A stretch of 64,000 nucleotides of DNA from Candidatus Poribacteria bacterium (GTDB lineage: Bacteria; Poribacteria; WGA-4E; WGA-3G), in contig JAJEIE010000027.1 of NCBI GenBank assembly GCA_022827625.1, positions 362,827 through 426,826 of the forward strand, written 5' to 3'. The notes under the pieces were generated by a model. It saw only the letters and a program-made list of their open reading frames with translations. It made no database searches and was not told where the DNA came from. The position numbers were made by a program, and so were the translations under genes. Position 1 is the first letter of the stretch. Each line of letters starts with the position of its first letter. Positions 1 through 64,000 of this stretch are shown here, piece after piece.

Positions 1-372
1 AATAAAACGATTTCATTAGACGACCTGCCACGTCAAGTTGAAGACTTACTGCGAACAACTTGGGAAGGGAATGAGAGCCTTGTGCTTGAACAAAACGGAA
101 AGCCCGTTGCCGCGATCGTTCCAATGGATGAGTATCGCAAATGGCATCCAGATGAGGACGAAAACACCTTCGCTTATGAACTTCCAGGGCACCTCCTTGA
201 AGCGTATCATGGTTTATTGGACAAGAAATTTTCTACTGGACTGACGAAGAAGGAAGAAATTACGTTGTCGAAATTAGATCAGCAGTTGGATGGTGCAGAA
301 GCGACGCAGCCACTTATACAATTTATGCAAAGACGCACTAAGGCACGAGACGAAAATTTGAGGAAGAAGTAA
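1..372 (+). CDS. Phd/YefM-type antitoxin-like protein, 5' end missing
   Basis: The frame is open from base 1 to a TAA at 370-372, so the true start lies outside the window; a GTG at 82 is internal. The first visible residues (ISLDDLPRQVEDLL, then a stretch on the pattern NGKPVAAIVPMDEY) follow the pattern of Phd/YefM antitoxins, where a short N-terminal strand-helix segment binds DNA and the C-terminal part wraps a toxin. No toxin-like gene follows: a SIS-domain gene starts 9 bases downstream. It could therefore be an orphan antitoxin or a small regulator of the same fold. The C-terminal tail is charged and longer than in minimal Phd proteins. Family call from pattern only. Confidence 0.55.
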   Translation, partial: NKTISLDDLPRQVEDLLRTTWEGNESLVLEQNGKPVAAIVPMDEYRKWHPDEDENTFAYELPGHLLEAYHGLLDKKFSTGLTKKEEITLSKLDQQLDGAEATQPLIQFMQRRTKARDENLRKK

Positions 373-381
373 ACCTATATT

Positions 382-1149
382 ATGAGCACTTCTTATCTAC
401 GGTATCTACATACTGCACAAGACGTTCTGAAACAGATTGAGGCGACACAGACCGATGCCATCGCACAAGTATCTGAGATATGCGCTGAGACAATAGCAGC
501 AGATGGACTCGTCTATCTGTTTGGTTCCGGACACTCCCGTATGGCAGTCGAAGAAATGTTCCCACGCTACGGCAGCTTTCCAGGCTTCTTTCCTATCGTT
601 GAATTAGCGGTTACATATCACAATCAAGTTGTCGGCTGCAATGGTCAACGGCAGGCGCTCTTTTTGGAAAACGTATCAGGCTATGCAGAAGTGATCTTAC
701 GCAACTTCACCTTCGGTTCAGATGACTGTATGATCGTGTTTTCTAATTCTGGAACAAATATCCTTCCCATTGAGATGGCAATGGGTGCGAAGGCGCGAGG
801 TCTTCCCGTGATTGCGGTCAGTTCTATTGCGCACAGTCGTTCATCGACCTCGAAACATCCTTCTGGCAACCGTCTGTTTGAGATTGCTGATCTGACGATT
901 GACAACTGCAATCCACCGGGCGACGCTGTTGTAGAAATTCCGAATTTAGCCTATCCGGTGGGTCCCACCTCCAGCATCGGCACGTTATCAATTGTGAATG
1001 CCATTAAATGCCAAGTTGCCGAACTGCTGACGGGGCGCGGAAAACCGCCAGTCGTGCTGACGGGGGCACATTTTCTCGGACCTGAAGAATCAGCGAAGCA
1101 GATTGAACGCGCTTATGACGATTACAAGGCACGCACCCAGAGAAGTTGA
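382..1149 (+). CDS. SIS-domain (sugar isomerase fold) protein
   Basis: A 255-residue protein with the SIS fold used to bind phosphosugars. Visible landmarks are the N-terminal strand LVYLFGSGHSR, the phosphosugar-binding segment DCMIVFSNSGTN around residues 113-124, and a C-terminal LTGAHFLGPEES. The length and the Gly-Ser-Gly-His-Ser motif fit the UPF0309-type sugar isomerase-domain family, whose substrates are mostly unknown. There is no HTH, so it is not an RpiR-type regulator. It starts 9 bases after the antitoxin-like gene with a weak ribosome site. Catalysis versus sugar-phosphate sensing cannot be told from sequence. Confidence 0.75.
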   Translation: MSTSYLRYLHTAQDVLKQIEATQTDAIAQVSEICAETIAADGLVYLFGSGHSRMAVEEMFPRYGSFPGFFPIVELAVTYHNQVVGCNGQRQALFLENVSGYAEVILRNFTFGSDDCMIVFSNSGTNILPIEMAMGAKARGLPVIAVSSIAHSRSSTSKHPSGNRLFEIADLTIDNCNPPGDAVVEIPNLAYPVGPTSSIGTLSIVNAIKCQVAELLTGRGKPPVVLTGAHFLGPEESAKQIERAYDDYKARTQRS

Positions 1150-1167
1150 CATTACACAATTTTTCCG

Positions 1168-1196
1168 TTGACTTCTCCCGTGCAAACTTGTATACT
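1168..1196 (+). promoter_or_regulatory. sigma70-type promoter for nadD operon
   Basis: TTGACT at 1168-1173 and TATACT at 1191-1196 are separated by 17 bases, close to the TTGACA/TATAAT consensus (5/6 each). It lies in the only gap before nadD and would start transcription near 1203, giving a leader of about 55 bases. Confidence 0.75.
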
Positions 1197-1257
1197 TTAA
1201 GCATGGCAGTCAAATACTGGGGCTACTAAATTAAGGTGGGATCCGCAGGATATTCTG

Positions 1258-1857
1258 GTGCTGAACATGACCGAAAGGATTGCAGTGATGGGGGGGACGT
1301 TCAATCCAATCCATTACGCGCACTTGCTAAGTGCTGAACAGGTTCGGACAGGATTGGGGTACGATAAAATCCTGTTTATCCCGTCTGCGAGACCGCCTCA
1401 CAAAGTTTCTGATGCTGATATTATCGCACCCGAACACCGGTACCAGATGGTACTTCTGGCGATCGCAGGAAACCCGAATTTTGAAGTGTCACGCATTGAA
1501 TTGGATCGGGCAGGCCCGTCATATACGATTGAGACCTTGAAAGCCCTTGAGAGGCTTTACGGAGACACCCGTGAACTCGGCTGGATTATTGGTGCCGATT
1601 CGCTTATCGAGTATAAAATCTGGAAAGACTTTGATGAGGTGTTGGCGCGATGCGTGATGATTGCAACGACGCGTCCGAGTTACGATCTGAATCAGGTGCC
1701 GCCTGAGATACGCAATCGGGTTACAACCTTTCCAGTAACTGGCGTTGATATATCTGCTACAGTCATTCGTGAACGGATTAGGAAGGGGCTTTCAATTCGG
1801 TATCTTGTGCCCGAAACAGTTCGATCGTACATTTATCGCCACAAGTTGTATCATTAA
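1258..1857 (+). CDS. nadD: nicotinate-nucleotide adenylyltransferase
   Basis: Transfers AMP from ATP to nicotinate mononucleotide to give deamido-NAD in NAD biosynthesis. The nucleotidyltransferase signature GGTFNPIHYAH lies at residues 12-22 and the second ATP-binding motif, DISATVIRERI, near residue 164. Length (199 residues) is normal. I take the GTG at 1258 because AGGA at 1247-1250 is 7 bases upstream; the ATG at 1267 would place it 16 bases away. First gene of a nadD-yacG-yqeK-rsfS run; nadD-yqeK-rsfS adjacency is common in bacteria. nadB, another NAD gene, is at 51.0 kb in the same window. Confidence 0.92.
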   Translation: MLNMTERIAVMGGTFNPIHYAHLLSAEQVRTGLGYDKILFIPSARPPHKVSDADIIAPEHRYQMVLLAIAGNPNFEVSRIELDRAGPSYTIETLKALERLYGDTRELGWIIGADSLIEYKIWKDFDEVLARCVMIATTRPSYDLNQVPPEIRNRVTTFPVTGVDISATVIRERIRKGLSIRYLVPETVRSYIYRHKLYH

Positions 1858-1900
1858 CCGAAGTCGTGGCTTTCGGGTTGGATGATAAGGATGTAAGGAT

Positions 1901-2134
1901 ATGCAACACACATGCAGTATATGCGGAACAGTTTACGATTTTTTGTGGAAAGAAGGGACGCCTCTACCGAAAAATTTCCCGTTCTGTAGTGCACGATGTA
2001 AGGCGGCGGATCTGGCTAAATGGCTGAATGAAGAATACACTATTAGCACGCCTTTGCCGAGTGTGATATTGTCGGATACCGAGCGGGAGCTCCTTATCGA
2101 ATTGGGGATGGACCCCGACGATGATGGCGGCTAA
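1901..2134 (+). CDS. yacG: YacG-type small zinc-binding protein
   Basis: A 77-residue protein with four cysteines, C5-x2-C8 and C29-x3-C33, followed by the typical segment ADLAKWLNEEY and an acidic tail. This is the zinc-ribbon plan of YacG, which in E. coli binds and inhibits DNA gyrase. The spacing between the two Cys pairs is 20 residues, a little longer than in E. coli. AAGGAT just upstream of the ATG is a good ribosome site. It sits 43 bases after nadD and 21 bases before the HD-domain gene, so it is probably cotranscribed. Confidence 0.85.
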   Translation: MQHTCSICGTVYDFLWKEGTPLPKNFPFCSARCKAADLAKWLNEEYTISTPLPSVILSDTERELLIELGMDPDDDGG

Positions 2135-2155
2135 AACGGTAAAGGTCTATGTAAT

Positions 2156-2821
2156 ATGAACTTGCAAGGAACATCTAACAACACGCTAAATCTACAAAAT
2201 GATCGGGCAGCTTCTACATTAGAAATGCTCCGAGCACACCCAAAGTCGGTTGAAATTCAAGCGTACCTCTCAGCAAAACTGAGTGTGGAACGCCTCGAGC
2301 ACGTTCTCTCTGTCCAAGAGATGGCGGTTGACTTAGCACGCGCTCACAAAGCAGATGTATGGCATGCCAACCTTGCTGCGCTGCTACACGACAGCGCAAA
2401 ATGGATGGACACCGAGAGGTTATATCGGGAAGTAGAACGTTACGAAATTCGCCTTGATCCAATTGAGAAATTGAATCCGTCGCTTTTGCATTCACGTGTT
2501 GGCGCGGAGCTGGCGAAAGAGAAGTTTAAGGTAACCGAGTTTGAAGTCCTTGAAGCGATTCACAGCCATACAACCGGTAGTCCATCAATGCCTCTTGTTT
2601 CGCAAGTGTTATACGTTGCAGATTTTGCAGAACCGATGCGTACATACAAGGCAGCGGAGATTGTTAGAAAATTTGCATACATAAATTTGGAACGGGCAGT
2701 GCATCACGTCGCGCGCGCCCAGATTGAACGTCTCCTGCAAAAAGGCGGGATGATTCATCCGAACACGCTTCATACATATAACAAGATATTTGCTGGTATT
2801 AGCAATTATGGCGGATTTTAG
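2156..2821 (+). CDS. yqeK: YqeK-like HD-domain hydrolase (diadenosine tetraphosphatase type)
   Basis: A 221-residue HD-domain protein. The first His is in RLEHVLSVQEMA, the HD pair is H78-D79 in the context ALLHDSAKWMD, and a later His pair lies in HSHTTGSPSM. This order and the position between nadD and rsfS match YqeK, which symmetrically hydrolyses Ap4A. The N-terminus is about 25 residues longer than usual; an alternative ATG at 2225 would give about 198 residues but has no ribosome site, whereas AAAGG precedes the ATG at 2156. Confidence 0.83.
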   Translation: MNLQGTSNNTLNLQNDRAASTLEMLRAHPKSVEIQAYLSAKLSVERLEHVLSVQEMAVDLARAHKADVWHANLAALLHDSAKWMDTERLYREVERYEIRLDPIEKLNPSLLHSRVGAELAKEKFKVTEFEVLEAIHSHTTGSPSMPLVSQVLYVADFAEPMRTYKAAEIVRKFAYINLERAVHHVARAQIERLLQKGGMIHPNTLHTYNKIFAGISNYGGF

Positions 2822-2872
2822 CATTAATTAGACACTCAGTGCCGGTTTGGGTATGGCGGAAAGGAAAATCAG

Positions 2873-3340
2873 ATGGCAGAACACAATACGTTAGAGATAG
2901 TAAAAGCCGCGGCTTCTGCCGCGATGAGCCGACGCGCGCAAGACGGTATTATCCTTGATCTGCGTGAGCTTGATTGTTTCACGGACTTCTTTGCAATCTT
3001 CAGTGGGGTTTCCGATATTCAGGTCGAAGGTATTTCGCAAGCTGTGCTTGAGGAACTTGAAACGAATTGGGAACAGCGTCCTTGGCACCAAGAGGGAGAG
3101 CGTAAAGCGGATTGGATTCTATTGGATTATGTCGATTTCGTCGTCCATGTTTTTCTTGCTGAGCGGCGGACCTACTATAATCTTGAACGCTTGTGGGCTG
3201 AAGCGGGACGTATTGAATTACCGGAATTAGCGATGCCTGCACACTTGGAATCTCTATCAGACGAGACATCGGAGGGAACTATAGACCCGGATGGTGCATT
3301 AGTTTTCGGGGAGCATGCGGGAGGAACACCTGAGGAATAA
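2873..3340 (+). CDS. rsfS: ribosomal silencing factor RsfS
   Basis: Binds ribosomal protein uL14 and blocks joining of the ribosomal subunits during starvation. The conserved core is clear: ILDLRELDCFTDFFAIFSG near residues 25-43, WHQEGERKADWILLDY near 73-88, then VVHVF and YYNLERLWA. The 155 residues exceed the usual 105-120 because of an acidic C-terminal tail. AAGGA lies 7 bases before the ATG. Last gene of the nadD cluster, convergent with the phosphatase gene. The 46-base gap between them holds only a weak 5-bp hairpin (CGCTT-CTT-AAGCG). Confidence 0.92.
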   Translation: MAEHNTLEIVKAAASAAMSRRAQDGIILDLRELDCFTDFFAIFSGVSDIQVEGISQAVLEELETNWEQRPWHQEGERKADWILLDYVDFVVHVFLAERRTYYNLERLWAEAGRIELPELAMPAHLESLSDETSEGTIDPDGALVFGEHAGGTPEE

Positions 3341-3386
3341 CTCGCTTCTTAAGCGGTGGGCATTGCGACAATTAACAGCGCGTAGG

Positions 3387-4121
3387 CTAATCGACGCTTA
3401 CAAGCAGCACTGTGACGTTATCCGTGCCGCCATAGTCGAGTGCTGTATTGACAAGATTATTACACGCTTCTTCAAGGTTGGCAGCAGATACAATAATATC
3501 GGCGATTTCTTGGTCGTCCACAATTAAATCGTGCAAACCATCTGTACAAGCGACAACGATGTCGCCAGGGACGAGTGGATAGGCATCGGCATTGATAGTG
3601 ACTGTCGGTCTAAGTCCGATCGCTTGTGTAATGATGTTTCGCTTTTCATGGACACGGCCCTCTTCGGGTGTTATTTCGCCTTGTTCGACCATTTTTTGAA
3701 CGAAAGAGTCGTCTGTTGTTATCTGTGTCAGGCTTTCATCGCGCAAAACGTAAAGCCGACTGTCACCGACGTGAACATAGGCGAGGTAACTAAAGGTAAC
3801 AAAACCGGCAATCAGAGTTGTGCCCATACCGCGGGCTGTACCCCCGTTTTTGGAGGCAGTATAGATGCGTTGATTCGCTGCCTCAGCAAGTTCGCTCAAA
3901 ACGCCAAGCCGCTTCATGGGTCCTAAATCACTATGTGGAGATGCCTGGGCTTGTCCCCATTGCTCGATAACATCAAGAGCGAGCTTACTCGCCAGGTCAC
4001 CTCGTTCGTGACCGCTCATACCGTCGGCGATAGCAAACAACTGGAGCTGTGTATCAAAGTAGTATAGGTCTTCGTTTCTGTCACGAAGTCTACCTGTGTC
4101 CGTTTTTGCTGCAAATTGCAT
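3387..4121 (-). CDS. PP2C-family Ser/Thr protein phosphatase
   Basis: A 244-residue cytosolic phosphatase of the Stp1/PrpC type, which removes phosphate from proteins modified by Hanks-type kinases. Metal-binding motifs are in place: DRNED at 14-18, ADGMSGHERGD at 32-42, ACTDGLHDLI near residue 190 and GTDNVTVLLVS at the end. The usual second glycine of DGMGGH is Ser here, which is tolerated in the family. No protein kinase gene is adjacent, so the partner is elsewhere. It stands alone on the minus strand. Confidence 0.9.
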   Translation of the reverse strand: MQFAAKTDTGRLRDRNEDLYYFDTQLQLFAIADGMSGHERGDLASKLALDVIEQWGQAQASPHSDLGPMKRLGVLSELAEAANQRIYTASKNGGTARGMGTTLIAGFVTFSYLAYVHVGDSRLYVLRDESLTQITTDDSFVQKMVEQGEITPEEGRVHEKRNIITQAIGLRPTVTINADAYPLVPGDIVVACTDGLHDLIVDDQEIADIIVSAANLEEACNNLVNTALDYGGTDNVTVLLVSVD

Positions 4122-4319
4122 TTTTTCCTATCGTCCGCGTGGAGTGTGATCGATAATACAAAAGGTTGCCGCGCGTGCTTCATATTCAAGGAAGGTACCA
4201 AATTCGTTCAGTAAAACCGTTTATTTTTTTAAGTCGATAGTAAAAACGATAGAATACAAATATGGTTTCAAAATTTTAGTGGGGTCTGGCGTTGATTCAG
4301 TGAAAACCCTGAAAGGTCT

Positions 4320-4333
4320 AGGTTCCTGAACCT
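4320..4333. repeat. 6-bp inverted repeat before the propeller gene
   Basis: AGGTTC-CT-GAACCT lies 17 bases before the ATG at 4351. It could be a small operator or leader hairpin. The rest of the 4122-4350 gap is A/T-rich and shows nothing else I can name. Confidence 0.35.
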
Positions 4334-4350
4334 GCTGCAAAAAAGTCAAC

Positions 4351-5508
4351 ATGAAGATTAAAAGATTGTCTGCCGGTCCAAAACATCATTTTTTCGGCTA
4401 TTACGGTATTAATCCGTGGGATAATAGTGGCAGGTATCATCTGGCACTGGAGACAGATTTTCATACCCATCGCCCTCTACCAGAAGATGTCGCGACGATT
4501 GGACTGATCCACCGCGACACCCATGAATTTATGCCACACGCCCAAACCTCCGCTTTTAATCTCCAGCAGGGAAGCATGATGCATTGGATCAATGGCGGCA
4601 ACGTGGGTGAAGCGAATGGAGCCGCTGCGGAATTCACGTTTAACGACTGGGAGGATGACCAGCTGGTATCACGTGCCTTGGACCCAATTACGGGTGTTGC
4701 GCGCACAATTCGCGGCGCAATTGCTGCTGTGTCCCCTACGGCTCCAATCGCTATCGGGCTTAACTATGGACGAATGGCACACTGCCGTGCTGTTGTTGGT
4801 TATGCGACCCACACGAAATCTGCTGCCGTTGAGGCACAGCCGGAAGATGATGGCTTGTATCGGCTTAACCTTCAAGATGGGAGCTCAAGGCTCGTGCTTT
4901 CTATAGCCGAGGTCATCCGAGCAAGTCGGAACGAACATTTGATCGGTAAACGGACATGGTTCAATCACGTTTTGTTTAATACAGATGGCACGCGGCTCCT
5001 GTTTTTCTGCCGAGTCCGTCAGGAGACACGGTTTTATTCTTCACTCTGGACAGTGAACCCGGATGGTTCTGATTTGGAAATGCAAATTCCGTTCGGTTAT
5101 AAGGTTTCACACTTTGATTGGCAGACTCCGACGCGGATTCTTGTTTCTTCAGATATATCTGGTGAGATGGGGTTCGTTGAATTTACAGATGGGCTGCGGG
5201 ACTTCACACCGTTTGGGCGCGGTGTCTTGCCACGCGATGGACATGCCTCATATTCTCCTGACCGAGAGTGGCTGCTTTGTGATAGTTATCCAAGTAGTCC
5301 GCAGCGTTTGGCACAACTAATGGTCTACAACATTGCCGAAAATCGGAAGATTGTTTTAGGGGAGTTCCATCATGAAGCGCAGTTTGTTGGGGATATTCGA
5401 TGTGATCTGCACCCGCGTTGGACACCTGATGGTGCAACTGTTACTTTTGATTCGGTTCACGAAGGTTCCCGACAAATCTATCTGGTTGATCTCTCGTCTC
5501 TGGCGTGA
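4351..5508 (+). CDS. beta-propeller protein (oligogalacturonate-lyase/TolB-like)
   Basis: A 385-residue protein with no signal peptide. It opens with a motif on the pattern HHFFGYYGINPWD and later has propeller blades such as NTDGTRLLFFCR, VNPDGSDLEM, YSPDREWLLCDSYP and HPRWTPDGATVTFDSVHEG. These resemble WD40-like/TolB blades and the propeller of oligogalacturonate lyases. The opening is typical of an uncharacterised branch of that group. Lyase activity is not established: I could not place the metal-binding histidines. It leads a three-gene run with the dehydrogenase (28 bases downstream) and the dipeptidase. Confidence 0.6.
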   Translation: MKIKRLSAGPKHHFFGYYGINPWDNSGRYHLALETDFHTHRPLPEDVATIGLIHRDTHEFMPHAQTSAFNLQQGSMMHWINGGNVGEANGAAAEFTFNDWEDDQLVSRALDPITGVARTIRGAIAAVSPTAPIAIGLNYGRMAHCRAVVGYATHTKSAAVEAQPEDDGLYRLNLQDGSSRLVLSIAEVIRASRNEHLIGKRTWFNHVLFNTDGTRLLFFCRVRQETRFYSSLWTVNPDGSDLEMQIPFGYKVSHFDWQTPTRILVSSDISGEMGFVEFTDGLRDFTPFGRGVLPRDGHASYSPDREWLLCDSYPSSPQRLAQLMVYNIAENRKIVLGEFHHEAQFVGDIRCDLHPRWTPDGATVTFDSVHEGSRQIYLVDLSSLA

Positions 5509-5536
5509 AGTCGCCTAATCTCGTTAGAGGATTCTG

Positions 5537-6601
5537 ATGTTGCAAGATGATTGTTCTTATGACAAAATTGGACGGCTGCCGAGCATTGTCAAATGCGCAT
5601 TTGCTGATATTAGCGAAGGACGCGATGCTGTTGTTTTGACAACGGAACCCGCGTGGGCGGCTGTCAATGGAATTGCCGTACACCCGAAACAACTGATCTA
5701 TGTTGACGGGAACACGGGCGCGTATATGACGACGCTCGCCGAAGCGTGTGAAGGCGAAGTGGTTTACGGCATCGGTGGCGGTCTGGCGATTGACACTGCT
5801 AAATACGTCGCATCGGCAAATGGACTCCCCTTGGTTGCGCTGCCTACTATCCTGTCAACAGATGCTTTTCTCACTGACGCGACAGGTGTTAGAGAAAATG
5901 GGTGTGTTCGCTACCTCTCTTCAAAAACACCGGATACTGTTATTATAGACATGGATCTTTTGTGCAACGCGCCTGCGCCGATGCGTGCGAGTGGTGCTGC
6001 GGATGTCCTTTCAATTGCAACGGCGATGTGGGATTGGCAAGAAGCCGAAAAAATGAGTGAGAACCCACCCAGTCAGCAAATTACACCACAAATCATTGAC
6101 ATAGGTACGACTCTCCTTCAAACGCTGCTTGATAACGCACGGGAGATTGGTCGCGGCACACCTACAGGCCTGAAACTTCTGCTTGACCTACTCTGTATGG
6201 AGGTTCAACTCTGTTATCTGTGTGGACATAGCCGCGTTGAAGAGGGAAGCGAACACCATTTTGTCTATGCAATTGAGAACCATCTAACCCCTGCTAAACA
6301 GACAAGTACGGAAAGTGTGCATGGAAATGACGGAACTGTTTTACACGGGGAACTCGTAGGACTCGGCATCTTGCTGATGGCTGCCTTGCAATCTCAACCT
6401 TCTTGGACGCAGTACCGTCATGCCTTGGAATGCTTACAGATTAACTACCGACTGCCAGGTCTCTCTACTGATGCGATCGCTGAGACCCTTATCGGTTTAT
6501 CCGCCTATGTCACTGAACATCAACTACCGTATACCGTTGCAACGACATTGCGAATTACGCCCGATATCGCCGAACGAACCATAAAAACCGTATTGGATTA
6601 A
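5537..6601 (+). CDS. iron-ADH/glycerol-1-phosphate dehydrogenase-like enzyme
   Basis: A 354-residue NAD(P)-dependent dehydrogenase of the dehydroquinate-synthase fold. The dinucleotide motif GIGGGLAIDTAKYVA is at about residues 74-88, followed by LPTILSTDAF. Three metal ligands are visible: Asp in SGAADVLS, His in EEGSEHHF and His in LHGELVGLG. The spacing fits sn-glycerol-1-phosphate dehydrogenase (AraM/EgsA type) better than a standard alcohol dehydrogenase. In bacteria these enzymes make glycerol-1-phosphate or reduce other small phosphates; the substrate here is not determined. AGAGG lies 7 bases before the ATG. Confidence 0.75.
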   Translation: MLQDDCSYDKIGRLPSIVKCAFADISEGRDAVVLTTEPAWAAVNGIAVHPKQLIYVDGNTGAYMTTLAEACEGEVVYGIGGGLAIDTAKYVASANGLPLVALPTILSTDAFLTDATGVRENGCVRYLSSKTPDTVIIDMDLLCNAPAPMRASGAADVLSIATAMWDWQEAEKMSENPPSQQITPQIIDIGTTLLQTLLDNAREIGRGTPTGLKLLLDLLCMEVQLCYLCGHSRVEEGSEHHFVYAIENHLTPAKQTSTESVHGNDGTVLHGELVGLGILLMAALQSQPSWTQYRHALECLQINYRLPGLSTDAIAETLIGLSAYVTEHQLPYTVATTLRITPDIAERTIKTVLD

Positions 6602-6612
6602 AGCTGAGGATT

Positions 6613-7686
6613 ATGGAAAAGAAAAACAGCCAGACACGATCAGATACCCCTATCTCGGTACTTCATGGACAATCCATCGTAATTGATTCGCACAATGACG
6701 CTATCGTGGCGCATATCCGCCGCGATAATATCAGCCTTGCTGACGAGCATTGTCAAAATCCCACGCAACCCTTGGGAACGATTGCTTATCTGCGAGGTCC
6801 AGTCCCTCCAGAGGAAGAAGCGATTGGCATCCAACTCAACATCCCGAAAATGCGGAAGGGTGGGATTGATGCTGCCTTTTTTGCTGTCGATGTGACACGT
6901 GCGTGGAAGAACCATCTCGCTTACGCTATGGATGCTTTCGGCTGGTTCGATGCAGAGGTAACAGCCAATGCCGCCGATATCTGTATCGCGCGACAGGCGA
7001 AGGATATTCGCGAAGCGAAAGCGGCGGGCAAACTCGCGGCAATCCTTGCGATTGAAAACAGCGAAGCCGTAGAACGGAGCCTAAATGTCCTCCGTTCCCT
7101 TTATTTATTGGGGGTTCGCTCAATCGGATTGACCCATAATCCCAATACGTGGGCATCAACAGGAAATGATGAGGAAGATTCGGGCGGTGGCTTGACGAAA
7201 TTCGGGGTCGCATTGGTCAAAGAGATGAACCGGTTAGGGATGCTTGTGGATGTTTCCCATATCAGTGAACGTGGGTTTTGGGATGTTTTGGAAATCTCTG
7301 AACATCCTGTCATCGCGTCTCATAGCAATTGTCAGACCTTATGCCGCCACTCACGTAACTTAACCAACGAGCAATTGAAAGCCTTAGCGGCTAATGGGGG
7401 TGTTATTGGTATTACTTTTGTGCCTGGGTTTATTACCTTGGACGGTTGGACGAAGATGCCGCCGTTAGCGCAACTTCTCAATCATTTTGCCTACGCAATT
7501 GACATCGCCGGTATAGACCATGTTGGCATCGGCTCCGATTTTGATGGCGGTGGCGACTTACTCAAAGATGCCTGTGAATTCATCAAAATCGCGGAAGGCT
7601 TGAGTGAGCGTGGCTATTCCGATACGGATATCCGAAAAGTGCTCGGCGAAAATCATCTGCGCGCTTTTGAAGCAGCGTGCGGGTAG
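6613..7686 (+). CDS. membrane dipeptidase-type (M19) peptidase
   Basis: A 357-residue zinc dipeptidase of family M19. The metal and catalytic landmarks appear in order: IDSHNDA near 24-30, AIENSE near 139-144, LVDVSHIS near 214-221, ASHSN near 235-239, and GIGSDFDGG near 308-316. No signal peptide is present, so it probably acts in the cytoplasm on small dipeptides or beta-lactam-like amides. It starts 11 bases after the dehydrogenase and ends the run at 4.3-7.7 kb; the next gene is convergent. Confidence 0.9.
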   Translation: MEKKNSQTRSDTPISVLHGQSIVIDSHNDAIVAHIRRDNISLADEHCQNPTQPLGTIAYLRGPVPPEEEAIGIQLNIPKMRKGGIDAAFFAVDVTRAWKNHLAYAMDAFGWFDAEVTANAADICIARQAKDIREAKAAGKLAAILAIENSEAVERSLNVLRSLYLLGVRSIGLTHNPNTWASTGNDEEDSGGGLTKFGVALVKEMNRLGMLVDVSHISERGFWDVLEISEHPVIASHSNCQTLCRHSRNLTNEQLKALAANGGVIGITFVPGFITLDGWTKMPPLAQLLNHFAYAIDIAGIDHVGIGSDFDGGGDLLKDACEFIKIAEGLSERGYSDTDIRKVLGENHLRAFEAACG

Positions 7687-7704
7687 GCATTCCATCGGTT
7701 CCAC

Positions 7705-8712
7705 TTAGAGGTTTTCCTGCAAGGCGCGAGAGATAGAGTGCCACACCTCGTCTACACCAATGCCCTTCATACAGATGTTATCTTTGCACTTATCTGTGAA
7801 CTGCTTACAAGGGCTGCACGGCACGTCATGTCGGATGATTTGGTGTTCCACCCCAAGTGGTTGAAAACGGATGTGGTTGCCGGGACCGAACAGTGATACA
7901 GTGCGGGTCCCAACGCCTGCTGCAATGTGCATCGGGCCTGTATCGTTGGTAAGAAAAAGATCACACTGCTCAATACAAGCGGCTAACTGCCTCATCTGAA
8001 GATTACCCGCAAATGGAATCGCGGGCATCTCCATAAGATTCGCGACCTTCTGCACGAGTTCAGATTCCTGCTGTCCACCAAAAATCAGAACGTCCGCATT
8101 GAAGTGTTCCACCAATCTATTCCCAATAGCAGCAAAACGTTCGGGCATCCATTCGCGTAGTTTCCATCCAGCCCCCGGAAAGAGTCCTACTTTTAACTTC
8201 CCGGCAACGATACCCGCAGTCTTGAGCCGCTGCACGGCATCTCTCCGTTCAGATTCAGTGAGAAAGAGTTCTAACTTCTGATCTTCTGCTGGAATGCCTA
8301 CCGCATGCAAGATGTCAAAGTAATGCTCTGTAGCGTGTTTGTTCCCTTGTTCAGGGACACGAACCGTGCAAAGCCTACCTTTTCCGACCCGTTCGGTGGC
8401 ACCACTGAAGTACATGAGTATCTCGGTCCGAAACTTCCGTTGGAGATCAATAGCCAGTGTGAACTTACGTTCACGTAGCAGACGAACAACGCGCCACATT
8501 TCACCTGTATCTTTGTCTTTGGCGAGTCTGTCAAAGGTAATTATTTCGTTGAGATGTGGGTTTTCACGAAGGATATCGGCGGATTGTTTCGCTACGAGCA
8601 TAGCGATGTGAGCGTTAGGAAAGTTGGCGCGTACTGCCCGGATGGCTGGTGTTGTCAGTACAATGTCGCCAAGGGAGCTGAGTCGAATGAGCAATATTTT
8701 CAGAGAAACCAT
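7705..8712 (-). CDS. glycosyltransferase family 9 (heptosyltransferase-like)
   Basis: A 335-residue GT-B glycosyltransferase of the WaaC/WaaF/WaaQ group that adds heptose or a related sugar to the LPS core. The N-terminal strand ILLIRLSSLGDIVLTTPA contains the family's LGD motif. The C-terminal half has GLFPGAGWKLREW, LIFGGQQE and the donor-site segment FLTNDTGPMHIAA followed by LFGPGN. A Cys-rich stretch (CSPCKQFTDKCKDNIC) before the end is typical of many heptosyltransferases. It follows thiI with only three intervening bases, suggesting cotranscription. The exact sugar is not predicted. Confidence 0.85.
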   Translation of the reverse strand: MVSLKILLIRLSSLGDIVLTTPAIRAVRANFPNAHIAMLVAKQSADILRENPHLNEIITFDRLAKDKDTGEMWRVVRLLRERKFTLAIDLQRKFRTEILMYFSGATERVGKGRLCTVRVPEQGNKHATEHYFDILHAVGIPAEDQKLELFLTESERRDAVQRLKTAGIVAGKLKVGLFPGAGWKLREWMPERFAAIGNRLVEHFNADVLIFGGQQESELVQKVANLMEMPAIPFAGNLQMRQLAACIEQCDLFLTNDTGPMHIAAGVGTRTVSLFGPGNHIRFQPLGVEHQIIRHDVPCSPCKQFTDKCKDNICMKGIGVDEVWHSISRALQENL

Positions 8713-8715
8713 TTC

Positions 8716-9873
8716 TTAACCAACGACTTGTTTTTCGAGGTTGTTCAGTGCTGTTTCAACCAATGCGTCTATATCTAAGTTTGACTCTGCGTCCGCTAAC
8801 TCGGCAAGTGAAGCGCGAGTTGCAGGATGCTTCGGCACGAAGAGGGAACAACAGTCTTGGTGTGGACGTGTGGATACGTCAAAGGTGCTGATCCGTTGTG
8901 CCTTTTCGATGATTTCAGCCTTATCCTCACCAATAAGGGGTCGAAGAATCGGAATGTCAGCAATCGCTTCGATGGTACGAAGATTCGTTAACGTCTGCGA
9001 AGCGACCTGTGCGAGACTCTCACCTGTAACAAGTGCCTCGGCGTTTATCAGAGTCGCAACGCGTTCCGCGATGCGCGTCATCATCCTCCGGTACAACAAA
9101 ACGCGGAACGGTGCTGGTGTCTGTGTAACAATAGTCTGTTGAAGTTCAGCAAACGGGACGAGGTAAACCAGACTCCGATAATTTGAAACTGCCAAAATTT
9201 CAGCGAGTTCAATTACTTTCTCCAGAGACGCTTTATCGGTATATGGATAGCTATAAAAGTGAATAAAAACCGCTTTCGCACCGCGCTTTATCATTTGCCA
9301 TGCGGCGACAGGAGAATCAATCCCGCCTGACAACATTACCAATACCTTACCACTCACGCCGACAGGCAATCCACCGATGCCAGGAATCTTTTCTGTGGAG
9401 ATGTAGGCGTTTTTCTGTGTTATTTTAATCCAACAGATGAGATCGGGGTTATGCATATCCGCTCGTGCCCCGGTTTTCTCAATGAGATGTCCGCCGACCT
9501 CAGCACTGATCTGGGGCGACGTTAGGGGGAACGTTTTATCAGTTCGTCTTGTTTCAACCTTAAGAGACTCGTAAGTTCTTCCCTGAATTTGCTGCAGGGC
9601 AGTCTCTTTGATGGCAGTCATGTCTCTCTCCGTAGTGCAAGCGAGTTCAAAATAAGCAATCCCCATAACTTGTTGTAGACGTTTCTTAATTTCAGGGACA
9701 TCGGCATTTTTTCCGAGTCGGACGAGAATTCTGTCATGCAGTCGCTCTATCTCTGCATAGCCGGTGCCGCGCAGGGCGACCTTGATATTACTTACCAGTC
9801 GTTTTTCAAAAAATATCCTGTTTTTTCCTTTAAGTCCAACCTCGGCGTAGTGAACGCTAAATAATTCTTCCAT
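8716..9873 (-). CDS. thiI: tRNA 4-thiouridine sulfurtransferase ThiI
   Basis: Makes 4-thiouridine at tRNA position 8 and can serve thiamine thiazole synthesis. An N-terminal ferredoxin-like domain opens with HYAEVGLKGKNRIFFE, a THUMP domain follows, and the PP-loop motif VMLSGGIDSPVAAW is near residue 176. The protein (385 residues) ends after the AANH domain and lacks the C-terminal rhodanese domain of E. coli ThiI, so sulfur must come from another carrier, as in Bacillus-type ThiI. I choose ATG at 9873, with GTGAG upstream; a GTG at 9885 is also possible. Confidence 0.92.
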   Translation of the reverse strand: MEELFSVHYAEVGLKGKNRIFFEKRLVSNIKVALRGTGYAEIERLHDRILVRLGKNADVPEIKKRLQQVMGIAYFELACTTERDMTAIKETALQQIQGRTYESLKVETRRTDKTFPLTSPQISAEVGGHLIEKTGARADMHNPDLICWIKITQKNAYISTEKIPGIGGLPVGVSGKVLVMLSGGIDSPVAAWQMIKRGAKAVFIHFYSYPYTDKASLEKVIELAEILAVSNYRSLVYLVPFAELQQTIVTQTPAPFRVLLYRRMMTRIAERVATLINAEALVTGESLAQVASQTLTNLRTIEAIADIPILRPLIGEDKAEIIEKAQRISTFDVSTRPHQDCCSLFVPKHPATRASLAELADAESNLDIDALVETALNNLEKQVVG

Positions 9874-9908
9874 AATTTGTCTCACACGAAAAAGATTTAA
9901 AGGGACAC

Positions 9909-10577
9909 TTATTTACGAAGGACGGCATCTGTCAAACTGAAATGAAGTTTCGCGACATTTCCCAAAGCATTACTGCCATGCAGTCGGATAAATTCTTTAC
10001 CGGCATCAACGACTTGATATGAGCCTCTTGGTAGGCGCATCTCGTATTTTTCAGACAGCGCTTCCATCCGTTTTAGAAAAGCGTCGCGGGCAATGATAGA
10101 GGCTGCAGCAACAGCGATGTCACGTTCTGCTTTCGGTACTTGGATTATTTTTATTGTTGGATGTAGTTCAGCATCTGTTTGTTGTGTAATAAGGTCGTTT
10201 TTAGAGAATTTGTCAACAAGTACATGTTTCGCACCGACCCGAGTTGCCAAAGTCCGGATGGCTTCTCCGTGAAGCGAAGCGAGTAAATGATTTAAGTTTT
10301 GTCCACGCCTACGGAGCGTGTCGTAAAGCGCGTTGTAATTAGTTGGTATTTTTTCAACAACAACGATATGCTTCTCATAGTCATTGTGCATCCGTTCAGC
10401 GAGGTGTTGAAGGCGTCGGTTTGATAGCTTCTTCCCATCAGTGATACCGAGAGTTGAAAGGATTTCGCGACATGCTGCGTCTACATAAACGGCTGCAACA
10501 ACAAGCGATCCGAAATAATCGCCTTTTCCGGCTTCGTCTGTTCCAATCCAGGCATCCCAGTTGTGTATGGTATCCAT
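9909..10577 (-). CDS. rnhC: RNase HIII-type ribonuclease H lacking the N-terminal TBP-like domain
   Basis: Cleaves the RNA strand of RNA-DNA hybrids. The opening motif GTDEAGKGDYFG at residues 12-23 is the RNase HIII form (RNase HII has DEAGRGP). Other catalytic acids are in HVLVDKFS near residue 120 and in PKAERDIAVAAASI. RNase HIII normally has about 300 residues with an N-terminal TBP-like substrate-binding domain; this protein has 222 and begins at the catalytic domain. The upstream gap to the FMN-reductase gene is only 45 bases, too short to hide that domain. Confidence 0.85.
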   Translation of the reverse strand: MDTIHNWDAWIGTDEAGKGDYFGSLVVAAVYVDAACREILSTLGITDGKKLSNRRLQHLAERMHNDYEKHIVVVEKIPTNYNALYDTLRRRGQNLNHLLASLHGEAIRTLATRVGAKHVLVDKFSKNDLITQQTDAELHPTIKIIQVPKAERDIAVAAASIIARDAFLKRMEALSEKYEMRLPRGSYQVVDAGKEFIRLHGSNALGNVAKLHFSLTDAVLRK

Positions 10578-10622
10578 CTCATTGATTCGGTTCTGTTTGC
10601 CCTATTTTCCTTGATTTTGCGC

Positions 10623-11192
10623 TTACGTTAAATGCCGGAGCGCAGCAAATTCAGTAACCTGCTTGCCTACGGCTTTAACACGTTCACTAAGTTCAGCGTC
10701 ACGTAAATTGCCGTCTATATCAAAAGCATCGGACGAGTTGGGAATTGATGCGTCATTCGGGACAACCCAAGCGTGCAGCGCGGTCCCTACCGTTCGTAAC
10801 ATAGAGATAGTATTGACTGCTCCCATGCGTCCGCCGGACACACCGATGAGTCCGATAACTTTATTCTCAAATTCGTCAAACCCCATCAGGTCGAGTGCGT
10901 TTTTGAGGACGCCGCTGAAGCTGCCATGGTATTCCGGTGAGCCGAGAAGTATGCCGTCGGCGCGTTGGACCTTTTCCCGCAGTTTGAATACTCCGGGTGG
11001 GTAGTCGCTCTCGTTCGCAACAGAGCCTTGAAAAACAAGTTCGTATTCGCTAAGTTCGAGGAATTCGACCTCAGCCCCTGCCTCTTCCGCAGCAGCGAGC
11101 GCGATTTGGAGTGCAGCGTGTGTCGTACTCCCCTGTCGTAGACTCCCGCAGATGGCAACAACGTAGATAGATCGGTTATCGGTACCCTTCAT
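10623..11192 (-). CDS. NADPH-dependent FMN reductase family protein
   Basis: A 189-residue flavodoxin-like protein. The FMN phosphate loop ICGSLRQGSTTHAAL is at about residues 14-28 and the isoalloxazine-contact motif GSPEYHGSFSGVLKNALD near residues 99-116. Such enzymes use NAD(P)H to reduce FMN, quinones, chromate or azo dyes; the natural substrate is not predictable. A strong promoter lies just upstream on the same strand. It heads the minus-strand set with RNase HIII, ThiI and GT9, spaced 45, 35 and 3 bases apart. Confidence 0.85.
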   Translation of the reverse strand: MKGTDNRSIYVVAICGSLRQGSTTHAALQIALAAAEEAGAEVEFLELSEYELVFQGSVANESDYPPGVFKLREKVQRADGILLGSPEYHGSFSGVLKNALDLMGFDEFENKVIGLIGVSGGRMGAVNTISMLRTVGTALHAWVVPNDASIPNSSDAFDIDGNLRDAELSERVKAVGKQVTEFAALRHLT

Positions 11193-11224
11193 TTTCTGTA
11201 TCCCTTTCTGTTGAATTGTGTCCT

Positions 11225-11253
11225 ATCATAGCATAGGTATGAAGGGATGTCAA
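11225..11253 (-). promoter_or_regulatory. sigma70-type promoter for FMN reductase gene
   Basis: Read on the minus strand: TTGACA (11253-11248), 17 bases, TATGAT (11230-11225). The -35 is perfect and the -10 is 5/6. Confidence 0.75.
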
Positions 11254-11374
11254 AGATTTTATTGGCTCGAAACACCAAGGGGAGTCGTGGGTGTATCCTA
11301 ATTATACCATATCTGAAAGCCAGACGTCATCTGTTTCTGTAAGGAGACTAAAAAATTGCAAACACAGGTTTCCC

Positions 11375-11403
11375 TTGACATATTTAAACATCTCTTGTAT
11401 CAT
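11375..11403 (+). promoter_or_regulatory. sigma70-type promoter for LamG-protein gene
   Basis: TTGACA (11375-11380), 17 bases, TATCAT (11398-11403). It is back to back with the FMN reductase promoter, leaving about 120 bases between the two -35 boxes with no other obvious site. Confidence 0.75.
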
Positions 11404-11483
11404 ATTCCCAATGGGTTAAAACGCGGGCTCTTTTTGAGGTTCGCAGGGCACGTTAATTTCGCTTAGACATGAGGAGGTTACTC

Positions 11484-12275
11484 ATGCGTTTAGTTATGTA
11501 TGTTCTCGCTGCCGTCCTAATAATAGGCAGCGCACTCTCCACGGATGCCGCGCAGGTTCAAGATGACGGTTTAATCCTTTACTTCAGTTTCGATGAAGCC
11601 AAAGGTGGAACACTTGTGGATGAAACCGGAGGCGGAAATGATGGTGAAATCGTTGATGGCGCGAAGATCGTCAAGGATGAAGTTGTTTACGGCAACGGTT
11701 CAATGTTATTTGCAAAAGGCGCCGACAGTGTGACGGTCGATTCCTTCAAGGAATTAGAAGATTATACGGACAATTCCTTTCTCTTCTGGCTCAACTTTAC
11801 GGATCCAAACTCCGGTGGTTGGGATCAAATCATCGCGAAAAAGGCACCCGGCTCTGATCGTTCACCCGGGATATGGACCTGTAACCGTGTGCCTTTGCAC
11901 ATCCACTACCGGTTCAATCCAGGGAACGCGGGAAGCCATTGTGTCGGTCCTGATGGAGAAGGTGATACGTTTGACGAAAATAAGTGGTACCACATTGCGG
12001 GTATCAAAGAAGGCACTGATTTCCTATTTTACATTGATGGCAAAGTTGTCGATGAACAGACTGTTCCGAAGGATCACGCGCAAGGCGCAGAGAAACTTTA
12101 CATCGGTAAAACAAATTATAATGCTGCGAAGTTCTACATTGATGACCTCTATGTCTACGATAGGGCACTTGATGCTGATGAGGTCACCGATGTGATGGAT
12201 GGGAATCTACTTCCAGTTGAATCCCAAGACAAACTTTCTACTACATGGGGGCAACTCAAAGCACGTCGTGACTAA
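11484..12275 (+). CDS. secreted LamG/concanavalin-A-like domain protein
   Basis: A 263-residue exported protein. The start is the ATG at 11484 because a perfect AGGAGG (11472-11477) lies 6 bases upstream; an in-frame ATG at 11469 overlaps that site. A hydrophobic signal peptide is followed by ALSTDAAQ. The body is one LamG jelly-roll with the hallmarks GLILYFSFDEAKG, NKWYHIAGIKEG, FYIDGKVVDEQ and YIDDLYVYDRALDADEV. LamG domains bind glycans or proteins. The end (LSTTWGQLKARRD) recalls a tail I associate with poribacterial LamG proteins. No catalytic residues are evident. Confidence 0.85.
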   Translation: MRLVMYVLAAVLIIGSALSTDAAQVQDDGLILYFSFDEAKGGTLVDETGGGNDGEIVDGAKIVKDEVVYGNGSMLFAKGADSVTVDSFKELEDYTDNSFLFWLNFTDPNSGGWDQIIAKKAPGSDRSPGIWTCNRVPLHIHYRFNPGNAGSHCVGPDGEGDTFDENKWYHIAGIKEGTDFLFYIDGKVVDEQTVPKDHAQGAEKLYIGKTNYNAAKFYIDDLYVYDRALDADEVTDVMDGNLLPVESQDKLSTTWGQLKARRD

Positions 12276-12295
12276 TAACGCACCCACAAAGTGTA

Positions 12296-12316
12296 GGGAC
12301 GGAGTTTCTCCGTCCC
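12296..12316. repeat. perfect 9-bp hairpin after LamG gene
   Basis: GGGACGGAG-TTT-CTCCGTCCC forms a 9-bp stem with a 3-base loop, 20 bases after the LamG stop. No T-run follows on either side, so it is not a standard intrinsic terminator; it may stabilise the mRNA 3' end or be a small palindromic repeat. Confidence 0.6.
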
Positions 12317-12338
12317 ATATCTACCTCTTCATCCATGC

Positions 12339-13709
12339 ATGTTTACCCATCAGTCTCGTCAGTTCCTTTCAGTGAAAATTTTGTCTCTCTCTTTTATTTT
12401 CTTCGTTTCACCTGCTTTGGTGCCGGGATGGTGCGATCCTGAAATGGAACTCAATAGCCGGATTGAACGCGGTATCCGTTACCTTGACATGGAACGGTAC
12501 GATCTGGCGCTCGTCGAGTTTCAAACGATCCGAAAAGAATTCGCCACATCCGAGCGTATTCGCAGTTTCGCCCACTGCTACATCGGTATTGTCTATCAGG
12601 AGCTCAATAGCCTCAGTGAGGCGATAGCGGCGTATCAGGCTGCATTGGCACTGGATGGACAGCCAGAGGTTCATGGGAATGCTCATCTTCATTTAGGCAT
12701 CATCTACAAAGTGCAAGGTGAGTTATCGCTCGCTGAAAGCCATCTCAAACAAGTCTTTGGGCTATTGACTGAAACTGCCGAAGCATACATTCATCTCGGC
12801 GATGTTTATGCGCGCCAACGTCGATTTGATGACGCTGAGAAAGCGTATCAGGCAGGCATTCGGTTGCATCCAAACCATACTGAATCCTATTACGGATTGG
12901 GGAGAGTCGCAGAAATGCAAAATCGGCTGAAACAGGCTCTGGCGTATTACGATGCTGCCCTCGCGCGAAATCGCTATCTATCCCAGGCACACTATCGGCG
13001 GGCACTCGCATACCGACGACTTGGGGATAGTGAACACGCGGAGGTGGCGATGACGCAGTTTCGTCGCTTAAAAACTTATGAAGATAGGATGCACCAATAC
13101 CGAGAAGCCCTCTACAGGAACCCGAATCTGCCAATGCTTTATATTAAACTCGGTGAACTCCATGAAACTTATGACAACTTAACAGAGGCATCTCGAGCCT
13201 ACAAAACCGCAATACGGGTACACCCGTCTTACTTGCCGGCATACCTCAGCCTTGGTGAGATATTGATTCAACAGCGGAATCTTGAAGAAGCCATTGAGGT
13301 CTACCAAACGGCTGCAAAGATTGCACCCAATAATCCACAGGTATCGGTGAAGTTGGGGGTCATCTATATCAACCAGCGTCAGTTTGAACCAGCGATTCTA
13401 GCGTTCAAACAAGCGATTGCAGCGGATAACACCGCAGCAGAAGCATATAACAACTTGGCGCGACTCTACGCTGGACTCGGCAAAGAGATGCAGCAAGCAA
13501 TTGACTTAGCCGAACGCGCAGTTACTTTGATGCCGACGGCGAAACATTACGACACACTCGCGTATACCTATTACCGCAATGCTGAATATACGAAAGCTTT
13601 AGGGGCGATTAATCAGGCACTCGCGTTAGCCCCTGATTCGGATGAGTATAACGCAATGCTACTGAAAATTCAAGATGCACAAACCGCAAATAAGCATCTG
13701 AAAAAATAA
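12339..13709 (+). CDS. TPR-repeat protein, probably exported
   Basis: A 456-residue protein built almost entirely of tetratricopeptide repeats after a hydrophobic N-terminus (VKILSLSFIFFVSPALVPG) that looks like a signal sequence. About ten 34-residue TPR units can be read, with blocks such as AEAYIHLGDVYARQRRFDDAEKAYQ, NPQVSVKLGVIYINQRQFEPAILAFKQ and HYDTLAYTYYRNAEYTKALGAINQ, abbreviated here as overlapping examples. TPR proteins are assembly platforms; no enzymatic domain is present. The start has no clear ribosome site; a GTG at 12372 is an alternative. Followed 29 bases later by the isomerase gene. Confidence 0.85.
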   Translation: MFTHQSRQFLSVKILSLSFIFFVSPALVPGWCDPEMELNSRIERGIRYLDMERYDLALVEFQTIRKEFATSERIRSFAHCYIGIVYQELNSLSEAIAAYQAALALDGQPEVHGNAHLHLGIIYKVQGELSLAESHLKQVFGLLTETAEAYIHLGDVYARQRRFDDAEKAYQAGIRLHPNHTESYYGLGRVAEMQNRLKQALAYYDAALARNRYLSQAHYRRALAYRRLGDSEHAEVAMTQFRRLKTYEDRMHQYREALYRNPNLPMLYIKLGELHETYDNLTEASRAYKTAIRVHPSYLPAYLSLGEILIQQRNLEEAIEVYQTAAKIAPNNPQVSVKLGVIYINQRQFEPAILAFKQAIAADNTAAEAYNNLARLYAGLGKEMQQAIDLAERAVTLMPTAKHYDTLAYTYYRNAEYTKALGAINQALALAPDSDEYNAMLLKIQDAQTANKHLKK

Positions 13710-13738
13710 GGTTCACACACATAATCGAAAGGAAACGT

Positions 13739-14527
13739 ATGAAAAAAGGGATCTGTATCGGCTCATTACCTGGTGATTCAACCGAAGCGCGGTTCAAACT
13801 CGCGAAGGAAGCCGGGTTTGACGGTGTTGAAATCGGTACCCTCGAAAATGATACTGACCGGCACCAAACAAAACAAATCGCAACGCAATGCCAATTGGAA
13901 GTGTTTAGCGTGATGAACAGTAAACATTGGGCGTGTCCACTTTCTGATCCGGACGACAGCGTTCGCGCCGCATCGCGGGCAGGCATGCTTGATTCAATAA
14001 CAACCGCATCGGCTATTGGCGCAGACACCGTGTTGCTTGTTCCTGCTGTTGTTAATGACGGAACGAGTTATGAAGAGGCGTATGCGCGTTCGCAGGTGGA
14101 AATTCGTAAGTTAATTCCGGAGGCGACAGAGAAAGGCATCGCGATTGCCCTTGAGAACGTTTGGAATAAATTTCTGCTCAGCCCGATAGAATTTTGTCAG
14201 TATCTTGATGCGTTTGAGAGCGATACAATAACCGCCTATTTTGATGTCGGTAATATCGTCCTATACGGGTATCCGCAACACTGGATCCGTTCTCTTGGAA
14301 ATCGTATTTCTAAAGTACATGTCAAAGGTTTTAACGCCACCGAACTTAGGTTCACTTATCTCATTGAGGATTGTACAATCGATTGGAACGCTGTCATGGC
14401 GGCACTTGAAGGGGTCGGTTATGACGACTATATAACGGCAGAACTACCTGTTGATAAAGACAACCCAGAAGGAACGGTGCATGGCATCAGTGATGATATG
14501 GACAGAATTATCGCTGGACATGTGTAA
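13739..14527 (+). CDS. sugar phosphate isomerase/epimerase (AP-endonuclease 2-like TIM barrel)
   Basis: A 262-residue TIM-barrel protein of the xylose-isomerase-like group. Typical strands and metal ligands are visible: LAKEAGFDGVEIGTL near residues 22-36, AIALENVWNKF with the first Glu near residue 139, AYFDVGNIVLYG with Asp and Asn, SKVHVKGFN with His, and YITAELPVD with the last Glu. Members epimerise or isomerise sugars and cyclitols; the substrate is not predictable. AAAGGAAA lies just before the ATG. It is followed by nagB, which may link it to amino-sugar use. Confidence 0.82.
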   Translation: MKKGICIGSLPGDSTEARFKLAKEAGFDGVEIGTLENDTDRHQTKQIATQCQLEVFSVMNSKHWACPLSDPDDSVRAASRAGMLDSITTASAIGADTVLLVPAVVNDGTSYEEAYARSQVEIRKLIPEATEKGIAIALENVWNKFLLSPIEFCQYLDAFESDTITAYFDVGNIVLYGYPQHWIRSLGNRISKVHVKGFNATELRFTYLIEDCTIDWNAVMAALEGVGYDDYITAELPVDKDNPEGTVHGISDDMDRIIAGHV

Positions 14528-14571
14528 AATAGAAACGCCTAACGCGCTTAGAAAGCGTACCTACAGAAGCA

Positions 14572-15360
14572 ATGGAAATTATCATTCAACCTACCTATGC
14601 AAAACTTGTGGCGGTTTCAGCGGAAATCGTTCGCGATGCGCTGCTAAAAAAGCCAAATCTTGTTTTAGGGCTTGCCACCGGTAGCACACCGATTGGACTT
14701 TATGAAGCCTTGATACGAATGCACAAGACGGATGGACTTGATTTCTCGGAGGTGACAACTTTTAACTTAGATGAGTACGTCGGAATCCCACCGAACCATC
14801 CGTATAGTTACCACACCTTTATGGAGACGCACTTTTTTAGTGCCATCAATATCCCTTCTGAGAATTGCCATATTCCACAGAGTACCGCGGTTGCACATGA
14901 GGAATTCTGCGAAAGATACGAAGCGACGATCGTAGCAGCTGGCGGTATTGACATTCAGATACTTGGTATTGGCAAGGACGGTCATATCGGTTTTAACGAA
15001 CCGAGTTCTTCTCTGGGTTCTCGAACCCGTATCAAGACTCTCACGCAAAGCACCTTGGAGGCGAACGCGCCGCATTTTGGTGATAGTGTTGATGCGGTAC
15101 CAAAAATGGCGATTACGATGGGCGTAGGCACAATTATGGACGCAAAACAATGCCTGCTGTTAGCGAGTGGAGAATCGAAAGCGGCGGCGATTGCTCACGC
15201 AGTGGAGGGACCGATTACAGCGGAAGTGCCTGCATCGGTCCTGCAGATGCATCCGCGCACAATTGTGGTCATCGACGAGGCGGCGGCTTTGCAATTAAAG
15301 CGCGTAGATTATTACAAACAGGTTTATGCAAATAAGCAGAAACTCTTGAGTAGCGGTTAG
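14572..15360 (+). CDS. nagB: glucosamine-6-phosphate deaminase
   Basis: Converts glucosamine-6-phosphate to fructose-6-phosphate and ammonia, feeding amino sugars into glycolysis. The 262 residues show the family order: GLATGSTPIGLYEAL near residues 33-47, TTFNLDEYVGIPPNHPYSY near 62-80, the catalytic GIGKDGHIGFNEP near 130-142 and TMGVGTIMDAK near 182-192. Length matches short bacterial NagB without the allosteric C-terminal extension of E. coli. It lies 44 bases after the isomerase/epimerase gene. No nagA is in the window. Confidence 0.93.
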   Translation: MEIIIQPTYAKLVAVSAEIVRDALLKKPNLVLGLATGSTPIGLYEALIRMHKTDGLDFSEVTTFNLDEYVGIPPNHPYSYHTFMETHFFSAINIPSENCHIPQSTAVAHEEFCERYEATIVAAGGIDIQILGIGKDGHIGFNEPSSSLGSRTRIKTLTQSTLEANAPHFGDSVDAVPKMAITMGVGTIMDAKQCLLLASGESKAAAIAHAVEGPITAEVPASVLQMHPRTIVVIDEAAALQLKRVDYYKQVYANKQKLLSSG

Positions 15361-15371
15361 CAGATATTCGC

Positions 15372-16802
15372 TTACGAGTCTTGATCTTCACACAAGCCAT
15401 ATTCTTTGGTTTTTCGTTGGATCGTGCGACGACTCACTTTGAGTATTTCTGCTGCTTTTGCTTTGTTGTTGTCTACGGATTCAAGCGTCGCGCGTAGTGC
15501 TTCACGGTTAATTTCATCAAGCGACATGCCGACTTCCACGTTTAAGTGCTGCTTTTCTGCCGCAACAGGTTCCCAAACATCGGGAATTGACGGTAGATTT
15601 GAAAACGCTGTCCCTGTCGCTTTCAGGATCCGTTCGGGTAGGTCAATCTGTTGGATTATAGATTGCGTTGACATCACAACAATTCCCTCAATGCAATTTT
15701 TCAATTCGCGAACATTTCCGGGCCACTCGTATTTCATCAGTGTTCTAATAGCCTCTGGCGACAGGTTTATCGGAGCTTTGCTATTTTGTTGGCAAAATTC
15801 TTCAAGGAAGTCTTTAACAAGAAGTGGAATATCTTCGATACGTTCCTGAAGCGTCGGAAGATGGATAGGGACGACGTTAAGTCGGTCGTAAAGGTCAGGC
15901 AGAAATTCGCGTTTTTTCGATGCGTCTTCCAAGTCGTGATTTGTGGCACATACAATGCGGACATCAACTTGTATGGTTTTGTCTCCACCGACGCGTTCAA
16001 ATTCGCGTTCCTCGAGTACCCGCAAGAGGCGTGCTTGGTTAGAGAGGCTGAGCTGCGAAATTTCATCGAGAAATAGGGTGCCGCCGTGCGCGAGTTCAAA
16101 TCTTCCTTTTCGCTGATGATATGCGCCACTGAACGCGCCGCGTTCATGCCCGAAGAGTTCGGATTCTGCAAGGTTTTCGTTTAGCGTTGCACAATTAAAT
16201 GCGATCAGGGGCCCGTGTCGCAAACTGCGGTGATGGATCGCTCGGGCGACTAATTCCTTACCCGTACCACGTGCCCCGTAAATCATTATGGTCGCTTTTG
16301 TGGGTGCGATTTGGGCAATCATTTCGCGGATTCTGGTGATTTCAGGCGACTTGCCCGTCAAACGGCGTAGACCTTCGTTTTCATCTATTTGTGATTGCAG
16401 CTGCCGATTTTCAAACGCGAGGCGTTGAGTTTCGAGGGTTCTGTGTAGGAGTGCCGCCAGATGAACTGGGTTAACCGGCTTTGGTAGGAAATAGGTATCT
16501 TTGTAAGTGAGCATCGCTCTGATACCGATGTCGGTTTCTAAGATGTTGGGTTCTGTAATAAAAATTACACCGACATCTGGATGATGCTGTATCGCCGCCT
16601 CCAACAGTGCTAATCCATCAATCCGTCTTGCTTTCAATTGTGCAATAAGGATATCTACCTTCAGATGTTCAATATGATAAAACGCCTGATACATATTGCC
16701 TGTAGCAACGAGACGTAGCCCTTTGCCTGCTAACGTTTCGCAGACAAGTTCACGCTCCGTTCGATCGGCATCTACAATAAGCACGGTTTTCTGCGTGTCC
16801 AT
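15372..16802 (-). CDS. sigma54-dependent (NtrC-family) regulator with a degenerate receiver domain
   Basis: A 476-residue activator with receiver, AAA+ and Fis-type HTH domains. Walker A GARGTGKE is at residues 176-183, the sigma54-contact loop reads GAFSGA (222-227) instead of GAFTGA, Walker B is TLFLDEI, and the C-terminal helix-turn-helix is NKAKAAEILKVSRRTIQRK. In the receiver the acidic pair D11/D13, T83 and K108 are kept, but the phospho-acceptor position is Gln55 (ILIAQLKARRIDG), so normal phosphorylation is not possible. The ATG at 16802 is preferred over a GTG at 16814, which abuts the GGAAG ribosome site. Its partner RpoN is encoded at 45.2 kb. No sensor kinase is adjacent. Confidence 0.88.
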   Translation of the reverse strand: MDTQKTVLIVDADRTERELVCETLAGKGLRLVATGNMYQAFYHIEHLKVDILIAQLKARRIDGLALLEAAIQHHPDVGVIFITEPNILETDIGIRAMLTYKDTYFLPKPVNPVHLAALLHRTLETQRLAFENRQLQSQIDENEGLRRLTGKSPEITRIREMIAQIAPTKATIMIYGARGTGKELVARAIHHRSLRHGPLIAFNCATLNENLAESELFGHERGAFSGAYHQRKGRFELAHGGTLFLDEISQLSLSNQARLLRVLEEREFERVGGDKTIQVDVRIVCATNHDLEDASKKREFLPDLYDRLNVVPIHLPTLQERIEDIPLLVKDFLEEFCQQNSKAPINLSPEAIRTLMKYEWPGNVRELKNCIEGIVVMSTQSIIQQIDLPERILKATGTAFSNLPSIPDVWEPVAAEKQHLNVEVGMSLDEINREALRATLESVDNNKAKAAEILKVSRRTIQRKTKEYGLCEDQDS

Positions 16803-16976
16803 GGTTGGAAGCACCTTCCAGAATATCTCAAATTTCTGATCACGTTTCTTAGTCTATAGGCATATAATATCCTATCGCGCCAAAAAAGTGTTGTTTAAAG
16901 TTGAGAATTTTGATAAACTATAAACTTAGTAACGTACACTATAAGAAATCTTATTCATAATTTTTCGGAGGAATGA

Positions 16977-17615
16977 ATGGATAGAAAGTTCAGTTCACTG
17001 TATAGGCTCGGTGGGCTCACCGGTATCTTGAGCGGTTTCCTCATGCTCGCGTCGAGTATTTGGTTTATTTTCGGTTTATCACCCCAGCCAGAGGAAGGGT
17101 TTGAACTTATAGGAAGAATAGGGATTTTTCACGGTATAGGTGTTGTAACGCTTATTTTCCTTATTCCAACTTTGTTAGCCAGTTATGGCTTACTTTCTTC
17201 GGAAGCAGGTACACGCAGCATCTTAGGCGCGACTTTTGCCGTATCGTGGCTTATTATAGAGTTAATAGCCCACTGTTCCCAAACTGCTCCATTGAACGAA
17301 CTATCCAAGTTAGCAAACGAAACCTCTACAGCTTCAATTGGAGAATCACTTTATACGCTCTGGGTAGAATGGGGAGAGGCACTCTTTATGACCAGTGCCT
17401 TTCTGTGTGCCCTATTAGCAATCTGTTATGGTTCAGCGCTCGGTGCCTGGGGAAATTCGATTGGCATGTATCTATTCTTTATTTCGGTAATCGCTTTTCC
17501 AGTGGGTGTTATCCTGAACATGGATATACAGTTGCACATGCTGACCCGAGGCATTGCATTTCTGTTTCTTGGTGGCATTCTCCTGCAAGCGCCCGCGGAG
17601 GAAGAACCGCTGTAG
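16977..17615 (+). CDS. multi-pass membrane protein of unknown function
   Basis: A 212-residue integral membrane protein with about six hydrophobic segments, for example LTGILSGFLMLASSIWFIFGL near residues 14-34 (split here across a family-unknown region), GIFHGIGVVTLIFLIPTLLA near 48-67 and the final GIAFLFLGGILLQAP. The layout recalls DUF4386-like proteins, but I do not recognise a motif. GGAGG at 16967-16971 lies 5 bases before the ATG at 16977; an overlapping ATG at 16973 leads to an immediate stop. It is divergent from the sigma54 activator and could be one of its targets, which is only a suggestion from position. Confidence 0.72.
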   Translation: MDRKFSSLYRLGGLTGILSGFLMLASSIWFIFGLSPQPEEGFELIGRIGIFHGIGVVTLIFLIPTLLASYGLLSSEAGTRSILGATFAVSWLIIELIAHCSQTAPLNELSKLANETSTASIGESLYTLWVEWGEALFMTSAFLCALLAICYGSALGAWGNSIGMYLFFISVIAFPVGVILNMDIQLHMLTRGIAFLFLGGILLQAPAEEEPL

Positions 17616-17684
17616 CCGGGCGAGACTGAGAACTTTGCTTACTATCGTCGACCTTTGTACCGAAGCATTTAACGGAAGCGGAAG

Positions 17685-18467
17685 TTACGCTTCGTTTTCG
17701 TCTTCGTCTTCGTTTAGTAATCTTTCCAATTCTGCTAAGATGTCCTCTTCATCGCTTTCTGCCTCGGTGGCTTCTGTGTCAAGCGATTCCAAATCAGAAC
17801 GGAACTCTATGAGATTGCTCAGGTAGCGTTCGCGTGTAATATTTTCTGCTTCCCCGTGCTCCTCGCGCAAACATTCACCACAAAACTCGCCAATCTGTCG
17901 GATACCGGTATCTATATGTTGTAATGCTGCTGCCGCGTCGTCTGCTTGCAGACTCAATTCTGCGCTAGCGAGGCTGTGCATCATAAGCATGTACCCCTTA
18001 TATTGGTAACTCTGCCAAGCGATATCTGATGGCGCGCACTGGCGTGCCAAATTCGTTACAGCAATGTTAGTAGCAGTATCACGCTGTACATCTTTCCACC
18101 GTTTGATACTTGCAAACAAAAGGTAGCGTGTATAGCGATGGAAAGATTCCTCGAAGAGCGTTTGCCATTCCTCCGGTTCTAATTCAAATCCTTCACGAGT
18201 CCCGTGGTGTTCTTCATACGTCCGTAATTTTGCGAAAAAGTAATCGTAATAGGAATCCACACCGTGCGGGCGCATCCCGTCAGGACGGCCGGTTGCGTAA
18301 ATGCGAGAAATCGTAAAAGCGTTTGGTTGCACAACGACAACCTCTCTACCATCTTCGATTTTCAGGACACTCACGGGGCGTTCCACATCAAGATTCAGCA
18401 TTTCGAGAATCCGATCGAAGGTTTGAACCCATCGGGTGTTTCTTTGTATAGAGTCGTTGGTTTCCAT
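17685..18467 (-). CDS. uncharacterised protein with acidic C-terminal tail
   Basis: A 260-residue soluble protein I do not recognise. It begins with a basic-hydrophobic segment (VERPVSVLKIEDGREVVVVQ), has a mostly helical middle with Trp and Tyr (FEESFHRYTRYLLFASIKRW), a CGEC motif near residue 199 that could bind metal or form a disulfide, and ends in a strongly acidic run (SDEEDILAELERLLNEDEDE). No signal peptide. It sits upstream of nothing obvious: the next gene on this strand, carB, is upstream and ends 111 bases away across a repeat element. Confidence 0.65.
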   Translation of the reverse strand: METNDSIQRNTRWVQTFDRILEMLNLDVERPVSVLKIEDGREVVVVQPNAFTISRIYATGRPDGMRPHGVDSYYDYFFAKLRTYEEHHGTREGFELEPEEWQTLFEESFHRYTRYLLFASIKRWKDVQRDTATNIAVTNLARQCAPSDIAWQSYQYKGYMLMMHSLASAELSLQADDAAAALQHIDTGIRQIGEFCGECLREEHGEAENITRERYLSNLIEFRSDLESLDTEATEAESDEEDILAELERLLNEDEDENEA

Positions 18468-18489
18468 TTATATATCCTTTTTGTACTTT

Positions 18490-18583
18490 TCAGTTTTCAG
18501 TAATTGATCGTCGGTAACTCGTTATGACGGGTGGGAGCGCGGACGCCTGCCATACACTTACCTGAAAACCGATAACTATTAAA
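18490..18583. repeat. dispersed imperfect palindrome, copy A
   Basis: The gap between the acidic-tail gene and carB holds a left arm CAGTTTTCAGTAAT and a right arm with CTGAAAACCGAT (18562-18573), which are approximately reverse complements. The right arm runs into CTATTAAAG, where TTA is the carB stop. It shares its core with copies B, C and D. Confidence 0.6.
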
Positions 18584-21500
18584 GCGTCCGAAAGTGGTCT
18601 TGGAGAGACGTGACCGTAATATCTCCACGTTGCAGCGCATCAATAGCATTGACGGCTGCGGCGGCGCCAGGAATCGTTGAGAAAATCGGAATATCATGGG
18701 TTATTGCCATCTCCCGAATTAAAAGTTCATTCGGACGGTGCAAGTCTCCGGTCGGTGTATTGATGATCAGGTCAACGGCATGATTTTTGATATAGTCATG
18801 AATAGTCGGTCTGCCTTTTCCGATGCTGAAAACGAGTTCTGCTTCCATTCCATTGCGGAGAAGTACTTTCGCGGTTCCGTGTGTGGCGATGAGTTCAAAG
18901 CCCATATCTATGAGTTTCTTGGCGATGAAAATAATCGCGCGCTTGTCTTTATTTTTGACGCTGATAAAAACTTTGCCACGCAACGGTAGCGTATAACCGC
19001 AAGCCTTTTGTGCTTTCGCAAAGGCGCGAGAGAAATCTGTGTCAATCCCCATTACCTCGCCAGTAGATTTCATTTCGGGTCCAAGTCGAGTATTGGAACC
19101 TGGAAAGCGATTAAACGGAAAAACCGGTGCCTTGACACTGAAATATGTAGGTTCAATTTCACGTGTAAATCCAAGTTCAGCGAGCGTTTCGCCTGCCATG
19201 ACACGCGCTGCAAGTTTTGCCAATGGCACACCGATCGCTTTGCTCACAAACGGGATGGTTCGAGACGCACGTGGATTTACCTCAAGCACGTAGATTTCAT
19301 CATTTTTTATGGCATACTGGACATTCATCAGACCGCGCACGCGTAGTGCTTTTGCCAAAGCGTAGGTGAAAGTTTTTAGGGTTTCGATCTGTTCGTCTAC
19401 GAGCGTATAGGGTGGTAACACACAGTCGCTGTCTCCTGAATGGATACCCGCCTCCTCAATGTGTTCCATAATACCACCAATGACGGTCTTTTCTCCATCG
19501 GATATTGCATCGACATCCACTTCGATCGCCTCTTCAAGGTATTTATCGATGAGGACTGGGTGCTCCGGCGAGGCTTGAACGGCAGAATGCATGTATTCCT
19601 GTAAGAGTTCTTCGTCGTAAACGATTTGCATTGCACGTCCCCCTAAAACGTAAGACGGACGCACAATAACAGGATAGCCAAGTGCTGCAGCGATAGGCGC
19701 GGCTTCCTCACTTGATGTTGCCGTACCGTTAGGGGGTTGCATCAATCCAATCTCATCTAATACGGCTTTGAAGAGTTTTCGATCCTCGGAGCGAGCAATA
19801 TCTTCAGGACTGGTGCCGATTATCGGAACGCCTGCCTCCTTGAGCGCGATAGCAAGGTTTAATGGGGTCTGTCCGCCGAACTGAACAATGACCCCGAAGG
19901 GTTTCTCTTTGTGGTAAATATTTAAAACGTCTTCACACGTTAGAGGTTCAAAGTAGAGTCGATCCGAAGTATCGTAGTCCGTACTAACGGTTTCCGGATT
20001 GCTGTTCACCATAATAGTTTCATAACCTTCGGCTTTCAAGGCGAGGGCAGCATGGACACAACAGTAGTCGAATTCGATCCCTTGTCCGATCCGATTTGGA
20101 CCCCCGCCAAGGATCATGATTTTCGGTTTATCAGATGGACGGACCTCGTCTTCGCTGGAACAGGTAGAATAATAGTAGGGCGTTTCTGCCTCAAACTCAG
20201 CGGCGCAGGTGTCAACAGTTTTGAAAGTCGCTTCAATGCCGAGACCTTCTCGACCTTCACGAATGGTACCCTCGGATACGTTGTAGATGTCGCTTAATTG
20301 TCGGTCAGAAAATCCGAATTGTTTTGCTTGCTGCAAGAGTTTCTTTGTGGTTACACCATCGGGTTCGCCATTTTGTGGAATGTGATTTAGCACAGCGTCT
20401 TGCAAATGCTGTTTTATCTGTTGCTGCGTGCTCGGCTGGGACAAGGTCTGTTCAAAGTCAACGATTTCCTTCAAATTGTAGAGGAAAAACGGGTCAATGT
20501 GCGTGTAGGCATGAATTTCCTCAATACTCATGCCACGCGCAAGGGCAGCTTTGATATAAAAAATACGCTTGACGTTCGGAATACTTAGCTTGCTCGGAAG
20601 TTCAGACAGTGGAAGTTCTTCGAGTGGATGGTTGTCTAATCCAGACCATCCGGTTTCTAACGAACGGAGTCCTTTCTGTAGTGCCTCTTTAAAGGTCCCG
20701 CCGATCGCCATCGCCTCACCGACTGATTTCATCTGTGTTGTGAGGGTCTCATCAGTACCTTGAAATTTTTCAAACGCCCACCGCGGAATTTTAACAACGA
20801 CATAATCAATCGTCGGTTCAAAGCACGCTGGCGTTTCAGCTGTAATATCGTTGGGTATTTCATCTAAATTATAACCGACGGCCAATTTTGCAGCAATCTT
20901 AGCGATCGGAAATCCAGTGGCTTTTGAGGCGAGCGCGGAACTCCGAGAGACGCGAGGGTTCATCTCAATGACAACCTGTTTACCCGTCTTCGGATCAACA
21001 GCGAATTGAATATTTGAACCTCCTGTGTCAACGCCTATTTCGCGGATAATTTTAATCGCCGAATCCCGCATGAGTTGATATTCTTTGTCTGTTAGGGTTT
21101 GGATGGGGGCGACGGTAATACTGTCACCGGTGTGGATTCCCATTGGATCGACATTTTCAATTGAACATATTATAACGACGTTGTCTGCTCCATCTCGCAT
21201 GACCTCCAACTCGAATTCCTTCCAACCTATAACGGATTCTTCGATAAGCAGTTCGCTGATAGGGCTTAAGGCGAGACCGGCGGCGACCATTTTTTCGTAT
21301 TCTTCGATATTGTAAGCGATTCCACCACCAGTACCGCCGAGTGTAAACGCGGGACGGATGATTGCGGGGAACCCGATCTCTTTAACGAGATCAAGGGCTT
21401 CCTGCACGGAATGCGCGATACCGCTCTGGGGGACTTCCAATCCGATTTTTATCATCGCCTCTTTGAAGAGGGCGCGGTCTTCTGCTTTTTGGATGGCTGG

Positions 21501-21860
21501 CAATTTGGCACCGATAAGTTCGACGTTGTATTTATCTAATACGCCGCTTTCCGCAAGTTCGACAGACACGTTTAGCGCCGTTTGTCCACCGAGCGTCGGT
21601 AGCAGTGCCTGTGGACGTTCTTTGGCGATGACGAGTTCCACGGTGTCTGCTGTAATCGGTTCAATGTAGGTCTGATCGGCGAAATCCGGGTCTGTCATGA
21701 TAGTCGCAGGGTTACTATTGACGAGGGTAATTTCATACCCCTCCTCTTTGAGTGCCTTGCATGCTTGTGTTCCTGAATAGTCAAACTCGCACGCTTGACC
21801 GATGATAATTGCGCCGGATCCGATAATTAAGATTTTGTCTATATCTGTTCGTTTTGGCAT
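18579..21860 (-). CDS. carB: carbamoyl-phosphate synthase large subunit
   Basis: Makes carbamoyl phosphate from bicarbonate, ATP and ammonia supplied by CarA. The 1093 residues contain the duplicated ATP-grasp halves: [22 protein letters not shown]-type opening at residues 9-30 (shortened quote: [12 protein letters not shown]), a second nucleotide segment [17 protein letters not shown] near residue 573, and a C-terminal MGS-like regulatory domain with [21 protein letters not shown]. No truncation. It is separated from carA by 188 bases, unlike the tightly overlapping carA-pyrC-pyrR, and a structured repeat abuts its ATG. Confidence 0.96.
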
Positions 21861-21919
21861 TTTTTTCGCTCTTAAATCTGGTCATCGTTCCACTTCGTTC
21901 CACGATGGTTTCTGGTTAA
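21861..21919 (-). repeat. structured leader repeat abutting the carB start, copy 2
   Basis: Immediately 5' of the carB ATG on the sense strand. It aligns without gaps to 27329-27387 at 52 of 59 positions. Stem CATCGT (21883-21888) pairs with ACGATG (21902-21907) around a 13-base loop. In the other copy the stem is CACCGT/ACGGTG: a T-A pair became C-G on both sides. Both copies end in six A before the ATG when read on the sense strand. Confidence 0.8.
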
Positions 21920-22048
21920 TTTCAACGAAAATGGGAGAATGTACGGTTATTAAATTCTATAAAGAAAGAGTCTATTTTAGGTTTAAAGAGGTTTGTTAGC
22001 ACCTGAAATACTGCAAGGACAACGGACGCAGCAGCTCAGATTTAATAG

Positions 22049-23133
22049 TTAAAAATCCATCATTTCTGTAAAGCGCGAAAAGAGATAAGTCGCATCGTGC
22101 GGACCGGGTGACGCTTCTGGATGATACTGCACAGAAAAAATGGGATACTCCCGATGTTGTATCCCTTCCAGTGTGTCGTCATTTAGGTTAATATGTGTAA
22201 TGTCAACGCTATTTGGCAGTGAATCAATGTCAACACAAAACCCGTGGTTTTGTGAGGTAATTTCAACCCGATCGGTCTCAAGATGCTTGACGGGTTGATT
22301 TGCGCCTCGATGTCCAAATTTTAGCTTGAACGTTTTTCCGCCGAGGGCAAGTCCTAAAAGTTGATGTCCCAAACAGATGCCGAAAAGCGGTTTTTTACCC
22401 ATCAACCCTTGTATTGTCTCAATCGCATAGTCAACAGGCATTGGATCCCCCGGACCGTTTGATAAGAACACACCGTCTGGCTCCGCGGCGAGGATCTCTT
22501 CAGCGGTTGTCTGTGCTGGCACAACTTGAACTTCGCATCCGTGTTCGGTAAGTTGACGCAAGATGTTATATTTGATACCGAAATCGAGGGCAACCACACG
22601 GTATTTTGGATCGACATTGTTATTCTCTTGATGCTGCCACGCATACGGGTTTGGACATGTTACGCGTTGCACCAAGTCCCAACCGACCAGCCCGTGCCAG
22701 GCTTTCGCTTTCGCGACCAGAGACTCAGGGTTCGGGTCTTCTGTGGAGAGGCAACCGTTCATGACACCGTGGACCCGGAGGCGACGGGTGAGTGCCCGGG
22801 TGTCTATCCCTTGGATACCGATGATACCGTGTTCGGCAAGGTAGGTATCTAAACTCCATTTTGAACGCCAATTGCTGTGGTAGGCACTGTATTCACGAAC
22901 GACAAATCCCTCTACCTGTGGTCCGATAGATTCAACGTCTGCTTCGTTGCAGCCGTAATTACCAATCAACGGGTAGGTCATTGTGACGATTTGCCCTTTG
23001 TAAGAAGGATCGGTCAGAACTTCCTGATAACCCGTCATACTTGTATTAAAGACGACCTCGCCGGCGGTTTCGCCCGTCGCGCCAAACTGCTCGCCCTCAA
23101 AAACTGTTCCGTCGGCTAATGCCAAAATTGCTT

Positions 23134-23137
<4 letters not shown>
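22049..23137 (-). CDS. carA: carbamoyl-phosphate synthase small (glutaminase) subunit
   Basis: Supplies ammonia from glutamine to CarB. The N-terminal domain begins [17 protein letters not shown]; the class I glutamine amidotransferase triad is visible as Cys in [11 protein letters not shown] near residue 252, and His and Glu in [13 protein letters not shown] near residue 337. The oxyanion strand FLSNGPGDP is near residue 220. Length (362) is normal. Its start overlaps the stop of pyrC by 4 bases, so the two are translationally coupled. Confidence 0.96.
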
Positions 23138-24986
<1,849 letters not shown>

Positions 24987-25022
24987 CTATATGCGTTTGT
25001 TATGTGCGTTCTCTTAATAAAC

Positions 25023-25056
25023 AAAAAACCTCTCCCGTCTGATGTGACGAGAAAGG
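25023..25056 (-). terminator. intrinsic terminator of the pyr attenuator
   Basis: On the minus strand an 11-bp stem (left arm CCTTTCTCGTC, right arm GACGGGAGAGG, two G-U pairs) with loop ACATCA occupies 25056-25029, followed directly by six T (25028-25023). It lies in the pyrR leader, about 45 bases before the pyrR ATG. Confidence 0.88.
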
Positions 25057-25083
25057 CATCATCCAGCCGATTCCGATTTACAA

Positions 25084-25140
25084 TTTCGATTCACATTACG
25101 ATCTTGCATCCTTTTTTCAACCTCTCAGGATTGGATTAAA
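25084..25140 (-). promoter_or_regulatory. PyrR-binding anti-antiterminator and antiterminator of the pyr leader
   Basis: The sense-strand sequence AATCCTGAGAGGTT (25132-25119) matches the PyrR-binding loop consensus ARUCCNGNGAGGYU at every position. It is flanked by ATCCCTTTTT and AAAAAAGGAT, which can form the lower stem. Next, ATGTGAATCGAAA (about 25096-25084) can pair with the 5' arm of the terminator (TTTCTCGTCACAT) with small bulges, so it is the antiterminator candidate. When UMP is plentiful PyrR would stabilise the first hairpin and let the terminator form. Confidence 0.85.
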
Positions 25141-25176
25141 AAGGGATTCTTGATATCAACACTCTACTTTCTAATT

Positions 25177-25205
25177 ATTATACCATATTTATGTTTTAAT
25201 TACAA
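25177..25205 (-). promoter_or_regulatory. sigma70-type promoter of the pyr operon
   Basis: On the minus strand TTGTAA (25205-25200), 17 bases, TATAAT (25182-25177). It places the transcript start near 25170, about 40 bases before the PyrR-binding loop. Confidence 0.75.
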
Positions 25206-25223
25206 ATTTTCTTTACAGCAAAA

Positions 25224-25832
25224 CTATGCCTTTTGTTCTACCATACTTGCGAGGATACCGAGGATTTTGTCGCACTCGTGAATTGAGTAGAATTCGGTAT
25301 CAATATAAAGGGTTTGCCCTTCCAATTTGAGAAAGAGCCATTCTGTTCCAGAAGTGGTCGCCCCGTAGATACAAGGGATATCATTTCCATTTTCCTTGTT
25401 AAAACGTTGTGCTGCGATCATCTCGGCGACGCACTGGCCGAGTCCTACTGTCAGATCATCTTTCTTTGCCTCAACAAGAATGATGACAGGTGCCTCTAAA
25501 ACGAATCGTGCCGGAGACAAGCTTACTAAAAAATCACAGACCCCCGTCAATCCGTTTTCGGCATCAACGTTGAAGTCAATCCCAGAAAAAACGCCGATCC
25601 GTCTGTCAAATTTCTCGCGGAGTTCTATGAGTACATTCGCGGTAATCAGTTCGGATTTCGCCTTTTCAGTGTTGACAGCGAGAGCTACCTGCATATTTCG
25701 TTCCAATACCGCTGTGAGTACCGAACTTGGCGTTTTTGGCTCTACGTGAGAAAAGAGGTTTACCGATTCAACTGTTTCTACTATCTGAAACGCCTTCTTT
25801 ACTTCGCTTAAGGTAAAGTTGCTATATGCCAT
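25224..25832 (-). CDS. PD-(D/E)XK nuclease-like protein, paralog 1
   Basis: A 202-residue soluble protein. The order Glu in AKSELITANVL, Asp in LTGVCDFLVSLSP, the strand VIILVEAKKDDL with E-x-K, then GLGQCVAEMIAAQ reproduces the PD-(D/E)XK nuclease core (acidic residue, D, E-x-K, Q). It is close kin of the next gene upstream and both start MAYSNFTL. Function is not known; many such small proteins come from restriction or repair systems. AGGAGG precedes the ATG. There is no adjacent methyltransferase; the nearest is at 31-32.7 kb. Confidence 0.7.
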   Translation of the reverse strand: MAYSNFTLSEVKKAFQIVETVESVNLFSHVEPKTPSSVLTAVLERNMQVALAVNTEKAKSELITANVLIELREKFDRRIGVFSGIDFNVDAENGLTGVCDFLVSLSPARFVLEAPVIILVEAKKDDLTVGLGQCVAEMIAAQRFNKENGNDIPCIYGATTSGTEWLFLKLEGQTLYIDTEFYSIHECDKILGILASMVEQKA

Positions 25833-25853
25833 TGAGACACCTCCTATAATGCT

Positions 25854-26459
25854 CTACGCCTTTTGCTTTACCATGCTTGCGAGGATACCGAGGATTTTAT
25901 CGCATTGTGCGATTGGGTAGACCGATCTATCAATATGGAGTTTCGTTCCTTCCAATTTGAGAAATCGCCACTCTGTTCCGGAGGTTGTGGCACCATAGAT
26001 GCAAGAAATGTTATTACCTCTCTCAGTGTTAAAACGTTGTGCTGCGATCATCTCAGCGGTGCACTGACCGAGCCCGACTATCAAGTTCTCGCGTTTTGCT
26101 TCAACAAGAATGATGACGGGTGCCTCTAAGAAAGAGAGTATCGGAGACAGACTCACTAAAAAATCACATATACCTGTTAATCCTTGTTCAGCATCAACGC
26201 TAAACTCAATCCCTGAAAAGAAGCTGATACGGTGATCGAAATGTTTTCGCAGTTCAAACAGCACATCAGCTACGATCAGCTCCGAGCGTGCTTTCTCTGT
26301 ACCACTGGAGATAGCTAACTCTACCCTTTCTGCTAACTCGTCTATGAAAGGCTCCCGTAGTGCTACTGTTGGTGCTTGAGAAAAAATGTCGGCGGACTCA
26401 ACTATTTCTAATTGAAACGCTGCTCGCACCATTTCTAATGTAAAATTACTATACGCCAT
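25854..26459 (-). CDS. PD-(D/E)XK nuclease-like protein, paralog 2
   Basis: A 201-residue tandem paralog of the previous gene, 21 bases upstream of it. The putative catalytic set is kept: Glu in ARSELIVADVL, Asp in LTGICDFLVSLSP, EAKRENL with E-x-K, and GLGQCTAEMIAAQ. The middle and C-terminal thirds are near identical between the two (for example IYGATTSGTEW and ILASM), while the N-terminal 50 residues after MAYSNFTL differ, so they may have different partners or targets. AAGGAGG precedes the ATG. Confidence 0.7.
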   Translation of the reverse strand: MAYSNFTLEMVRAAFQLEIVESADIFSQAPTVALREPFIDELAERVELAISSGTEKARSELIVADVLFELRKHFDHRISFFSGIEFSVDAEQGLTGICDFLVSLSPILSFLEAPVIILVEAKRENLIVGLGQCTAEMIAAQRFNTERGNNISCIYGATTSGTEWRFLKLEGTKLHIDRSVYPIAQCDKILGILASMVKQKA

Positions 26460-26545
26460 GTGATAAACCTCCTTTCCGATCAGTGACTACCTTGCCTCAA
26501 TACGTTCGAGAACCCACTTCCGATCGTTTGAAACTGATTGTGTAA

Positions 26546-27328
26546 CTATTCCCCCTGCACAGCACTAATTTCGTCTTCCGAAATCTTGTGAACGCTTTTC
26601 GGGTTAAAGGTCTGCGTTGTGTCAACGCGTAAGGCAACCTCAATCCTGCCACCCGTCAGCACAAAGAACTGGATCAGGAAACCCCCTCCCTGCATTGATT
26701 CGACCTGATACGCCTCTTCGTCAAGATCATCGAGCCATGACGGTAGAGATTCCTCAAATTTCGGATGCGAAAGGACATCCTCTGGTAACGCGATAATCAG
26801 GGTACCCGGATCATCACCGATTGCATCGCCGATGACTTCCCGTTTTTCTACCATAAATGGCACAACGCAATTCGCATATTCAAAGTCATCAGCAGTCGTG
26901 CGCTCAGGTGGCACAAGACCCCATGTCAAGTGATGGATAAAAGGATTACCGTACCCTTGCCCAAGCATGTGTTCCAGGGCAGGTTTATCAATAGGATGCA
27001 CAACGGCGACGTAGTCGAACCATCCTTCGCTGCGCGCCGGGCTATCTGCGGGTAATTGCGCGGAGACGTTAATGTAATCGCAACCGTCAACAGGCGATGG
27101 ATAGCACCGGGCATCCCACCCGTTGACGTAACCGAGTTGTTTCAAACCGTCTGCGACGAGGTGGGGTGGGTCACAGAAAATCGCAGCGTGATCCATATTC
27201 GGATGAATTTCTACACCTGCGCCAGTGACACGTTTAGCAACATCAGTCGCTTCTGTGAAACGGAGGTCGGCATTTTCAATCGTCAAGTAGTCAGCAAAAT
27301 TTTTGGGTAGTGTAATTAGGTTTTTCAT
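26546..27328 (-). CDS. uncharacterised 260-residue protein
   Basis: I do not recognise this protein. It has no signal peptide or membrane segment. Possible metal-site-like segments are MDHAAIFCDPP near residues 45-55 and HHLTWGLVPPE near 131-141; the repeated His-containing strands and overall length leave room for a glyoxalase/VOC-like fold, which is only a guess. The C-terminal third is acidic (LDDLDEEAYQVES). Its ATG is directly preceded by the same structured leader repeat as carB, and it is divergent from the aldolase gene. Confidence 0.65.
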   Translation of the reverse strand: MKNLITLPKNFADYLTIENADLRFTEATDVAKRVTGAGVEIHPNMDHAAIFCDPPHLVADGLKQLGYVNGWDARCYPSPVDGCDYINVSAQLPADSPARSEGWFDYVAVVHPIDKPALEHMLGQGYGNPFIHHLTWGLVPPERTTADDFEYANCVVPFMVEKREVIGDAIGDDPGTLIIALPEDVLSHPKFEESLPSWLDDLDEEAYQVESMQGGGFLIQFFVLTGGRIEVALRVDTTQTFNPKSVHKISEDEISAVQGE

Positions 27329-27387
27329 TTTTTTAGCTCTTAAATCTGGTCACCGTTCCACTACGCTTCACGGTGGTTTCCGGTTAA
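27329..27387 (-). repeat. structured leader repeat abutting a start codon, copy 1
   Basis: Matches 21861-21919 at 52 of 59 columns without gaps and sits in the same register against the ATG. Stem CACCGT (27351-27356) with ACGGTG (27370-27375), loop 13 bases. Confidence 0.8.
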
Positions 27388-27440
27388 GTCAATACTGCAT
27401 TACAGCAGCGGACGTTTTTTAGCTTTTTTCAATAAGTGTA

Positions 27441-27469
27441 AGTTTAACAGAAATCTTACCGATAGGCAA
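27441..27469 (-). promoter_or_regulatory. promoter candidate for the 26546-27328 gene
   Basis: On the minus strand TTGCCT (27469-27464), 17 bases, TAAACT (27446-27441). The transcript would include the structured repeat in its leader. Confidence 0.5.
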
Positions 27470-27470
27470 G

Positions 27471-27494
27471 GACTTTTGTCATAGTTTAAAAGTC
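27471..27494. promoter_or_regulatory. 7-bp inverted repeat between divergent promoters (operator candidate)
   Basis: GACTTTT (27471-27477) and AAAAGTC (27488-27494) are separated by 10 bases. The centre lies between the -35 of the minus-strand promoter and the -35 of the plus-strand promoter, a usual place for a regulator to control both sides. Confidence 0.45.
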
Positions 27495-27502
27495 AAAAGT
27501 TG

Positions 27503-27531
27503 TTGAAAAAAGTGCCAATCTTTGCTAATGT
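27503..27531 (+). promoter_or_regulatory. weak promoter candidate for the aldolase gene
   Basis: TTGAAA (27503-27508), 17 bases, TAATGT (27526-27531). The -10 is only 3/6, so this is tentative. Confidence 0.35.
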
Positions 27532-27581
27532 TACTACGGGTTGTAAACTATACCCAAGATTCAAAAACAGAGGAGCAATTT

Positions 27582-28370
27582 ATGAGAACAAATACCTTTC
27601 GCGAACTACTCAACGCTGACAAACCGACCGTTGGCACACATATCCATACGACTTGGCCCTCCATCGTTGAAGCGATTGGGCACACAGGATTGTACGACTA
27701 TGTCGAATTTGTAGGGGAGTACGGTCCTTTTGATTTACACGATCTGGATAACTTGTGTCGAGCGGCTGAACTGCACAATATCTCCACGATGATTAAGGTT
27801 GACCAGGAGCCGCGCGGCTTCATTGCCCAGCGCGCCATCGGTTCTGGCTTCCAGAGTGTGCTTTACGCGGATTGTCAGAATGTTGAGGATGTCAAGGAAT
27901 GTGTTCGTATCACGCGCGCCGATACACCCGAAGATGGTGGCAGCTACGGGGTAGCGACCCGTCGGTTTTCTTATATGGGATACGGAGGGGGTCCAGAGTA
28001 CGTCCAAGCCCTCCGTGATGTCGTCAATGTCATTATGATTGAGAAGAAAGGCACGGTTGACAACCTTGAGGAGGTCCTGTCTGTTGAAGGCGTTGATATG
28101 ATTCAGTGGGGCGGTTCGGATTATTCCATGAGTATTGGAAAAGTCGGTCAGCGTGGGGCACCTGAAATCAGTGAAGCACACGATAAGGTATTTAAGACGG
28201 CAGTAAAGATGGGGGTGCCGCCGCGTGCTGAAATTGGGAGTCCCGACGATGCGAAACGCTATCTTGATATGGGGGTCCGGCATTTCTGCATCGGCACGGA
28301 TATTTCCATTCTCTATAGTTGGTGGCGCGAGAATGGTGACGGGTTACGGAAGGCTATTGAGGGACATTAG
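27582..28370 (+). CDS. HpcH/HpaI-family aldolase
   Basis: A 262-residue class II aldolase of the HpcH/HpaI group that cleaves or joins pyruvate-type 2-keto acids and aldehydes. Visible landmarks are THIHTTWPSIVEAIG near residues 19-33, YVEFVGEYGPFDL near 39-51, IKVDQEP near 72, YADCQNVEDVK, a Glu in IMIEKKGTVDNLEEVL, and the closing PRAEIGSPDDAKRYLDMG. AGAGGAG lies before the ATG at 27582, so the earlier in-frame ATG at 27522 is not used. Substrate not predicted. Confidence 0.82.
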   Translation: MRTNTFRELLNADKPTVGTHIHTTWPSIVEAIGHTGLYDYVEFVGEYGPFDLHDLDNLCRAAELHNISTMIKVDQEPRGFIAQRAIGSGFQSVLYADCQNVEDVKECVRITRADTPEDGGSYGVATRRFSYMGYGGGPEYVQALRDVVNVIMIEKKGTVDNLEEVLSVEGVDMIQWGGSDYSMSIGKVGQRGAPEISEAHDKVFKTAVKMGVPPRAEIGSPDDAKRYLDMGVRHFCIGTDISILYSWWRENGDGLRKAIEGH

Positions 28371-28379
28371 TGGAATAGC

Positions 28380-28492
28380 CATCAGCAGTCAGCGGTCAGC
28401 AGTCGGTAAAGATCAATTTGTGGTAGGGACACATTATGCGACTGCCACAAGACTTAACTGACAGCCGATGGCTGATAGTTGACTGCTATTAA
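28380..28492. repeat. dispersed imperfect palindrome, copy B
   Basis: Between convergent genes. Left arm AGCAGTCAGCGGTCAGCAGT and right arm containing CTGACAGCCGAT (28458-28469) are reverse complements with scattered mismatches, and an inner stem TTGTGGTAG/CTGCCACAA adds nine pairs. The right edge runs into CTATTAAAG, where TTA is the stop of the creatininase-family gene, as in copy A. Confidence 0.65.
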
Positions 28493-29217
28493 AGCATCTC
28501 CTGCATCTTTGCCGCGACCCAGTCAACAGCAACATCAATCATCACTTGCCCCTTTTCAACAGTTGCTAACTTGGCTTGGTGGTGATATTCCCGATCGGAT
28601 TTCGCTTGTCCTTCATTAGAGATGGTAAGTTTCGCACTGTCGTAATCCACACCGTTCCAATCAACATTTTCGACAAAAGCAGCAAGTGCAAACGCCGTCT
28701 CGAACTCCGCTGCGTGTCCAGGGCAGACTTCCGATTCCATCTGCGCTTTGACCAGTTCTTCGGTGTATGCTTCCCAATAGGAGTGGAACGCGATATTAAT
28801 GCCGAGTTTCTCACGGTAGCCGTCTAACCGCTCATGTACGGGACCCGAATTGCCCGCATGCCCGTTGACAATCAGGATATTGTCGATTCCATGCCGACGC
28901 ATGCTATCGGCGACATCGTATAGCACCTCGCCAAAGACTTCCGGACGGAGCGTGAGAGTTCCCTTATGATCCATCCAGTGTTCGGATACACCGATTGCTA
29001 AGGGGGTTGTGACGATAACCTGTGGGAACAACTTTTCGGCGGCTAATTTGGAGACATGCACTGCGCTTTGTGTATCGTGATACATCGCTAAGTGTTCGTT
29101 GTGTTGTTCTGTACTTCCAGTCGGAATAATCGCGCCTTTAAGGGTACCTGCATCAATTGCCTCACGGACATAACGCCGTTGGTTTTCCCACAGTAGCACG
29201 GATTTAATTTGAGACAT
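28489..29217 (-). CDS. creatininase-family amidohydrolase
   Basis: A 242-residue protein of the creatininase/MftE/formamide-hydrolase family. The metal-binding opening PTGSTEQHNEHLAMYHDT has Glu and His ligands near residues 33-50, followed by ISEHWMDHKGTLTL-type segment (here VSEHWMDHKGTLTL) and VNGHAGNSG near residue 117. A late GHAAEFETAFAL carries the final Glu. Family members open cyclic amides or act in cofactor synthesis; the substrate is not predicted. It starts 13 bases after the kinase gene, so it may be part of the restriction-modification operon transcript. Confidence 0.85.
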   Translation of the reverse strand: MSQIKSVLLWENQRRYVREAIDAGTLKGAIIPTGSTEQHNEHLAMYHDTQSAVHVSKLAAEKLFPQVIVTTPLAIGVSEHWMDHKGTLTLRPEVFGEVLYDVADSMRRHGIDNILIVNGHAGNSGPVHERLDGYREKLGINIAFHSYWEAYTEELVKAQMESEVCPGHAAEFETAFALAAFVENVDWNGVDYDSAKLTISNEGQAKSDREYHHQAKLATVEKGQVMIDVAVDWVAAKMQEML

Positions 29218-29230
29218 TATCTAACCTCCA

Positions 29231-30337
29231 TTATTTCGGTAGGAGACCGCACCTACCGAGTGTGCTTCGGACAGCCGCTATACCATCTTCCATGTACTCC
29301 CGGTTTGGTGGAAGGTAGTCTTGTAGGCTTTCCCAGTCGTATTCGTTCTGTGTCGGATCGTCATTTTTGAAAAGAATCTTGGTGCCGTAATCTCGGATTT
29401 CATTGATTGCCCACTCATAGATATAGAAACCGAAAATATCTGCGTGTAAGGAGATATTATCCTGTCTCTCGGTAAGATACCGCTCCAAGACCACCTCAAA
29501 CCGTTCACCCGTGAAAGAGACCAAATCTTTTTCAGGTGGACCTAAGCAGACCCCATCCCAATCAATCAAATGAAGTCGTTCTTCGGTATCGAGAATAAGA
29601 TTGCCTGGGGTCGGATCACCGTGTGTGATAACGAACGGCGTTTGTAATGCGGCTGCCGAACGTCCAAGACTATCATATCTCTCAGTTGCCTGTAGAATCT
29701 CTGATTTATGCTGCGTGAGTGTTTCGAGGAGCTGCTTCTGATATTGATTCTGCGGCGGTATCTTCTTCGCGGGTGCTTCAAGGACTGTGTGAAGTTCATG
29801 TCGCAAAGGTAAGTTATATTCTGCTATTGTAAGACTATCTTGAAGTATCTTGCTTTCAAGTCGCCATCCTCGAAGTGAAGGTGAGTCATACTCTGCGACT
29901 GTAAGACTATCGGAGGCACTTGTATCGAGACATTCATGAATCGTCGCGAGTAATCCTCCGGTTTCTGATAGTTGTGTATCTGTAAAATCTTTTCCGACTT
30001 TCCACAGATCCCAGCGACTTTTACCTTCAATGAACGGAAATAACGCGACACGGAAATCTTGCCACGGAACGCTCAGGGCACCCTCCTGCGTTTCCAAAGG
30101 TGCGACAACACCCGATATATTGCACCTATGCTTTAAGAAGAACGCTACCTGCAAGCAGCTATTTGGCACGGAAGTTGAGGCTTTTGCGAAGTATTTTTCG
30201 CCTGTCTCGGATACAGTAATATAGCCGTAACTATCTTCGCCTTCTGGGAAAAAAGTTATAGATTGCAAAGGTAGATCATAGGCAGTACTGAGGTTTTGCA
30301 ATAATTCTATTTGATCAAAGGCGTTGTCGACTTTCAT
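29231..30337 (-). CDS. aminoglycoside phosphotransferase (APH)-fold kinase
   Basis: A 368-residue protein-kinase-like phosphotransferase. The catalytic loop ITHGDPTPGNLIL has the HGD-x4-N motif near residues 247-254, followed by the metal motif LIDWDG; the N-lobe Lys is probably in KYFAKAS. The APH group phosphorylates small molecules such as choline, homoserine, sugars or antibiotics. Between the lobes a 34-base segment is duplicated 72 bases apart, giving DSLTVAEY and DSLTIAEY. The ATG at 30337 overlaps the endonuclease gene by 23 bases, so translation is coupled; an earlier start at 30364 overlaps by 50. Confidence 0.8.
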   Translation of the reverse strand: MKVDNAFDQIELLQNLSTAYDLPLQSITFFPEGEDSYGYITVSETGEKYFAKASTSVPNSCLQVAFFLKHRCNISGVVAPLETQEGALSVPWQDFRVALFPFIEGKSRWDLWKVGKDFTDTQLSETGGLLATIHECLDTSASDSLTVAEYDSPSLRGWRLESKILQDSLTIAEYNLPLRHELHTVLEAPAKKIPPQNQYQKQLLETLTQHKSEILQATERYDSLGRSAAALQTPFVITHGDPTPGNLILDTEERLHLIDWDGVCLGPPEKDLVSFTGERFEVVLERYLTERQDNISLHADIFGFYIYEWAINEIRDYGTKILFKNDDPTQNEYDWESLQDYLPPNREYMEDGIAAVRSTLGRCGLLPK

Positions 30338-31106
30338 ATCTAAATTTCTCGAAATAACTATCAATTTCCGATCTTAACTCAATGCCCGCCATTTCAAAGG
30401 CATCCAACAAATCTGTGTAAGTGCCTTCACCACCGATAAAATTCCATAATTCTTCTGCTATCAAAATATCGTGCTGTAAATCTAACATCCCTTTCAGCGT
30501 CCATCGCTCATAAGGTTTTGGTTCATAAGGATTGTAAGGGATGCCAATCATTGTATTTACAGATGCCTCTGGGTCTCGCGCTAATTCGGCGGCAGTCCAC
30601 TCCAAAAGTGTTCGTTTAAATTCCTTGAAATTACCTTTGTTAGGTTTTACAGTTTTTAGGTCGAATAAAAACAGCTCACCTTCATAGTTTTCCAACCAAA
30701 TGTCCACCCGCGTCAGTTTTACTTTGTCTAAAGTTCCAGTTCGACAGACTTCCCTAATTTCCTGGATTTCCAAGGGTTTATTTGGATCTCTATCTGCGGT
30801 CCCTAACCCATCAATAATTGTTTGGATCCTTTGATGCGCTTGGGCACTGATTTCGTCAGCGGGTTTTACTTGAGTTTTTGCGACTCTAAACCTTCCACTC
30901 GCCAACGCAATTGCTACCGGTTCATAAAATGAGGTACCAAATTTTGTATTCAAAGAGTGGATAAAAGAATATAAAGCCATCCTATCTTTACCAAGTAGAC
31001 GATGGTGAAATGGCATGTAACTTGTTTCAGGATTATACGACCGAAACTTTTCTCGCATACATTCCTTAATTTTTTCTTTAATCATCGTTTGCCGTTGTAA
31101 AGACAT
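30315..31106 (-). CDS. TdeIII-type type II restriction endonuclease
   Basis: A 263-residue endonuclease. The PD-(D/E)XK core is seen in VDIWLENYEGELFLFDLK (Asp, then D-L-K) near residues 133-150, followed by TVKPNKGNFKEFKRTLLEW, which I recognise from TdeIII/MjaII-type enzymes. Those are reported to recognise GGNCC; that this protein does so is inferred. It begins 3 bases after the methyltransferase stop, with GGAG 8 bases before the ATG, a usual arrangement for restriction-modification pairs. The stretch looks more A/T-rich than its neighbours, consistent with transfer. Confidence 0.8.
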   Translation of the reverse strand: MSLQRQTMIKEKIKECMREKFRSYNPETSYMPFHHRLLGKDRMALYSFIHSLNTKFGTSFYEPVAIALASGRFRVAKTQVKPADEISAQAHQRIQTIIDGLGTADRDPNKPLEIQEIREVCRTGTLDKVKLTRVDIWLENYEGELFLFDLKTVKPNKGNFKEFKRTLLEWTAAELARDPEASVNTMIGIPYNPYEPKPYERWTLKGMLDLQHDILIAEELWNFIGGEGTYTDLLDAFEMAGIELRSEIDSYFEKFRYESRQRL

Positions 31107-31109
31107 CCG

Positions 31110-32684
31110 TCACTCCGTTTTTTGTTTCAAGTGGAATATTGTCTCAGAATACGCTGCCTCTCGATTCTTTTCCGTGCGATTCAAGACAGGTCGTTTGTGT
31201 TGATTGACAATGGACATACCAGCGATTTCAGCGATAGTCGGATACATATTAAATTTATCGTTTGCTACAATAAAAACATCGTAATCATCAGCCAAAAATC
31301 GCTTACAATTTTTGAAAACCTCTGCTACGCCGTGAATATATGATTCTCTTGCTTCTCGCCCTTTTCCTCTAAATAGGGGGCCAATTTCTAATGCATCTAA
31401 ACGTTTGAATCCAAAGAGATCATAAGCGTAGGCGTGCTGTTCGTGGTAATTGATAAGTCCAACATACGGTGGACTTGTAAAGATACCCTTAATCCGTTGT
31501 TTTTGGGCAGTCTCTGTAAAATTAGAATCTACCTGTTTCAATATCTTGAAGATGTCAATTGTCCGCGAATCACCCGTTATGCAATGTTGGAAAGTATTTG
31601 TTTTTAATTTACTGAATGCAATCCATCTTTGCACACTATCCTTACAGTACCGGTCCCACCATCCTAAAATAGAAAAGAGAGGTTTGCAGACTTTTCCATG
31701 CTTGCGGCAATAATAGGTTGTTGTTACTGGTTTTCGCAACGTGCCTAAATCTGCGTGCGTTGTGGCTCTACAAGAACGGATCGTGCGGCTTAAGATGAGC
31801 ATCAACGCTTTTTGTGTTGATAGGTTTTCCACTTTGCGAATTTCGTTGTGAACAAAATCAATTTCTGCTCTGATTCCCGGAAGGTACCACTGTTTCATAA
31901 AGCGAGCAGAGTCGGTTGGCATCTGTGTATCGATTTGGTACTCGGCAACAAGTTTGTGATACGTTTCCAAAAAAATGGCTTCCTTCTCAGCCCCATATTG
32001 TTTCTGATTGATTTCACCTGATCTGACTCGGCGTTTGAAAGACATTGGAAAGTATTGATTATTGAAATCCGTAAGCAATGCTGCGAGTTTAGATTCAAAT
32101 TCAACTATTCCAGATGTAGCAACGACATTTTTGAGAGCTGCCGTGATTTTTTTGCTTTCCTCATACAAATGAGTCAAATTATATGTCGCCACCTTGCCAT
32201 TGCTAATGAAAGCATTAAAAGCCGAAACGTCAATGCCAATTGCATGCATACCCAATTCGTTTGCTTGGACTAAGGTCGTCCCGCTCCCACAAAATGGGTC
32301 GAGCACAATATCGCCTGGTTGAAAATACACATCTTGCTTAAAGTTGTCAGTGTGTGAATCTAAAAAATATTCAACTAATTGGGGAATAAATTTGCCTTTG
32401 TACGGATGCAGTCTATGGACGTGTTTCGTTGTTTCTGCCTCTTTAACCTTTTCAAAAGACAACGTCCAGTTCAAGTCACCGCCGAGTTCATCTTTCCACC
32501 GTGTTTCTCTATGGTTCAGACTGTAATAATCCACAAGACTTTGCTTATGAACCAATGTTGCTCCCTTATCTACAACCGACTCAATCCTTCCATACTGGAT
32601 TAAATAGGTGATATTTGCGGGTGTAACGTTTTTATTTAGATGTTCTGAGGCCCATTGGCTTGCTTGTTTAAGAGTCAAGAGCAT
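31110..32684 (-). CDS. DNA methyltransferase, N4-cytosine type, with N-terminal HTH
   Basis: A 524-residue SAM-dependent DNA methyltransferase that would protect the sites cut by the following endonuclease. The N-terminal 60 residues look like an excisionase/MerR-type HTH (LTLKQASQWASEH). Motif X appears as HPYKGKFIPQLVEYFL, motif I as DPFCGSGTTLVQANELG near residue 134, and motif IV as FTSPPYVGLINY near residue 409. SPPY indicates transfer to an exocyclic amine, usually N4 of cytosine. Motif I precedes IV with a long segment between, so the target-recognition part probably lies there (alpha-like order). Confidence 0.85.
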   Translation of the reverse strand: MLLTLKQASQWASEHLNKNVTPANITYLIQYGRIESVVDKGATLVHKQSLVDYYSLNHRETRWKDELGGDLNWTLSFEKVKEAETTKHVHRLHPYKGKFIPQLVEYFLDSHTDNFKQDVYFQPGDIVLDPFCGSGTTLVQANELGMHAIGIDVSAFNAFISNGKVATYNLTHLYEESKKITAALKNVVATSGIVEFESKLAALLTDFNNQYFPMSFKRRVRSGEINQKQYGAEKEAIFLETYHKLVAEYQIDTQMPTDSARFMKQWYLPGIRAEIDFVHNEIRKVENLSTQKALMLILSRTIRSCRATTHADLGTLRKPVTTTYYCRKHGKVCKPLFSILGWWDRYCKDSVQRWIAFSKLKTNTFQHCITGDSRTIDIFKILKQVDSNFTETAQKQRIKGIFTSPPYVGLINYHEQHAYAYDLFGFKRLDALEIGPLFRGKGREARESYIHGVAEVFKNCKRFLADDYDVFIVANDKFNMYPTIAEIAGMSIVNQHKRPVLNRTEKNREAAYSETIFHLKQKTE

Positions 32685-32779
32685 TCTTCTATGTTTATCC
32701 TCGCACCGGCTATTTGCCTGTTAGAGAACAGGTCTGCGTTTGTGCAGTAGAGAATATCTATTTACTGGAACAGATATAC

Positions 32780-33220
32780 TCAATCTGCTGAAGATGAATC
32801 TACTTTCTGGAGAACCACTTTGGTCCCGCTCTTTAGTTCTAAAGTCTTGGCGATGTTTCCCATGTTAATCGCAATTTTAAACCGTTGCGTCGATGTCGAG
32901 AACCGTCCCAAATAGTCCCCTTCAGGTACATCTCCGTAATTTTCGACGTATTTTATCTCAATTTTCTGTCCTGTCGCAAACGCTGCTTCAAGCGTATCGC
33001 CGAGTTTCCAGCTGCGTTCGGTAAATGGGGCAATGACCAGATCGGTCACGGCGTTGCCGTGATCGTCTATTTCGGTAATTGTGCCAGTGAGTGATGTCGA
33101 TTGAGAGGACTCCGGCATGCTTGTTTTTTGACTGCATCCAATGAGGAATGCTGTTGTCATAAGAGTGACTGTGAGTGTTAATTTCCAATAATACAAACAG
33201 GATTGATAATAGAATTTCAC
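32780..33220 (-). CDS. lipoprotein with a SAM-hydroxide-adenosyltransferase C-terminal-like domain
   Basis: A 146-residue lipoprotein: signal LTVTLMTTAFLIGC with lipobox Cys near residue 29. The mature part (GTITEIDDHGNAVTDL near 45-60, then VENYGDVPEGDYLGRF and FKIAINMGNIAKTLELKSGTKVVL) resembles the C-terminal barrel of the fluorinase/SAM hydroxide adenosyltransferase family (DUF62), without the catalytic N-terminal domain. This domain alone is not an enzyme. GGAGG precedes a GTG start by 8 bases. A strong promoter is directly upstream. Confidence 0.72.
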   Translation of the reverse strand: MKFYYQSCLYYWKLTLTVTLMTTAFLIGCSQKTSMPESSQSTSLTGTITEIDDHGNAVTDLVIAPFTERSWKLGDTLEAAFATGQKIEIKYVENYGDVPEGDYLGRFSTSTQRFKIAINMGNIAKTLELKSGTKVVLQKVDSSSAD

Positions 33221-33253
33221 TGCGATACCTCCATAAATTTTTAAACTGTCTTA

Positions 33254-33282
33254 AGTATAGGGGAATGACAAGCAAATGTCAA
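33254..33282 (-). promoter_or_regulatory. sigma70-type promoter for the lipoprotein gene
   Basis: On the minus strand TTGACA (33282-33277), 17 bases, TATACT (33259-33254): a near-consensus promoter. Confidence 0.8.
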
Positions 33283-33307
33283 GCGGAAGTAACTGGGACA
33301 ATTCAGT

Positions 33308-33336
33308 TTGATATATAAGAAGGTTTGTGCTATTCT
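33308..33336 (+). promoter_or_regulatory. sigma70-type promoter for the EEP lipoprotein gene
   Basis: TTGATA (33308-33313), 17 bases, TATTCT (33331-33336), divergent from the preceding promoter. Confidence 0.6.
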
Positions 33337-33457
33337 CTTTTCAGCATGATTTTTCTTATAGGATGTGCGATAATCAATTATTGATACAGCTACAGTCAGA
33401 GAGTTGTGTATACAGCAAAGTCACCTCAATTTAAAAATTGAAGCATTGGAGATGAAT

Positions 33458-34573
33458 ATGTCGAAAAAAATAAGTGTTTATGATAGATTTTCAAGACCTG
33501 TCCATTTTGTCGGAATCGTGGTTCTGTTATTTGGAATCCTATTGAGTTTTTCGGGTTGTGAAAAAATCAAAACGCCGATGATACCAGATACCACTGTCCC
33601 GGATACTGAGCCGCTTACAGTGATGACCTATAACGTTTACGTCGGGGGCAGTGCGGAGGCAATTTTATCCGTAGAGAATGTGTTGCAGGTTCCGACAGAA
33701 GTCGCTAACATGTACAACGATGTCATGGTATCCGATTTTCCGGGACGTGCTGCAGCAATCGCCAAATCTATAAAAGCATATCAGCCACATCTCATCGGTT
33801 TACAAGAGATTTCGCTGATTCGCCAACAAAGTCCCGGCGACCGGATTGCGGGCGGAACGGTTCCTGCTGAAGAGGTGGTCATAGATTTCCTCCAAGTCTT
33901 GATGGGCGCGCTTCAGGCAGAAGGCTTAAACTATCAAGTTGCTGCTCAGGTCGAAAACATTGATGTTGAAATGCCTATGTTTACTGATGCTGGAATTGTT
34001 GATGTCCGGTTAACCGATTTTGATGTCATACTCTCTCGCAGTGATGTCATAGTATCACGTCCGGTGAGTGCGAACTACACAAACGCGCTTGCGATTGAAA
34101 TGCTTGGGCTTGAAGTCCAAAGAGGATACACTGCTGTGGATGCCATTGTCTCTGGTACCACTTATCGCGTTGTCAATACACACTTAGAAGCATTTGTGGA
34201 AGAAGCTCGAGTTGCACAAACACAGGAGCTTGTGGATGTTCTTAGCGGGGAGACTTTGCCGATTATTCTATTAGGCGATTTCAACACGCCCGCCCCCGAT
34301 GGGACGGCTTACCAAATTTTACTATCGGCGGGGTATGTTGACGTTTGGCAGATGGATTCTGAAGGAACCGGTAATACGTGTTGTCAGGCTCCTAACATTC
34401 TAAATGAGGTCAGTGAACACTTTAAACGGATCGACCAGATTTTCGTCCGCAATTTGGAACTTCCTGCTTCTGTTATGACGCGCACCATCGGGGATGAACC
34501 GTCAAATCGGTTAGCCTCTGGACTGTGGCCCTCCGACCATGCAGGCGTCGTTGCAAATCTCGTATTTGAATAA
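33458..34573 (+). CDS. endonuclease/exonuclease/phosphatase-family lipoprotein
   Basis: A 371-residue exported lipoprotein (signal ending LLSFSGC) with an EEP hydrolase domain of the DNase I/sphingomyelinase/inositol-phosphatase type. Landmarks are TVMTYNVYVGG, LIGLQEISL with the metal Glu, VVNTHLEAF, IILLGDFNTP and the closing SDHAGVVANL with the catalytic His. Nuclease and phosphodiesterase members cannot be separated by eye. GGAG is 6 bases before the ATG at 33458; the ATG at 33452 abuts that site. The C-terminal Cys pair (NTCCQAP) may form a disulfide. Confidence 0.82.
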   Translation: MSKKISVYDRFSRPVHFVGIVVLLFGILLSFSGCEKIKTPMIPDTTVPDTEPLTVMTYNVYVGGSAEAILSVENVLQVPTEVANMYNDVMVSDFPGRAAAIAKSIKAYQPHLIGLQEISLIRQQSPGDRIAGGTVPAEEVVIDFLQVLMGALQAEGLNYQVAAQVENIDVEMPMFTDAGIVDVRLTDFDVILSRSDVIVSRPVSANYTNALAIEMLGLEVQRGYTAVDAIVSGTTYRVVNTHLEAFVEEARVAQTQELVDVLSGETLPIILLGDFNTPAPDGTAYQILLSAGYVDVWQMDSEGTGNTCCQAPNILNEVSEHFKRIDQIFVRNLELPASVMTRTIGDEPSNRLASGLWPSDHAGVVANLVFE

Positions 34574-34602
34574 TGACAGACGGTAGCTCTGCAAGGAAAG
34601 TG

Positions 34603-34646
34603 AAGCGCGCTGCGATACGATGTAAAATTTGTCACAGCGCGCTTTT
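34603..34646. terminator. bidirectional terminator between convergent genes
   Basis: AAGCGCGCTG (34603-34612) pairs with CAGCGCGCTT (34635-34644) over 10 bp with a 22-base loop, between the EEP gene and the binding-protein gene. TTTT follows on the plus strand. The position and symmetry fit transcription stops for both genes. Confidence 0.65.
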
Positions 34647-34665
34647 GGTTTGATGGATTGTATAT

Positions 34666-35895
34666 CTATTCCGGTCCACTAATCTCAAATGCTGTTCCAG
34701 TTGTGTAAGCCTTCACCTGCCCGTCGCTGATTTGGAAGACCCCGACGCTTTTAACAGGATGGCGGTTCTCATCAAAACCGGAGATGGCTGTCGCCCCTTC
34801 GTAGTCAGTGATCGCCGCGATTGCATCCCGAATTGCTATCGGATCTGTCGAACCCGCTGCCTCGATCGCAATTGCCAGGATTTTCATGGCATCGTAGCCA
34901 CCTGCAGCGATCCCGTTGGCGGGATTCTCAAATATAGTTTCGTAAGCAGAAATAAATGCTGCGTTATCTGGATCAAAGTTTGTACAATAGTAGGTATTTT
35001 CAAGAGGTGTGTTGTCTTCCAAGACCTCAAACATCAGTGGATCGTCCATACCATCGCTGCCAATAAAGACGGCTTCAATACCTATGTCCCTTGCTTGCTT
35101 CATTATGAGCGGGTTCTCCGGTGGGAAACTTGCAAGGAAGAGGACATCTGGGTTTGCATCTTTGATTGCCATTAGTTGTGCATCGAAGTTTGTGTCCCCT
35201 TTTTCATAGATTTCTTTGGCAACGATACCACCTTCTTCAGACTGCTGCACCAGGTCCTCTATCGTAGCCTGCAGATTGGCTTCACTGGCAGCCTTTGTAA
35301 GTGTGAATTCTAAGAAGTTTGCCTCGAATGCTTCAACAAAGCCCATAGAATAAACGTCTTCGTTCTGCCAGATCATTGCGGCACTTTTCGCGCCGAGTTC
35401 ATTCACAGCGAACTGCGCCATGAGTTTTGCCTGCAACGCGTTGGAACTCGCTACGAGGAAAAGAAAATCGCCCGTTTCCGTCACGTTTGCGCCTGTTGCT
35501 CCTAAAAGAACCGGAATAGTCGCAATAGGTCCGACTTTCACAGCATGACTCGAAAATAGCGGACCTAAGATCGCCACAACCTTCTCATCTTCAATCAATT
35601 CTGTTGCCGATTGAACAACATCTTCGGTGAGTTCTTCCCTATAAACAAATTCGACCGGCATGCCGAGGACACCACCTGTTTGATTGATTTCGGCTAAGGC
35701 AAGTTCGGCACCTTCACCAAAGCTAAAGTACAATGGGTGCGGGCGAATTACGCCTACTTTTAGGGTCTCGGTATCGGGCGGCGTGACCATATCTTCAGTC
35801 ATTCCCGCGTCGGGTATCCGCTCGCATCCAGACAACACTGCGATTGAAAGTAAAAGTGATGCACAAAGCATCCACTTAAAAATTTTTGTATCCAT
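34666..35895 (-). CDS. ABC-type branched-chain amino-acid-like binding lipoprotein
   Basis: A 409-residue periplasmic binding protein type 1. The lipoprotein signal ends IAVLSGC near residue 20. The ligand-binding fold is visible: GVIRPHPLYFSFGEGAELALAEINQTGGVLG (quoted in parts: FSFGEGAELALAEINQTGG), ILGPLFSSHAVKVGPIA, and GYDAMKILAIAIEAAG near the end. Such proteins bind amino acids, amides or related ligands for an ABC importer. No permease or ATPase gene is next to it, so it is orphaned here. GGGAGA is 6 bases before the ATG at 35895. Confidence 0.85.
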   Translation of the reverse strand: MDTKIFKWMLCASLLLSIAVLSGCERIPDAGMTEDMVTPPDTETLKVGVIRPHPLYFSFGEGAELALAEINQTGGVLGMPVEFVYREELTEDVVQSATELIEDEKVVAILGPLFSSHAVKVGPIATIPVLLGATGANVTETGDFLFLVASSNALQAKLMAQFAVNELGAKSAAMIWQNEDVYSMGFVEAFEANFLEFTLTKAASEANLQATIEDLVQQSEEGGIVAKEIYEKGDTNFDAQLMAIKDANPDVLFLASFPPENPLIMKQARDIGIEAVFIGSDGMDDPLMFEVLEDNTPLENTYYCTNFDPDNAAFISAYETIFENPANGIAAGGYDAMKILAIAIEAAGSTDPIAIRDAIAAITDYEGATAISGFDENRHPVKSVGVFQISDGQVKAYTTGTAFEISGPE

Positions 35896-36011
35896 GCGTA
35901 TCTCCCTTGATGGTAAAGTGAAATGTGTTAAAATTAGAAGCACACCTTTGGGATAGTGGCTTTGATTATGCAGTGTAAAACGCTATAATATGCCCAGTGT
36001 TTCGGGGAAAA

Positions 36012-38975
36012 TTAATTCCGCGCTTCAGGTGTAATTGTCAACTTCACCCGTTTTCCGTCTCGTAGGACAACAACTTCGACAGGTTCACCAATTTTCACGG
36101 CATCAAGCGCGTAAGTGTAGTCGTAGATGTTGGTAATTTCCTGTCCTCCGAATTCAACGATGATGTCACCACCCGTTAGACCGGCTTTATCGGCGGGACC
36201 TCCTGCACGGACCCCGGAGAGTTTGACACCAGTGCCTTCGGTTGTGTAGTCAGGGATCGTACCAAGGTACGCCCGCAGCGTATCGCGACTTCCTTCCTCC
36301 GATTGACTCCGCTCAACTCGAACGTATTCAGGACGTTCAGGGGCACTGATTAAATCTGAAATGATGCCGTGTGCCAATTTGGAGATCCGCGCAAGCCCGT
36401 CGTAATTGAGTGTTTCTATATCGTCCGTTGGACGGTTATAGTCCTCGTGCCCGCCCGTGAAGAAACTGAGCACTGGTATCTCTTTGGGATAGAACGCTGT
36501 CACATCTGTCGGCAAATACGGATCGGCTTGTAGCGTCAGATTAAAGCCGATCGGAATATTACGCTTTTCAATCAGTTTTGTCCACACCGAAGATGAACCG
36601 ACCCCTTGCAAGATAAGTTTATTGTCCCGGAGCCGTCCGACCATATCAAAGTTGAGATACGCCGCGACTTTCTCTAAAGGGAGGACGGGATTGTTAACAA
36701 AGTGGGTGGATCCGATGAGACCGAGTTCCTCTCCAGACCAGAGGGCAAAGATGATGCCTCTACGAAACTTTTCTGGGTGTTCCGCGTGTGCCTCGCTGAG
36801 TGTTGCTGCTAATTCTAATACAACGGCGGTGCCAGAGGCGTTATCATCTGCACCGTTGTGAATTTGTCCTTCCTCGCCCTTCCGGGCAAGTGAACCGATT
36901 TCACCATGTCCGATATGATCATAGTGCGCGCCGACAATAACGTACTCGGTGTTGTCTGTTGATTCTGATGGTGGGAGAAGGGCAACCACGTTCTGATCCG
37001 TTTTCTTCACTTTCTCAACCGAAACAACGATTTTCACTTTGACATCGGGTAACGGAAACTGCCCAACGAAATGTGGGTTTTCCACATCAAGCCCGGACTG
37101 AATTTCTTTTAGGTCTTTACCAGATGGTGCAAAGAGTGTGTTCGCGACGGTATCGCTTATGGATGCCGCAACAATACCGGAATCTGCGAGGCTACTATCG
37201 AAATCGAGTGGAATTAATTTGCCAGCGTTTGGAGAATTCGGACCGGCGACGACGAGAAACGCTTTTGCGCCGTGCTCCCGCGCCTGCATCGCTTTATAGC
37301 GGAGTCCTGCATATCGATTCAATTGTTGGCGGCGTTCTGGCTCAACGGCTTCAGGAACATAACGAAGGGCAACCACGATTTTGTCTTGTACATCCAGCCC
37401 AGCATAAGCGTCATAGCCTTCACCTAACTCGCCAGGGACGGTTAATCCATACCCAACAAAGACCACCTCACCTTCAACAACACCGTTACGAGAAAAAGAA
37501 AGCGGTTGAAAATCCTTTTCTACACTGAATGCCATCACCTGTTCCGAACCGTGCATCTGGCGTGTGATATGAAACTGGTTCTCTTCCGCTATAATCCGCC
37601 TACCCGAGGTGAACTCAAACGTTTGAAAATAGTTCTGTTCATCCGCAATAGGTTTGAGATTGAGTTCTTCAAACTGTGTAGCAATGTGTTCCGCTGCGCG
37701 CTGCGCACCTTCTGAACCCGTCATCCTGCCTTCCAGCGCATCGTCCGCAAGGAATTCAATATGTTCTCGGATGCTTGTTTTGTTGGAGGATTTGGGATCG
37801 AGAACCCGTTCTCCTATCGTGTGCACAAGTGAATTTTGGCGTTTTGGTGCTGCAGTAATTGCCGCCAATGCAGCTGCGTGATTCCATTCTGCGAGATAAA
37901 GCTGCGACACCTCTTGGCTGTTTCGATTGGAAGTCCAACACAGACGATTCCCGTCTGGTGAGAAAACGGGGAGCCCGTCAAATCCGTCGGTTGAAGTAAC
38001 TCGGATCGGTTCGTGCCTGCCGCTCGCGTCAACGAGATATAACTCAAAATTGGAAAAGCCGAGTTTGTTAGCGGCGAAAATAACATAGGCACCGCTCGGA
38101 TGGAAGTAAGGCGCCCACGACATACTGTCGAAATCCGTCAGTCGTTGGATATTTGAACCGTCTATCTGCATCGTGTAGATGTCTGCTTGGTTTCCATCGG
38201 GTGTGAAGTGTCGCCAGACGATATGTTGACCATCGGGTGTGAAGAAGGGACCGCCATCGTATCCGGGTGCGTCTGTTAAGCGTGTCTGATTTGACCCATC
38301 TGCATTCATAATATAAATTTCACCAAAATAGGAGGGGTCAACTTCCAGTTGTTTCAACTCTTTGGGCGAGAGTTGGCTTTTCGGATATGCATCCCGCAGT
38401 GAACAGAAGACAATACGTTCACCATCGGGCGAATATGATGCTTCAGCATCGTATCCGGGCGCGTCTGTCAATTGCGTGAGGTTACTGCCATCTCGATTTG
38501 ACAAGAAAATATCCATCGCTTCATCGTAATCCCAACTGTAGCGACGTTCTTTTCCAGATGCTCGGAATTTTAGCTCTTCTTCCTGTTTAGCCTTTGCAAA
38601 GACATCGTGATGCGTTGAAGCGTAAAGCACTTCCTCGGTCCCTGGGCGGAAAAAGGCGCAGGTTGTCTTACCGATACCGGAGGAGACGCGATGTGTATCA
38701 CCGGTCAATAGGTCTAAAAAATAGATCTGATAAAACGGGTTATCTGGTTCACGCTCGCTTTGGAAGATGAGGGCATTGCCGTCTTCGGAGAAATAACCCT
38801 CTCCAGCACGCTTCCCATCATAAGTGAGTTGTCGGATATTGCTGAGGAATTGTGGTTCTGCAGCAGAACGGGTCTCTATTTCATTTGAGGCAGTGTGCTG
38901 TGCCACGCCATCGCCGGTTAGAAAAGCGACAAAGAGTATCGCACAGAGCAGTCCGATTGATTTGATGCAACGCAT
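36012..38975 (-). CDS. TolB-propeller, M28 peptidase and PDZ fusion protein, exported
   Basis: A 987-residue exported protein. A signal peptide is followed by about seven TolB/PD40-like blades (for example ASYSPDGERIVFCS and PVFSPDGNRLCWTSN) to near residue 370. The M28 peptidase follows, with a PA-like insert and complete zinc-site motifs: VGAHYDHIGHG, NGADDNASGTAV, LWSGEELGLIGS, LNFDMVGRL and FTGGHEDYNRP. A C-terminal PDZ domain (GVKLSGVRAGGPADKAGLTGGD) closes it. Probable metal aminopeptidase acting on peptides in the periplasm. It stands alone; GGAGGG precedes the ATG. Confidence 0.88.
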   Translation of the reverse strand: MRCIKSIGLLCAILFVAFLTGDGVAQHTASNEIETRSAAEPQFLSNIRQLTYDGKRAGEGYFSEDGNALIFQSEREPDNPFYQIYFLDLLTGDTHRVSSGIGKTTCAFFRPGTEEVLYASTHHDVFAKAKQEEELKFRASGKERRYSWDYDEAMDIFLSNRDGSNLTQLTDAPGYDAEASYSPDGERIVFCSLRDAYPKSQLSPKELKQLEVDPSYFGEIYIMNADGSNQTRLTDAPGYDGGPFFTPDGQHIVWRHFTPDGNQADIYTMQIDGSNIQRLTDFDSMSWAPYFHPSGAYVIFAANKLGFSNFELYLVDASGRHEPIRVTSTDGFDGLPVFSPDGNRLCWTSNRNSQEVSQLYLAEWNHAAALAAITAAPKRQNSLVHTIGERVLDPKSSNKTSIREHIEFLADDALEGRMTGSEGAQRAAEHIATQFEELNLKPIADEQNYFQTFEFTSGRRIIAEENQFHITRQMHGSEQVMAFSVEKDFQPLSFSRNGVVEGEVVFVGYGLTVPGELGEGYDAYAGLDVQDKIVVALRYVPEAVEPERRQQLNRYAGLRYKAMQAREHGAKAFLVVAGPNSPNAGKLIPLDFDSSLADSGIVAASISDTVANTLFAPSGKDLKEIQSGLDVENPHFVGQFPLPDVKVKIVVSVEKVKKTDQNVVALLPPSESTDNTEYVIVGAHYDHIGHGEIGSLARKGEEGQIHNGADDNASGTAVVLELAATLSEAHAEHPEKFRRGIIFALWSGEELGLIGSTHFVNNPVLPLEKVAAYLNFDMVGRLRDNKLILQGVGSSSVWTKLIEKRNIPIGFNLTLQADPYLPTDVTAFYPKEIPVLSFFTGGHEDYNRPTDDIETLNYDGLARISKLAHGIISDLISAPERPEYVRVERSQSEEGSRDTLRAYLGTIPDYTTEGTGVKLSGVRAGGPADKAGLTGGDIIVEFGGQEITNIYDYTYALDAVKIGEPVEVVVLRDGKRVKLTITPEARN

Positions 38976-39033
38976 TTCAAGCCCTCCAATTTTTGCTATA
39001 GCGCTCTATATTTCGACTACAAATAGACTGATG

Positions 39034-39885
39034 CTATAGATATTGCGCTGCTTTCTGTTTGAGAAATGCGAGGCCGTCGATAGCAAGGCTCTCGGCACTC
39101 GGTGCGATGTCGCGCCAAATACACGTCGCAGCAGCGATTTCCTTGACTGCTGGCGTAAACGATTCAATCACAAGCCATCTGTCGTAGTTCACTGTGGCGA
39201 GTGCACCAAACACACCGTCCCAATCTACAGGTCCTGTGCCCGGAGTGCCGCGGTCGTTCTCACAACAGTGAACGTGATGCAAGAAATCGCCGGTTGCAAT
39301 GATGGCATCCGCCTGATTTTTTTCCTCTATGTTCATGTGGAACGTATCAAGGTGAACCTTGAAATAGGGGCTATCCACGGCTTTCGCGAGTTTGACGGCA
39401 TCTTCGGCGATGTTGACGAAATAGGTTTCAAATCGGTTGAGCGGTTCGCTGGCGAGTGTCACACCGTGCTGTCCTGCGAATTCAGCGATCTCTTGCAGTC
39501 CTTCAACACACCAGTCCCACTCTTGCTGATTCCTGCCTCTACCAACGAGTTTACCGACTGCACTATACATAGGACCGACGAACGTATCGCCTCCTAATTC
39601 GGCTATAATCTCAATGGCGCGCTTGAGGTACACCTTCCCTGTTTCACGAATAGCGGGATCTTCATCAATCGGATTCCTATCGGGTCCCATGATATTACAA
39701 CCGATGGGTTCCAAGCCCGTTGCGTTGAGTGCTGCTTGTGTGTGTGGAATGTCTACTGTGTCCGGATCGAAGATCGGAATTTCAACTCCCTCGAATCCCA
39801 TTTCCGCGACTTTGGGAATGAGGTCTACGGTTTCTCTGTCAAACTTATCTGCCCAGAGCAATAGATTTACACCAAACTTTGGCAT
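39034..39885 (-). CDS. tagatose/psicose 3-epimerase-like TIM-barrel protein
   Basis: A 283-residue sugar epimerase-like protein. The TIM-barrel metal ligands read in order: SEPLNRFE with Glu near residue 149, HLDTFHMNIEEK with Asp near 185, HVHCCENDRGTPGTG with His near 211, and VIESFTP with Glu near 246. This matches the D-tagatose 3-epimerase/L-ribulose 3-epimerase group better than general AP-endonuclease-like proteins. Natural substrate unknown. It is the second isomerase/epimerase of this fold in the window (the other is at 13.7 kb). Confidence 0.82.
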   Translation of the reverse strand: MPKFGVNLLLWADKFDRETVDLIPKVAEMGFEGVEIPIFDPDTVDIPHTQAALNATGLEPIGCNIMGPDRNPIDEDPAIRETGKVYLKRAIEIIAELGGDTFVGPMYSAVGKLVGRGRNQQEWDWCVEGLQEIAEFAGQHGVTLASEPLNRFETYFVNIAEDAVKLAKAVDSPYFKVHLDTFHMNIEEKNQADAIIATGDFLHHVHCCENDRGTPGTGPVDWDGVFGALATVNYDRWLVIESFTPAVKEIAAATCIWRDIAPSAESLAIDGLAFLKQKAAQYL

Positions 39886-40055
39886 TGTGTTTTGTTCTCC
39901 TTAATTAAACATTATACATAATGTGCATACTATTTTTTGCAGTTTAGCACAAGTTACGAAGTGTTTCAACTTTTTTGTAAGTTGTTGGTTAAGGTTTTGA
40001 TTTCATACGGGTTTGGTGAGAAGTTTGAGGTGGATGCACAGGCCAACAGCCTATG

Positions 40056-41369
40056 CTAAAAATCCGTTCTAAAAAGATATTTGGGTGCGAGTATCGTTAG
40101 GGACACGCCACGGGCAACCAGGAGTATCGTTAGAGCAGTCCATAAGCCGTGGTTACCATAAGGCATCAACAGATAGACAGCACTTAAATAGATCAGTGTT
40201 GACACAATTACGGAGTCGCGCAAAGCCTGAGAGGCGGTCGCCCCGAGAAAGATCCCGTCCCAAATGTAGGCGGCAACATTGACAATCGGTGCCATGATTA
40301 TCCAGATAAGATAGGGTTTCGCGCCTTCAATAAGAGCCATCTGATTTGTAAATAGGTGCAACATCCGTTCGCCAAGAATTATGAAAACTAACATAATCAC
40401 ACCACTGAACAGAAATGCCCAAAGGAAGATATGGCGCGTCGTCCGTTTGAGGTTTGGCATATCCTGGGCCCCTTTGTATTTACCGATCATACTCTCCGCT
40501 GCGAAAGCAAATCCATCAATCGCATAGGACATTAGATTGATATACTGCAGCAGAATAGTGTTAATTGCCAAAAAGGTATCACTCAGAACAGCGGATTTCG
40601 CCGTAAAATAAGCGTGGCAGGAGACTAAACAGAGCGTCCGGATAAAAATGTCACCGCTAATACTCAGAAATCGTTTAAGTTTAGAGAATGCCAAAATTTC
40701 CCGAATATTCCAAGTTGTCAGAAGACTTCGATACCGTCCCAAAAAGAGCAGAATCGCCAAAAGGAGTCCTATATACTGTGCAATAGCGGTCGCTAATGCT
40801 ACGCCTGCCACTTTCATACCGAGCAACTTGACAAATGCCACGTTCAAGATGATATTGACGAGGTTCACGACAATCGTCAACAGCATCGGATAACGCGCGT
40901 TCTGTAAGCCTAAAAAGACACCGTGGAGTGCGTGGAGGCATAATGTCGCGGGGGCGGCATAGATGCGGATATGAAAGTAAACGCGGGCAAGGTGTTCTAC
41001 TTCAGGACTTGTATCAATAAGCAGGAAACTGAGATCAATAAGGGACCATTGGAAGATAAGGAGTAGTAGACTTGAGGCGCCCCCAAGATAGATTGCCCTC
41101 AAAAGTAAGCGTCCGCATTCGGGTGTATCGTTTTCTCCGAAAGCTTGCGCTGTGAGTCCTGTAGTCGCCATTCGGAGGAAACCGAAACCCCAATAGATAA
41201 AACTGAAAATAATGCCGCCGATGCCGACCGCACCAAGGTAGTGTTCGGACTCTAACCGTCCCATCAAAGCAGTATCCACGACACCTAAAAGAGGGATAGA
41301 GAAATTGCTAATAATGTTCGGGATCGTGAGATTAACAATCTGCTTATTGACGTTTTCAGAGGTATGCAT
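40056..41369 (-). CDS. MATE-family efflux transporter
   Basis: A 437-residue inner-membrane transporter with about 12 hydrophobic segments. The N-terminal IVNLTIPNIISNFSIPLLGVVDTALMGRL is the MATE opening (quoted in part: SNFSIPLLGVVDTALMGRL), with the conserved VDTA. These antiporters use Na+ or H+ to expel organic cations; DinF-like members are about this size. No regulator is adjacent. Confidence 0.9.
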   Translation of the reverse strand: MHTSENVNKQIVNLTIPNIISNFSIPLLGVVDTALMGRLESEHYLGAVGIGGIIFSFIYWGFGFLRMATTGLTAQAFGENDTPECGRLLLRAIYLGGASSLLLLIFQWSLIDLSFLLIDTSPEVEHLARVYFHIRIYAAPATLCLHALHGVFLGLQNARYPMLLTIVVNLVNIILNVAFVKLLGMKVAGVALATAIAQYIGLLLAILLFLGRYRSLLTTWNIREILAFSKLKRFLSISGDIFIRTLCLVSCHAYFTAKSAVLSDTFLAINTILLQYINLMSYAIDGFAFAAESMIGKYKGAQDMPNLKRTTRHIFLWAFLFSGVIMLVFIILGERMLHLFTNQMALIEGAKPYLIWIIMAPIVNVAAYIWDGIFLGATASQALRDSVIVSTLIYLSAVYLLMPYGNHGLWTALTILLVARGVSLTILAPKYLFRTDF

Positions 41370-41555
41370 AGCGGTTTCCGTTTTGGGATTGCTTTAGAGT
41401 TTACCGGCGATTGCGCTGAAAATCAAGTCCTATTTTCATTACTTTGTCTATTTTTTGAAGAGAACCCAAACGCATCGTAACTAAAGATAACAGAGAATAA
41501 TGAAAGAAATAGGCACATTTGTGCTGTAAAGCTTACCGATACTTTACGAATTTCT

Positions 41556-41584
41556 TTGTAATTTTGGTGAAAATTTAGTATACT
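41556..41584 (+). promoter_or_regulatory. sigma70-type promoter upstream of the acyltransferase/LPS operon
   Basis: TTGTAA (41556-41561), 17 bases, TATACT (41579-41584), followed by a further TATAAT-like overlap. It would drive the small ORF and the whole acyltransferase-lpt run. The rest of the 41370-41644 gap is A/T-rich and holds nothing else I can name. Confidence 0.65.
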
Positions 41585-41644
41585 ATAATTAGCAATGAGG
41601 AGACTTTCTTAACAATCCTAAGTCTTTAGCAATCAACGGTATGA

Positions 41645-42025
41645 ATGTCTCTTGGCATTCACCGGGGTCAAAGCTACGTAAATCGTACAGATGCCTCTAA
41701 GGTATATTTGAGACAAGCATGGAGCCACATTGTAATGCGAACTGACGCGACTCGAACCGAAGTCCACACGCGATTGGCGCGTCTACTGGCACCGTATTTG
41801 TGGAGTGGAGTGCAGATTGTAAAACCTGGCGGATTCCCAGAGGAACAAGTTGCGGTAAACATCATCGCCCGGGACGCTATCTTATCAAAGAAACCTCAGA
41901 AGTATAACGCGATAAACTTTGAATCTCGCGGTAGGGCGTACCGAGAGTATAAACGCTTGTGGAATAGATGTAAGACCTCGAACGTCAATGATTTTACTTC
42001 AGTATGGCAGGGAGGCAAACTATGA
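41645..42025 (+). CDS. small protein of unknown function coupled to the acyltransferase gene
   Basis: A 126-residue basic protein (rich in Arg and Lys) with no family I recognise and no signal or membrane segment. Its TGA overlaps the ATG of the acyltransferase gene as ATGA, which argues that it is translated. The start is uncertain: the ATG at 41645 has no ribosome site, while one at 41735 has GGAG about 10 bases upstream and gives 96 residues beginning MRTDATRTEVHTRLARLL. Confidence 0.5.
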   Translation: MSLGIHRGQSYVNRTDASKVYLRQAWSHIVMRTDATRTEVHTRLARLLAPYLWSGVQIVKPGGFPEEQVAVNIIARDAILSKKPQKYNAINFESRGRAYREYKRLWNRCKTSNVNDFTSVWQGGKL

Positions 42026-42933
42026 AGAAGCAAGAATCCCACTCCTTTAGGTTTGGGAATGTCAAAGATTGGTTTTATGGGTTTACCGCCAAATTAATCG
42101 GATTTTTCGTATCTCGGCTGCCACGTTCGGTGCTATTAACTATCGGAGGTCAGTTAGGAGCTCTCATATTCCGGCTTGCCCCACAGCAGAGAGCGTTAGC
42201 GTGTGAGCATTTGCGGCGGAGCTTGGATTTTACGGATGAACACCAGATAAGGTTGACAGCCAAGCAGTGCTTTGAAAATTTAGGCAAGAATATCTTTGAA
42301 TTTATGCGATTTCCACGTATGAATTCAAAGCAAATTCAGCAATATGTTAGTTTTGAAGGTGTCCAGTATGTAAAACAAGCACTCGCGCAAGGGAAAGGCG
42401 CCATCATTCTAACGGGCCATTTCGGGAATTGGGAGCTGCTTGCAGCGAGCATTTCTGCTACAATTGCCCCACTGACCCCTATTGTTCGCAAATTGCGTTC
42501 TCCCCGTTTAAACGCCTTGGTTTCAAGTTACCGATCGCAAGCCGGTTATACGACGATTGATCGGGATACAGGCATTCGTCAAGCACTTCAATGCCTTAAA
42601 CGTAATGAACTGCTTGGTATTGTCGCTGATGTGGACACAAGTGTAAGTGGGGTTTTCGTCGATTTTTTCGGTAGACCTGCCTATACACCGTATAGTCCTG
42701 TCGCTATTGCCCTTAAAACAGGCGCGACTGTATTACCAACATTTATTGTCCGTCAACCCGATGGTTCACACCGCGCAATTATTGAACCGCCCTTGGTATT
42801 CCAGCGGACAGATGTAAAAGAGAAGGATCTTGTTATTAATACGCAAAAATTCACAAAAATTATCGAATCCTACATTCGGCAATACCCAGCGCAGTGGATT
42901 TGGATGCATCAACGGTGGAAAACCCGACCTTAG
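42022..42933 (+). CDS. LpxL/HtrB-type lysophospholipid acyltransferase
   Basis: A 303-residue membrane-associated acyltransferase of the LpxL/LpxM type that adds a second acyl chain to lipid A precursors. The catalytic motif ILTGHFGNWELLA (H-x4-E) is near residues 131-143, and DVDTSVSGVFVDFFGRPA carries the substrate-side region. The start at 42022 has GGGAGG about 6 bases upstream; an earlier in-frame ATG at 42004 overlaps the site. It is followed within 4 bases by the LptC-like gene. Confidence 0.88.
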   Translation: MKKQESHSFRFGNVKDWFYGFTAKLIGFFVSRLPRSVLLTIGGQLGALIFRLAPQQRALACEHLRRSLDFTDEHQIRLTAKQCFENLGKNIFEFMRFPRMNSKQIQQYVSFEGVQYVKQALAQGKGAIILTGHFGNWELLAASISATIAPLTPIVRKLRSPRLNALVSSYRSQAGYTTIDRDTGIRQALQCLKRNELLGIVADVDTSVSGVFVDFFGRPAYTPYSPVAIALKTGATVLPTFIVRQPDGSHRAIIEPPLVFQRTDVKEKDLVINTQKFTKIIESYIRQYPAQWIWMHQRWKTRP

Positions 42934-42937
42934 TTGC

Positions 42938-43504
42938 ATGATTACGTGTTTGTGTCTTTGTTTGCTTCTTTGCCTGACCTGTTGTAAAAGCGCAGAAACC
43001 CCCGTCGGTACGACTGGCGAATCTGTAGAGGCAGTTCCGACACAGAAACTCGAACGGTTTGCTACGCAGCAGACGGAAGCGGGTGTCCTTAAATGGACGC
43101 TTGTCGGGGATACCTCAACATTCCACGGAAGTTATGTTGAAGTGGAAAATCCGACAGTTGAGATTTTTGAAGACGGTGTTGTTTCTATCACTTTGAATAG
43201 TAAGAAGGGTAAGCAGTTTCTGACGGGGAGTGAGAAAGATAATCTACATCTTTCAGGAGAAGTCGTCGGGGTCAGTAAAGATGGTACTTTATATAGTGAG
43301 ATTCTCCATTGGCAGAACCGGACAGGTAGGTTATATGCCCCAGACGAAGTGACGATTGTACGTGGAGATTCGACCTGGGTCGGAACGGAAATGTATGCGA
43401 ATCCGACGCTTGAAACGGTAAAAATGAAAAACAATCAATTTAAACTTTATCCAAAAGATGAGAAAACCGATGAATATCACAAAACCTCTGTTGTGCCGGA
43501 ATAG
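42938..43504 (+). CDS. lptC: LptC-like LPS export lipoprotein
   Basis: A 188-residue protein with a hydrophobic, Cys-rich start (MITCLCLCLLLCLTCC) that may be a lipoprotein signal, followed by a beta-rich LptC/OstA-like region: LKWTLVGDTSTFHGSYVEVENPTVEIF (quoted in part: LKWTLVGDTSTFHGSYVEV), NLHLSGEVVGVSKDGTLYSE, and ADPDEVTIVRGD-like strands. LptC bridges the LptBFG transporter and LptA in the periplasm. No strong ribosome site precedes the ATG. Its position directly before lptA and lptB supports the call. Confidence 0.7.
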   Translation: MITCLCLCLLLCLTCCKSAETPVGTTGESVEAVPTQKLERFATQQTEAGVLKWTLVGDTSTFHGSYVEVENPTVEIFEDGVVSITLNSKKGKQFLTGSEKDNLHLSGEVVGVSKDGTLYSEILHWQNRTGRLYAPDEVTIVRGDSTWVGTEMYANPTLETVKMKNNQFKLYPKDEKTDEYHKTSVVPE

Positions 43505-44372
43505 ACATAGACTCCCATTTCACTTTGATAAATTGTGTAATTTTTCTGTTTATGCCGGCTTCCTTCTATTCTTTGTATGTATTGTGCCTTTAGTCCTCAA
43601 TGCAGAGGAAACGGAAATCGAAACGCCCACTCCGAGCGCGGATGGTGTAGCATCAGCCACAGAAAACAATACGCAGGAAGCAGCGGATGCTGAAAATGCG
43701 AATGGAGCCAGTACCGATACTGACAGCAGCACCACTGAACCGACTACAGAAACTATTACCGGTACCTCTAAAAGAATGGAAAGGTTCGAGAAGGAGGGCA
43801 TAACGATTCTTATCGACGAAGCCAAGACTATCCGGTATGACGAACAGGGCGTTGAAATTGGGTTTCTTAATGCCGATAAAATCACTCTCAAAACCGATCC
43901 GGAAACAGGGACAACAACAGAAATTATTGCTGTGGGCAATGTAGAAATCCGAGATCAAGATATTTTTGCTACTTGTGACCATGCTGTTATGAACAACTTG
44001 ACGAATACTGTTGTGCTTACAGATAATGTGGTCGTCTTACAAAACAAGGATCGGCTTGAAACGAAGCTCTTCACTTTTAATAGGGCAACCGGAAAGCAGA
44101 CCGGTGAGGGCGGTGTCAAATTTAAGGTCACCGTTACGCAAGCAGCACCAGTAGAGGCAGAGGCGAGTGAGGACGCTGAAGGCGGCGCAAGTACAGATGA
44201 AGAAGGGGCTTCCACAGATACGTCTGACCAAACTGATACAGATACTGAGACCTCTAATACAGATAATACAGATGGCACCACAGAAGAAGAACCTGGCGTA
44301 GATACTGAAAACGCTGAGGGTGCGGATTCTGAGGAAGAAACTGATACAGACACCGAGGAGTCTTCAGATTGA
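43458..44372 (+). CDS. lptA: LptA/OstA-like periplasmic protein with long acidic tail
   Basis: A 304-residue protein. A hydrophobic segment (SVYAGFLLFFVCIVPLVLNA) near residues 29-48 is a signal or anchor. A low-complexity Thr/Asp/Glu stretch follows, then the OstA-like beta-jellyroll: FLNADKITLKTDPETG, VGNVEIRDQDIFATCDHA, NTVVLTDNVVVLQNKDRLETKLF near residues 131-225. The last 75 residues are almost pure Asp, Glu, Thr, Ser and Gly, unusual for LptA. It overlaps lptC by 47 bases, and an ATG at 43470 is an alternative start. lptB begins 42 bases later. Confidence 0.72.
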   Translation: MRKPMNITKPLLCRNRHRLPFHFDKLCNFSVYAGFLLFFVCIVPLVLNAEETEIETPTPSADGVASATENNTQEAADAENANGASTDTDSSTTEPTTETITGTSKRMERFEKEGITILIDEAKTIRYDEQGVEIGFLNADKITLKTDPETGTTTEIIAVGNVEIRDQDIFATCDHAVMNNLTNTVVLTDNVVVLQNKDRLETKLFTFNRATGKQTGEGGVKFKVTVTQAAPVEAEASEDAEGGASTDEEGASTDTSDQTDTDTETSNTDNTDGTTEEEPGVDTENAEGADSEEETDTDTEESSD

Positions 44373-44414
44373 CCCAGTGCGTCAATCGTAGGGAGATACC
44401 ATAAATTAGAAATC

Positions 44415-45179
44415 ATGGCAATAGAACTTCAAGCACACAGACTCGTGAAACGCTATACACGCCGTGGACCTATTGTTGTCAATGAGGTGAGCCTGTCGCT
44501 AAGGCAAGGTGAAATCGTAGGGCTCTTAGGTCCCAACGGCGCGGGAAAATCGACGACCTTCTACATGGTTGTAGGGCTGATTCGTCCCAATGCTGGCAGG
44601 ATTACCTATGCCAATGAGGATATTACCTTCTATCCGATGTACAAACGTGCCCGGCTCGGCATTGGCTATCTTGCACAGGAGACCTCAATTTTCCGGAAAT
44701 TGACAGTGCAACAGAATATTGAGGCGATTCTTGAAGCGCAAGGGGTCCCAAAATCTGAGCGTGAACCCCGTATTCGTGAGCTGACGGATGAACTCGGCAT
44801 TTCAAATCTCTTACTGCGCAAGGCGTATACGCTCTCAGGCGGTGAGTGTCGTCGTGCAGAAATAGCACGAGCGCTTGCAGCACAACCAGATTTCATTCTG
44901 TTGGATGAACCGCTCTCTGGGATAGATCCGATTGCTGTTGCTGATATTAAGCAGCTCATCTCACATTTACGCGATCGAAATCTTGGCGTGCTTATTACAG
45001 ACCATAATGCCGTTGAAACGCTTGATATCGTTGACAGGGCATACATCATTGTTGATGGACAAATCACGCTTGCTGGAACCCCCGAAGAACTCATCAACAA
45101 TGAGACCGCGAGAGATCTCTATTTTGGGCACAACTTTTCCTATCAGATACCAGAAACCGGGGTGTCCCCCGGGAATTAG
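44415..45179 (+). CDS. lptB: LPS export ABC transporter ATP-binding protein
   Basis: The cytoplasmic ATPase of the LPS exporter LptB2FG. 254 residues with Walker A GLLGPNGAGKST near 35-46, the signature TLSGGECRRAEIARAL near 137-152, Walker B FILLDEPLSGIDP near 158-170 and the switch His in ITDHN near 195. The close match to LptB (GGECRR in the signature) separates it from generic ABC ATPases. LptF and LptG are not in this window. Confidence 0.93.
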   Translation: MAIELQAHRLVKRYTRRGPIVVNEVSLSLRQGEIVGLLGPNGAGKSTTFYMVVGLIRPNAGRITYANEDITFYPMYKRARLGIGYLAQETSIFRKLTVQQNIEAILEAQGVPKSEREPRIRELTDELGISNLLLRKAYTLSGGECRRAEIARALAAQPDFILLDEPLSGIDPIAVADIKQLISHLRDRNLGVLITDHNAVETLDIVDRAYIIVDGQITLAGTPEELINNETARDLYFGHNFSYQIPETGVSPGN

Positions 45180-45216
45180 GACTGAACACAGCACACCTAT
45201 TCAGTAGAGGCAAAAG

Positions 45217-47091
45217 ATGTACAAAGCGCAACTTACCCAGACTCCCCAGTTGACACAAAAGATGTCTATTACACCGAGGCTGCAACAGGCGCTGAAAGTA
45301 CTCAATATGCCGCTGCAGGAGCTGACGCAGTTCATCGCGCAAGAATTAGAACAGAATCCGCTCTTGGAACTTGAAGAAGAGACGGATCCACCCCTTGAGG
45401 AAATAGATCCAGCACTTGAATGGAGTGAAACAGAAAAAAATATAGACCGAGAGGATACTGAGGTTGATATTGATTGGGAGGCTGTCCTTGAGGATCGGGT
45501 CTCACTCAGTGAACGGTCAAGTTCCAGATACTCGGACACTGACGAACTTTCACTGGATGTACCAGAAGAGCGTTTGTTGCACGAACACCTTGCTGAACAA
45601 CTTCAACTCGCTTACCCGCAAATTATAGTTTCCGAAACAGAACGGATTATTGGTGAATACATTCTCGGAAATTTAAATGATGATGGTCAGTTAGAGCTTA
45701 AACTCTTTCAAATACCGTGCGACTTCGTAGCAGAACTTGATAACGGAGACCTCTCAGCGGAACTCCACAGTGTTATTCAGAAGAGCTTACAAAAGGCAAC
45801 CCATAATAGTGATTTCCAATTCTCGAAAACTGCTACAATTGCACGAAAAAAGACCCCATGTCTTTCCGCCGAGAATAGTGGGACGTATATCAAACAGGCG
45901 TGGAAAATCACTGATCACGACAACCAAAAGACCTATACGATTCTATATGAACAACTTCCTTGTGACGAGAAACTTGTTCTAAACTTCTATCAATTGACCT
46001 TAGATGATATTGCTGAGGAGGTCAGATGTGATAGAGCATTGGTTGAGGTTGTTCTTCGTAAGATACAAGATACCTTTGAACCACTCGGCATTGCCTATCG
46101 CGATGTAAGAGAAGCACTGCTTATCCAGATTCGTAACCTTCAAGGTGATAGGCACCGAAATGCCCAAGGGAATGGCGTGTTTCTCCCTTCAGAATATCCG
46201 GAAGAGGTACCAAATTTTTTGCAGCAAGATAGACGCATCTGCCATCTTGCCCAAGAGATCGTTGAAAAACAATTTGACGCTTTTCTTAATCAGCGATGGG
46301 ACGATATTGCGGAAGCACTGGAAGTTGATATTACAGAGATTGACGGGGCTGCACAGTGGATACGAACCTTATCTCCATACCCAGGTCGCTACTTCGCGGA
46401 TCCAGCGACGCGTACGCTCAGAAAGGGGTCTCTCAGCGAAACCGTTACACCTGATGTGGAAATACAATACCTTGATGGGAAATATCAGGCTGTCTCCGTG
46501 GATAATTACATACCAAGACTACAGATAAATCCTTACTATCTGAATATCCTGCAAAAGCACCAAGAGACCTTAGATACTGAAGCGAAGGAATGGATACAAA
46601 AACGGTATCGTGATGCAACAAATTTGCTCAGCAGCCTTGCCCAACGTGGTAGCACAATCGCTCGAGTCACTGAAGCCATCTTTGAGATACAAACCGAATT
46701 CTTAACCCAAGGCGTTAAAGGTATTAAGCCGCTAACGCTGAGAACAATAGCTGGGAAACTCGGTATCCATGAGTCAACAGTCAGTCGCGTAACGAGCAAT
46801 AAGTATGTGCAAACCCCACACGGTATGTATCCGTTGCGATTTTTCTTTAGCAACGAACTATCAACGACCCAGGGCGAAGGTGTTTCTGCCAAGCAGGTGA
46901 AAAGTCTGATTCAAGAAATGATTCGTGAAGAAGCTCCCGCAAAACCTCTCAGCGATCAGGCAATCAGTAATACTTTGAAAGCGAAGGGGATCCGAATCGC
47001 GAGGCGGACTATTCAGAAATACCGCGACGAATTGGGTATCCCAACATCGCGTGCAAGATCTTCTGCCCGTGGTACTTTTCGGTTTAATTAA
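45217..47091 (+). CDS. rpoN: RNA polymerase sigma-54 factor with an internal insertion
   Basis: A 624-residue RpoN (usual 430-500). Region I begins QLTQTPQLTQKMSITPRLQQAL, the core-binding region includes IGEYILGNLNDDGQLEL near 145-161, the HTH is TLRTIAGKLGIHESTVSRV near 510, and the RpoN box ARRTIQKYRDELGIP is near 590. About 90 residues between 163 and 257 are an insertion relative to typical RpoN, after which the core region resumes at LTLDDIAEEVRCDR. The reading frame is intact. It sits between lptB and hpf, the same order as in proteobacteria. Confidence 0.93.
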   Translation: MYKAQLTQTPQLTQKMSITPRLQQALKVLNMPLQELTQFIAQELEQNPLLELEEETDPPLEEIDPALEWSETEKNIDREDTEVDIDWEAVLEDRVSLSERSSSRYSDTDELSLDVPEERLLHEHLAEQLQLAYPQIIVSETERIIGEYILGNLNDDGQLELKLFQIPCDFVAELDNGDLSAELHSVIQKSLQKATHNSDFQFSKTATIARKKTPCLSAENSGTYIKQAWKITDHDNQKTYTILYEQLPCDEKLVLNFYQLTLDDIAEEVRCDRALVEVVLRKIQDTFEPLGIAYRDVREALLIQIRNLQGDRHRNAQGNGVFLPSEYPEEVPNFLQQDRRICHLAQEIVEKQFDAFLNQRWDDIAEALEVDITEIDGAAQWIRTLSPYPGRYFADPATRTLRKGSLSETVTPDVEIQYLDGKYQAVSVDNYIPRLQINPYYLNILQKHQETLDTEAKEWIQKRYRDATNLLSSLAQRGSTIARVTEAIFEIQTEFLTQGVKGIKPLTLRTIAGKLGIHESTVSRVTSNKYVQTPHGMYPLRFFFSNELSTTQGEGVSAKQVKSLIQEMIREEAPAKPLSDQAISNTLKAKGIRIARRTIQKYRDELGIPTSRARSSARGTFRFN

Positions 47092-47094
47092 CAA

Positions 47095-47130
47095 ATAGTG
47101 GTCAGCGGTCAGGACGACTGACAACCGATA
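47095..47130. repeat. dispersed palindromic element, copy C
   Basis: Between rpoN and hpf: GGTCAGCGGTCAGG and CTGACAACCGAT (47118-47129) form an imperfect hairpin. Compact version of copies A, B and D. Confidence 0.55.
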
Positions 47131-47153
47131 GAAAGAAAATAGGAGGATCGAAA

Positions 47154-47717
47154 ATGAAAGTAACTTATTCCGGACACAATTTAAAAATTACCGACGATCT
47201 TCATGCGCATATCCTGAAACGCGCTGATAGAATTGAATCCCGTTTTGCGGGGATGCACGAGTTAAATATTGTCCTTAAGGCAGAGAAGCATCGATTTGAT
47301 GCTGAGATGATGGTCACAGCGCCACGTGTATCTTTCTATGCGAAGAGCCATACGAATGAAGTCGTGTCGGCAATCGACAGCGCGGCAGATAAAATTGTTA
47401 GCCAAATTCGTCGTTATAGAGACAGAGTAAAAGACCGAAGAAATATCGCACCACACCGAGAAGTCGTCGCGCGGCTCAATCCAAACGATGAAGAAGAAAT
47501 GCCGTTAGAAGTTGATATGCCTGAAGAAACTCCGGCGATTGTGGCAACGCAAGAAAAATTTGCTTCTAAACCGTTGACTGTTGCAGAGGCTGCAACAGAA
47601 CTTCAAGCCTCAAATGCAGCGTTTCTCCTGTTTCTAAACGCCGAGACGCGGCAGGTGAATCTACTTTATGAAATGGCAAAAGGAACCTACGGCTGGGTAG
47701 AGCCACTCTTCGCTTAA
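47154..47717 (+). CDS. hpf: long-form ribosome hibernation promoting factor
   Basis: A 187-residue HPF. The N-terminal ribosome-binding domain has KVTYSGHNLKITDDLHAHIL and IDSAADKIVSQIRRYRDRVKDR. After an acidic linker the C-terminal dimerisation domain follows (KPLTVAEAATELQASNAAFLLFLNAETRQVNLLYEM shown as shorter motifs: LTVAEAATELQ and FLLFLNAETRQVN). The long form makes 100S ribosome dimers on its own. AGGAGG precedes the ATG. It follows rpoN, a conserved pairing. Confidence 0.92.
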   Translation: MKVTYSGHNLKITDDLHAHILKRADRIESRFAGMHELNIVLKAEKHRFDAEMMVTAPRVSFYAKSHTNEVVSAIDSAADKIVSQIRRYRDRVKDRRNIAPHREVVARLNPNDEEEMPLEVDMPEETPAIVATQEKFASKPLTVAEAATELQASNAAFLLFLNAETRQVNLLYEMAKGTYGWVEPLFA

Positions 47718-47763
47718 TAGTGCCGCTCGCAGACCAGTATTGCAAAGAAAGGTCTTCACGCAC

Positions 47764-50445
47764 ATGACAAATCTTCCGAAAACCTATACCCCTCAGAAAA
47801 TTGAGGGAAAATGGTACCAATTTTGGCAGAAAAACAACTACTTTCATGCCGAGGCGACTTCCGAAAAACCGCCCTATGCAATTGTGATCCCGCCGCCAAA
47901 TATCACTGGGGGTTTGCATATCGGGCATGCACTTGATAATACACTTCAGGATTGCCTCATCCGCTGGCGACGTATGCAGGGGTATAACACGCTCTGGATG
48001 CCAGGGACAGACCACGCCGGTATCATGACAGAGGTCATTATGGAAAGAAGGCTCGCTGATGAAGGCACGAGTCGAATCGCGCTCGGCAGAGAAAAGTTTA
48101 TTGAACGGATGTGGCAGTGGAAAGAGGAAACTCACGACTATATCATCTCCCAACTCCAACAACTCGGATGCTCCTGCGATTGGGAACGTGAGAGATTCAC
48201 TTATGATGAAGGATTTTGTGAAGCAGTAAACACTGCGTTTGTTCAATTCTATGAGCAGGGACTTATCTATCAAGATACCTATATGGCGAATTGGTGTCCA
48301 GAGTGTAACACCGTCATAAGTAATCTTGAGGTGGAACCGATTGATATAGATGGCAACTTTTATCACATCCGTTATCCTGTGAAAGAGAGTCCGATTGTAC
48401 TGGAAATTGCCACAACGCGCCCAGAGACAATGTTGGGCGATACTGCTGTTGCTGTGCATCCCGACGATGAACGCTACCAACATCTCATCGGGAAAAAGGC
48501 ACACCTTCCGTTGTGTGATCGGGAGATTCCGATCATTGCCGATGCCTATGTCGATAGAGAGTTCGGTACGGGCGCGCTGAAAGTGACACCTGCACACGAT
48601 ACGAACGACTATGAAATCGGTTTGCGGCATAATCTCGAACAGTGTGCCGTGTTTACCCGAGATGGATATATAAACGAAAATGCACCAGAAAAATATGTCG
48701 GCTTATCGAGATCGGACTGTCGTAAGCGTGTTGTTGAGGATTTACAGAGTGCTGACTATCTTGTTAAAATTGTTCCACATCGACACGCCGTTGGGCACCA
48801 TGATCGGTGCGGTGCGGTTGTTGAACCGACTATATCCTTGCAGTGGTTTATGAATGTTAAACCGCTGGCACAACGCGCAATAGAAGCGACCCAAAAAGGG
48901 GAAGTCAAATTTATACCGGAGCGCGAGACGGCTCGTTTCTATCATTGGATGGAGAACATCGAACCCTGGCCCGTTGCACGCCAACGGTGGTGGGGACATC
49001 GGATTCCGATATGGTATTGTAACGCATGCGACGCGATTACCGCTGCGATGGAGACACCACAGCAGTGCGAGTGTGGTGCTTCAGATTTCCGCCAAGAAGA
49101 AGATGTTTTAGATACCTGGTTCAGCTCTGGACTCTGGCCCTTCTCCACGATGGGATGGCCGGCGGAAACACCAGAATTGAAGACCTTCTATCCCACCTCT
49201 GTTCTTGTGAGCGGTTGGGATATTCTTTTTTTCTGGATAGCGAGGATGATAATGTTAGGGTTGGGTTGTATGGACGAGGTTCCGTTCCGAACTGTCTATC
49301 TACACGGTCTTGTCGCTGATGAAAAGGGACAGAAAATGAGCAAGTCAAAGGGAAATAGCATTGACCCTCTGGAAACAATTGCTATCTACGGCGTGGATGC
49401 TTTTCGTTTTGCACTTGCAAACGCGAGTACACCACTCCCTTATGTCCCGCTTCCAGAATCGCAGATTGAGGCGGGTAGACGGTTCGCCAATAAAATCTGG
49501 AACGCCGCCCGATTTATTCTCATGAATTTAGAGAAGCATCCCGTGCCTGCAGAGACGGATACAGTAGGAACTCACCAAGAAATACTGGAAATCGCGTGGA
49601 TACGGAGCCGTCTTAACTACACTATTGAAACAACGACTGATGCCCTCGAAAACTTCCGATTCTATGAAGCAGCACAGGTGCTTTATGCCTTCCTCTGGCA
49701 TGAATTTTGTGATTGGTACCTGGAATTCACCAAACAACGGATCGCTCAAGATGAACCAGAAGCGCTCTGGGTGGCTGCCGATATTTTGGAGCAGACGATG
49801 CGACTCATCCATCCGATTATGCCGTTTTTGAGCGAGGAGATTTGGCAACAACTCCCGCATGGCGGTCGTCGAAACGAATTCGCGGTTGATAAAAGCTCGG
49901 TAGCCATTGCGTCGTGGCCAGAGCCAATAGGAGAAAATGCAACGGCAGAAGCTACTATGGCAACCCTTATGGAAGTCATTGAGAGCGTGCGCAGCATTCG
50001 TGGTGAATTAAATGTTCCAATGGGCGCATCCGTAGAAGTCCATATCCAGTGTCCAGATGCTGAGATTCGGGACCGTCTCGAAACGTATCTCGCTCAGTAC
50101 TTGCCCGCTTTTACGCGAGTCGCAGGTGTCATCATTGCTGAAAGGTTACAAAAACCGCCTGCTTCAGCAGAAGCCGTCATTGGCGAGCTTGCTATCTATA
50201 TCCCACTTGCCGATGTCATTGATCTTGATGCTGAACACGCAAGACTCAGTAAGCGGTATCAGCAGGCAGTCAAGGACGTAACAGCAGCACAGAAGACTTT
50301 AGATAATCCGAATTTTATCCAACGTGCCCCCGAAAAAGTCGTCGCCCAAAAGAGAGCACAACTTGAGCGATTGTTGGTTGAACAGGAAAAGTTGGCGCGA
50401 AGCATCGGAATGTTGACCCAATCAGCAGAGGAAAATGATGACTGA
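47764..50445 (+). CDS. valS: valyl-tRNA synthetase
   Basis: Charges tRNA-Val. 893 residues with the HIGH motif PPPNITGGLHIGHAL near residues 45-59, editing-domain GTDHAGI-type segment (PGTDHAGIMTEV), the CP1 editing site TTRPETMLGDTAVAVHP and the KMSKS motif GQKMSKSKGNSIDPL near residue 525. The C-terminal anticodon domain and coiled coil (LSKRYQQAVKDVTAAQKTL) are complete. I prefer the ATG at 47764 (AGAAAGG about 11 bases upstream) to the TTG at 47740. The last bases overlap the thioesterase gene. Confidence 0.96.
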   Translation: MTNLPKTYTPQKIEGKWYQFWQKNNYFHAEATSEKPPYAIVIPPPNITGGLHIGHALDNTLQDCLIRWRRMQGYNTLWMPGTDHAGIMTEVIMERRLADEGTSRIALGREKFIERMWQWKEETHDYIISQLQQLGCSCDWERERFTYDEGFCEAVNTAFVQFYEQGLIYQDTYMANWCPECNTVISNLEVEPIDIDGNFYHIRYPVKESPIVLEIATTRPETMLGDTAVAVHPDDERYQHLIGKKAHLPLCDREIPIIADAYVDREFGTGALKVTPAHDTNDYEIGLRHNLEQCAVFTRDGYINENAPEKYVGLSRSDCRKRVVEDLQSADYLVKIVPHRHAVGHHDRCGAVVEPTISLQWFMNVKPLAQRAIEATQKGEVKFIPERETARFYHWMENIEPWPVARQRWWGHRIPIWYCNACDAITAAMETPQQCECGASDFRQEEDVLDTWFSSGLWPFSTMGWPAETPELKTFYPTSVLVSGWDILFFWIARMIMLGLGCMDEVPFRTVYLHGLVADEKGQKMSKSKGNSIDPLETIAIYGVDAFRFALANASTPLPYVPLPESQIEAGRRFANKIWNAARFILMNLEKHPVPAETDTVGTHQEILEIAWIRSRLNYTIETTTDALENFRFYEAAQVLYAFLWHEFCDWYLEFTKQRIAQDEPEALWVAADILEQTMRLIHPIMPFLSEEIWQQLPHGGRRNEFAVDKSSVAIASWPEPIGENATAEATMATLMEVIESVRSIRGELNVPMGASVEVHIQCPDAEIRDRLETYLAQYLPAFTRVAGVIIAERLQKPPASAEAVIGELAIYIPLADVIDLDAEHARLSKRYQQAVKDVTAAQKTLDNPNFIQRAPEKVVAQKRAQLERLLVEQEKLARSIGMLTQSAEENDD

Positions 50446-50896
50446 TATGCAATCTGATACATCTGAGGACCTGGTGCTGAATGATGATCACTGCTTTGTC
50501 TGTGGGATGAAGAATCCGTTCGGCCTTCAGGTTAAACCCGAAATTGAAGCGGGAGGTGCCTTGGTCCGCATTGTGTGCACCCCCGCCGAACATTTGCAAG
50601 GATGGGCGAATATTCTACACGGTGGTATCCTCAGTACCTTGTTGGATGAAGCGATTACTTACGTTGGGATTAGCACGTTCGGACAGCACGCGGTAACAGC
50701 ACAGCTTGAGGTCCGTTTTCGTAATCCGGCACCAACTCGCGTGAAACTGTTTGTTTCTGCAGAGCGTATTAAAGTTTCACGAAGATTGGTAGAGGCAAAA
50801 GCGGAGGTTAGGCTCACGGACGGGACGCTTATCGCTACAGGCACCGGTAAGGTCGTGCCTGTAAGTGAAAGTTTCGTACCTAAGACACCGGAGTAG
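50435..50896 (+). CDS. PaaI-family hotdog thioesterase
   Basis: A 153-residue hotdog-fold protein. The conserved segment CFVCGMKNPFGLQV at residues 20-33 and NILHGGILSTLLDEA near 60-74 (HGG-x8-Asp) fit PaaI-type acyl-CoA thioesterases, which hydrolyse aryl- or acyl-CoA. It overlaps the end of valS by 11 bases, so translation is coupled. A Cys pair near the start is common in this subgroup. Substrate unknown. Confidence 0.85.
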   Translation: MMTDMQSDTSEDLVLNDDHCFVCGMKNPFGLQVKPEIEAGGALVRIVCTPAEHLQGWANILHGGILSTLLDEAITYVGISTFGQHAVTAQLEVRFRNPAPTRVKLFVSAERIKVSRRLVEAKAEVRLTDGTLIATGTGKVVPVSESFVPKTPE

Positions 50897-51032
50897 TTAT
50901 CAGTTAGAATCAACGTCGAGTGCGCGTATGGCATTCGGCGGGTTGTTGGTTGGCTTGGTATTTGTAGTATTTTCTCAAGAGTGGACCGACACAAAAACCG
51001 GACTGATAGCCGAGTACTGATAGCCGAAAACC
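50893..51032. repeat. dispersed palindromic element, copy D
   Basis: Between the thioesterase gene and nadB. The right arm carries two tandem cores, CTGATAGCCGAG (51003-51014) and CTGATAGCCGAA (51017-51028); the left arm begins TTATCAGTTAG. The spacer is longer than in copies A-C. It reads into the nadB leader and up to its ATG. Confidence 0.6.
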
Positions 51033-51037
51033 AGTAT

Positions 51038-52756
51038 ATGGAAAATCCGACACCTGTAATGGATCCGAAGAGGCACTCAAGTTGGGATACCGATATCCTG
51101 ATCATCGGTAGTGGTGCTGCAGGGTTGCGTGCTGCTCTCGCTGCGAGCGAGCGCGCCGATGTGACGTTAATCACTAAAACGACGCTCACCGAAAGCAACA
51201 CACACTATGCGCAAGGCGGCATTGCTGTCGCTATGAACCTTGATGACACGATTGCCTTGCACATAAAAGATACTTGCGCAGCTGGGGTTGGTTTGTGTGA
51301 TGTCCACGCCGTTGAGATGATGGTATCTGAGGGGATTCCAAGGGTCGCAGAACTCCTCGACTGGGGTGCGAACTTTGATTGGGAAGGTGCCTTACCACGT
51401 TTTACGCAGGAAGCCGCTCACAGTCGGCGGCGGATCGTCCACAAAGGTGATGCCACCGGACGTGAAACGACGGATGTCCTCATTCAACGTGTGCTGAATA
51501 CTGAACGGATCAAGGTCCTGCAGAGTGCTTTTGCTATTGACCTATTGACTGCGAATGATGCAGCGGGACGTGAGGAGACGCTCGCATGTTACGGGGCATC
51601 TGCTGTTGTTGATGAGGCGTTGGTCTACATCCAAGCAAGAGCCACAATTCTTGCCACGGGTGGGCTCGGGCGAATCTATCCGTGTACCTCTAATCCAAAA
51701 GTCGCAACTGGAGACGGTTTTGCAGCAGCGTGGCGTGCCGGATGTGAGATGGTAGATATGGAATTCGTGCAGTTCCATCCGACAACACTCTACTTAGATG
51801 GTGCTCCCAACTTCTTGATTTCTGAAGCAGTCCGCGGGGAAGGTGGGGAACTTATCAATATACGTGGTGAGCGTTTTATGTGGAAATACCACGAGAAGGG
51901 TGAGCTCGCACCACGCGATGTCGTCAGTCGCTCTATTCAAAGCGAGATGGAGTTGACTGGCTTCCCATGTGTCTACCTTGATATTACGCATAAACCGGCT
52001 GAATTTATACGTGAACGATTTCCAACTATCTCTGATACGACAAAACGCTACGGCTTAGATATTAGCGTTGACTTAATACCCGTCCGCCCGGGTGCCCACT
52101 TTATGATGGGCGGTATCCGCACTAACACCGATACAGAAACTAACCTTAAAGGACTTTATGCCTGCGGAGAAGTGGCGTGTACAGGTGTTCACGGTGCGAA
52201 TCGCTTGGCAAGCAACTCCCTTTTAGAGTGTCTTGTCTTTGGTGCCCGCGCTGGGACAAATGCCGCTATCTTTGCCGAATCCGAGTCTCCTGATTACCCG
52301 CCAGATATACCTGTTGTTGATAACGCACTGACATCTGTGGAAACAGATCTTACTTTTGTAGAAGCGGTGAAGGCCGCAACACGGGAAGTGCTTTGGGAGC
52401 ATGTGAGCATTGAAAGAAATGGCGAGGGTTTAAGACAAACCCTCGCCAAATTGCAAGATTTGACAGTAAGCTTGGAAAGTCTGCAAGCAGCATCCGTAGA
52501 AAGAACCGTGGAAACGACCGATGCTGTTGGTCAAATGCCCTCAGTTTCACCAGTCCTTCTCCAGACAACAGATGTAGAGCTCATTGAAGCGGTTAATATG
52601 CTTAATGTTGCCTTGATGATAACGCAGTCTGCTCTCGTTCGTACCGAAAGTCGCGGTGCACACTACCGCGCCGACTTTCCAACGCAAAACGATACAGATT
52701 GGTCCCGCCGTGTCCTCCTTACACAAGATAAAACGCCAGAAGTGATTGCTTTGTAG
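51038..52756 (+). CDS. nadB: L-aspartate oxidase
   Basis: Oxidises aspartate to iminoaspartate, the first step of de novo NAD synthesis. 572 residues: FAD motif [16 protein letters not shown] near 17-32, THYAQGGIAVAM near 55-66, the active-site region RHGA-type LVHPTTL (here EFVQFHPTTLYLD) near 243-255, REDVVSR-like LAPRDVVSRSI near 286, and HFMMGGIRTNT near 350, with the C-terminal helical domain. I choose ATG at 51038; the longer frame only reads through repeat D. Pairs with nadD at 1.2 kb. nadA and nadC are not in the window. Confidence 0.92.
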   Translation: MENPTPVMDPKRHSSWDTDILIIGSGAAGLRAALAASERADVTLITKTTLTESNTHYAQGGIAVAMNLDDTIALHIKDTCAAGVGLCDVHAVEMMVSEGIPRVAELLDWGANFDWEGALPRFTQEAAHSRRRIVHKGDATGRETTDVLIQRVLNTERIKVLQSAFAIDLLTANDAAGREETLACYGASAVVDEALVYIQARATILATGGLGRIYPCTSNPKVATGDGFAAAWRAGCEMVDMEFVQFHPTTLYLDGAPNFLISEAVRGEGGELINIRGERFMWKYHEKGELAPRDVVSRSIQSEMELTGFPCVYLDITHKPAEFIRERFPTISDTTKRYGLDISVDLIPVRPGAHFMMGGIRTNTDTETNLKGLYACGEVACTGVHGANRLASNSLLECLVFGARAGTNAAIFAESESPDYPPDIPVVDNALTSVETDLTFVEAVKAATREVLWEHVSIERNGEGLRQTLAKLQDLTVSLESLQAASVERTVETTDAVGQMPSVSPVLLQTTDVELIEAVNMLNVALMITQSALVRTESRGAHYRADFPTQNDTDWSRRVLLTQDKTPEVIAL

Positions 52757-52809
52757 GTTTTTTAGCGATTGTTCTTGGGCGGCTGCGTAGTTAATCCTTA
52801 TTGAATAGT

Positions 52810-55011
52810 TTAAAAACCTTGTAGCCGCTTTTCTCCTATATCTGTTGCTGAATTCACAGCGGGCGGTTCATCTGTCTTCCGGTAAATCCGGACGTAGTTG
52901 TCGTAGCTGTTGATGACCTTCTTGATATGAAGCCGCGTCTCTCGAATCGTAATTTTCTCTACGAATTCATCGATATCTTTTATATTTTTCGATGACACCC
53001 ATCGTTTCATCCGACCCGGACCTCCGTTATACGCGCCAATTACCAACATTGGATCGCTGTCAAATAACGAATTGAGGTAACTGATGTACTTTGTTCCCAT
53101 CCGAATGTTCACGTCAGGTTCTTTAAGCATTGAGGTTCGGAAACGTCGGATTTTGAGTTGTTGCGCGAGTTCCTTGCCAGTGGCTGGCATAATCTGCATC
53201 AATCCAATCGCGCCTGCCCAACTAATTGCCGCCGCATTGTAGCGGCTCTCTTCTAAAATCATTGCGGAAATTAAGAATGTGTCTACATTGTATAATTTGC
53301 TGTATTCCGCAATCGCCTCGGCGTAATAGCGCGGATAAAGTTTCCGTTGGAGGTTCTCTAAATCGGCATGCGATGCGTTCGTGAAAGCTGGACTTTCAAG
53401 CGACGCTTCGGTTAGTTCCCGAGCTTTATCGTACAGTGCGAGTCGTTCATAACACGTAATCAAGTCATAAAAACACTGACGCTCCGGGAGCGAGTTCATG
53501 TCAATATGATGGTTCAGTTGGGCAATCGCGTCTTCGTAAAGCCTGAGTTCCATTAGCAGTGGAATTTGCTCTGGACACGCCTGAGGTGCCGGTAATTCTG
53601 CATCTTGAACGGCTCTCGGTTCCAACTCTGATCGGGTGATCCCCAGAATCGCTTTTGCCCTTGCAGTATAGTACCAGTACTGTGCTTCAGCGACTTCTTG
53701 GTATAGTTTCCGTGCCAGTGCCGGTTTGTTTTGGCGTTCTCGAATTTTTGCCATCCAGAAATGTGCACCCATAGCATATCTATTGCCGGGGAAGTGTTCC
53801 TTTAGTCCTTTGAAAGCCTTGTAACTTTCTTCATAGCGGCCTTGGTCAAAACGTTGCCAACCTGTTCTCCATGCTGCTACATCGGCGTATGGACTTTTAG
53901 GAGCCGTTTCGATTAAACGGGCATAAGCGTCGAGAGCTGCTTCCGATTTGCCCTGTTTTTCACGGATTTGCGCAATATCGTACAGCGCATTGTCCACGAG
54001 TTCGCTCCATGTGTATTTTTTCACGAAGTCCTCAAGTCGACTCACCGCAGTTTTGAGGTGCCCTTTTCGCCGGTAGCATTGTGCGACTTGATAGGTCGCG
54101 CGCGTTAAATATTCACTTTTATTCCCAAACGCAATCACAGCGTTAAACTTTTTAATCGCTGTGTTGTACCACTTGCGCCCTTGGTAGCTTTTTCCGATGA
54201 GGTAGAGCGCATATCCACGCGTGCTTAAATCTACTGTTTCGGGAATCCGTTCCAATTCTGCTACAGCCGACTTCCATGCCCTATGTGAAAAGAAAACTAA
54301 GCCACAATTAATCCGATCATCAGAGGTGAGTTTTAGAGACTTATTTTTTCTGATAAGTTGTTTGAGGCGATCGAGTGCTTTTTTGGCGACGCTGCCTGAA
54401 TGTTCTTTCTGAATGAGTTCACGATACGCGTCAAACGCATCAGCAGTGGCACCGAGTTCTTCATCACAACGCGCTAACTCAAAAGCTGCTCTTCTGGCGT
54501 ATTTCCGGTGTTTAGCCAGTCCGTTTAAGTGTGGTCTCGCCGTTTCATACTGTTTCTTATCAAGATAGAGTTTCGATAAAGCCCATTTTGCCTCCAAAAA
54601 GTAGAAACTCTTTGGATAGTCCCTCACAAGCTGCGCATACCATTTTATCGCCCGCGTTTCATTCTTCATACCTTCGTATAGCCGCGCCAAGCGGTAGGCT
54701 GCGTAATCTGCTAATGGATAGTTGAACGAGACGACGCGTGCGTAGTGACGAACCGCTTTCGGACGATTCTGGAGTTTCTCATAGTTGTAACCGAGTGCGT
54801 GATGAATCTCAAGTTTCTCTGACTCGGACAGGTCGGTTTCCAATAGAGCCTCCAATTTCAAAACAGCACTTTTGTGGTGTCTTTTATCGACCAAGGCGAA
54901 GGCTTCTTGCCATGCCGCACTACGTTCTTTATCAGCAAAAACCGGTGTTCCTATTACAAGGCAGCTGTAAGCCAAGACCAGCAAGCCCCAAAAGAATTTC
55001 TGGATTATCAT
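52810..55011 (-). CDS. TPR-containing lytic murein transglycosylase (Slt-like)
   Basis: A 733-residue exported enzyme. A signal peptide (MIIQKFFWGLLVLAYSCLVI) supports the start at 55011; an earlier ATG at 55128 adds 39 residues before it. A long array of helical TPR repeats follows, then the SLT domain: FLISAMILEESRYNAAAIS with catalytic Glu, AGAIGLMQIMPATGKEL, and VIGAYNGGPGRMKRW. It cleaves peptidoglycan glycan strands in the periplasm. The TPR region is far longer than in E. coli Slt70 relatives of similar size. Confidence 0.88.
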   Translation of the reverse strand: MIIQKFFWGLLVLAYSCLVIGTPVFADKERSAAWQEAFALVDKRHHKSAVLKLEALLETDLSESEKLEIHHALGYNYEKLQNRPKAVRHYARVVSFNYPLADYAAYRLARLYEGMKNETRAIKWYAQLVRDYPKSFYFLEAKWALSKLYLDKKQYETARPHLNGLAKHRKYARRAAFELARCDEELGATADAFDAYRELIQKEHSGSVAKKALDRLKQLIRKNKSLKLTSDDRINCGLVFFSHRAWKSAVAELERIPETVDLSTRGYALYLIGKSYQGRKWYNTAIKKFNAVIAFGNKSEYLTRATYQVAQCYRRKGHLKTAVSRLEDFVKKYTWSELVDNALYDIAQIREKQGKSEAALDAYARLIETAPKSPYADVAAWRTGWQRFDQGRYEESYKAFKGLKEHFPGNRYAMGAHFWMAKIRERQNKPALARKLYQEVAEAQYWYYTARAKAILGITRSELEPRAVQDAELPAPQACPEQIPLLMELRLYEDAIAQLNHHIDMNSLPERQCFYDLITCYERLALYDKARELTEASLESPAFTNASHADLENLQRKLYPRYYAEAIAEYSKLYNVDTFLISAMILEESRYNAAAISWAGAIGLMQIMPATGKELAQQLKIRRFRTSMLKEPDVNIRMGTKYISYLNSLFDSDPMLVIGAYNGGPGRMKRWVSSKNIKDIDEFVEKITIRETRLHIKKVINSYDNYVRIYRKTDEPPAVNSATDIGEKRLQGF

Positions 55012-55165
55012 GAAATCTAATGCGATATATGAATTTGCTGTTTGATTGGACTGGATTCGGTTGCTGCTAAAAAATATTATGTGTTTCATTTCTGGCGTTT
55101 TTGCGGTTCTCCTTATGGGAATTAGCATGAGTTCGATTACAGTGAAAAAAATTACCCAATTACTA

Positions 55166-55200
55166 TCTTATACTATAACGTTATTTAGAACCAAAAAGCA
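55166..55200 (-). promoter_or_regulatory. promoter region candidate for the transglycosylase gene
   Basis: On the minus strand TTGGTT and TATAAG are 16 bases apart, overlapping the perfect 10-base palindrome ATAACGTTAT. The leader to the ATG at 55011 would be about 150 bases. Tentative. Confidence 0.35.
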
Positions 55201-55323
55201 ACAAAAAAGTATGCGTTAGAGAAATCAGTTGCCTAATTTCGGGTCGTTGTGTTACACTTAATTCAGATTTAACTAATTGCGCGGTTTGGATGTGGTGTAT
55301 ATAAAAAATGCAGGAGGTATTTG

Positions 55324-56097
55324 ATGGAAATTGTAGCACTCGGAAAAACAGGTTTGAATGTTTCACGACTCTCGATTGGCACCGGGTCAAATGGCTGGAA
55401 CGGACGCTCAAACCAGACGGATTTAGGGTTTGAAGGATTACGTGACTTGCTTTTGTTTGCGTATGAAAAAGGCGTTACATTTTGGGATTCTGCCGATCAA
55501 TATGGGAGCCATCCGCATGTTAAGGCGGCACTCAAAGAACTACCACGGGAAAGTGTCACTATCACGACAAAGACGGTGTCCCGCACGCCAGAAACCGTAG
55601 AGGCGGATGTGAAGCGTTTCCTGAAAGAAATCGGTTCTGATTATGTCGATATTGTACTGCTCCACTGCCTCACACAGGTTGACTGGCCACAACGATACCC
55701 AGAGGCAATGGACGCACTTGTTCGTTGTAAAGAACAAGGATTAATTCGCGCGCACGGTGTCTCTTGTCATGATTATGGGGCGTTTCAAACATCTGCAATG
55801 ACAGAATGGGTGGATGTCGTCTTGGCTCGGATTAATCATGCGGGTATTAGCATGGACGCATCTCCCGCCGATGTTATCCGCACAATGGAGCAGATGGCGT
55901 TTGCTGGTAAGGGTATCTACGGCATGAAAGTCTTAGGCATGGGCAAATTGGCAGAAGATACAACAAGTCAACGCGAGGCAATTGAATTTGTGATGGGTTT
56001 GCCTTGTGTACACGCTATGACCATTGGCATGACCTCGAAAAGTGAAGTTGAAGCCAATGTCGCTGTTGTCAACGAATTATCGGAGAAATCCTTGTAA
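55324..56097 (+). CDS. aldo/keto reductase
   Basis: A 257-residue TIM-barrel NADPH oxidoreductase. The catalytic set is seen: GVTFWDSADQYGSHP with Asp and Tyr near residues 50-64, and TITTKT with Lys near residue 82, then VDIVLLHCLTQVD. It is shorter than most members. The active-site His after the Lys strand is in LLHCL. Substrate not predicted. GGAGG lies 6 bases before the ATG at 55324. Confidence 0.85.
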   Translation: MEIVALGKTGLNVSRLSIGTGSNGWNGRSNQTDLGFEGLRDLLLFAYEKGVTFWDSADQYGSHPHVKAALKELPRESVTITTKTVSRTPETVEADVKRFLKEIGSDYVDIVLLHCLTQVDWPQRYPEAMDALVRCKEQGLIRAHGVSCHDYGAFQTSAMTEWVDVVLARINHAGISMDASPADVIRTMEQMAFAGKGIYGMKVLGMGKLAEDTTSQREAIEFVMGLPCVHAMTIGMTSKSEVEANVAVVNELSEKSL

Positions 56098-56114
56098 CAA
56101 TTTGCTATTTTATA

Positions 56115-56163
56115 GGCGCGCGAGCCGCCTAACCGCGTCGGCTAATGGGGGCGGCATCGCGCC
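56115..56163. repeat. GC-rich imperfect palindrome before gatB
   Basis: GGCGCGCGAGCCGCC (56115-56129) and GGCGGCATCGCGCC (56150-56163) are nearly reverse complements around 20 bases that include TAACCGCGTCGGCTAA. It is much more GC-rich than the surrounding gap and lies 22 bases before gatB. No T-run follows. Confidence 0.55.
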
Positions 56164-56185
56164 GGATTGAAACGAGAAAGAACTC

Positions 56186-57628
56186 ATGGAAAAGTATGAA
56201 ATAGTTATCGGATTAGAAATCCACGCCGAATTATGCACAGAGAGTAAACTCTTCTGCAATTGCGCCTATACCTTCGGGGCTTCGGCAAACGACTGTACCT
56301 GTCCAATCTGTTTGGGGATGCCTGGCGCGTTACCCGTTGTCAACAAACGTGCCTTAGAGTTTGCGGTTCGTGCTGGATTGGCGATGGGGTGTGAAATCAC
56401 GGCTTCCAGTAAATTTGACCGTAAGAACTATTTCTACCCAGATTTACCGAAGAACTACCAAATTTCGCAATATGACATACCACTGTGCCAGAGCGGACAG
56501 GTGACATTTGAGTTTGAGGGTGAACTTCGGACGGTCGCACTCCGAAGGATTCATCTCGAAGAGGATGCTGGCAAGTCGATTCATGCCGAAGTCACTGGCG
56601 ACCCGACCCGTAGTTTTATGGATTTCAATCGCGCCGGTGTCCCGTTATTGGAAATTGTAAGCGAACCCGAAATACACTCCCCCGATGAGGCTATCGCCTA
56701 CTGCCGTGCTGTCAAGGAAATTTTGGAATATATTGAGGTCAGCGATTGCAACATGGAAGAAGGAAGTCTGCGCTGTGAGCCGAACCTCTCTCTCAGACCG
56801 AAGGGTAGTAAAGAGTTAGGCACGCGCACGGAAATCAAAAACAAGAACTCGTTTCAGGAGTTGATTGATGCGATGGAATATGAGGTGAAACGACAGGCAC
56901 GCATCTTAGACGCAGGCGAGGAGGTCGTCCAAGAGACGCTTCTGTTTGATGCAAATACTGGTAGAACAGTCGCAATGCGTGGCAAAGAGGAGGCAGACGA
57001 CTATCGTTACTTCCCTGAACCGGATCTCGTTCACGTCCAGATGGATAATAACTGGGTTGCGGAAATTCAATCAACACTCCCTGAATTGCCCGCTGCCCGT
57101 CGAGAACGTTTCATCGAGGACTACGATATTTCTCCTGAGAACACTGAATTCCTGACGAGTACCCGGCAACTCGCTGAATTCTTCGACGCAGCTGCGCAAC
57201 TCAGTGGTGAACCGACTACCTGCGCAAACTGGATCATGGGCGACTTGACTCGACTCCTCAATACGGCAGAGATTGAAATCCAAGACGCAAAGGTGACACC
57301 CGCACATCTCAGTGAACTCATCCAGTTGATTGAAAATGCGACCATCAGCGGTAAAATCGCCAAATCTGTGCTTGACGATACCTTTGAAACGGGAAAAATG
57401 CCGAAGGAGATTGTTGCTGAAAAAGGATTAGCACAAATCACAGATACCTCGGAGATAGAAGCCATTGTGTTACAGGTTGTGGAAGAAAACCCCGGTCCCG
57501 CCCAAGATTACCGTGATGGCACGAAGAAAGCGATTGGGTTTCTTGTGGGACAGGTGATGCGTGCCACTCGCGGGAAAGCCAATCCACAACTGGTAAATCA
57601 GATCTTAACGCGGGTGCTTTCTTCTTAG
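56186..57628 (+). CDS. gatB: Asp/Glu-tRNA amidotransferase subunit B
   Basis: Phosphorylates Glu-tRNA-Gln and Asp-tRNA-Asn for amidation together with GatA and GatC. 480 residues: EIVIGLEIHAELCTESKLFCNC at 3-24 (part: GLEIHAELCTESKLFC), CPICLGMPGALPV near 36-48, NYFYPDLPKNYQISQYD-type segment (YFYPDLPKNYQISQYD) near 76, and the YqeY-like C-terminal helical tail. Length is normal. gatA and gatC are not adjacent. Confidence 0.95.
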   Translation: MEKYEIVIGLEIHAELCTESKLFCNCAYTFGASANDCTCPICLGMPGALPVVNKRALEFAVRAGLAMGCEITASSKFDRKNYFYPDLPKNYQISQYDIPLCQSGQVTFEFEGELRTVALRRIHLEEDAGKSIHAEVTGDPTRSFMDFNRAGVPLLEIVSEPEIHSPDEAIAYCRAVKEILEYIEVSDCNMEEGSLRCEPNLSLRPKGSKELGTRTEIKNKNSFQELIDAMEYEVKRQARILDAGEEVVQETLLFDANTGRTVAMRGKEEADDYRYFPEPDLVHVQMDNNWVAEIQSTLPELPAARRERFIEDYDISPENTEFLTSTRQLAEFFDAAAQLSGEPTTCANWIMGDLTRLLNTAEIEIQDAKVTPAHLSELIQLIENATISGKIAKSVLDDTFETGKMPKEIVAEKGLAQITDTSEIEAIVLQVVEENPGPAQDYRDGTKKAIGFLVGQVMRATRGKANPQLVNQILTRVLSS

Positions 57629-57668
57629 TAAGTATGCTTATTCTATCATCTGTAGAATGGGATTTTGC

Positions 57669-58760
57669 ATGTCTGTAGGACAAATCACCCTCACATCCGT
57701 AACAAAACAGTTTAGCGAAACAGTGGCGGTTGACGATGTATCGCTGCGAGTAGAAGGCGGTGAGTTTTTTTCTTTGCTCGGACCCAGTGGATGCGGTAAA
57801 ACAACGACCTTGCGCATCATAGGCGGATTTGTGTATCCTACGGCTGGGGAGGTCCGCATCAACGGCGAGCTAATGGCGGAGACCCCACCTTATCGTCGTC
57901 CCGTTAACACCGTTTTTCAGAACTACGCCTTATTTCCACACAAAACCGTTGCACAGAATATTGCGTTCGGGCTACAGATGAAAAAATTCCCTAAATCAGA
58001 AATCGCGGATGCGGTTGAACGCTCGTTGGATTTGATTCAATTACCCGGATACGGCGATCGGAAACCGAGTGAACTCTCCGGTGGCGAGAGACAACGCGTC
58101 GCGCTTGCACGTGCGTTAATTAACGAACCTACCATTTTGCTCTTAGATGAACCGCTCTCTGCCCTTGATTTAAAACTCCGAAAACAGATGCAGTTGGAAC
58201 TCAAAGCGTTACAACGCAAGGTTGGCATTACCTTCGTCTATGTCACGCATGACCAAGGCGAAGCATTGGCGTTGTCTGATCGGATTGCGGTGATGAACGA
58301 TGGAAAAATCCTTCAGGTAGGAACGCCGTCTGAAATCTACGATTCACCGCAAAGCCGCTTCGTTGCAGACTTCATCGGCACCTCTAACTTTCTTGAAGGG
58401 ACTCTTATCAGCAAAAATGAAATCGCGCTGGCGACAGAACCGCCGCTTAAAATTGTCAGCGCGCCGAACAGCGACCTATCGCTAAACACACCTGTCACTG
58501 TCGCAATTCGTCCAGAACGTTTTGACTTAAGGACAACACTCGCCTCTGATATCCCGAATTTCTTACGCGGCGTGATTCAAGACGAAAGTTACCTCGGTAC
58601 GACGCTACAATACACAGTGCAGACAGACTATCCTACCCTACTTATTGCACACCAACAAAATACAGGTGGGCAAAATACACGTCGTTTTCAACGCGGCGAT
58701 TCAGTCTATCTGCAATGGACACCTAAAAATGCGATTGTTTTAAAAGCCGACGAAGACTAA
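57669..58760 (+). CDS. PotA-like ABC transporter ATP-binding protein
   Basis: A 363-residue ATPase of the spermidine/putrescine or related importer type: Walker A LLGPSGCGKTTTLR near 33-46, signature LSGGERQRVALARAL near 135-149, Walker B ILLLDEPLSALD near 155-166, switch His in YVTHDQ, and a C-terminal TOBE-like domain to AIVLKADED. No permease or binding-protein gene is next to it. Start uncertain: ATG 57669 (GGGA upstream) or 57657. Its TAA and the next gene's TAG overlap as CTAA. Confidence 0.85.
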   Translation: MSVGQITLTSVTKQFSETVAVDDVSLRVEGGEFFSLLGPSGCGKTTTLRIIGGFVYPTAGEVRINGELMAETPPYRRPVNTVFQNYALFPHKTVAQNIAFGLQMKKFPKSEIADAVERSLDLIQLPGYGDRKPSELSGGERQRVALARALINEPTILLLDEPLSALDLKLRKQMQLELKALQRKVGITFVYVTHDQGEALALSDRIAVMNDGKILQVGTPSEIYDSPQSRFVADFIGTSNFLEGTLISKNEIALATEPPLKIVSAPNSDLSLNTPVTVAIRPERFDLRTTLASDIPNFLRGVIQDESYLGTTLQYTVQTDYPTLLIAHQQNTGGQNTRRFQRGDSVYLQWTPKNAIVLKADED

Positions 58761-59755
58761 TCGCCAGACAACGGCAGCTTGACCTTTCCGTTATCCCGTT
58801 GTTGCGAAGTCAAGAAGCCGATGATAATTTGGACAACCTTGTAGCCTTCGCTTCCAGGCGAAACCGGTTCCCCACCCTCTGTGATAAGACCTACCAACTC
58901 CCGGGGTCCAGCAGGGATACCGGAAATGTCCCATGTCGGTGCCTCGATTGTTTCAACAACATCGTCTTGATGGAGTGTTGCCCCTCGGTCGCTGATAAGA
59001 ATATAACCGTTGGTGCCAACAATTTCCAGACGGAACCCAGAAAGCGTTGTCTTTGGACCACCGGCATAATAGCCGCGTACACCGTTGGCGAAGTGGATAT
59101 AGCCGTGTGCAGAGGGTTCTGTTGCTGGAACGTGTCCACCATCACCCTTATACTCGTTATAGTCTTCGTAGCCATCCTCTAACTCAGCAGAAACCCACTC
59201 GGGTTCTGAATCGGCGAAATAGCAGATAGCATCGACGAGATGCGTCCCATTGCGGAAGAGCATTGCCCGTCCACCACTCAACGTGCCGATCACATACTGA
59301 ACATCCCCGATACGCCCGCCACCCACAACGACTTCTTTCGTATGCCGCCACAAGGGCTGCCACCGACGCGTGTGATCAATCGACAGGATCGTTCCGTTTC
59401 GCTCGGTTGCTTCTATCATCCGGTCGGCGTCTGCGATGCTCGTCGCCATCGGTTTTTCACAGAAGATGCCTTTCACACCAGCGTTTGCAGCGTCAACGAC
59501 CAGATCGGCGTGTCGGTGGTCAGAGGTCGCCACGGTCACGATGTCTAAATTCTCAGCGGCGAGCATCTCTTGATGGTTGGTATACAGAGAAATATTGTCC
59601 CAAGTGTCCTGATATTTTTCTTTGAAAGCATCCAGTGTGCTTTGAACGAAGTCGCAGCCAGCGGCTAATTCAACGTTCTGCATATCGACCAGCCCTGATA
59701 CATGTGTTGTGCCGATACCGCTACACCCAATAACTCCTACGCGTAGTTTTGCCAT
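58757..59755 (-). CDS. Gfo/Idh/MocA-family oxidoreductase
   Basis: A 332-residue NAD(P)-dependent oxidoreductase. The Rossmann motif VGVIGCSGIGTTH is at residues 5-17, and the substrate-binding segment GIFCEKPMA with the catalytic Lys is near 93-101. DHTRRWQP near residue 130 and the following beta-sheet domain complete it. GGAGG is 8 bases before the ATG at 59755 and only 2 before a second ATG at 59761. A strong promoter lies upstream. Tail-to-tail overlap with the ATPase gene. Sugar or cyclitol substrate not predictable. Confidence 0.85.
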   Translation of the reverse strand: MAKLRVGVIGCSGIGTTHVSGLVDMQNVELAAGCDFVQSTLDAFKEKYQDTWDNISLYTNHQEMLAAENLDIVTVATSDHRHADLVVDAANAGVKGIFCEKPMATSIADADRMIEATERNGTILSIDHTRRWQPLWRHTKEVVVGGGRIGDVQYVIGTLSGGRAMLFRNGTHLVDAICYFADSEPEWVSAELEDGYEDYNEYKGDGGHVPATEPSAHGYIHFANGVRGYYAGGPKTTLSGFRLEIVGTNGYILISDRGATLHQDDVVETIEAPTWDISGIPAGPRELVGLITEGGEPVSPGSEGYKVVQIIIGFLTSQQRDNGKVKLPLSGD

Positions 59756-59843
59756 TTTCATATCCTCCGCTATCCTGTTGTTCCAGACTATGGAAAAGCG
59801 AAAACCAGATCGCCACGAGATTCACTATTGTGCTGTAGGAACG

Positions 59844-59872
59844 ATTATATACCCTGTTGCATTAGAAGTCAA
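59844..59872 (-). promoter_or_regulatory. sigma70-type promoter for the Gfo/Idh gene
   Basis: On the minus strand TTGACT (59872-59867), 17 bases, TATAAT (59849-59844). Confidence 0.8.
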
Positions 59873-59912
59873 ATTTTTTGTTGAGGATCAAAGGGTAATT
59901 CAGTAAAACGAT

Positions 59913-59941
59913 TTGATATGAACCTTAAATCATGGTAGAAT
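59913..59941 (+). promoter_or_regulatory. sigma70-type promoter for the DUF433 gene
   Basis: TTGATA (59913-59918), 17 bases, TAGAAT (59936-59941), just before AGAGAGG and the ATG at 59984. Confidence 0.65.
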
Positions 59942-59983
59942 ATTGACGTGAGATTAACGAATTCCAATAGAGAGGTAAAAATT

Positions 59984-60223
59984 ATGGCCAGAATAGTTGC
60001 TAATCCGGGAATCCTTGGTGGAAAGCCGATTGTTGAAGGAACACGCTTGAGCGTGGAGCATATATTGGGACTATTAGCCAGCGGTATGTCCCATGAGGAG
60101 ATTATTGCGGACTATCCGGATCTAACTGAAGAAAGCATCCGAGTCGTGCTCGCCTATGCGGCAAAAGCCCTCCGCAACGAGATTTTTATTGACGTTGTCT
60201 CACACCCGGATGGAGGTTCTTAA
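59984..60223 (+). CDS. DUF433-type (VapB45-like) antitoxin
   Basis: A 79-residue protein. The motif NPGILGGKPIVEGTRLSVEHIL is the DUF433 opening (part: GILGGKPIVEGTRL), followed by LLASGMSHEEIIADYPDLTEESI, an HTH-like region. DUF433 proteins often pair with a downstream PIN-like (DUF5615) toxin. Here the next gene is on the other strand, 9 bases away, so no partner is present. The C-terminal tail (DVVSHPDGGS) is short. AGAGAGG precedes the ATG. Stand-alone copies also exist and may be plain regulators. Confidence 0.75.
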   Translation: MARIVANPGILGGKPIVEGTRLSVEHILGLLASGMSHEEIIADYPDLTEESIRVVLAYAAKALRNEIFIDVVSHPDGGS

Positions 60224-60232
60224 GGCACGCCA

Positions 60233-61195
60233 TTAATACCCATCAGTATACCAAAAGATATGATGCGACTTGATATCTTGCGACAAAGGTTGGGGGTGGT
60301 TGTGTAAAAGGTCGGGAATTGAATTGAATGAATCCGAAAGGACAGTTGGCTGATTGATACGGTACATCGTACTTGTGTGTTCTTCGACCTTCGGCGCGTT
60401 GAAACCGTCTGCAATAGGGGCGGGATAAACGACCTCAAGCGATTCTACGTCCATTTGCGCTATGATATGAGAGAGCATGCCTTCAAGAAGTTGCTTACCG
60501 CTATCCATTGCGAAAGCTGCCGCTGAAGCGGTGAATTCTTTAACCCATAGTTCATCTTCACGCTGGGCGACGGAGACATAGCCTTCAATGCTTCCATTAC
60601 GCTCAGCGACCCAGGCATTCGATGACTCAGTTCGCACCCACTGCGTCCAATACGTCATCTCGTCTCTGACAAAGGTCCCGTTAAATTTTCGCGCATACTG
60701 ATCGTAGAGATCAGCAATCCGTTTGACCTCGGCCGCATTGTCAAAATTGACCGGACGGACTTCCCACTCTGATCGCTTTTTAGCACTGAAAGGTTGTCTG
60801 GCGTAATAGCGAGGTACTTTCTCCCATCCTTCAATCGAATAAATGTGTTGACTGCCGTGGAGTGAAGACATCACAATGTCACGGGACTCCATAAATTTAA
60901 TGGAATCCTTGAGGAGTTGTGTAGCGATCCCGCGTCGACGGTATTCTGGACGTGTACTAACCTCTCCAATGCCACCAACAGTTATCGGTTCGCCGTGCAA
61001 GAACATCTTCCGAATAAAGACACGGACTGTACTGACAATAGTCCCATTGTCGAGGGCGATTCGGATGCCCTCAGGGTCCCGCCAAGGGTCGTTGTGCCAA
61101 TGATTAGAAAAGTATTTGCGGCCACCTGTAAAGACGGACGTAACATGGTCCAGCCACGTTTCTAATTCTTCAGGTTGTAGTGCTCGAAACTCCAT
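60233..61195 (-). CDS. GNAT-family N-acetyltransferase (Eis-like)
   Basis: A 320-residue acetyltransferase. The acetyl-CoA loop EVSTRPEYRRRGIATQLL (R-R-x-G-x-A type) is near residues 80-97. The two-part layout with MSSLHGSQHIYSIEGWEKVPRYYARQ following recalls Eis-like proteins that acetylate aminoglycosides or proteins. The ATG at 61195 fits the domain start; an alternative TTG at 61213 overlaps the preceding gene's stop. It is probably cotranscribed with the NHL gene. Confidence 0.78.
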   Translation of the reverse strand: MEFRALQPEELETWLDHVTSVFTGGRKYFSNHWHNDPWRDPEGIRIALDNGTIVSTVRVFIRKMFLHGEPITVGGIGEVSTRPEYRRRGIATQLLKDSIKFMESRDIVMSSLHGSQHIYSIEGWEKVPRYYARQPFSAKKRSEWEVRPVNFDNAAEVKRIADLYDQYARKFNGTFVRDEMTYWTQWVRTESSNAWVAERNGSIEGYVSVAQREDELWVKEFTASAAAFAMDSGKQLLEGMLSHIIAQMDVESLEVVYPAPIADGFNAPKVEEHTSTMYRINQPTVLSDSFNSIPDLLHNHPQPLSQDIKSHHIFWYTDGY

Positions 61196-61209
61196 ATTGA
61201 CAAAAAACC

Positions 61210-63219
61210 TCAAAACTTTATGGTCAGTTCACCGATGAACTGTCGTGCTTCGTTGCGACTTCCAAAAACTTCATAGAGATCACCAGAGACATCGTAGAAT
61301 CGGCGGACAAAATTTCGACTCGTTTCAGCAGGATTCAGATCCGCGTACCGGAGCCATAGGTTTCCGCGTGACCATATATCCCAATTGAGTTCAATCACCG
61401 TGGAATTTGCATCACCGGTGTCCTCTCTGTGTTGTCTGTTGAGTTCTGGGAATAGGGCGTCCTGTGTTAAGTCAGACGTGCCGTCAATACGTCCAATAGA
61501 TAGATTTAACTCTTTATAGCGATACGGATTTGGGTTGGTGATAAACTTCAGATTCGCTGCGAATGCGTTCTCTAACGCTTGGGTCTCGAAATCGTAGCTG
61601 TCCTCTATCTTGGCAGGTGTGATATAGCGTTCGTCCTGCTCGCCGTAAGTCAGTTCATCGAGGAATGTCAAGTGCCACCGTTCAGAAAGACTATACGTCC
61701 ATCCGAACATATTTTTCAGTTCTAATTGGCTGAGTTCGTCTTGGACATCTGTTGAGAAATCGATGTCTTCGTAGTCTTCCAAGTAGTTGTTGTTTAGGAT
61801 TGCAGCGCGAGTGGTGTAAAATCCGTTCATGTGGGAAGGTCTTACAGTGAAACCCGTAACCGAATATTGCGCGATTGTAAAATCACTGGCATCTCGCAAA
61901 TAGAGATGTCCAGAATTGTCAAGGTCTAAGAAGGTCTGATCGTGCTTCTCCTCGCTGAGTTGGTCGGTTTCATAGATGATACGTCCTAAATACCGTCCGT
62001 TGTTATCAAACTTCTGGATGCGTGAGATGACGTTATGGAAAAGAGTGAGACGAATGTCTTTCCGCTTGAGTTCTTCGGCGAGTTCTGCTTTACCTTCATC
62101 ATCAGTTTCGTCGGCATAGTAACGATTGTATTCTGCCTCTTCCAACAATCGCACGCGTCGGTTCAAAGCAGCAGTATCAGCAGCGGCTGCGGGACTCTGA
62201 GCAAAGGGTCCATATTGTGGTCGGGTCGTGTTCGCGATTGTATCAGCGAGTTCCGCTTGTCCTGGTGTAATCTCCGTTAGTTGGGTCAATGTCGGCGAGA
62301 GCGCGATAATTTCCGGCAGACCCCCAATTTTTCTGCGGAATTGACTCGCATCTTTAACTAAAATTTCGCCAGTCGGCAGCGTCGCAAGTGCCATCGGCTT
62401 CGTAAATTCCCCGTTGCCACGCCCTTTTCTGCCGAAACTGCTAACAAATTTACCGGCTGCGTCAAATTGCACAATACGGTGGTTTCCAGTGTCAGCGATG
62501 AGGACATTTCCGCGTACACCAATCGCAATGTCCGCAGCATCCATATCAAATTCACCGTCTCCCGAACCGTACCTACCGAAAGCAAGTAGGTTTTCTCCAT
62601 CAGCACCGAACTTATAGATCCGCCCGCGTTCAGCGTCCAAAACGTAGAGTTCATTTTCGGAATTGAGAGCAACACGAAGGGCTCTGTCATAGCCTTTTGG
62701 TTGGATGGCAAAAGCGGTTTTCCCTTCTTCGTCAATGATGAGACTCACCGGTAAAACGACTTTCGGACGGATATCCACCGGATCAACAAAGTAGGTGTCT
62801 AACAGCTCGCCTGTTGCGTTGAATTTATAGACACACGGCGCGAACATATAGACTTTTGGATCTGTGCTTTCGGCAATATGATGCACCGTCACATCGGCAA
62901 CATAGATATTTCCGATGTTATCTACGGCGAGATGCCCCGGTTTTCGCAGGATATTATCTGGAGATTCTGGGACTTCCGGGAATTGAAACAGAAATTCTCC
63001 GGTCGCCGACAACTTCTGGATAAGCCGATTCTCGGTATCGCTGACATAAATGTGCTGTCTATCAAAGGCGAGATGAATGTCCTTGCTGAACCGTCCTTGG
63101 GTTGTCCCTTTGCCTGCGAATTCGCGTTCTAATCGAATGAAATCTACTGAAAACGCGAAAGGTAATCCAGTGCATAACAAGCAGAATGCAAGTAGTGTTG
63201 TAAGCGTTGTATTTTTCAT
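61210..63219 (-). CDS. exported NHL-propeller protein with beta-barrel-like C-terminus
   Basis: A 669-residue exported protein (signal TLLAFCLLCTGLPFAFS). NHL-type blades (AFDRQHIYVSDTENRLIQKL, LFVLDAERGRIYKFGADGENL as shorter: DAERGRIYKFGADG, NVLIADTGNHRIVQFDAAGKF) form a six-bladed propeller to about residue 430. The last 200 residues alternate polar and hydrophobic residues, as in outer-membrane strands (WHLTFLDELTYGEQ, LWLRYADLN), and end IGELTIKF with a terminal Phe, the usual barrel-insertion signal. Function unknown; the propeller probably faces the periplasm or outside. Confidence 0.75.
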   Translation of the reverse strand: MKNTTLTTLLAFCLLCTGLPFAFSVDFIRLEREFAGKGTTQGRFSKDIHLAFDRQHIYVSDTENRLIQKLSATGEFLFQFPEVPESPDNILRKPGHLAVDNIGNIYVADVTVHHIAESTDPKVYMFAPCVYKFNATGELLDTYFVDPVDIRPKVVLPVSLIIDEEGKTAFAIQPKGYDRALRVALNSENELYVLDAERGRIYKFGADGENLLAFGRYGSGDGEFDMDAADIAIGVRGNVLIADTGNHRIVQFDAAGKFVSSFGRKGRGNGEFTKPMALATLPTGEILVKDASQFRRKIGGLPEIIALSPTLTQLTEITPGQAELADTIANTTRPQYGPFAQSPAAAADTAALNRRVRLLEEAEYNRYYADETDDEGKAELAEELKRKDIRLTLFHNVISRIQKFDNNGRYLGRIIYETDQLSEEKHDQTFLDLDNSGHLYLRDASDFTIAQYSVTGFTVRPSHMNGFYTTRAAILNNNYLEDYEDIDFSTDVQDELSQLELKNMFGWTYSLSERWHLTFLDELTYGEQDERYITPAKIEDSYDFETQALENAFAANLKFITNPNPYRYKELNLSIGRIDGTSDLTQDALFPELNRQHREDTGDANSTVIELNWDIWSRGNLWLRYADLNPAETSRNFVRRFYDVSGDLYEVFGSRNEARQFIGELTIKF

Positions 63220-63228
63220 GTTTTTCGT

Positions 63229-63651
63229 TTAAAGTTCCTCTAACAGAAGGGCGACTTCTTTACGGAATTGTTTCATTTCATCTTGCATTTCGTCAAGTCT
63301 CTTTTCCATCGCATGTTGATTGCGTTGCCTGGAGACAAGGATAAGTTGAGGTATACCAACTGCTAACACAATTAATGCCATAACACCCACCAACAGTGTC
63401 ACAATCAGCGTTATATTTCTGTCAGTACCATCCATTCTGGCTGTAAGTTTGCCTTCAGTTCCGTCAAGTTTTATATCGATATATTCGCGCGTGCGTTTTT
63501 CTGACGCAATGATTGTTGTGTCAATATATGTGCGCAGGCGTTCTTCCGATTTTTCCACGATATTTGAAATCGTTAGGATATCTTCGGGAGTCAATTCAGC
63601 AAATGCCGAGGATGTGAGTAAGAAACAGATCACGATTATCAAGTTTTTCAT
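63229..63651 (-). CDS. small exported/membrane protein with coiled coil
   Basis: A 140-residue protein: signal peptide LIIVICFLLTSSAFAEL, a charged helical segment of about 50 residues (EKSEERLRTYIDTTIIASEKRTREYIDI), a membrane segment ITLIVTLLVGVMALIVLAVGIPQLIL near residues 79-104, and a second short coiled coil (MEKRLDEMQDEMKQFRKEVALLLEEL). I do not know the family. It is 9 bases upstream of the NHL gene and could be its partner. A promoter lies upstream. Confidence 0.65.
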   Translation of the reverse strand: MKNLIIVICFLLTSSAFAELTPEDILTISNIVEKSEERLRTYIDTTIIASEKRTREYIDIKLDGTEGKLTARMDGTDRNITLIVTLLVGVMALIVLAVGIPQLILVSRQRNQHAMEKRLDEMQDEMKQFRKEVALLLEEL

Positions 63652-63711
63652 GGAATTCTCCTTTAGGGCAGGTTGTTGAAGTCTATTCCGTTGCTTTGGA
63701 CTTCGCTAATT

Positions 63712-63740
63712 ATGGTACACGCTTCTAACTTGAATGTCAA
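63712..63740 (-). promoter_or_regulatory. sigma70-type promoter for the 63229-63651 operon
   Basis: On the minus strand TTGACA (63740-63735), 17 bases, TACCAT (63717-63712). The -35 is perfect; the -10 is 4/6. Confidence 0.6.
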
Positions 63741-63759
63741 GGCAAAATTGTGAAATAAC

Positions 63760-64000
63760 CTAATCTGGCAGGATACGGTATCCTGTGCTGATTCCGGTAA
63801 CCATTCCAATGATTGCCCAGAGACCAGCACAGGTCATCTCCCCGATGACCAATCCGAGGAAAACAGGTCTCGCACTCCGATATGCTTTCAAACCGCCATA
63901 TTTCACAATACTAAACTTCAGACCCCAACCCAAAAATATCGAGAACCAGAGTTTAAACGTCGCCCAGGAACTCAGCATCGTATAACCGAGCGGATGCAGG
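63760..64000 (-). CDS. multi-pass membrane protein, N-terminal part outside the window
   Basis: The frame is open to the end of the window: the in-frame residues before the internal Met read LHPLGYT, so the gene begins beyond base 64000. The visible end has FSIFLGWGLKFSIVKYGGLKAYRSA and two membrane segments (VFLGLVIGEMTCAGLWAIIGMVTGIS shown in part: FLGLVIGEMTCAGLWAIIG). The HPLGYT, GWGLKF and YGG motifs recall the DUF6784/6785-type membrane protein family. Function unknown. Confidence 0.65.
   Translation of the reverse strand, partial: LHPLGYTMLSSWATFKLWFSIFLGWGLKFSIVKYGGLKAYRSARPVFLGLVIGEMTCAGLWAIIGMVTGISTGYRILPD

Follow-up and report, generated by a model that had tools for sequence, protein, structure and literature searches.

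The closest described relatives of the protein considered here are the DUF62 proteins or (R)-SAM hydrolases, i.e., SAM hydroxide adenosyltransferases composed of the domains PF01887 (SAM_HAT_N) and PF20257 (SAM_HAT_C), with 2zbv from T. maritima, PH0463, and MJ1651 as examples. These enzymes hydrolyse SAM, StDUF62 showing a preference for the (R,S) epimer (PMC12120602, PMC10491745), and carry an Asp-Arg-His triad corresponding to D68-R75-H127, while the halide site of the fluorinases is located in the N-domain and involves T80 and S158 (PMC4859513). In the fluorinase, the methionine amino group is bound by Asp210-His211 and the methionine carboxylate by Ser269/Arg270, whereas Asn215 contacts the adenine amino group and Arg277/Ala279 the adenine (PMC1282579); N215, S269, R270, and A279 are among the residues listed as critical (PMC3999930). 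A stand-alone or lipid-anchored version of the C-terminal barrel is not reported in the titles and abstract openings of the openly accessible literature, of which part was covered, nor does the portion examined contain a count of PF20257 proteins.

Such a stand-alone barrel is encoded in the window, by which we mean the whole stretch of 64,000 nucleotides of poribacterial DNA analysed. The open reading frame covers positions 32780-33220 on the minus strand, starts with GTG and codes for 146 amino acids; its features are as follows.

32780..33220, minus strand: stand-alone SAM_HAT_C lipoprotein gene, 146 aa, GTG start (from the ORF, the PF20257 match and homologues)
33137..33220, minus strand: predicted signal peptide part, 28 aa, ending with L-I-G before Cys29 (from the sequence and the lipobox survey)
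33092..33136, minus strand: mature Cys and variable linker, mature residues 1-15 (from linker dN/dS and pLDDT)
32801..33091, minus strand: SAM_HAT_C barrel, mature residues about 16-112 (from PF20257, model pLDDT, Z and dN/dS)
33254..33282, minus strand: sigma-70-type promoter TTGACA-17-TATACT (11 of 12 matches)
33228..33232, minus strand: Shine-Dalgarno sequence GGAGG, 7 nt 5' of the GTG (from the sequence)

Within the window's family, 32 of 33 loci have a similarly placed promoter with 10 or 11 of 12 matches ahead of the gene, and none was found at a similar place in five more distant loci, a set that does not include L135 and L136. The lipobox claimed in the original prediction is present as L-I-G-C, with Cys29 as its cysteine, at the end of a hydrophobic signal segment that opens the precursor. 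In the survey of similar lipoproteins proposed there, 37 homologous loci were screened with a permissive pattern, and 33 of them contain a motif resembling a lipobox with its Cys; the remaining four comprise three with Gly-Cys behind a hydrophobic stretch and one with Arg-Cys. Lipidation of the barrel and its location in the envelope are predicted features. In one homologue (L125, VYCT01000267.1), lipidation should be impaired by an Arg directly in front of the lipobox Cys (F-I-R-C).

Assignment of the mature part to the C-terminal barrel of the DUF62/fluorinase family, which had been proposed from the sequence, is borne out by the sequence profile, by a search of PDB sequences, and by structure. 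Pfam SAM_HAT_C matches residues 46-135 with 47.4 bits against a curated cut-off of 25.5 (E 2.4e-12) and is covered from position 1 to 83 of its 84 positions, whereas PF01887 (SAM_HAT_N) finds no match in the ORF, in line with the proposed absence of the catalytic N-terminal domain. A PapD_C match stayed below its cut-off and was discarded. A profile of 14 lipoproteins retrieved DUF62 sequences from the PDB (E 5.3e-7), and all six matches at E 0.0012 or better belong to the DUF62/fluorinase family. The AlphaFold2 model of the mature protein, calculated with a 40-row alignment, has a mean pLDDT of 89.5 and a pTM of 0.81, and pLDDT is at least 90 for 98 of its 118 residues; ten-residue blocks of the barrel reach 96-98 over most of its length, and mature residues 1-12 fall below 50. 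In a Foldseek search with this model, the best 40 chains were all DUF62, chlorinase or fluorinase (lowest E 9.2e-9), and the first unrelated chain followed at E 0.039. In the comparison of the predicted model by VIA-align, 21 DUF62/fluorinase entries reached Z 11.7-17.6, led by 2zbv_C (Z 17.6, rmsd 1.5 over 96 residues), and the next entry among the matches listed had Z 6.6, so the structure-based check suggested with the original prediction points to the DUF62 C-terminal domain. Among these listed matches, which need not comprise every fold family, no other family exceeded Z 7, and the better OB-fold or SH3-like match that would have spoken against the assignment was not among them. Because sequence profile, model, and conservation agree, the identification goes beyond chance. 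One PDB entry encountered in these comparisons, 7ccg, is inconsistent in itself, being listed as RNA polymerase subunit delta in the sequence table and as chlorinase ClA1 in the structure title.

The lipoprotein thus shares with the DUF62 hydrolases the C-terminal barrel fold, the motifs I-D-x-x-G-N and A-I-N-x-G and the Asp/Asn/Asn pocket residues, but differs from them by lacking the N-domain and the triad, by its lipobox signal peptide, by Arg78 and Lys87, and by one extra residue in the loop after strand 75-79. With fluorinase and chlorinase (FlA, 1rqp; SalL, 2q6i) the modelled barrel has its fold in common at Z of about 15-17; unlike them, it has no N-domain and hence no halide site, and the equivalents of Arg270 and Arg277 are not retained. 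As judged from its sequence, the protein cannot perform a DUF62-type reaction alone, because the Rossmann-like N-domain and the whole Asp-Arg-His triad are absent.

The host lineage is Candidatus Poribacteria, which are best known from marine sponges. Among 77 pattern matches in genome contigs, 39 are related loci, all from poribacterial metagenome-assembled genomes, although the search patterns were narrow and distant relatives may be missed; the nearest relative is 95% identical to the window's lipoprotein over the mature part. Counted by hand, 47 of the 84 poribacterial genomes contain a stand-alone copy: 34 of the 38 from the window's genus, both of those from g18, 2 of 18 in g19, 7 of 9 in family f4, and 2 of 3 in f3, but none in the remaining groups of the phylum. 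This count comprises the genomes with short frames plus G030, where the gene lies inside a longer open frame, and leaves out a contig-edge piece (G053:C60) because it has some of what comes before the barrel in a full-length protein. The gene occurs in three families of the order, and the four genomes of the window's genus without it are 78-89% complete. Two genomes (G006 with L007 and L092; G024 with L016 and L087) contain two copies each on different contigs, where mixed strains are possible. No stand-alone barrel lipoprotein was found in the viral contigs searched, and plasmids gave a single weak match, which lies inside a full-length DUF62; the records NZ_CP134663.1 and NZ_AP026896.1, labelled as plasmids of 4.9 Mb, resemble whole chromosomes. 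Among 28 copies from the window's genus, the median dN/dS of the barrel is 0.075 (316 of 378 pairs usable, those with dS outside 0.1-1.5 being set aside), and that of the linker (mature residues 2-15) is 0.36 (281 of 378 pairs). Strong purifying selection acts on the gene, which is no relic.

Full-length DUF62 proteins occur in the same organisms. Exactly one PF01887 match was found in 37 of the 38 genomes of the window's genus and none in the other, the respective frames of 271-318 aa being of full-length size. In the window's own genome, the sole match is a full-length protein encoded elsewhere with no apparent signal peptide, and none was seen in those full-length frames of the genus that were inspected, which are some of them. 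Apart from this one full-length DUF62 per genome, the search of the window's genus yielded no N-domain partner for the lipoprotein. The six genomes of genus g5, and also G052, encode a second full-length DUF62 (frame of 307-329 aa), and the four of these that were inspected (L042, L044, L045, L047) have signal-like N-termini. Similar exported proteins are present in E. coli and Aeromonas (L142, L143); of the 5426 complete genomes of E. coli, 2374 carry the gene. The E. coli example L142 (NZ_CP134663.1, 4864265-4871062) combines a signal-like N-terminus with an intact triad and is annotated as a member of the SAM hydrolase/halogenase family.

A tree of 92 barrels based on 105 columns, in which many forks are weak and some branches long, unites the 50 lipoprotein barrels in one clade (91/97), which is adjoined by the two barrels of a single protein, L039 (92/97). 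A branch with support of 100/99 separates the lipoprotein, L039, exported, E. coli/Aeromonas, and Listeria barrels from all 32 cytosolic poribacterial ones; the branching order of the exported lineages is not fixed by this tree. By its sequence, the lipoprotein groups with the exported DUF62 proteins, not with the cytosolic enzyme of the same cell, and it also shares with them an N-terminal signal-like segment and the motif G-D-V-P-x-G, whereas the exported proteins are full-length with an intact triad and the lipoprotein consists of the barrel only. Its origin from the exported branch, which the original prediction did not contain, is well supported. In L039 (G049:C165, frame of 415 aa), a signal-like start is combined with a degenerate N-domain and two C-terminal barrels in tandem; its PF01887 score is 84.4 bits compared to 174.7 for an intact exported DUF62, and in its triad Asp is replaced by Glu, Arg is lost and His is kept. 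Since L039 already has the Arg78 and Lys87 of the lipoprotein, the N-domain was apparently damaged first and lost later. Damage of the N-domain, duplication of the barrel in one line and a free barrel can apparently be read from living genomes. The genome of L039 also contains a decayed barrel piece related to it (L048, G049:C640).

The lipoprotein barrels were compared with 40 others, consisting of 32 cytosolic, 5 exported (of which L043 is a contig-edge piece), 2 gammaproteobacterial, and 1 Listeria barrel (residues in mature numbering). Asp24, Asn28, and Asn91, which correspond to Asp210, Asn215, and Asn278 of the fluorinase according to the alignment and the range in which the model superimposes on 1rqp (12..111 to 198..298), are identical in all 50 lipoprotein and all 40 comparison barrels; Tyr67 is likewise present in all 50, with 37 Tyr and 3 Phe in the comparison set. 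Other positions have changed. Arg78 in place of Leu, Ile or Tyr, and Lys87 in place of Glu (37 of 40), occur in every lipoprotein barrel and in both barrels of L039, but in none of the comparison set. Moreover, Asn32 is replaced by Asp in 44 of 50 and Ser81 by Thr in 42 of 50 lipoprotein barrels, the latter together with the loop that is longer by one residue, while the equivalents of Ala279 (Met92) and Arg270 are variable. Each L039 barrel has lost one of the constant residues, with Asp24 changed to Glu in one and Asn28 to His in the other. From the strands of the model, we take residues 78 and 87 to lie opposite each other across the hairpin 75-79/86-90. The charge switch at these positions is a single event, because it falls on one branch, and it seems to have preceded the loss of the N-domain, since both L039 barrels have Arg78 and Lys87.

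That the protein is a non-catalytic envelope barrel derived in this way appears highly probable to us, while a role in binding adenine-containing ligands is a more tentative proposal. Overall, we favor with some reserve the reading of a non-catalytic, lipid-anchored DUF62 barrel whose pocket is preserved on the adenine side and whose ligands may be adenine nucleosides or nucleotides; we would give this reading nearly an even chance. The adenine side would be retained in the equivalents of Asp210, Asn215, and Asn278. Alterations by Thr81, the longer loop, Arg78, and Lys87 would concern the methionine-carboxylate side and the adjoining face, and Arg78 and Lys87 possibly take a new, perhaps anionic, part. 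An adenine nucleoside or nucleotide might then be bound in the envelope for capture or sensing. The combination of a kept adenine side with a changed methionine side makes such binding the most likely role among those considered, and of the two functions suggested in the original prediction, the retained pocket residues favor, at the level of sequence, nucleoside binding over a scaffold. The fluorinase pocket sits between two domains, so a barrel on its own may show weak binding or none. In a more specific version, which we regard as rather unlikely, the protein would be an envelope receptor for adenine nucleotides, with Asn28, Tyr67, and Asn91 gripping the adenine and Arg78 and Lys87 the phosphate at the former place of the methionine and N-domain.

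A structural or protein-binding barrel is the strongest competitor and a real possibility, albeit one we consider to have only about one chance in three. Fold and oligomer surface would be kept, the pocket residues would hold the fold, and the basic face around Arg78 and Lys87 would bind an envelope protein, a lipid or a cell-wall polymer. Since enzymes of this family form trimers, the barrel possesses surfaces for contact with proteins; StDUF62 is described as a trimer (PMC12120602) and the fluorinase as a trimer or hexamer (PMC1282579). The largest lipoprotein-specific changes also adjoin the former methionine/N-domain face and not the adenine side, and folding could be the reason why Asp24, Asn28, and Asn91 are conserved. 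What weighs against this explanation is that exactly these three residues have stayed unchanged in 50 barrels despite the loss of the N-domain partner.

We consider it improbable that the lipoprotein is a regulatory or half-site subunit of an exported full-length DUF62, associating with it to either contribute or obstruct an active site. The two proteins indeed coexist in five of six g5 genomes, the sixth (G047) having only the full-length DUF62, but a second PF01887 protein was found in none of the 38 genomes of the window's genus, 34 of which encode the lipoprotein, and the cytosolic enzyme sits in a different compartment. Very little speaks for an exported DUF62 gene in decay: the N-domain has indeed disappeared, and the degenerate relative L039 exists together with the decayed piece L048 in its genome, but the low dN/dS of the barrel in the window's genus, the promoter conserved in the window's family, and the presence of the gene in three families argue strongly to the contrary. 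Finally, another small beta barrel (an OB-fold, SH3-like or double-psi barrel lipoprotein) merely resembling the DUF62 domain is very improbable, as double-psi and other barrels do appear in VIA-align, but at Z 5-7, far below the DUF62/fluorinase entries among the matches listed, and both the gap in Foldseek E-values and the sequence profiles agree with this.

The unexpected aspects are the evolutionary path and the retained half-pocket. An enzyme seems to have been dismantled by evolution with its steps still visible, from an exported enzyme via a damaged two-barrel form to a free barrel, and the barrel of fluorinase and DUF62, which has been described until now as one half of an active site, would have gained an independent existence, so that recognition of adenine by a lone half becomes testable. 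If the less likely reading of an envelope receptor for adenine nucleotides is true, a sponge symbiont could capture or sense extracellular ATP, AMP or breakdown products of nucleic acids. Attention is also drawn to the exported DUF62 proteins, e.g., of E. coli, whose extracytosolic substrate is unexplained in the literature examined.

The neighbors of the lipoprotein gene do not form a consistent pathway. In f4, it lies among genes for a BPD_transp_2 permease and for ureidoglycolate-lyase-like and Ldh_2-like proteins, and in one contig of this group (G041:C58, L145/L138) an XDH-like set was recognized upstream by eye, with a creatininase-family gene nearby. This neighborhood might represent a purine or ureide degradation cluster; a purine-pathway context for the lipoprotein was rejected, as none of the NCBIfam scores came near its cut-off and the f4 context differs from that of the window's genus. 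In the window, genes for a DNA methylase and a TdeIII-type restriction endonuclease (30315-32684) follow directly downstream, as in many but not all members of the genus, and an operon with them was dropped because several loci do not contain them. On the other side, a divergent gene of the endonuclease/exonuclease/phosphatase family (33404-34573) has a lipoprotein-like start of its own (L-S-F-S-G-C), and a homologue of it is present in 26 of the 40 loci compared.
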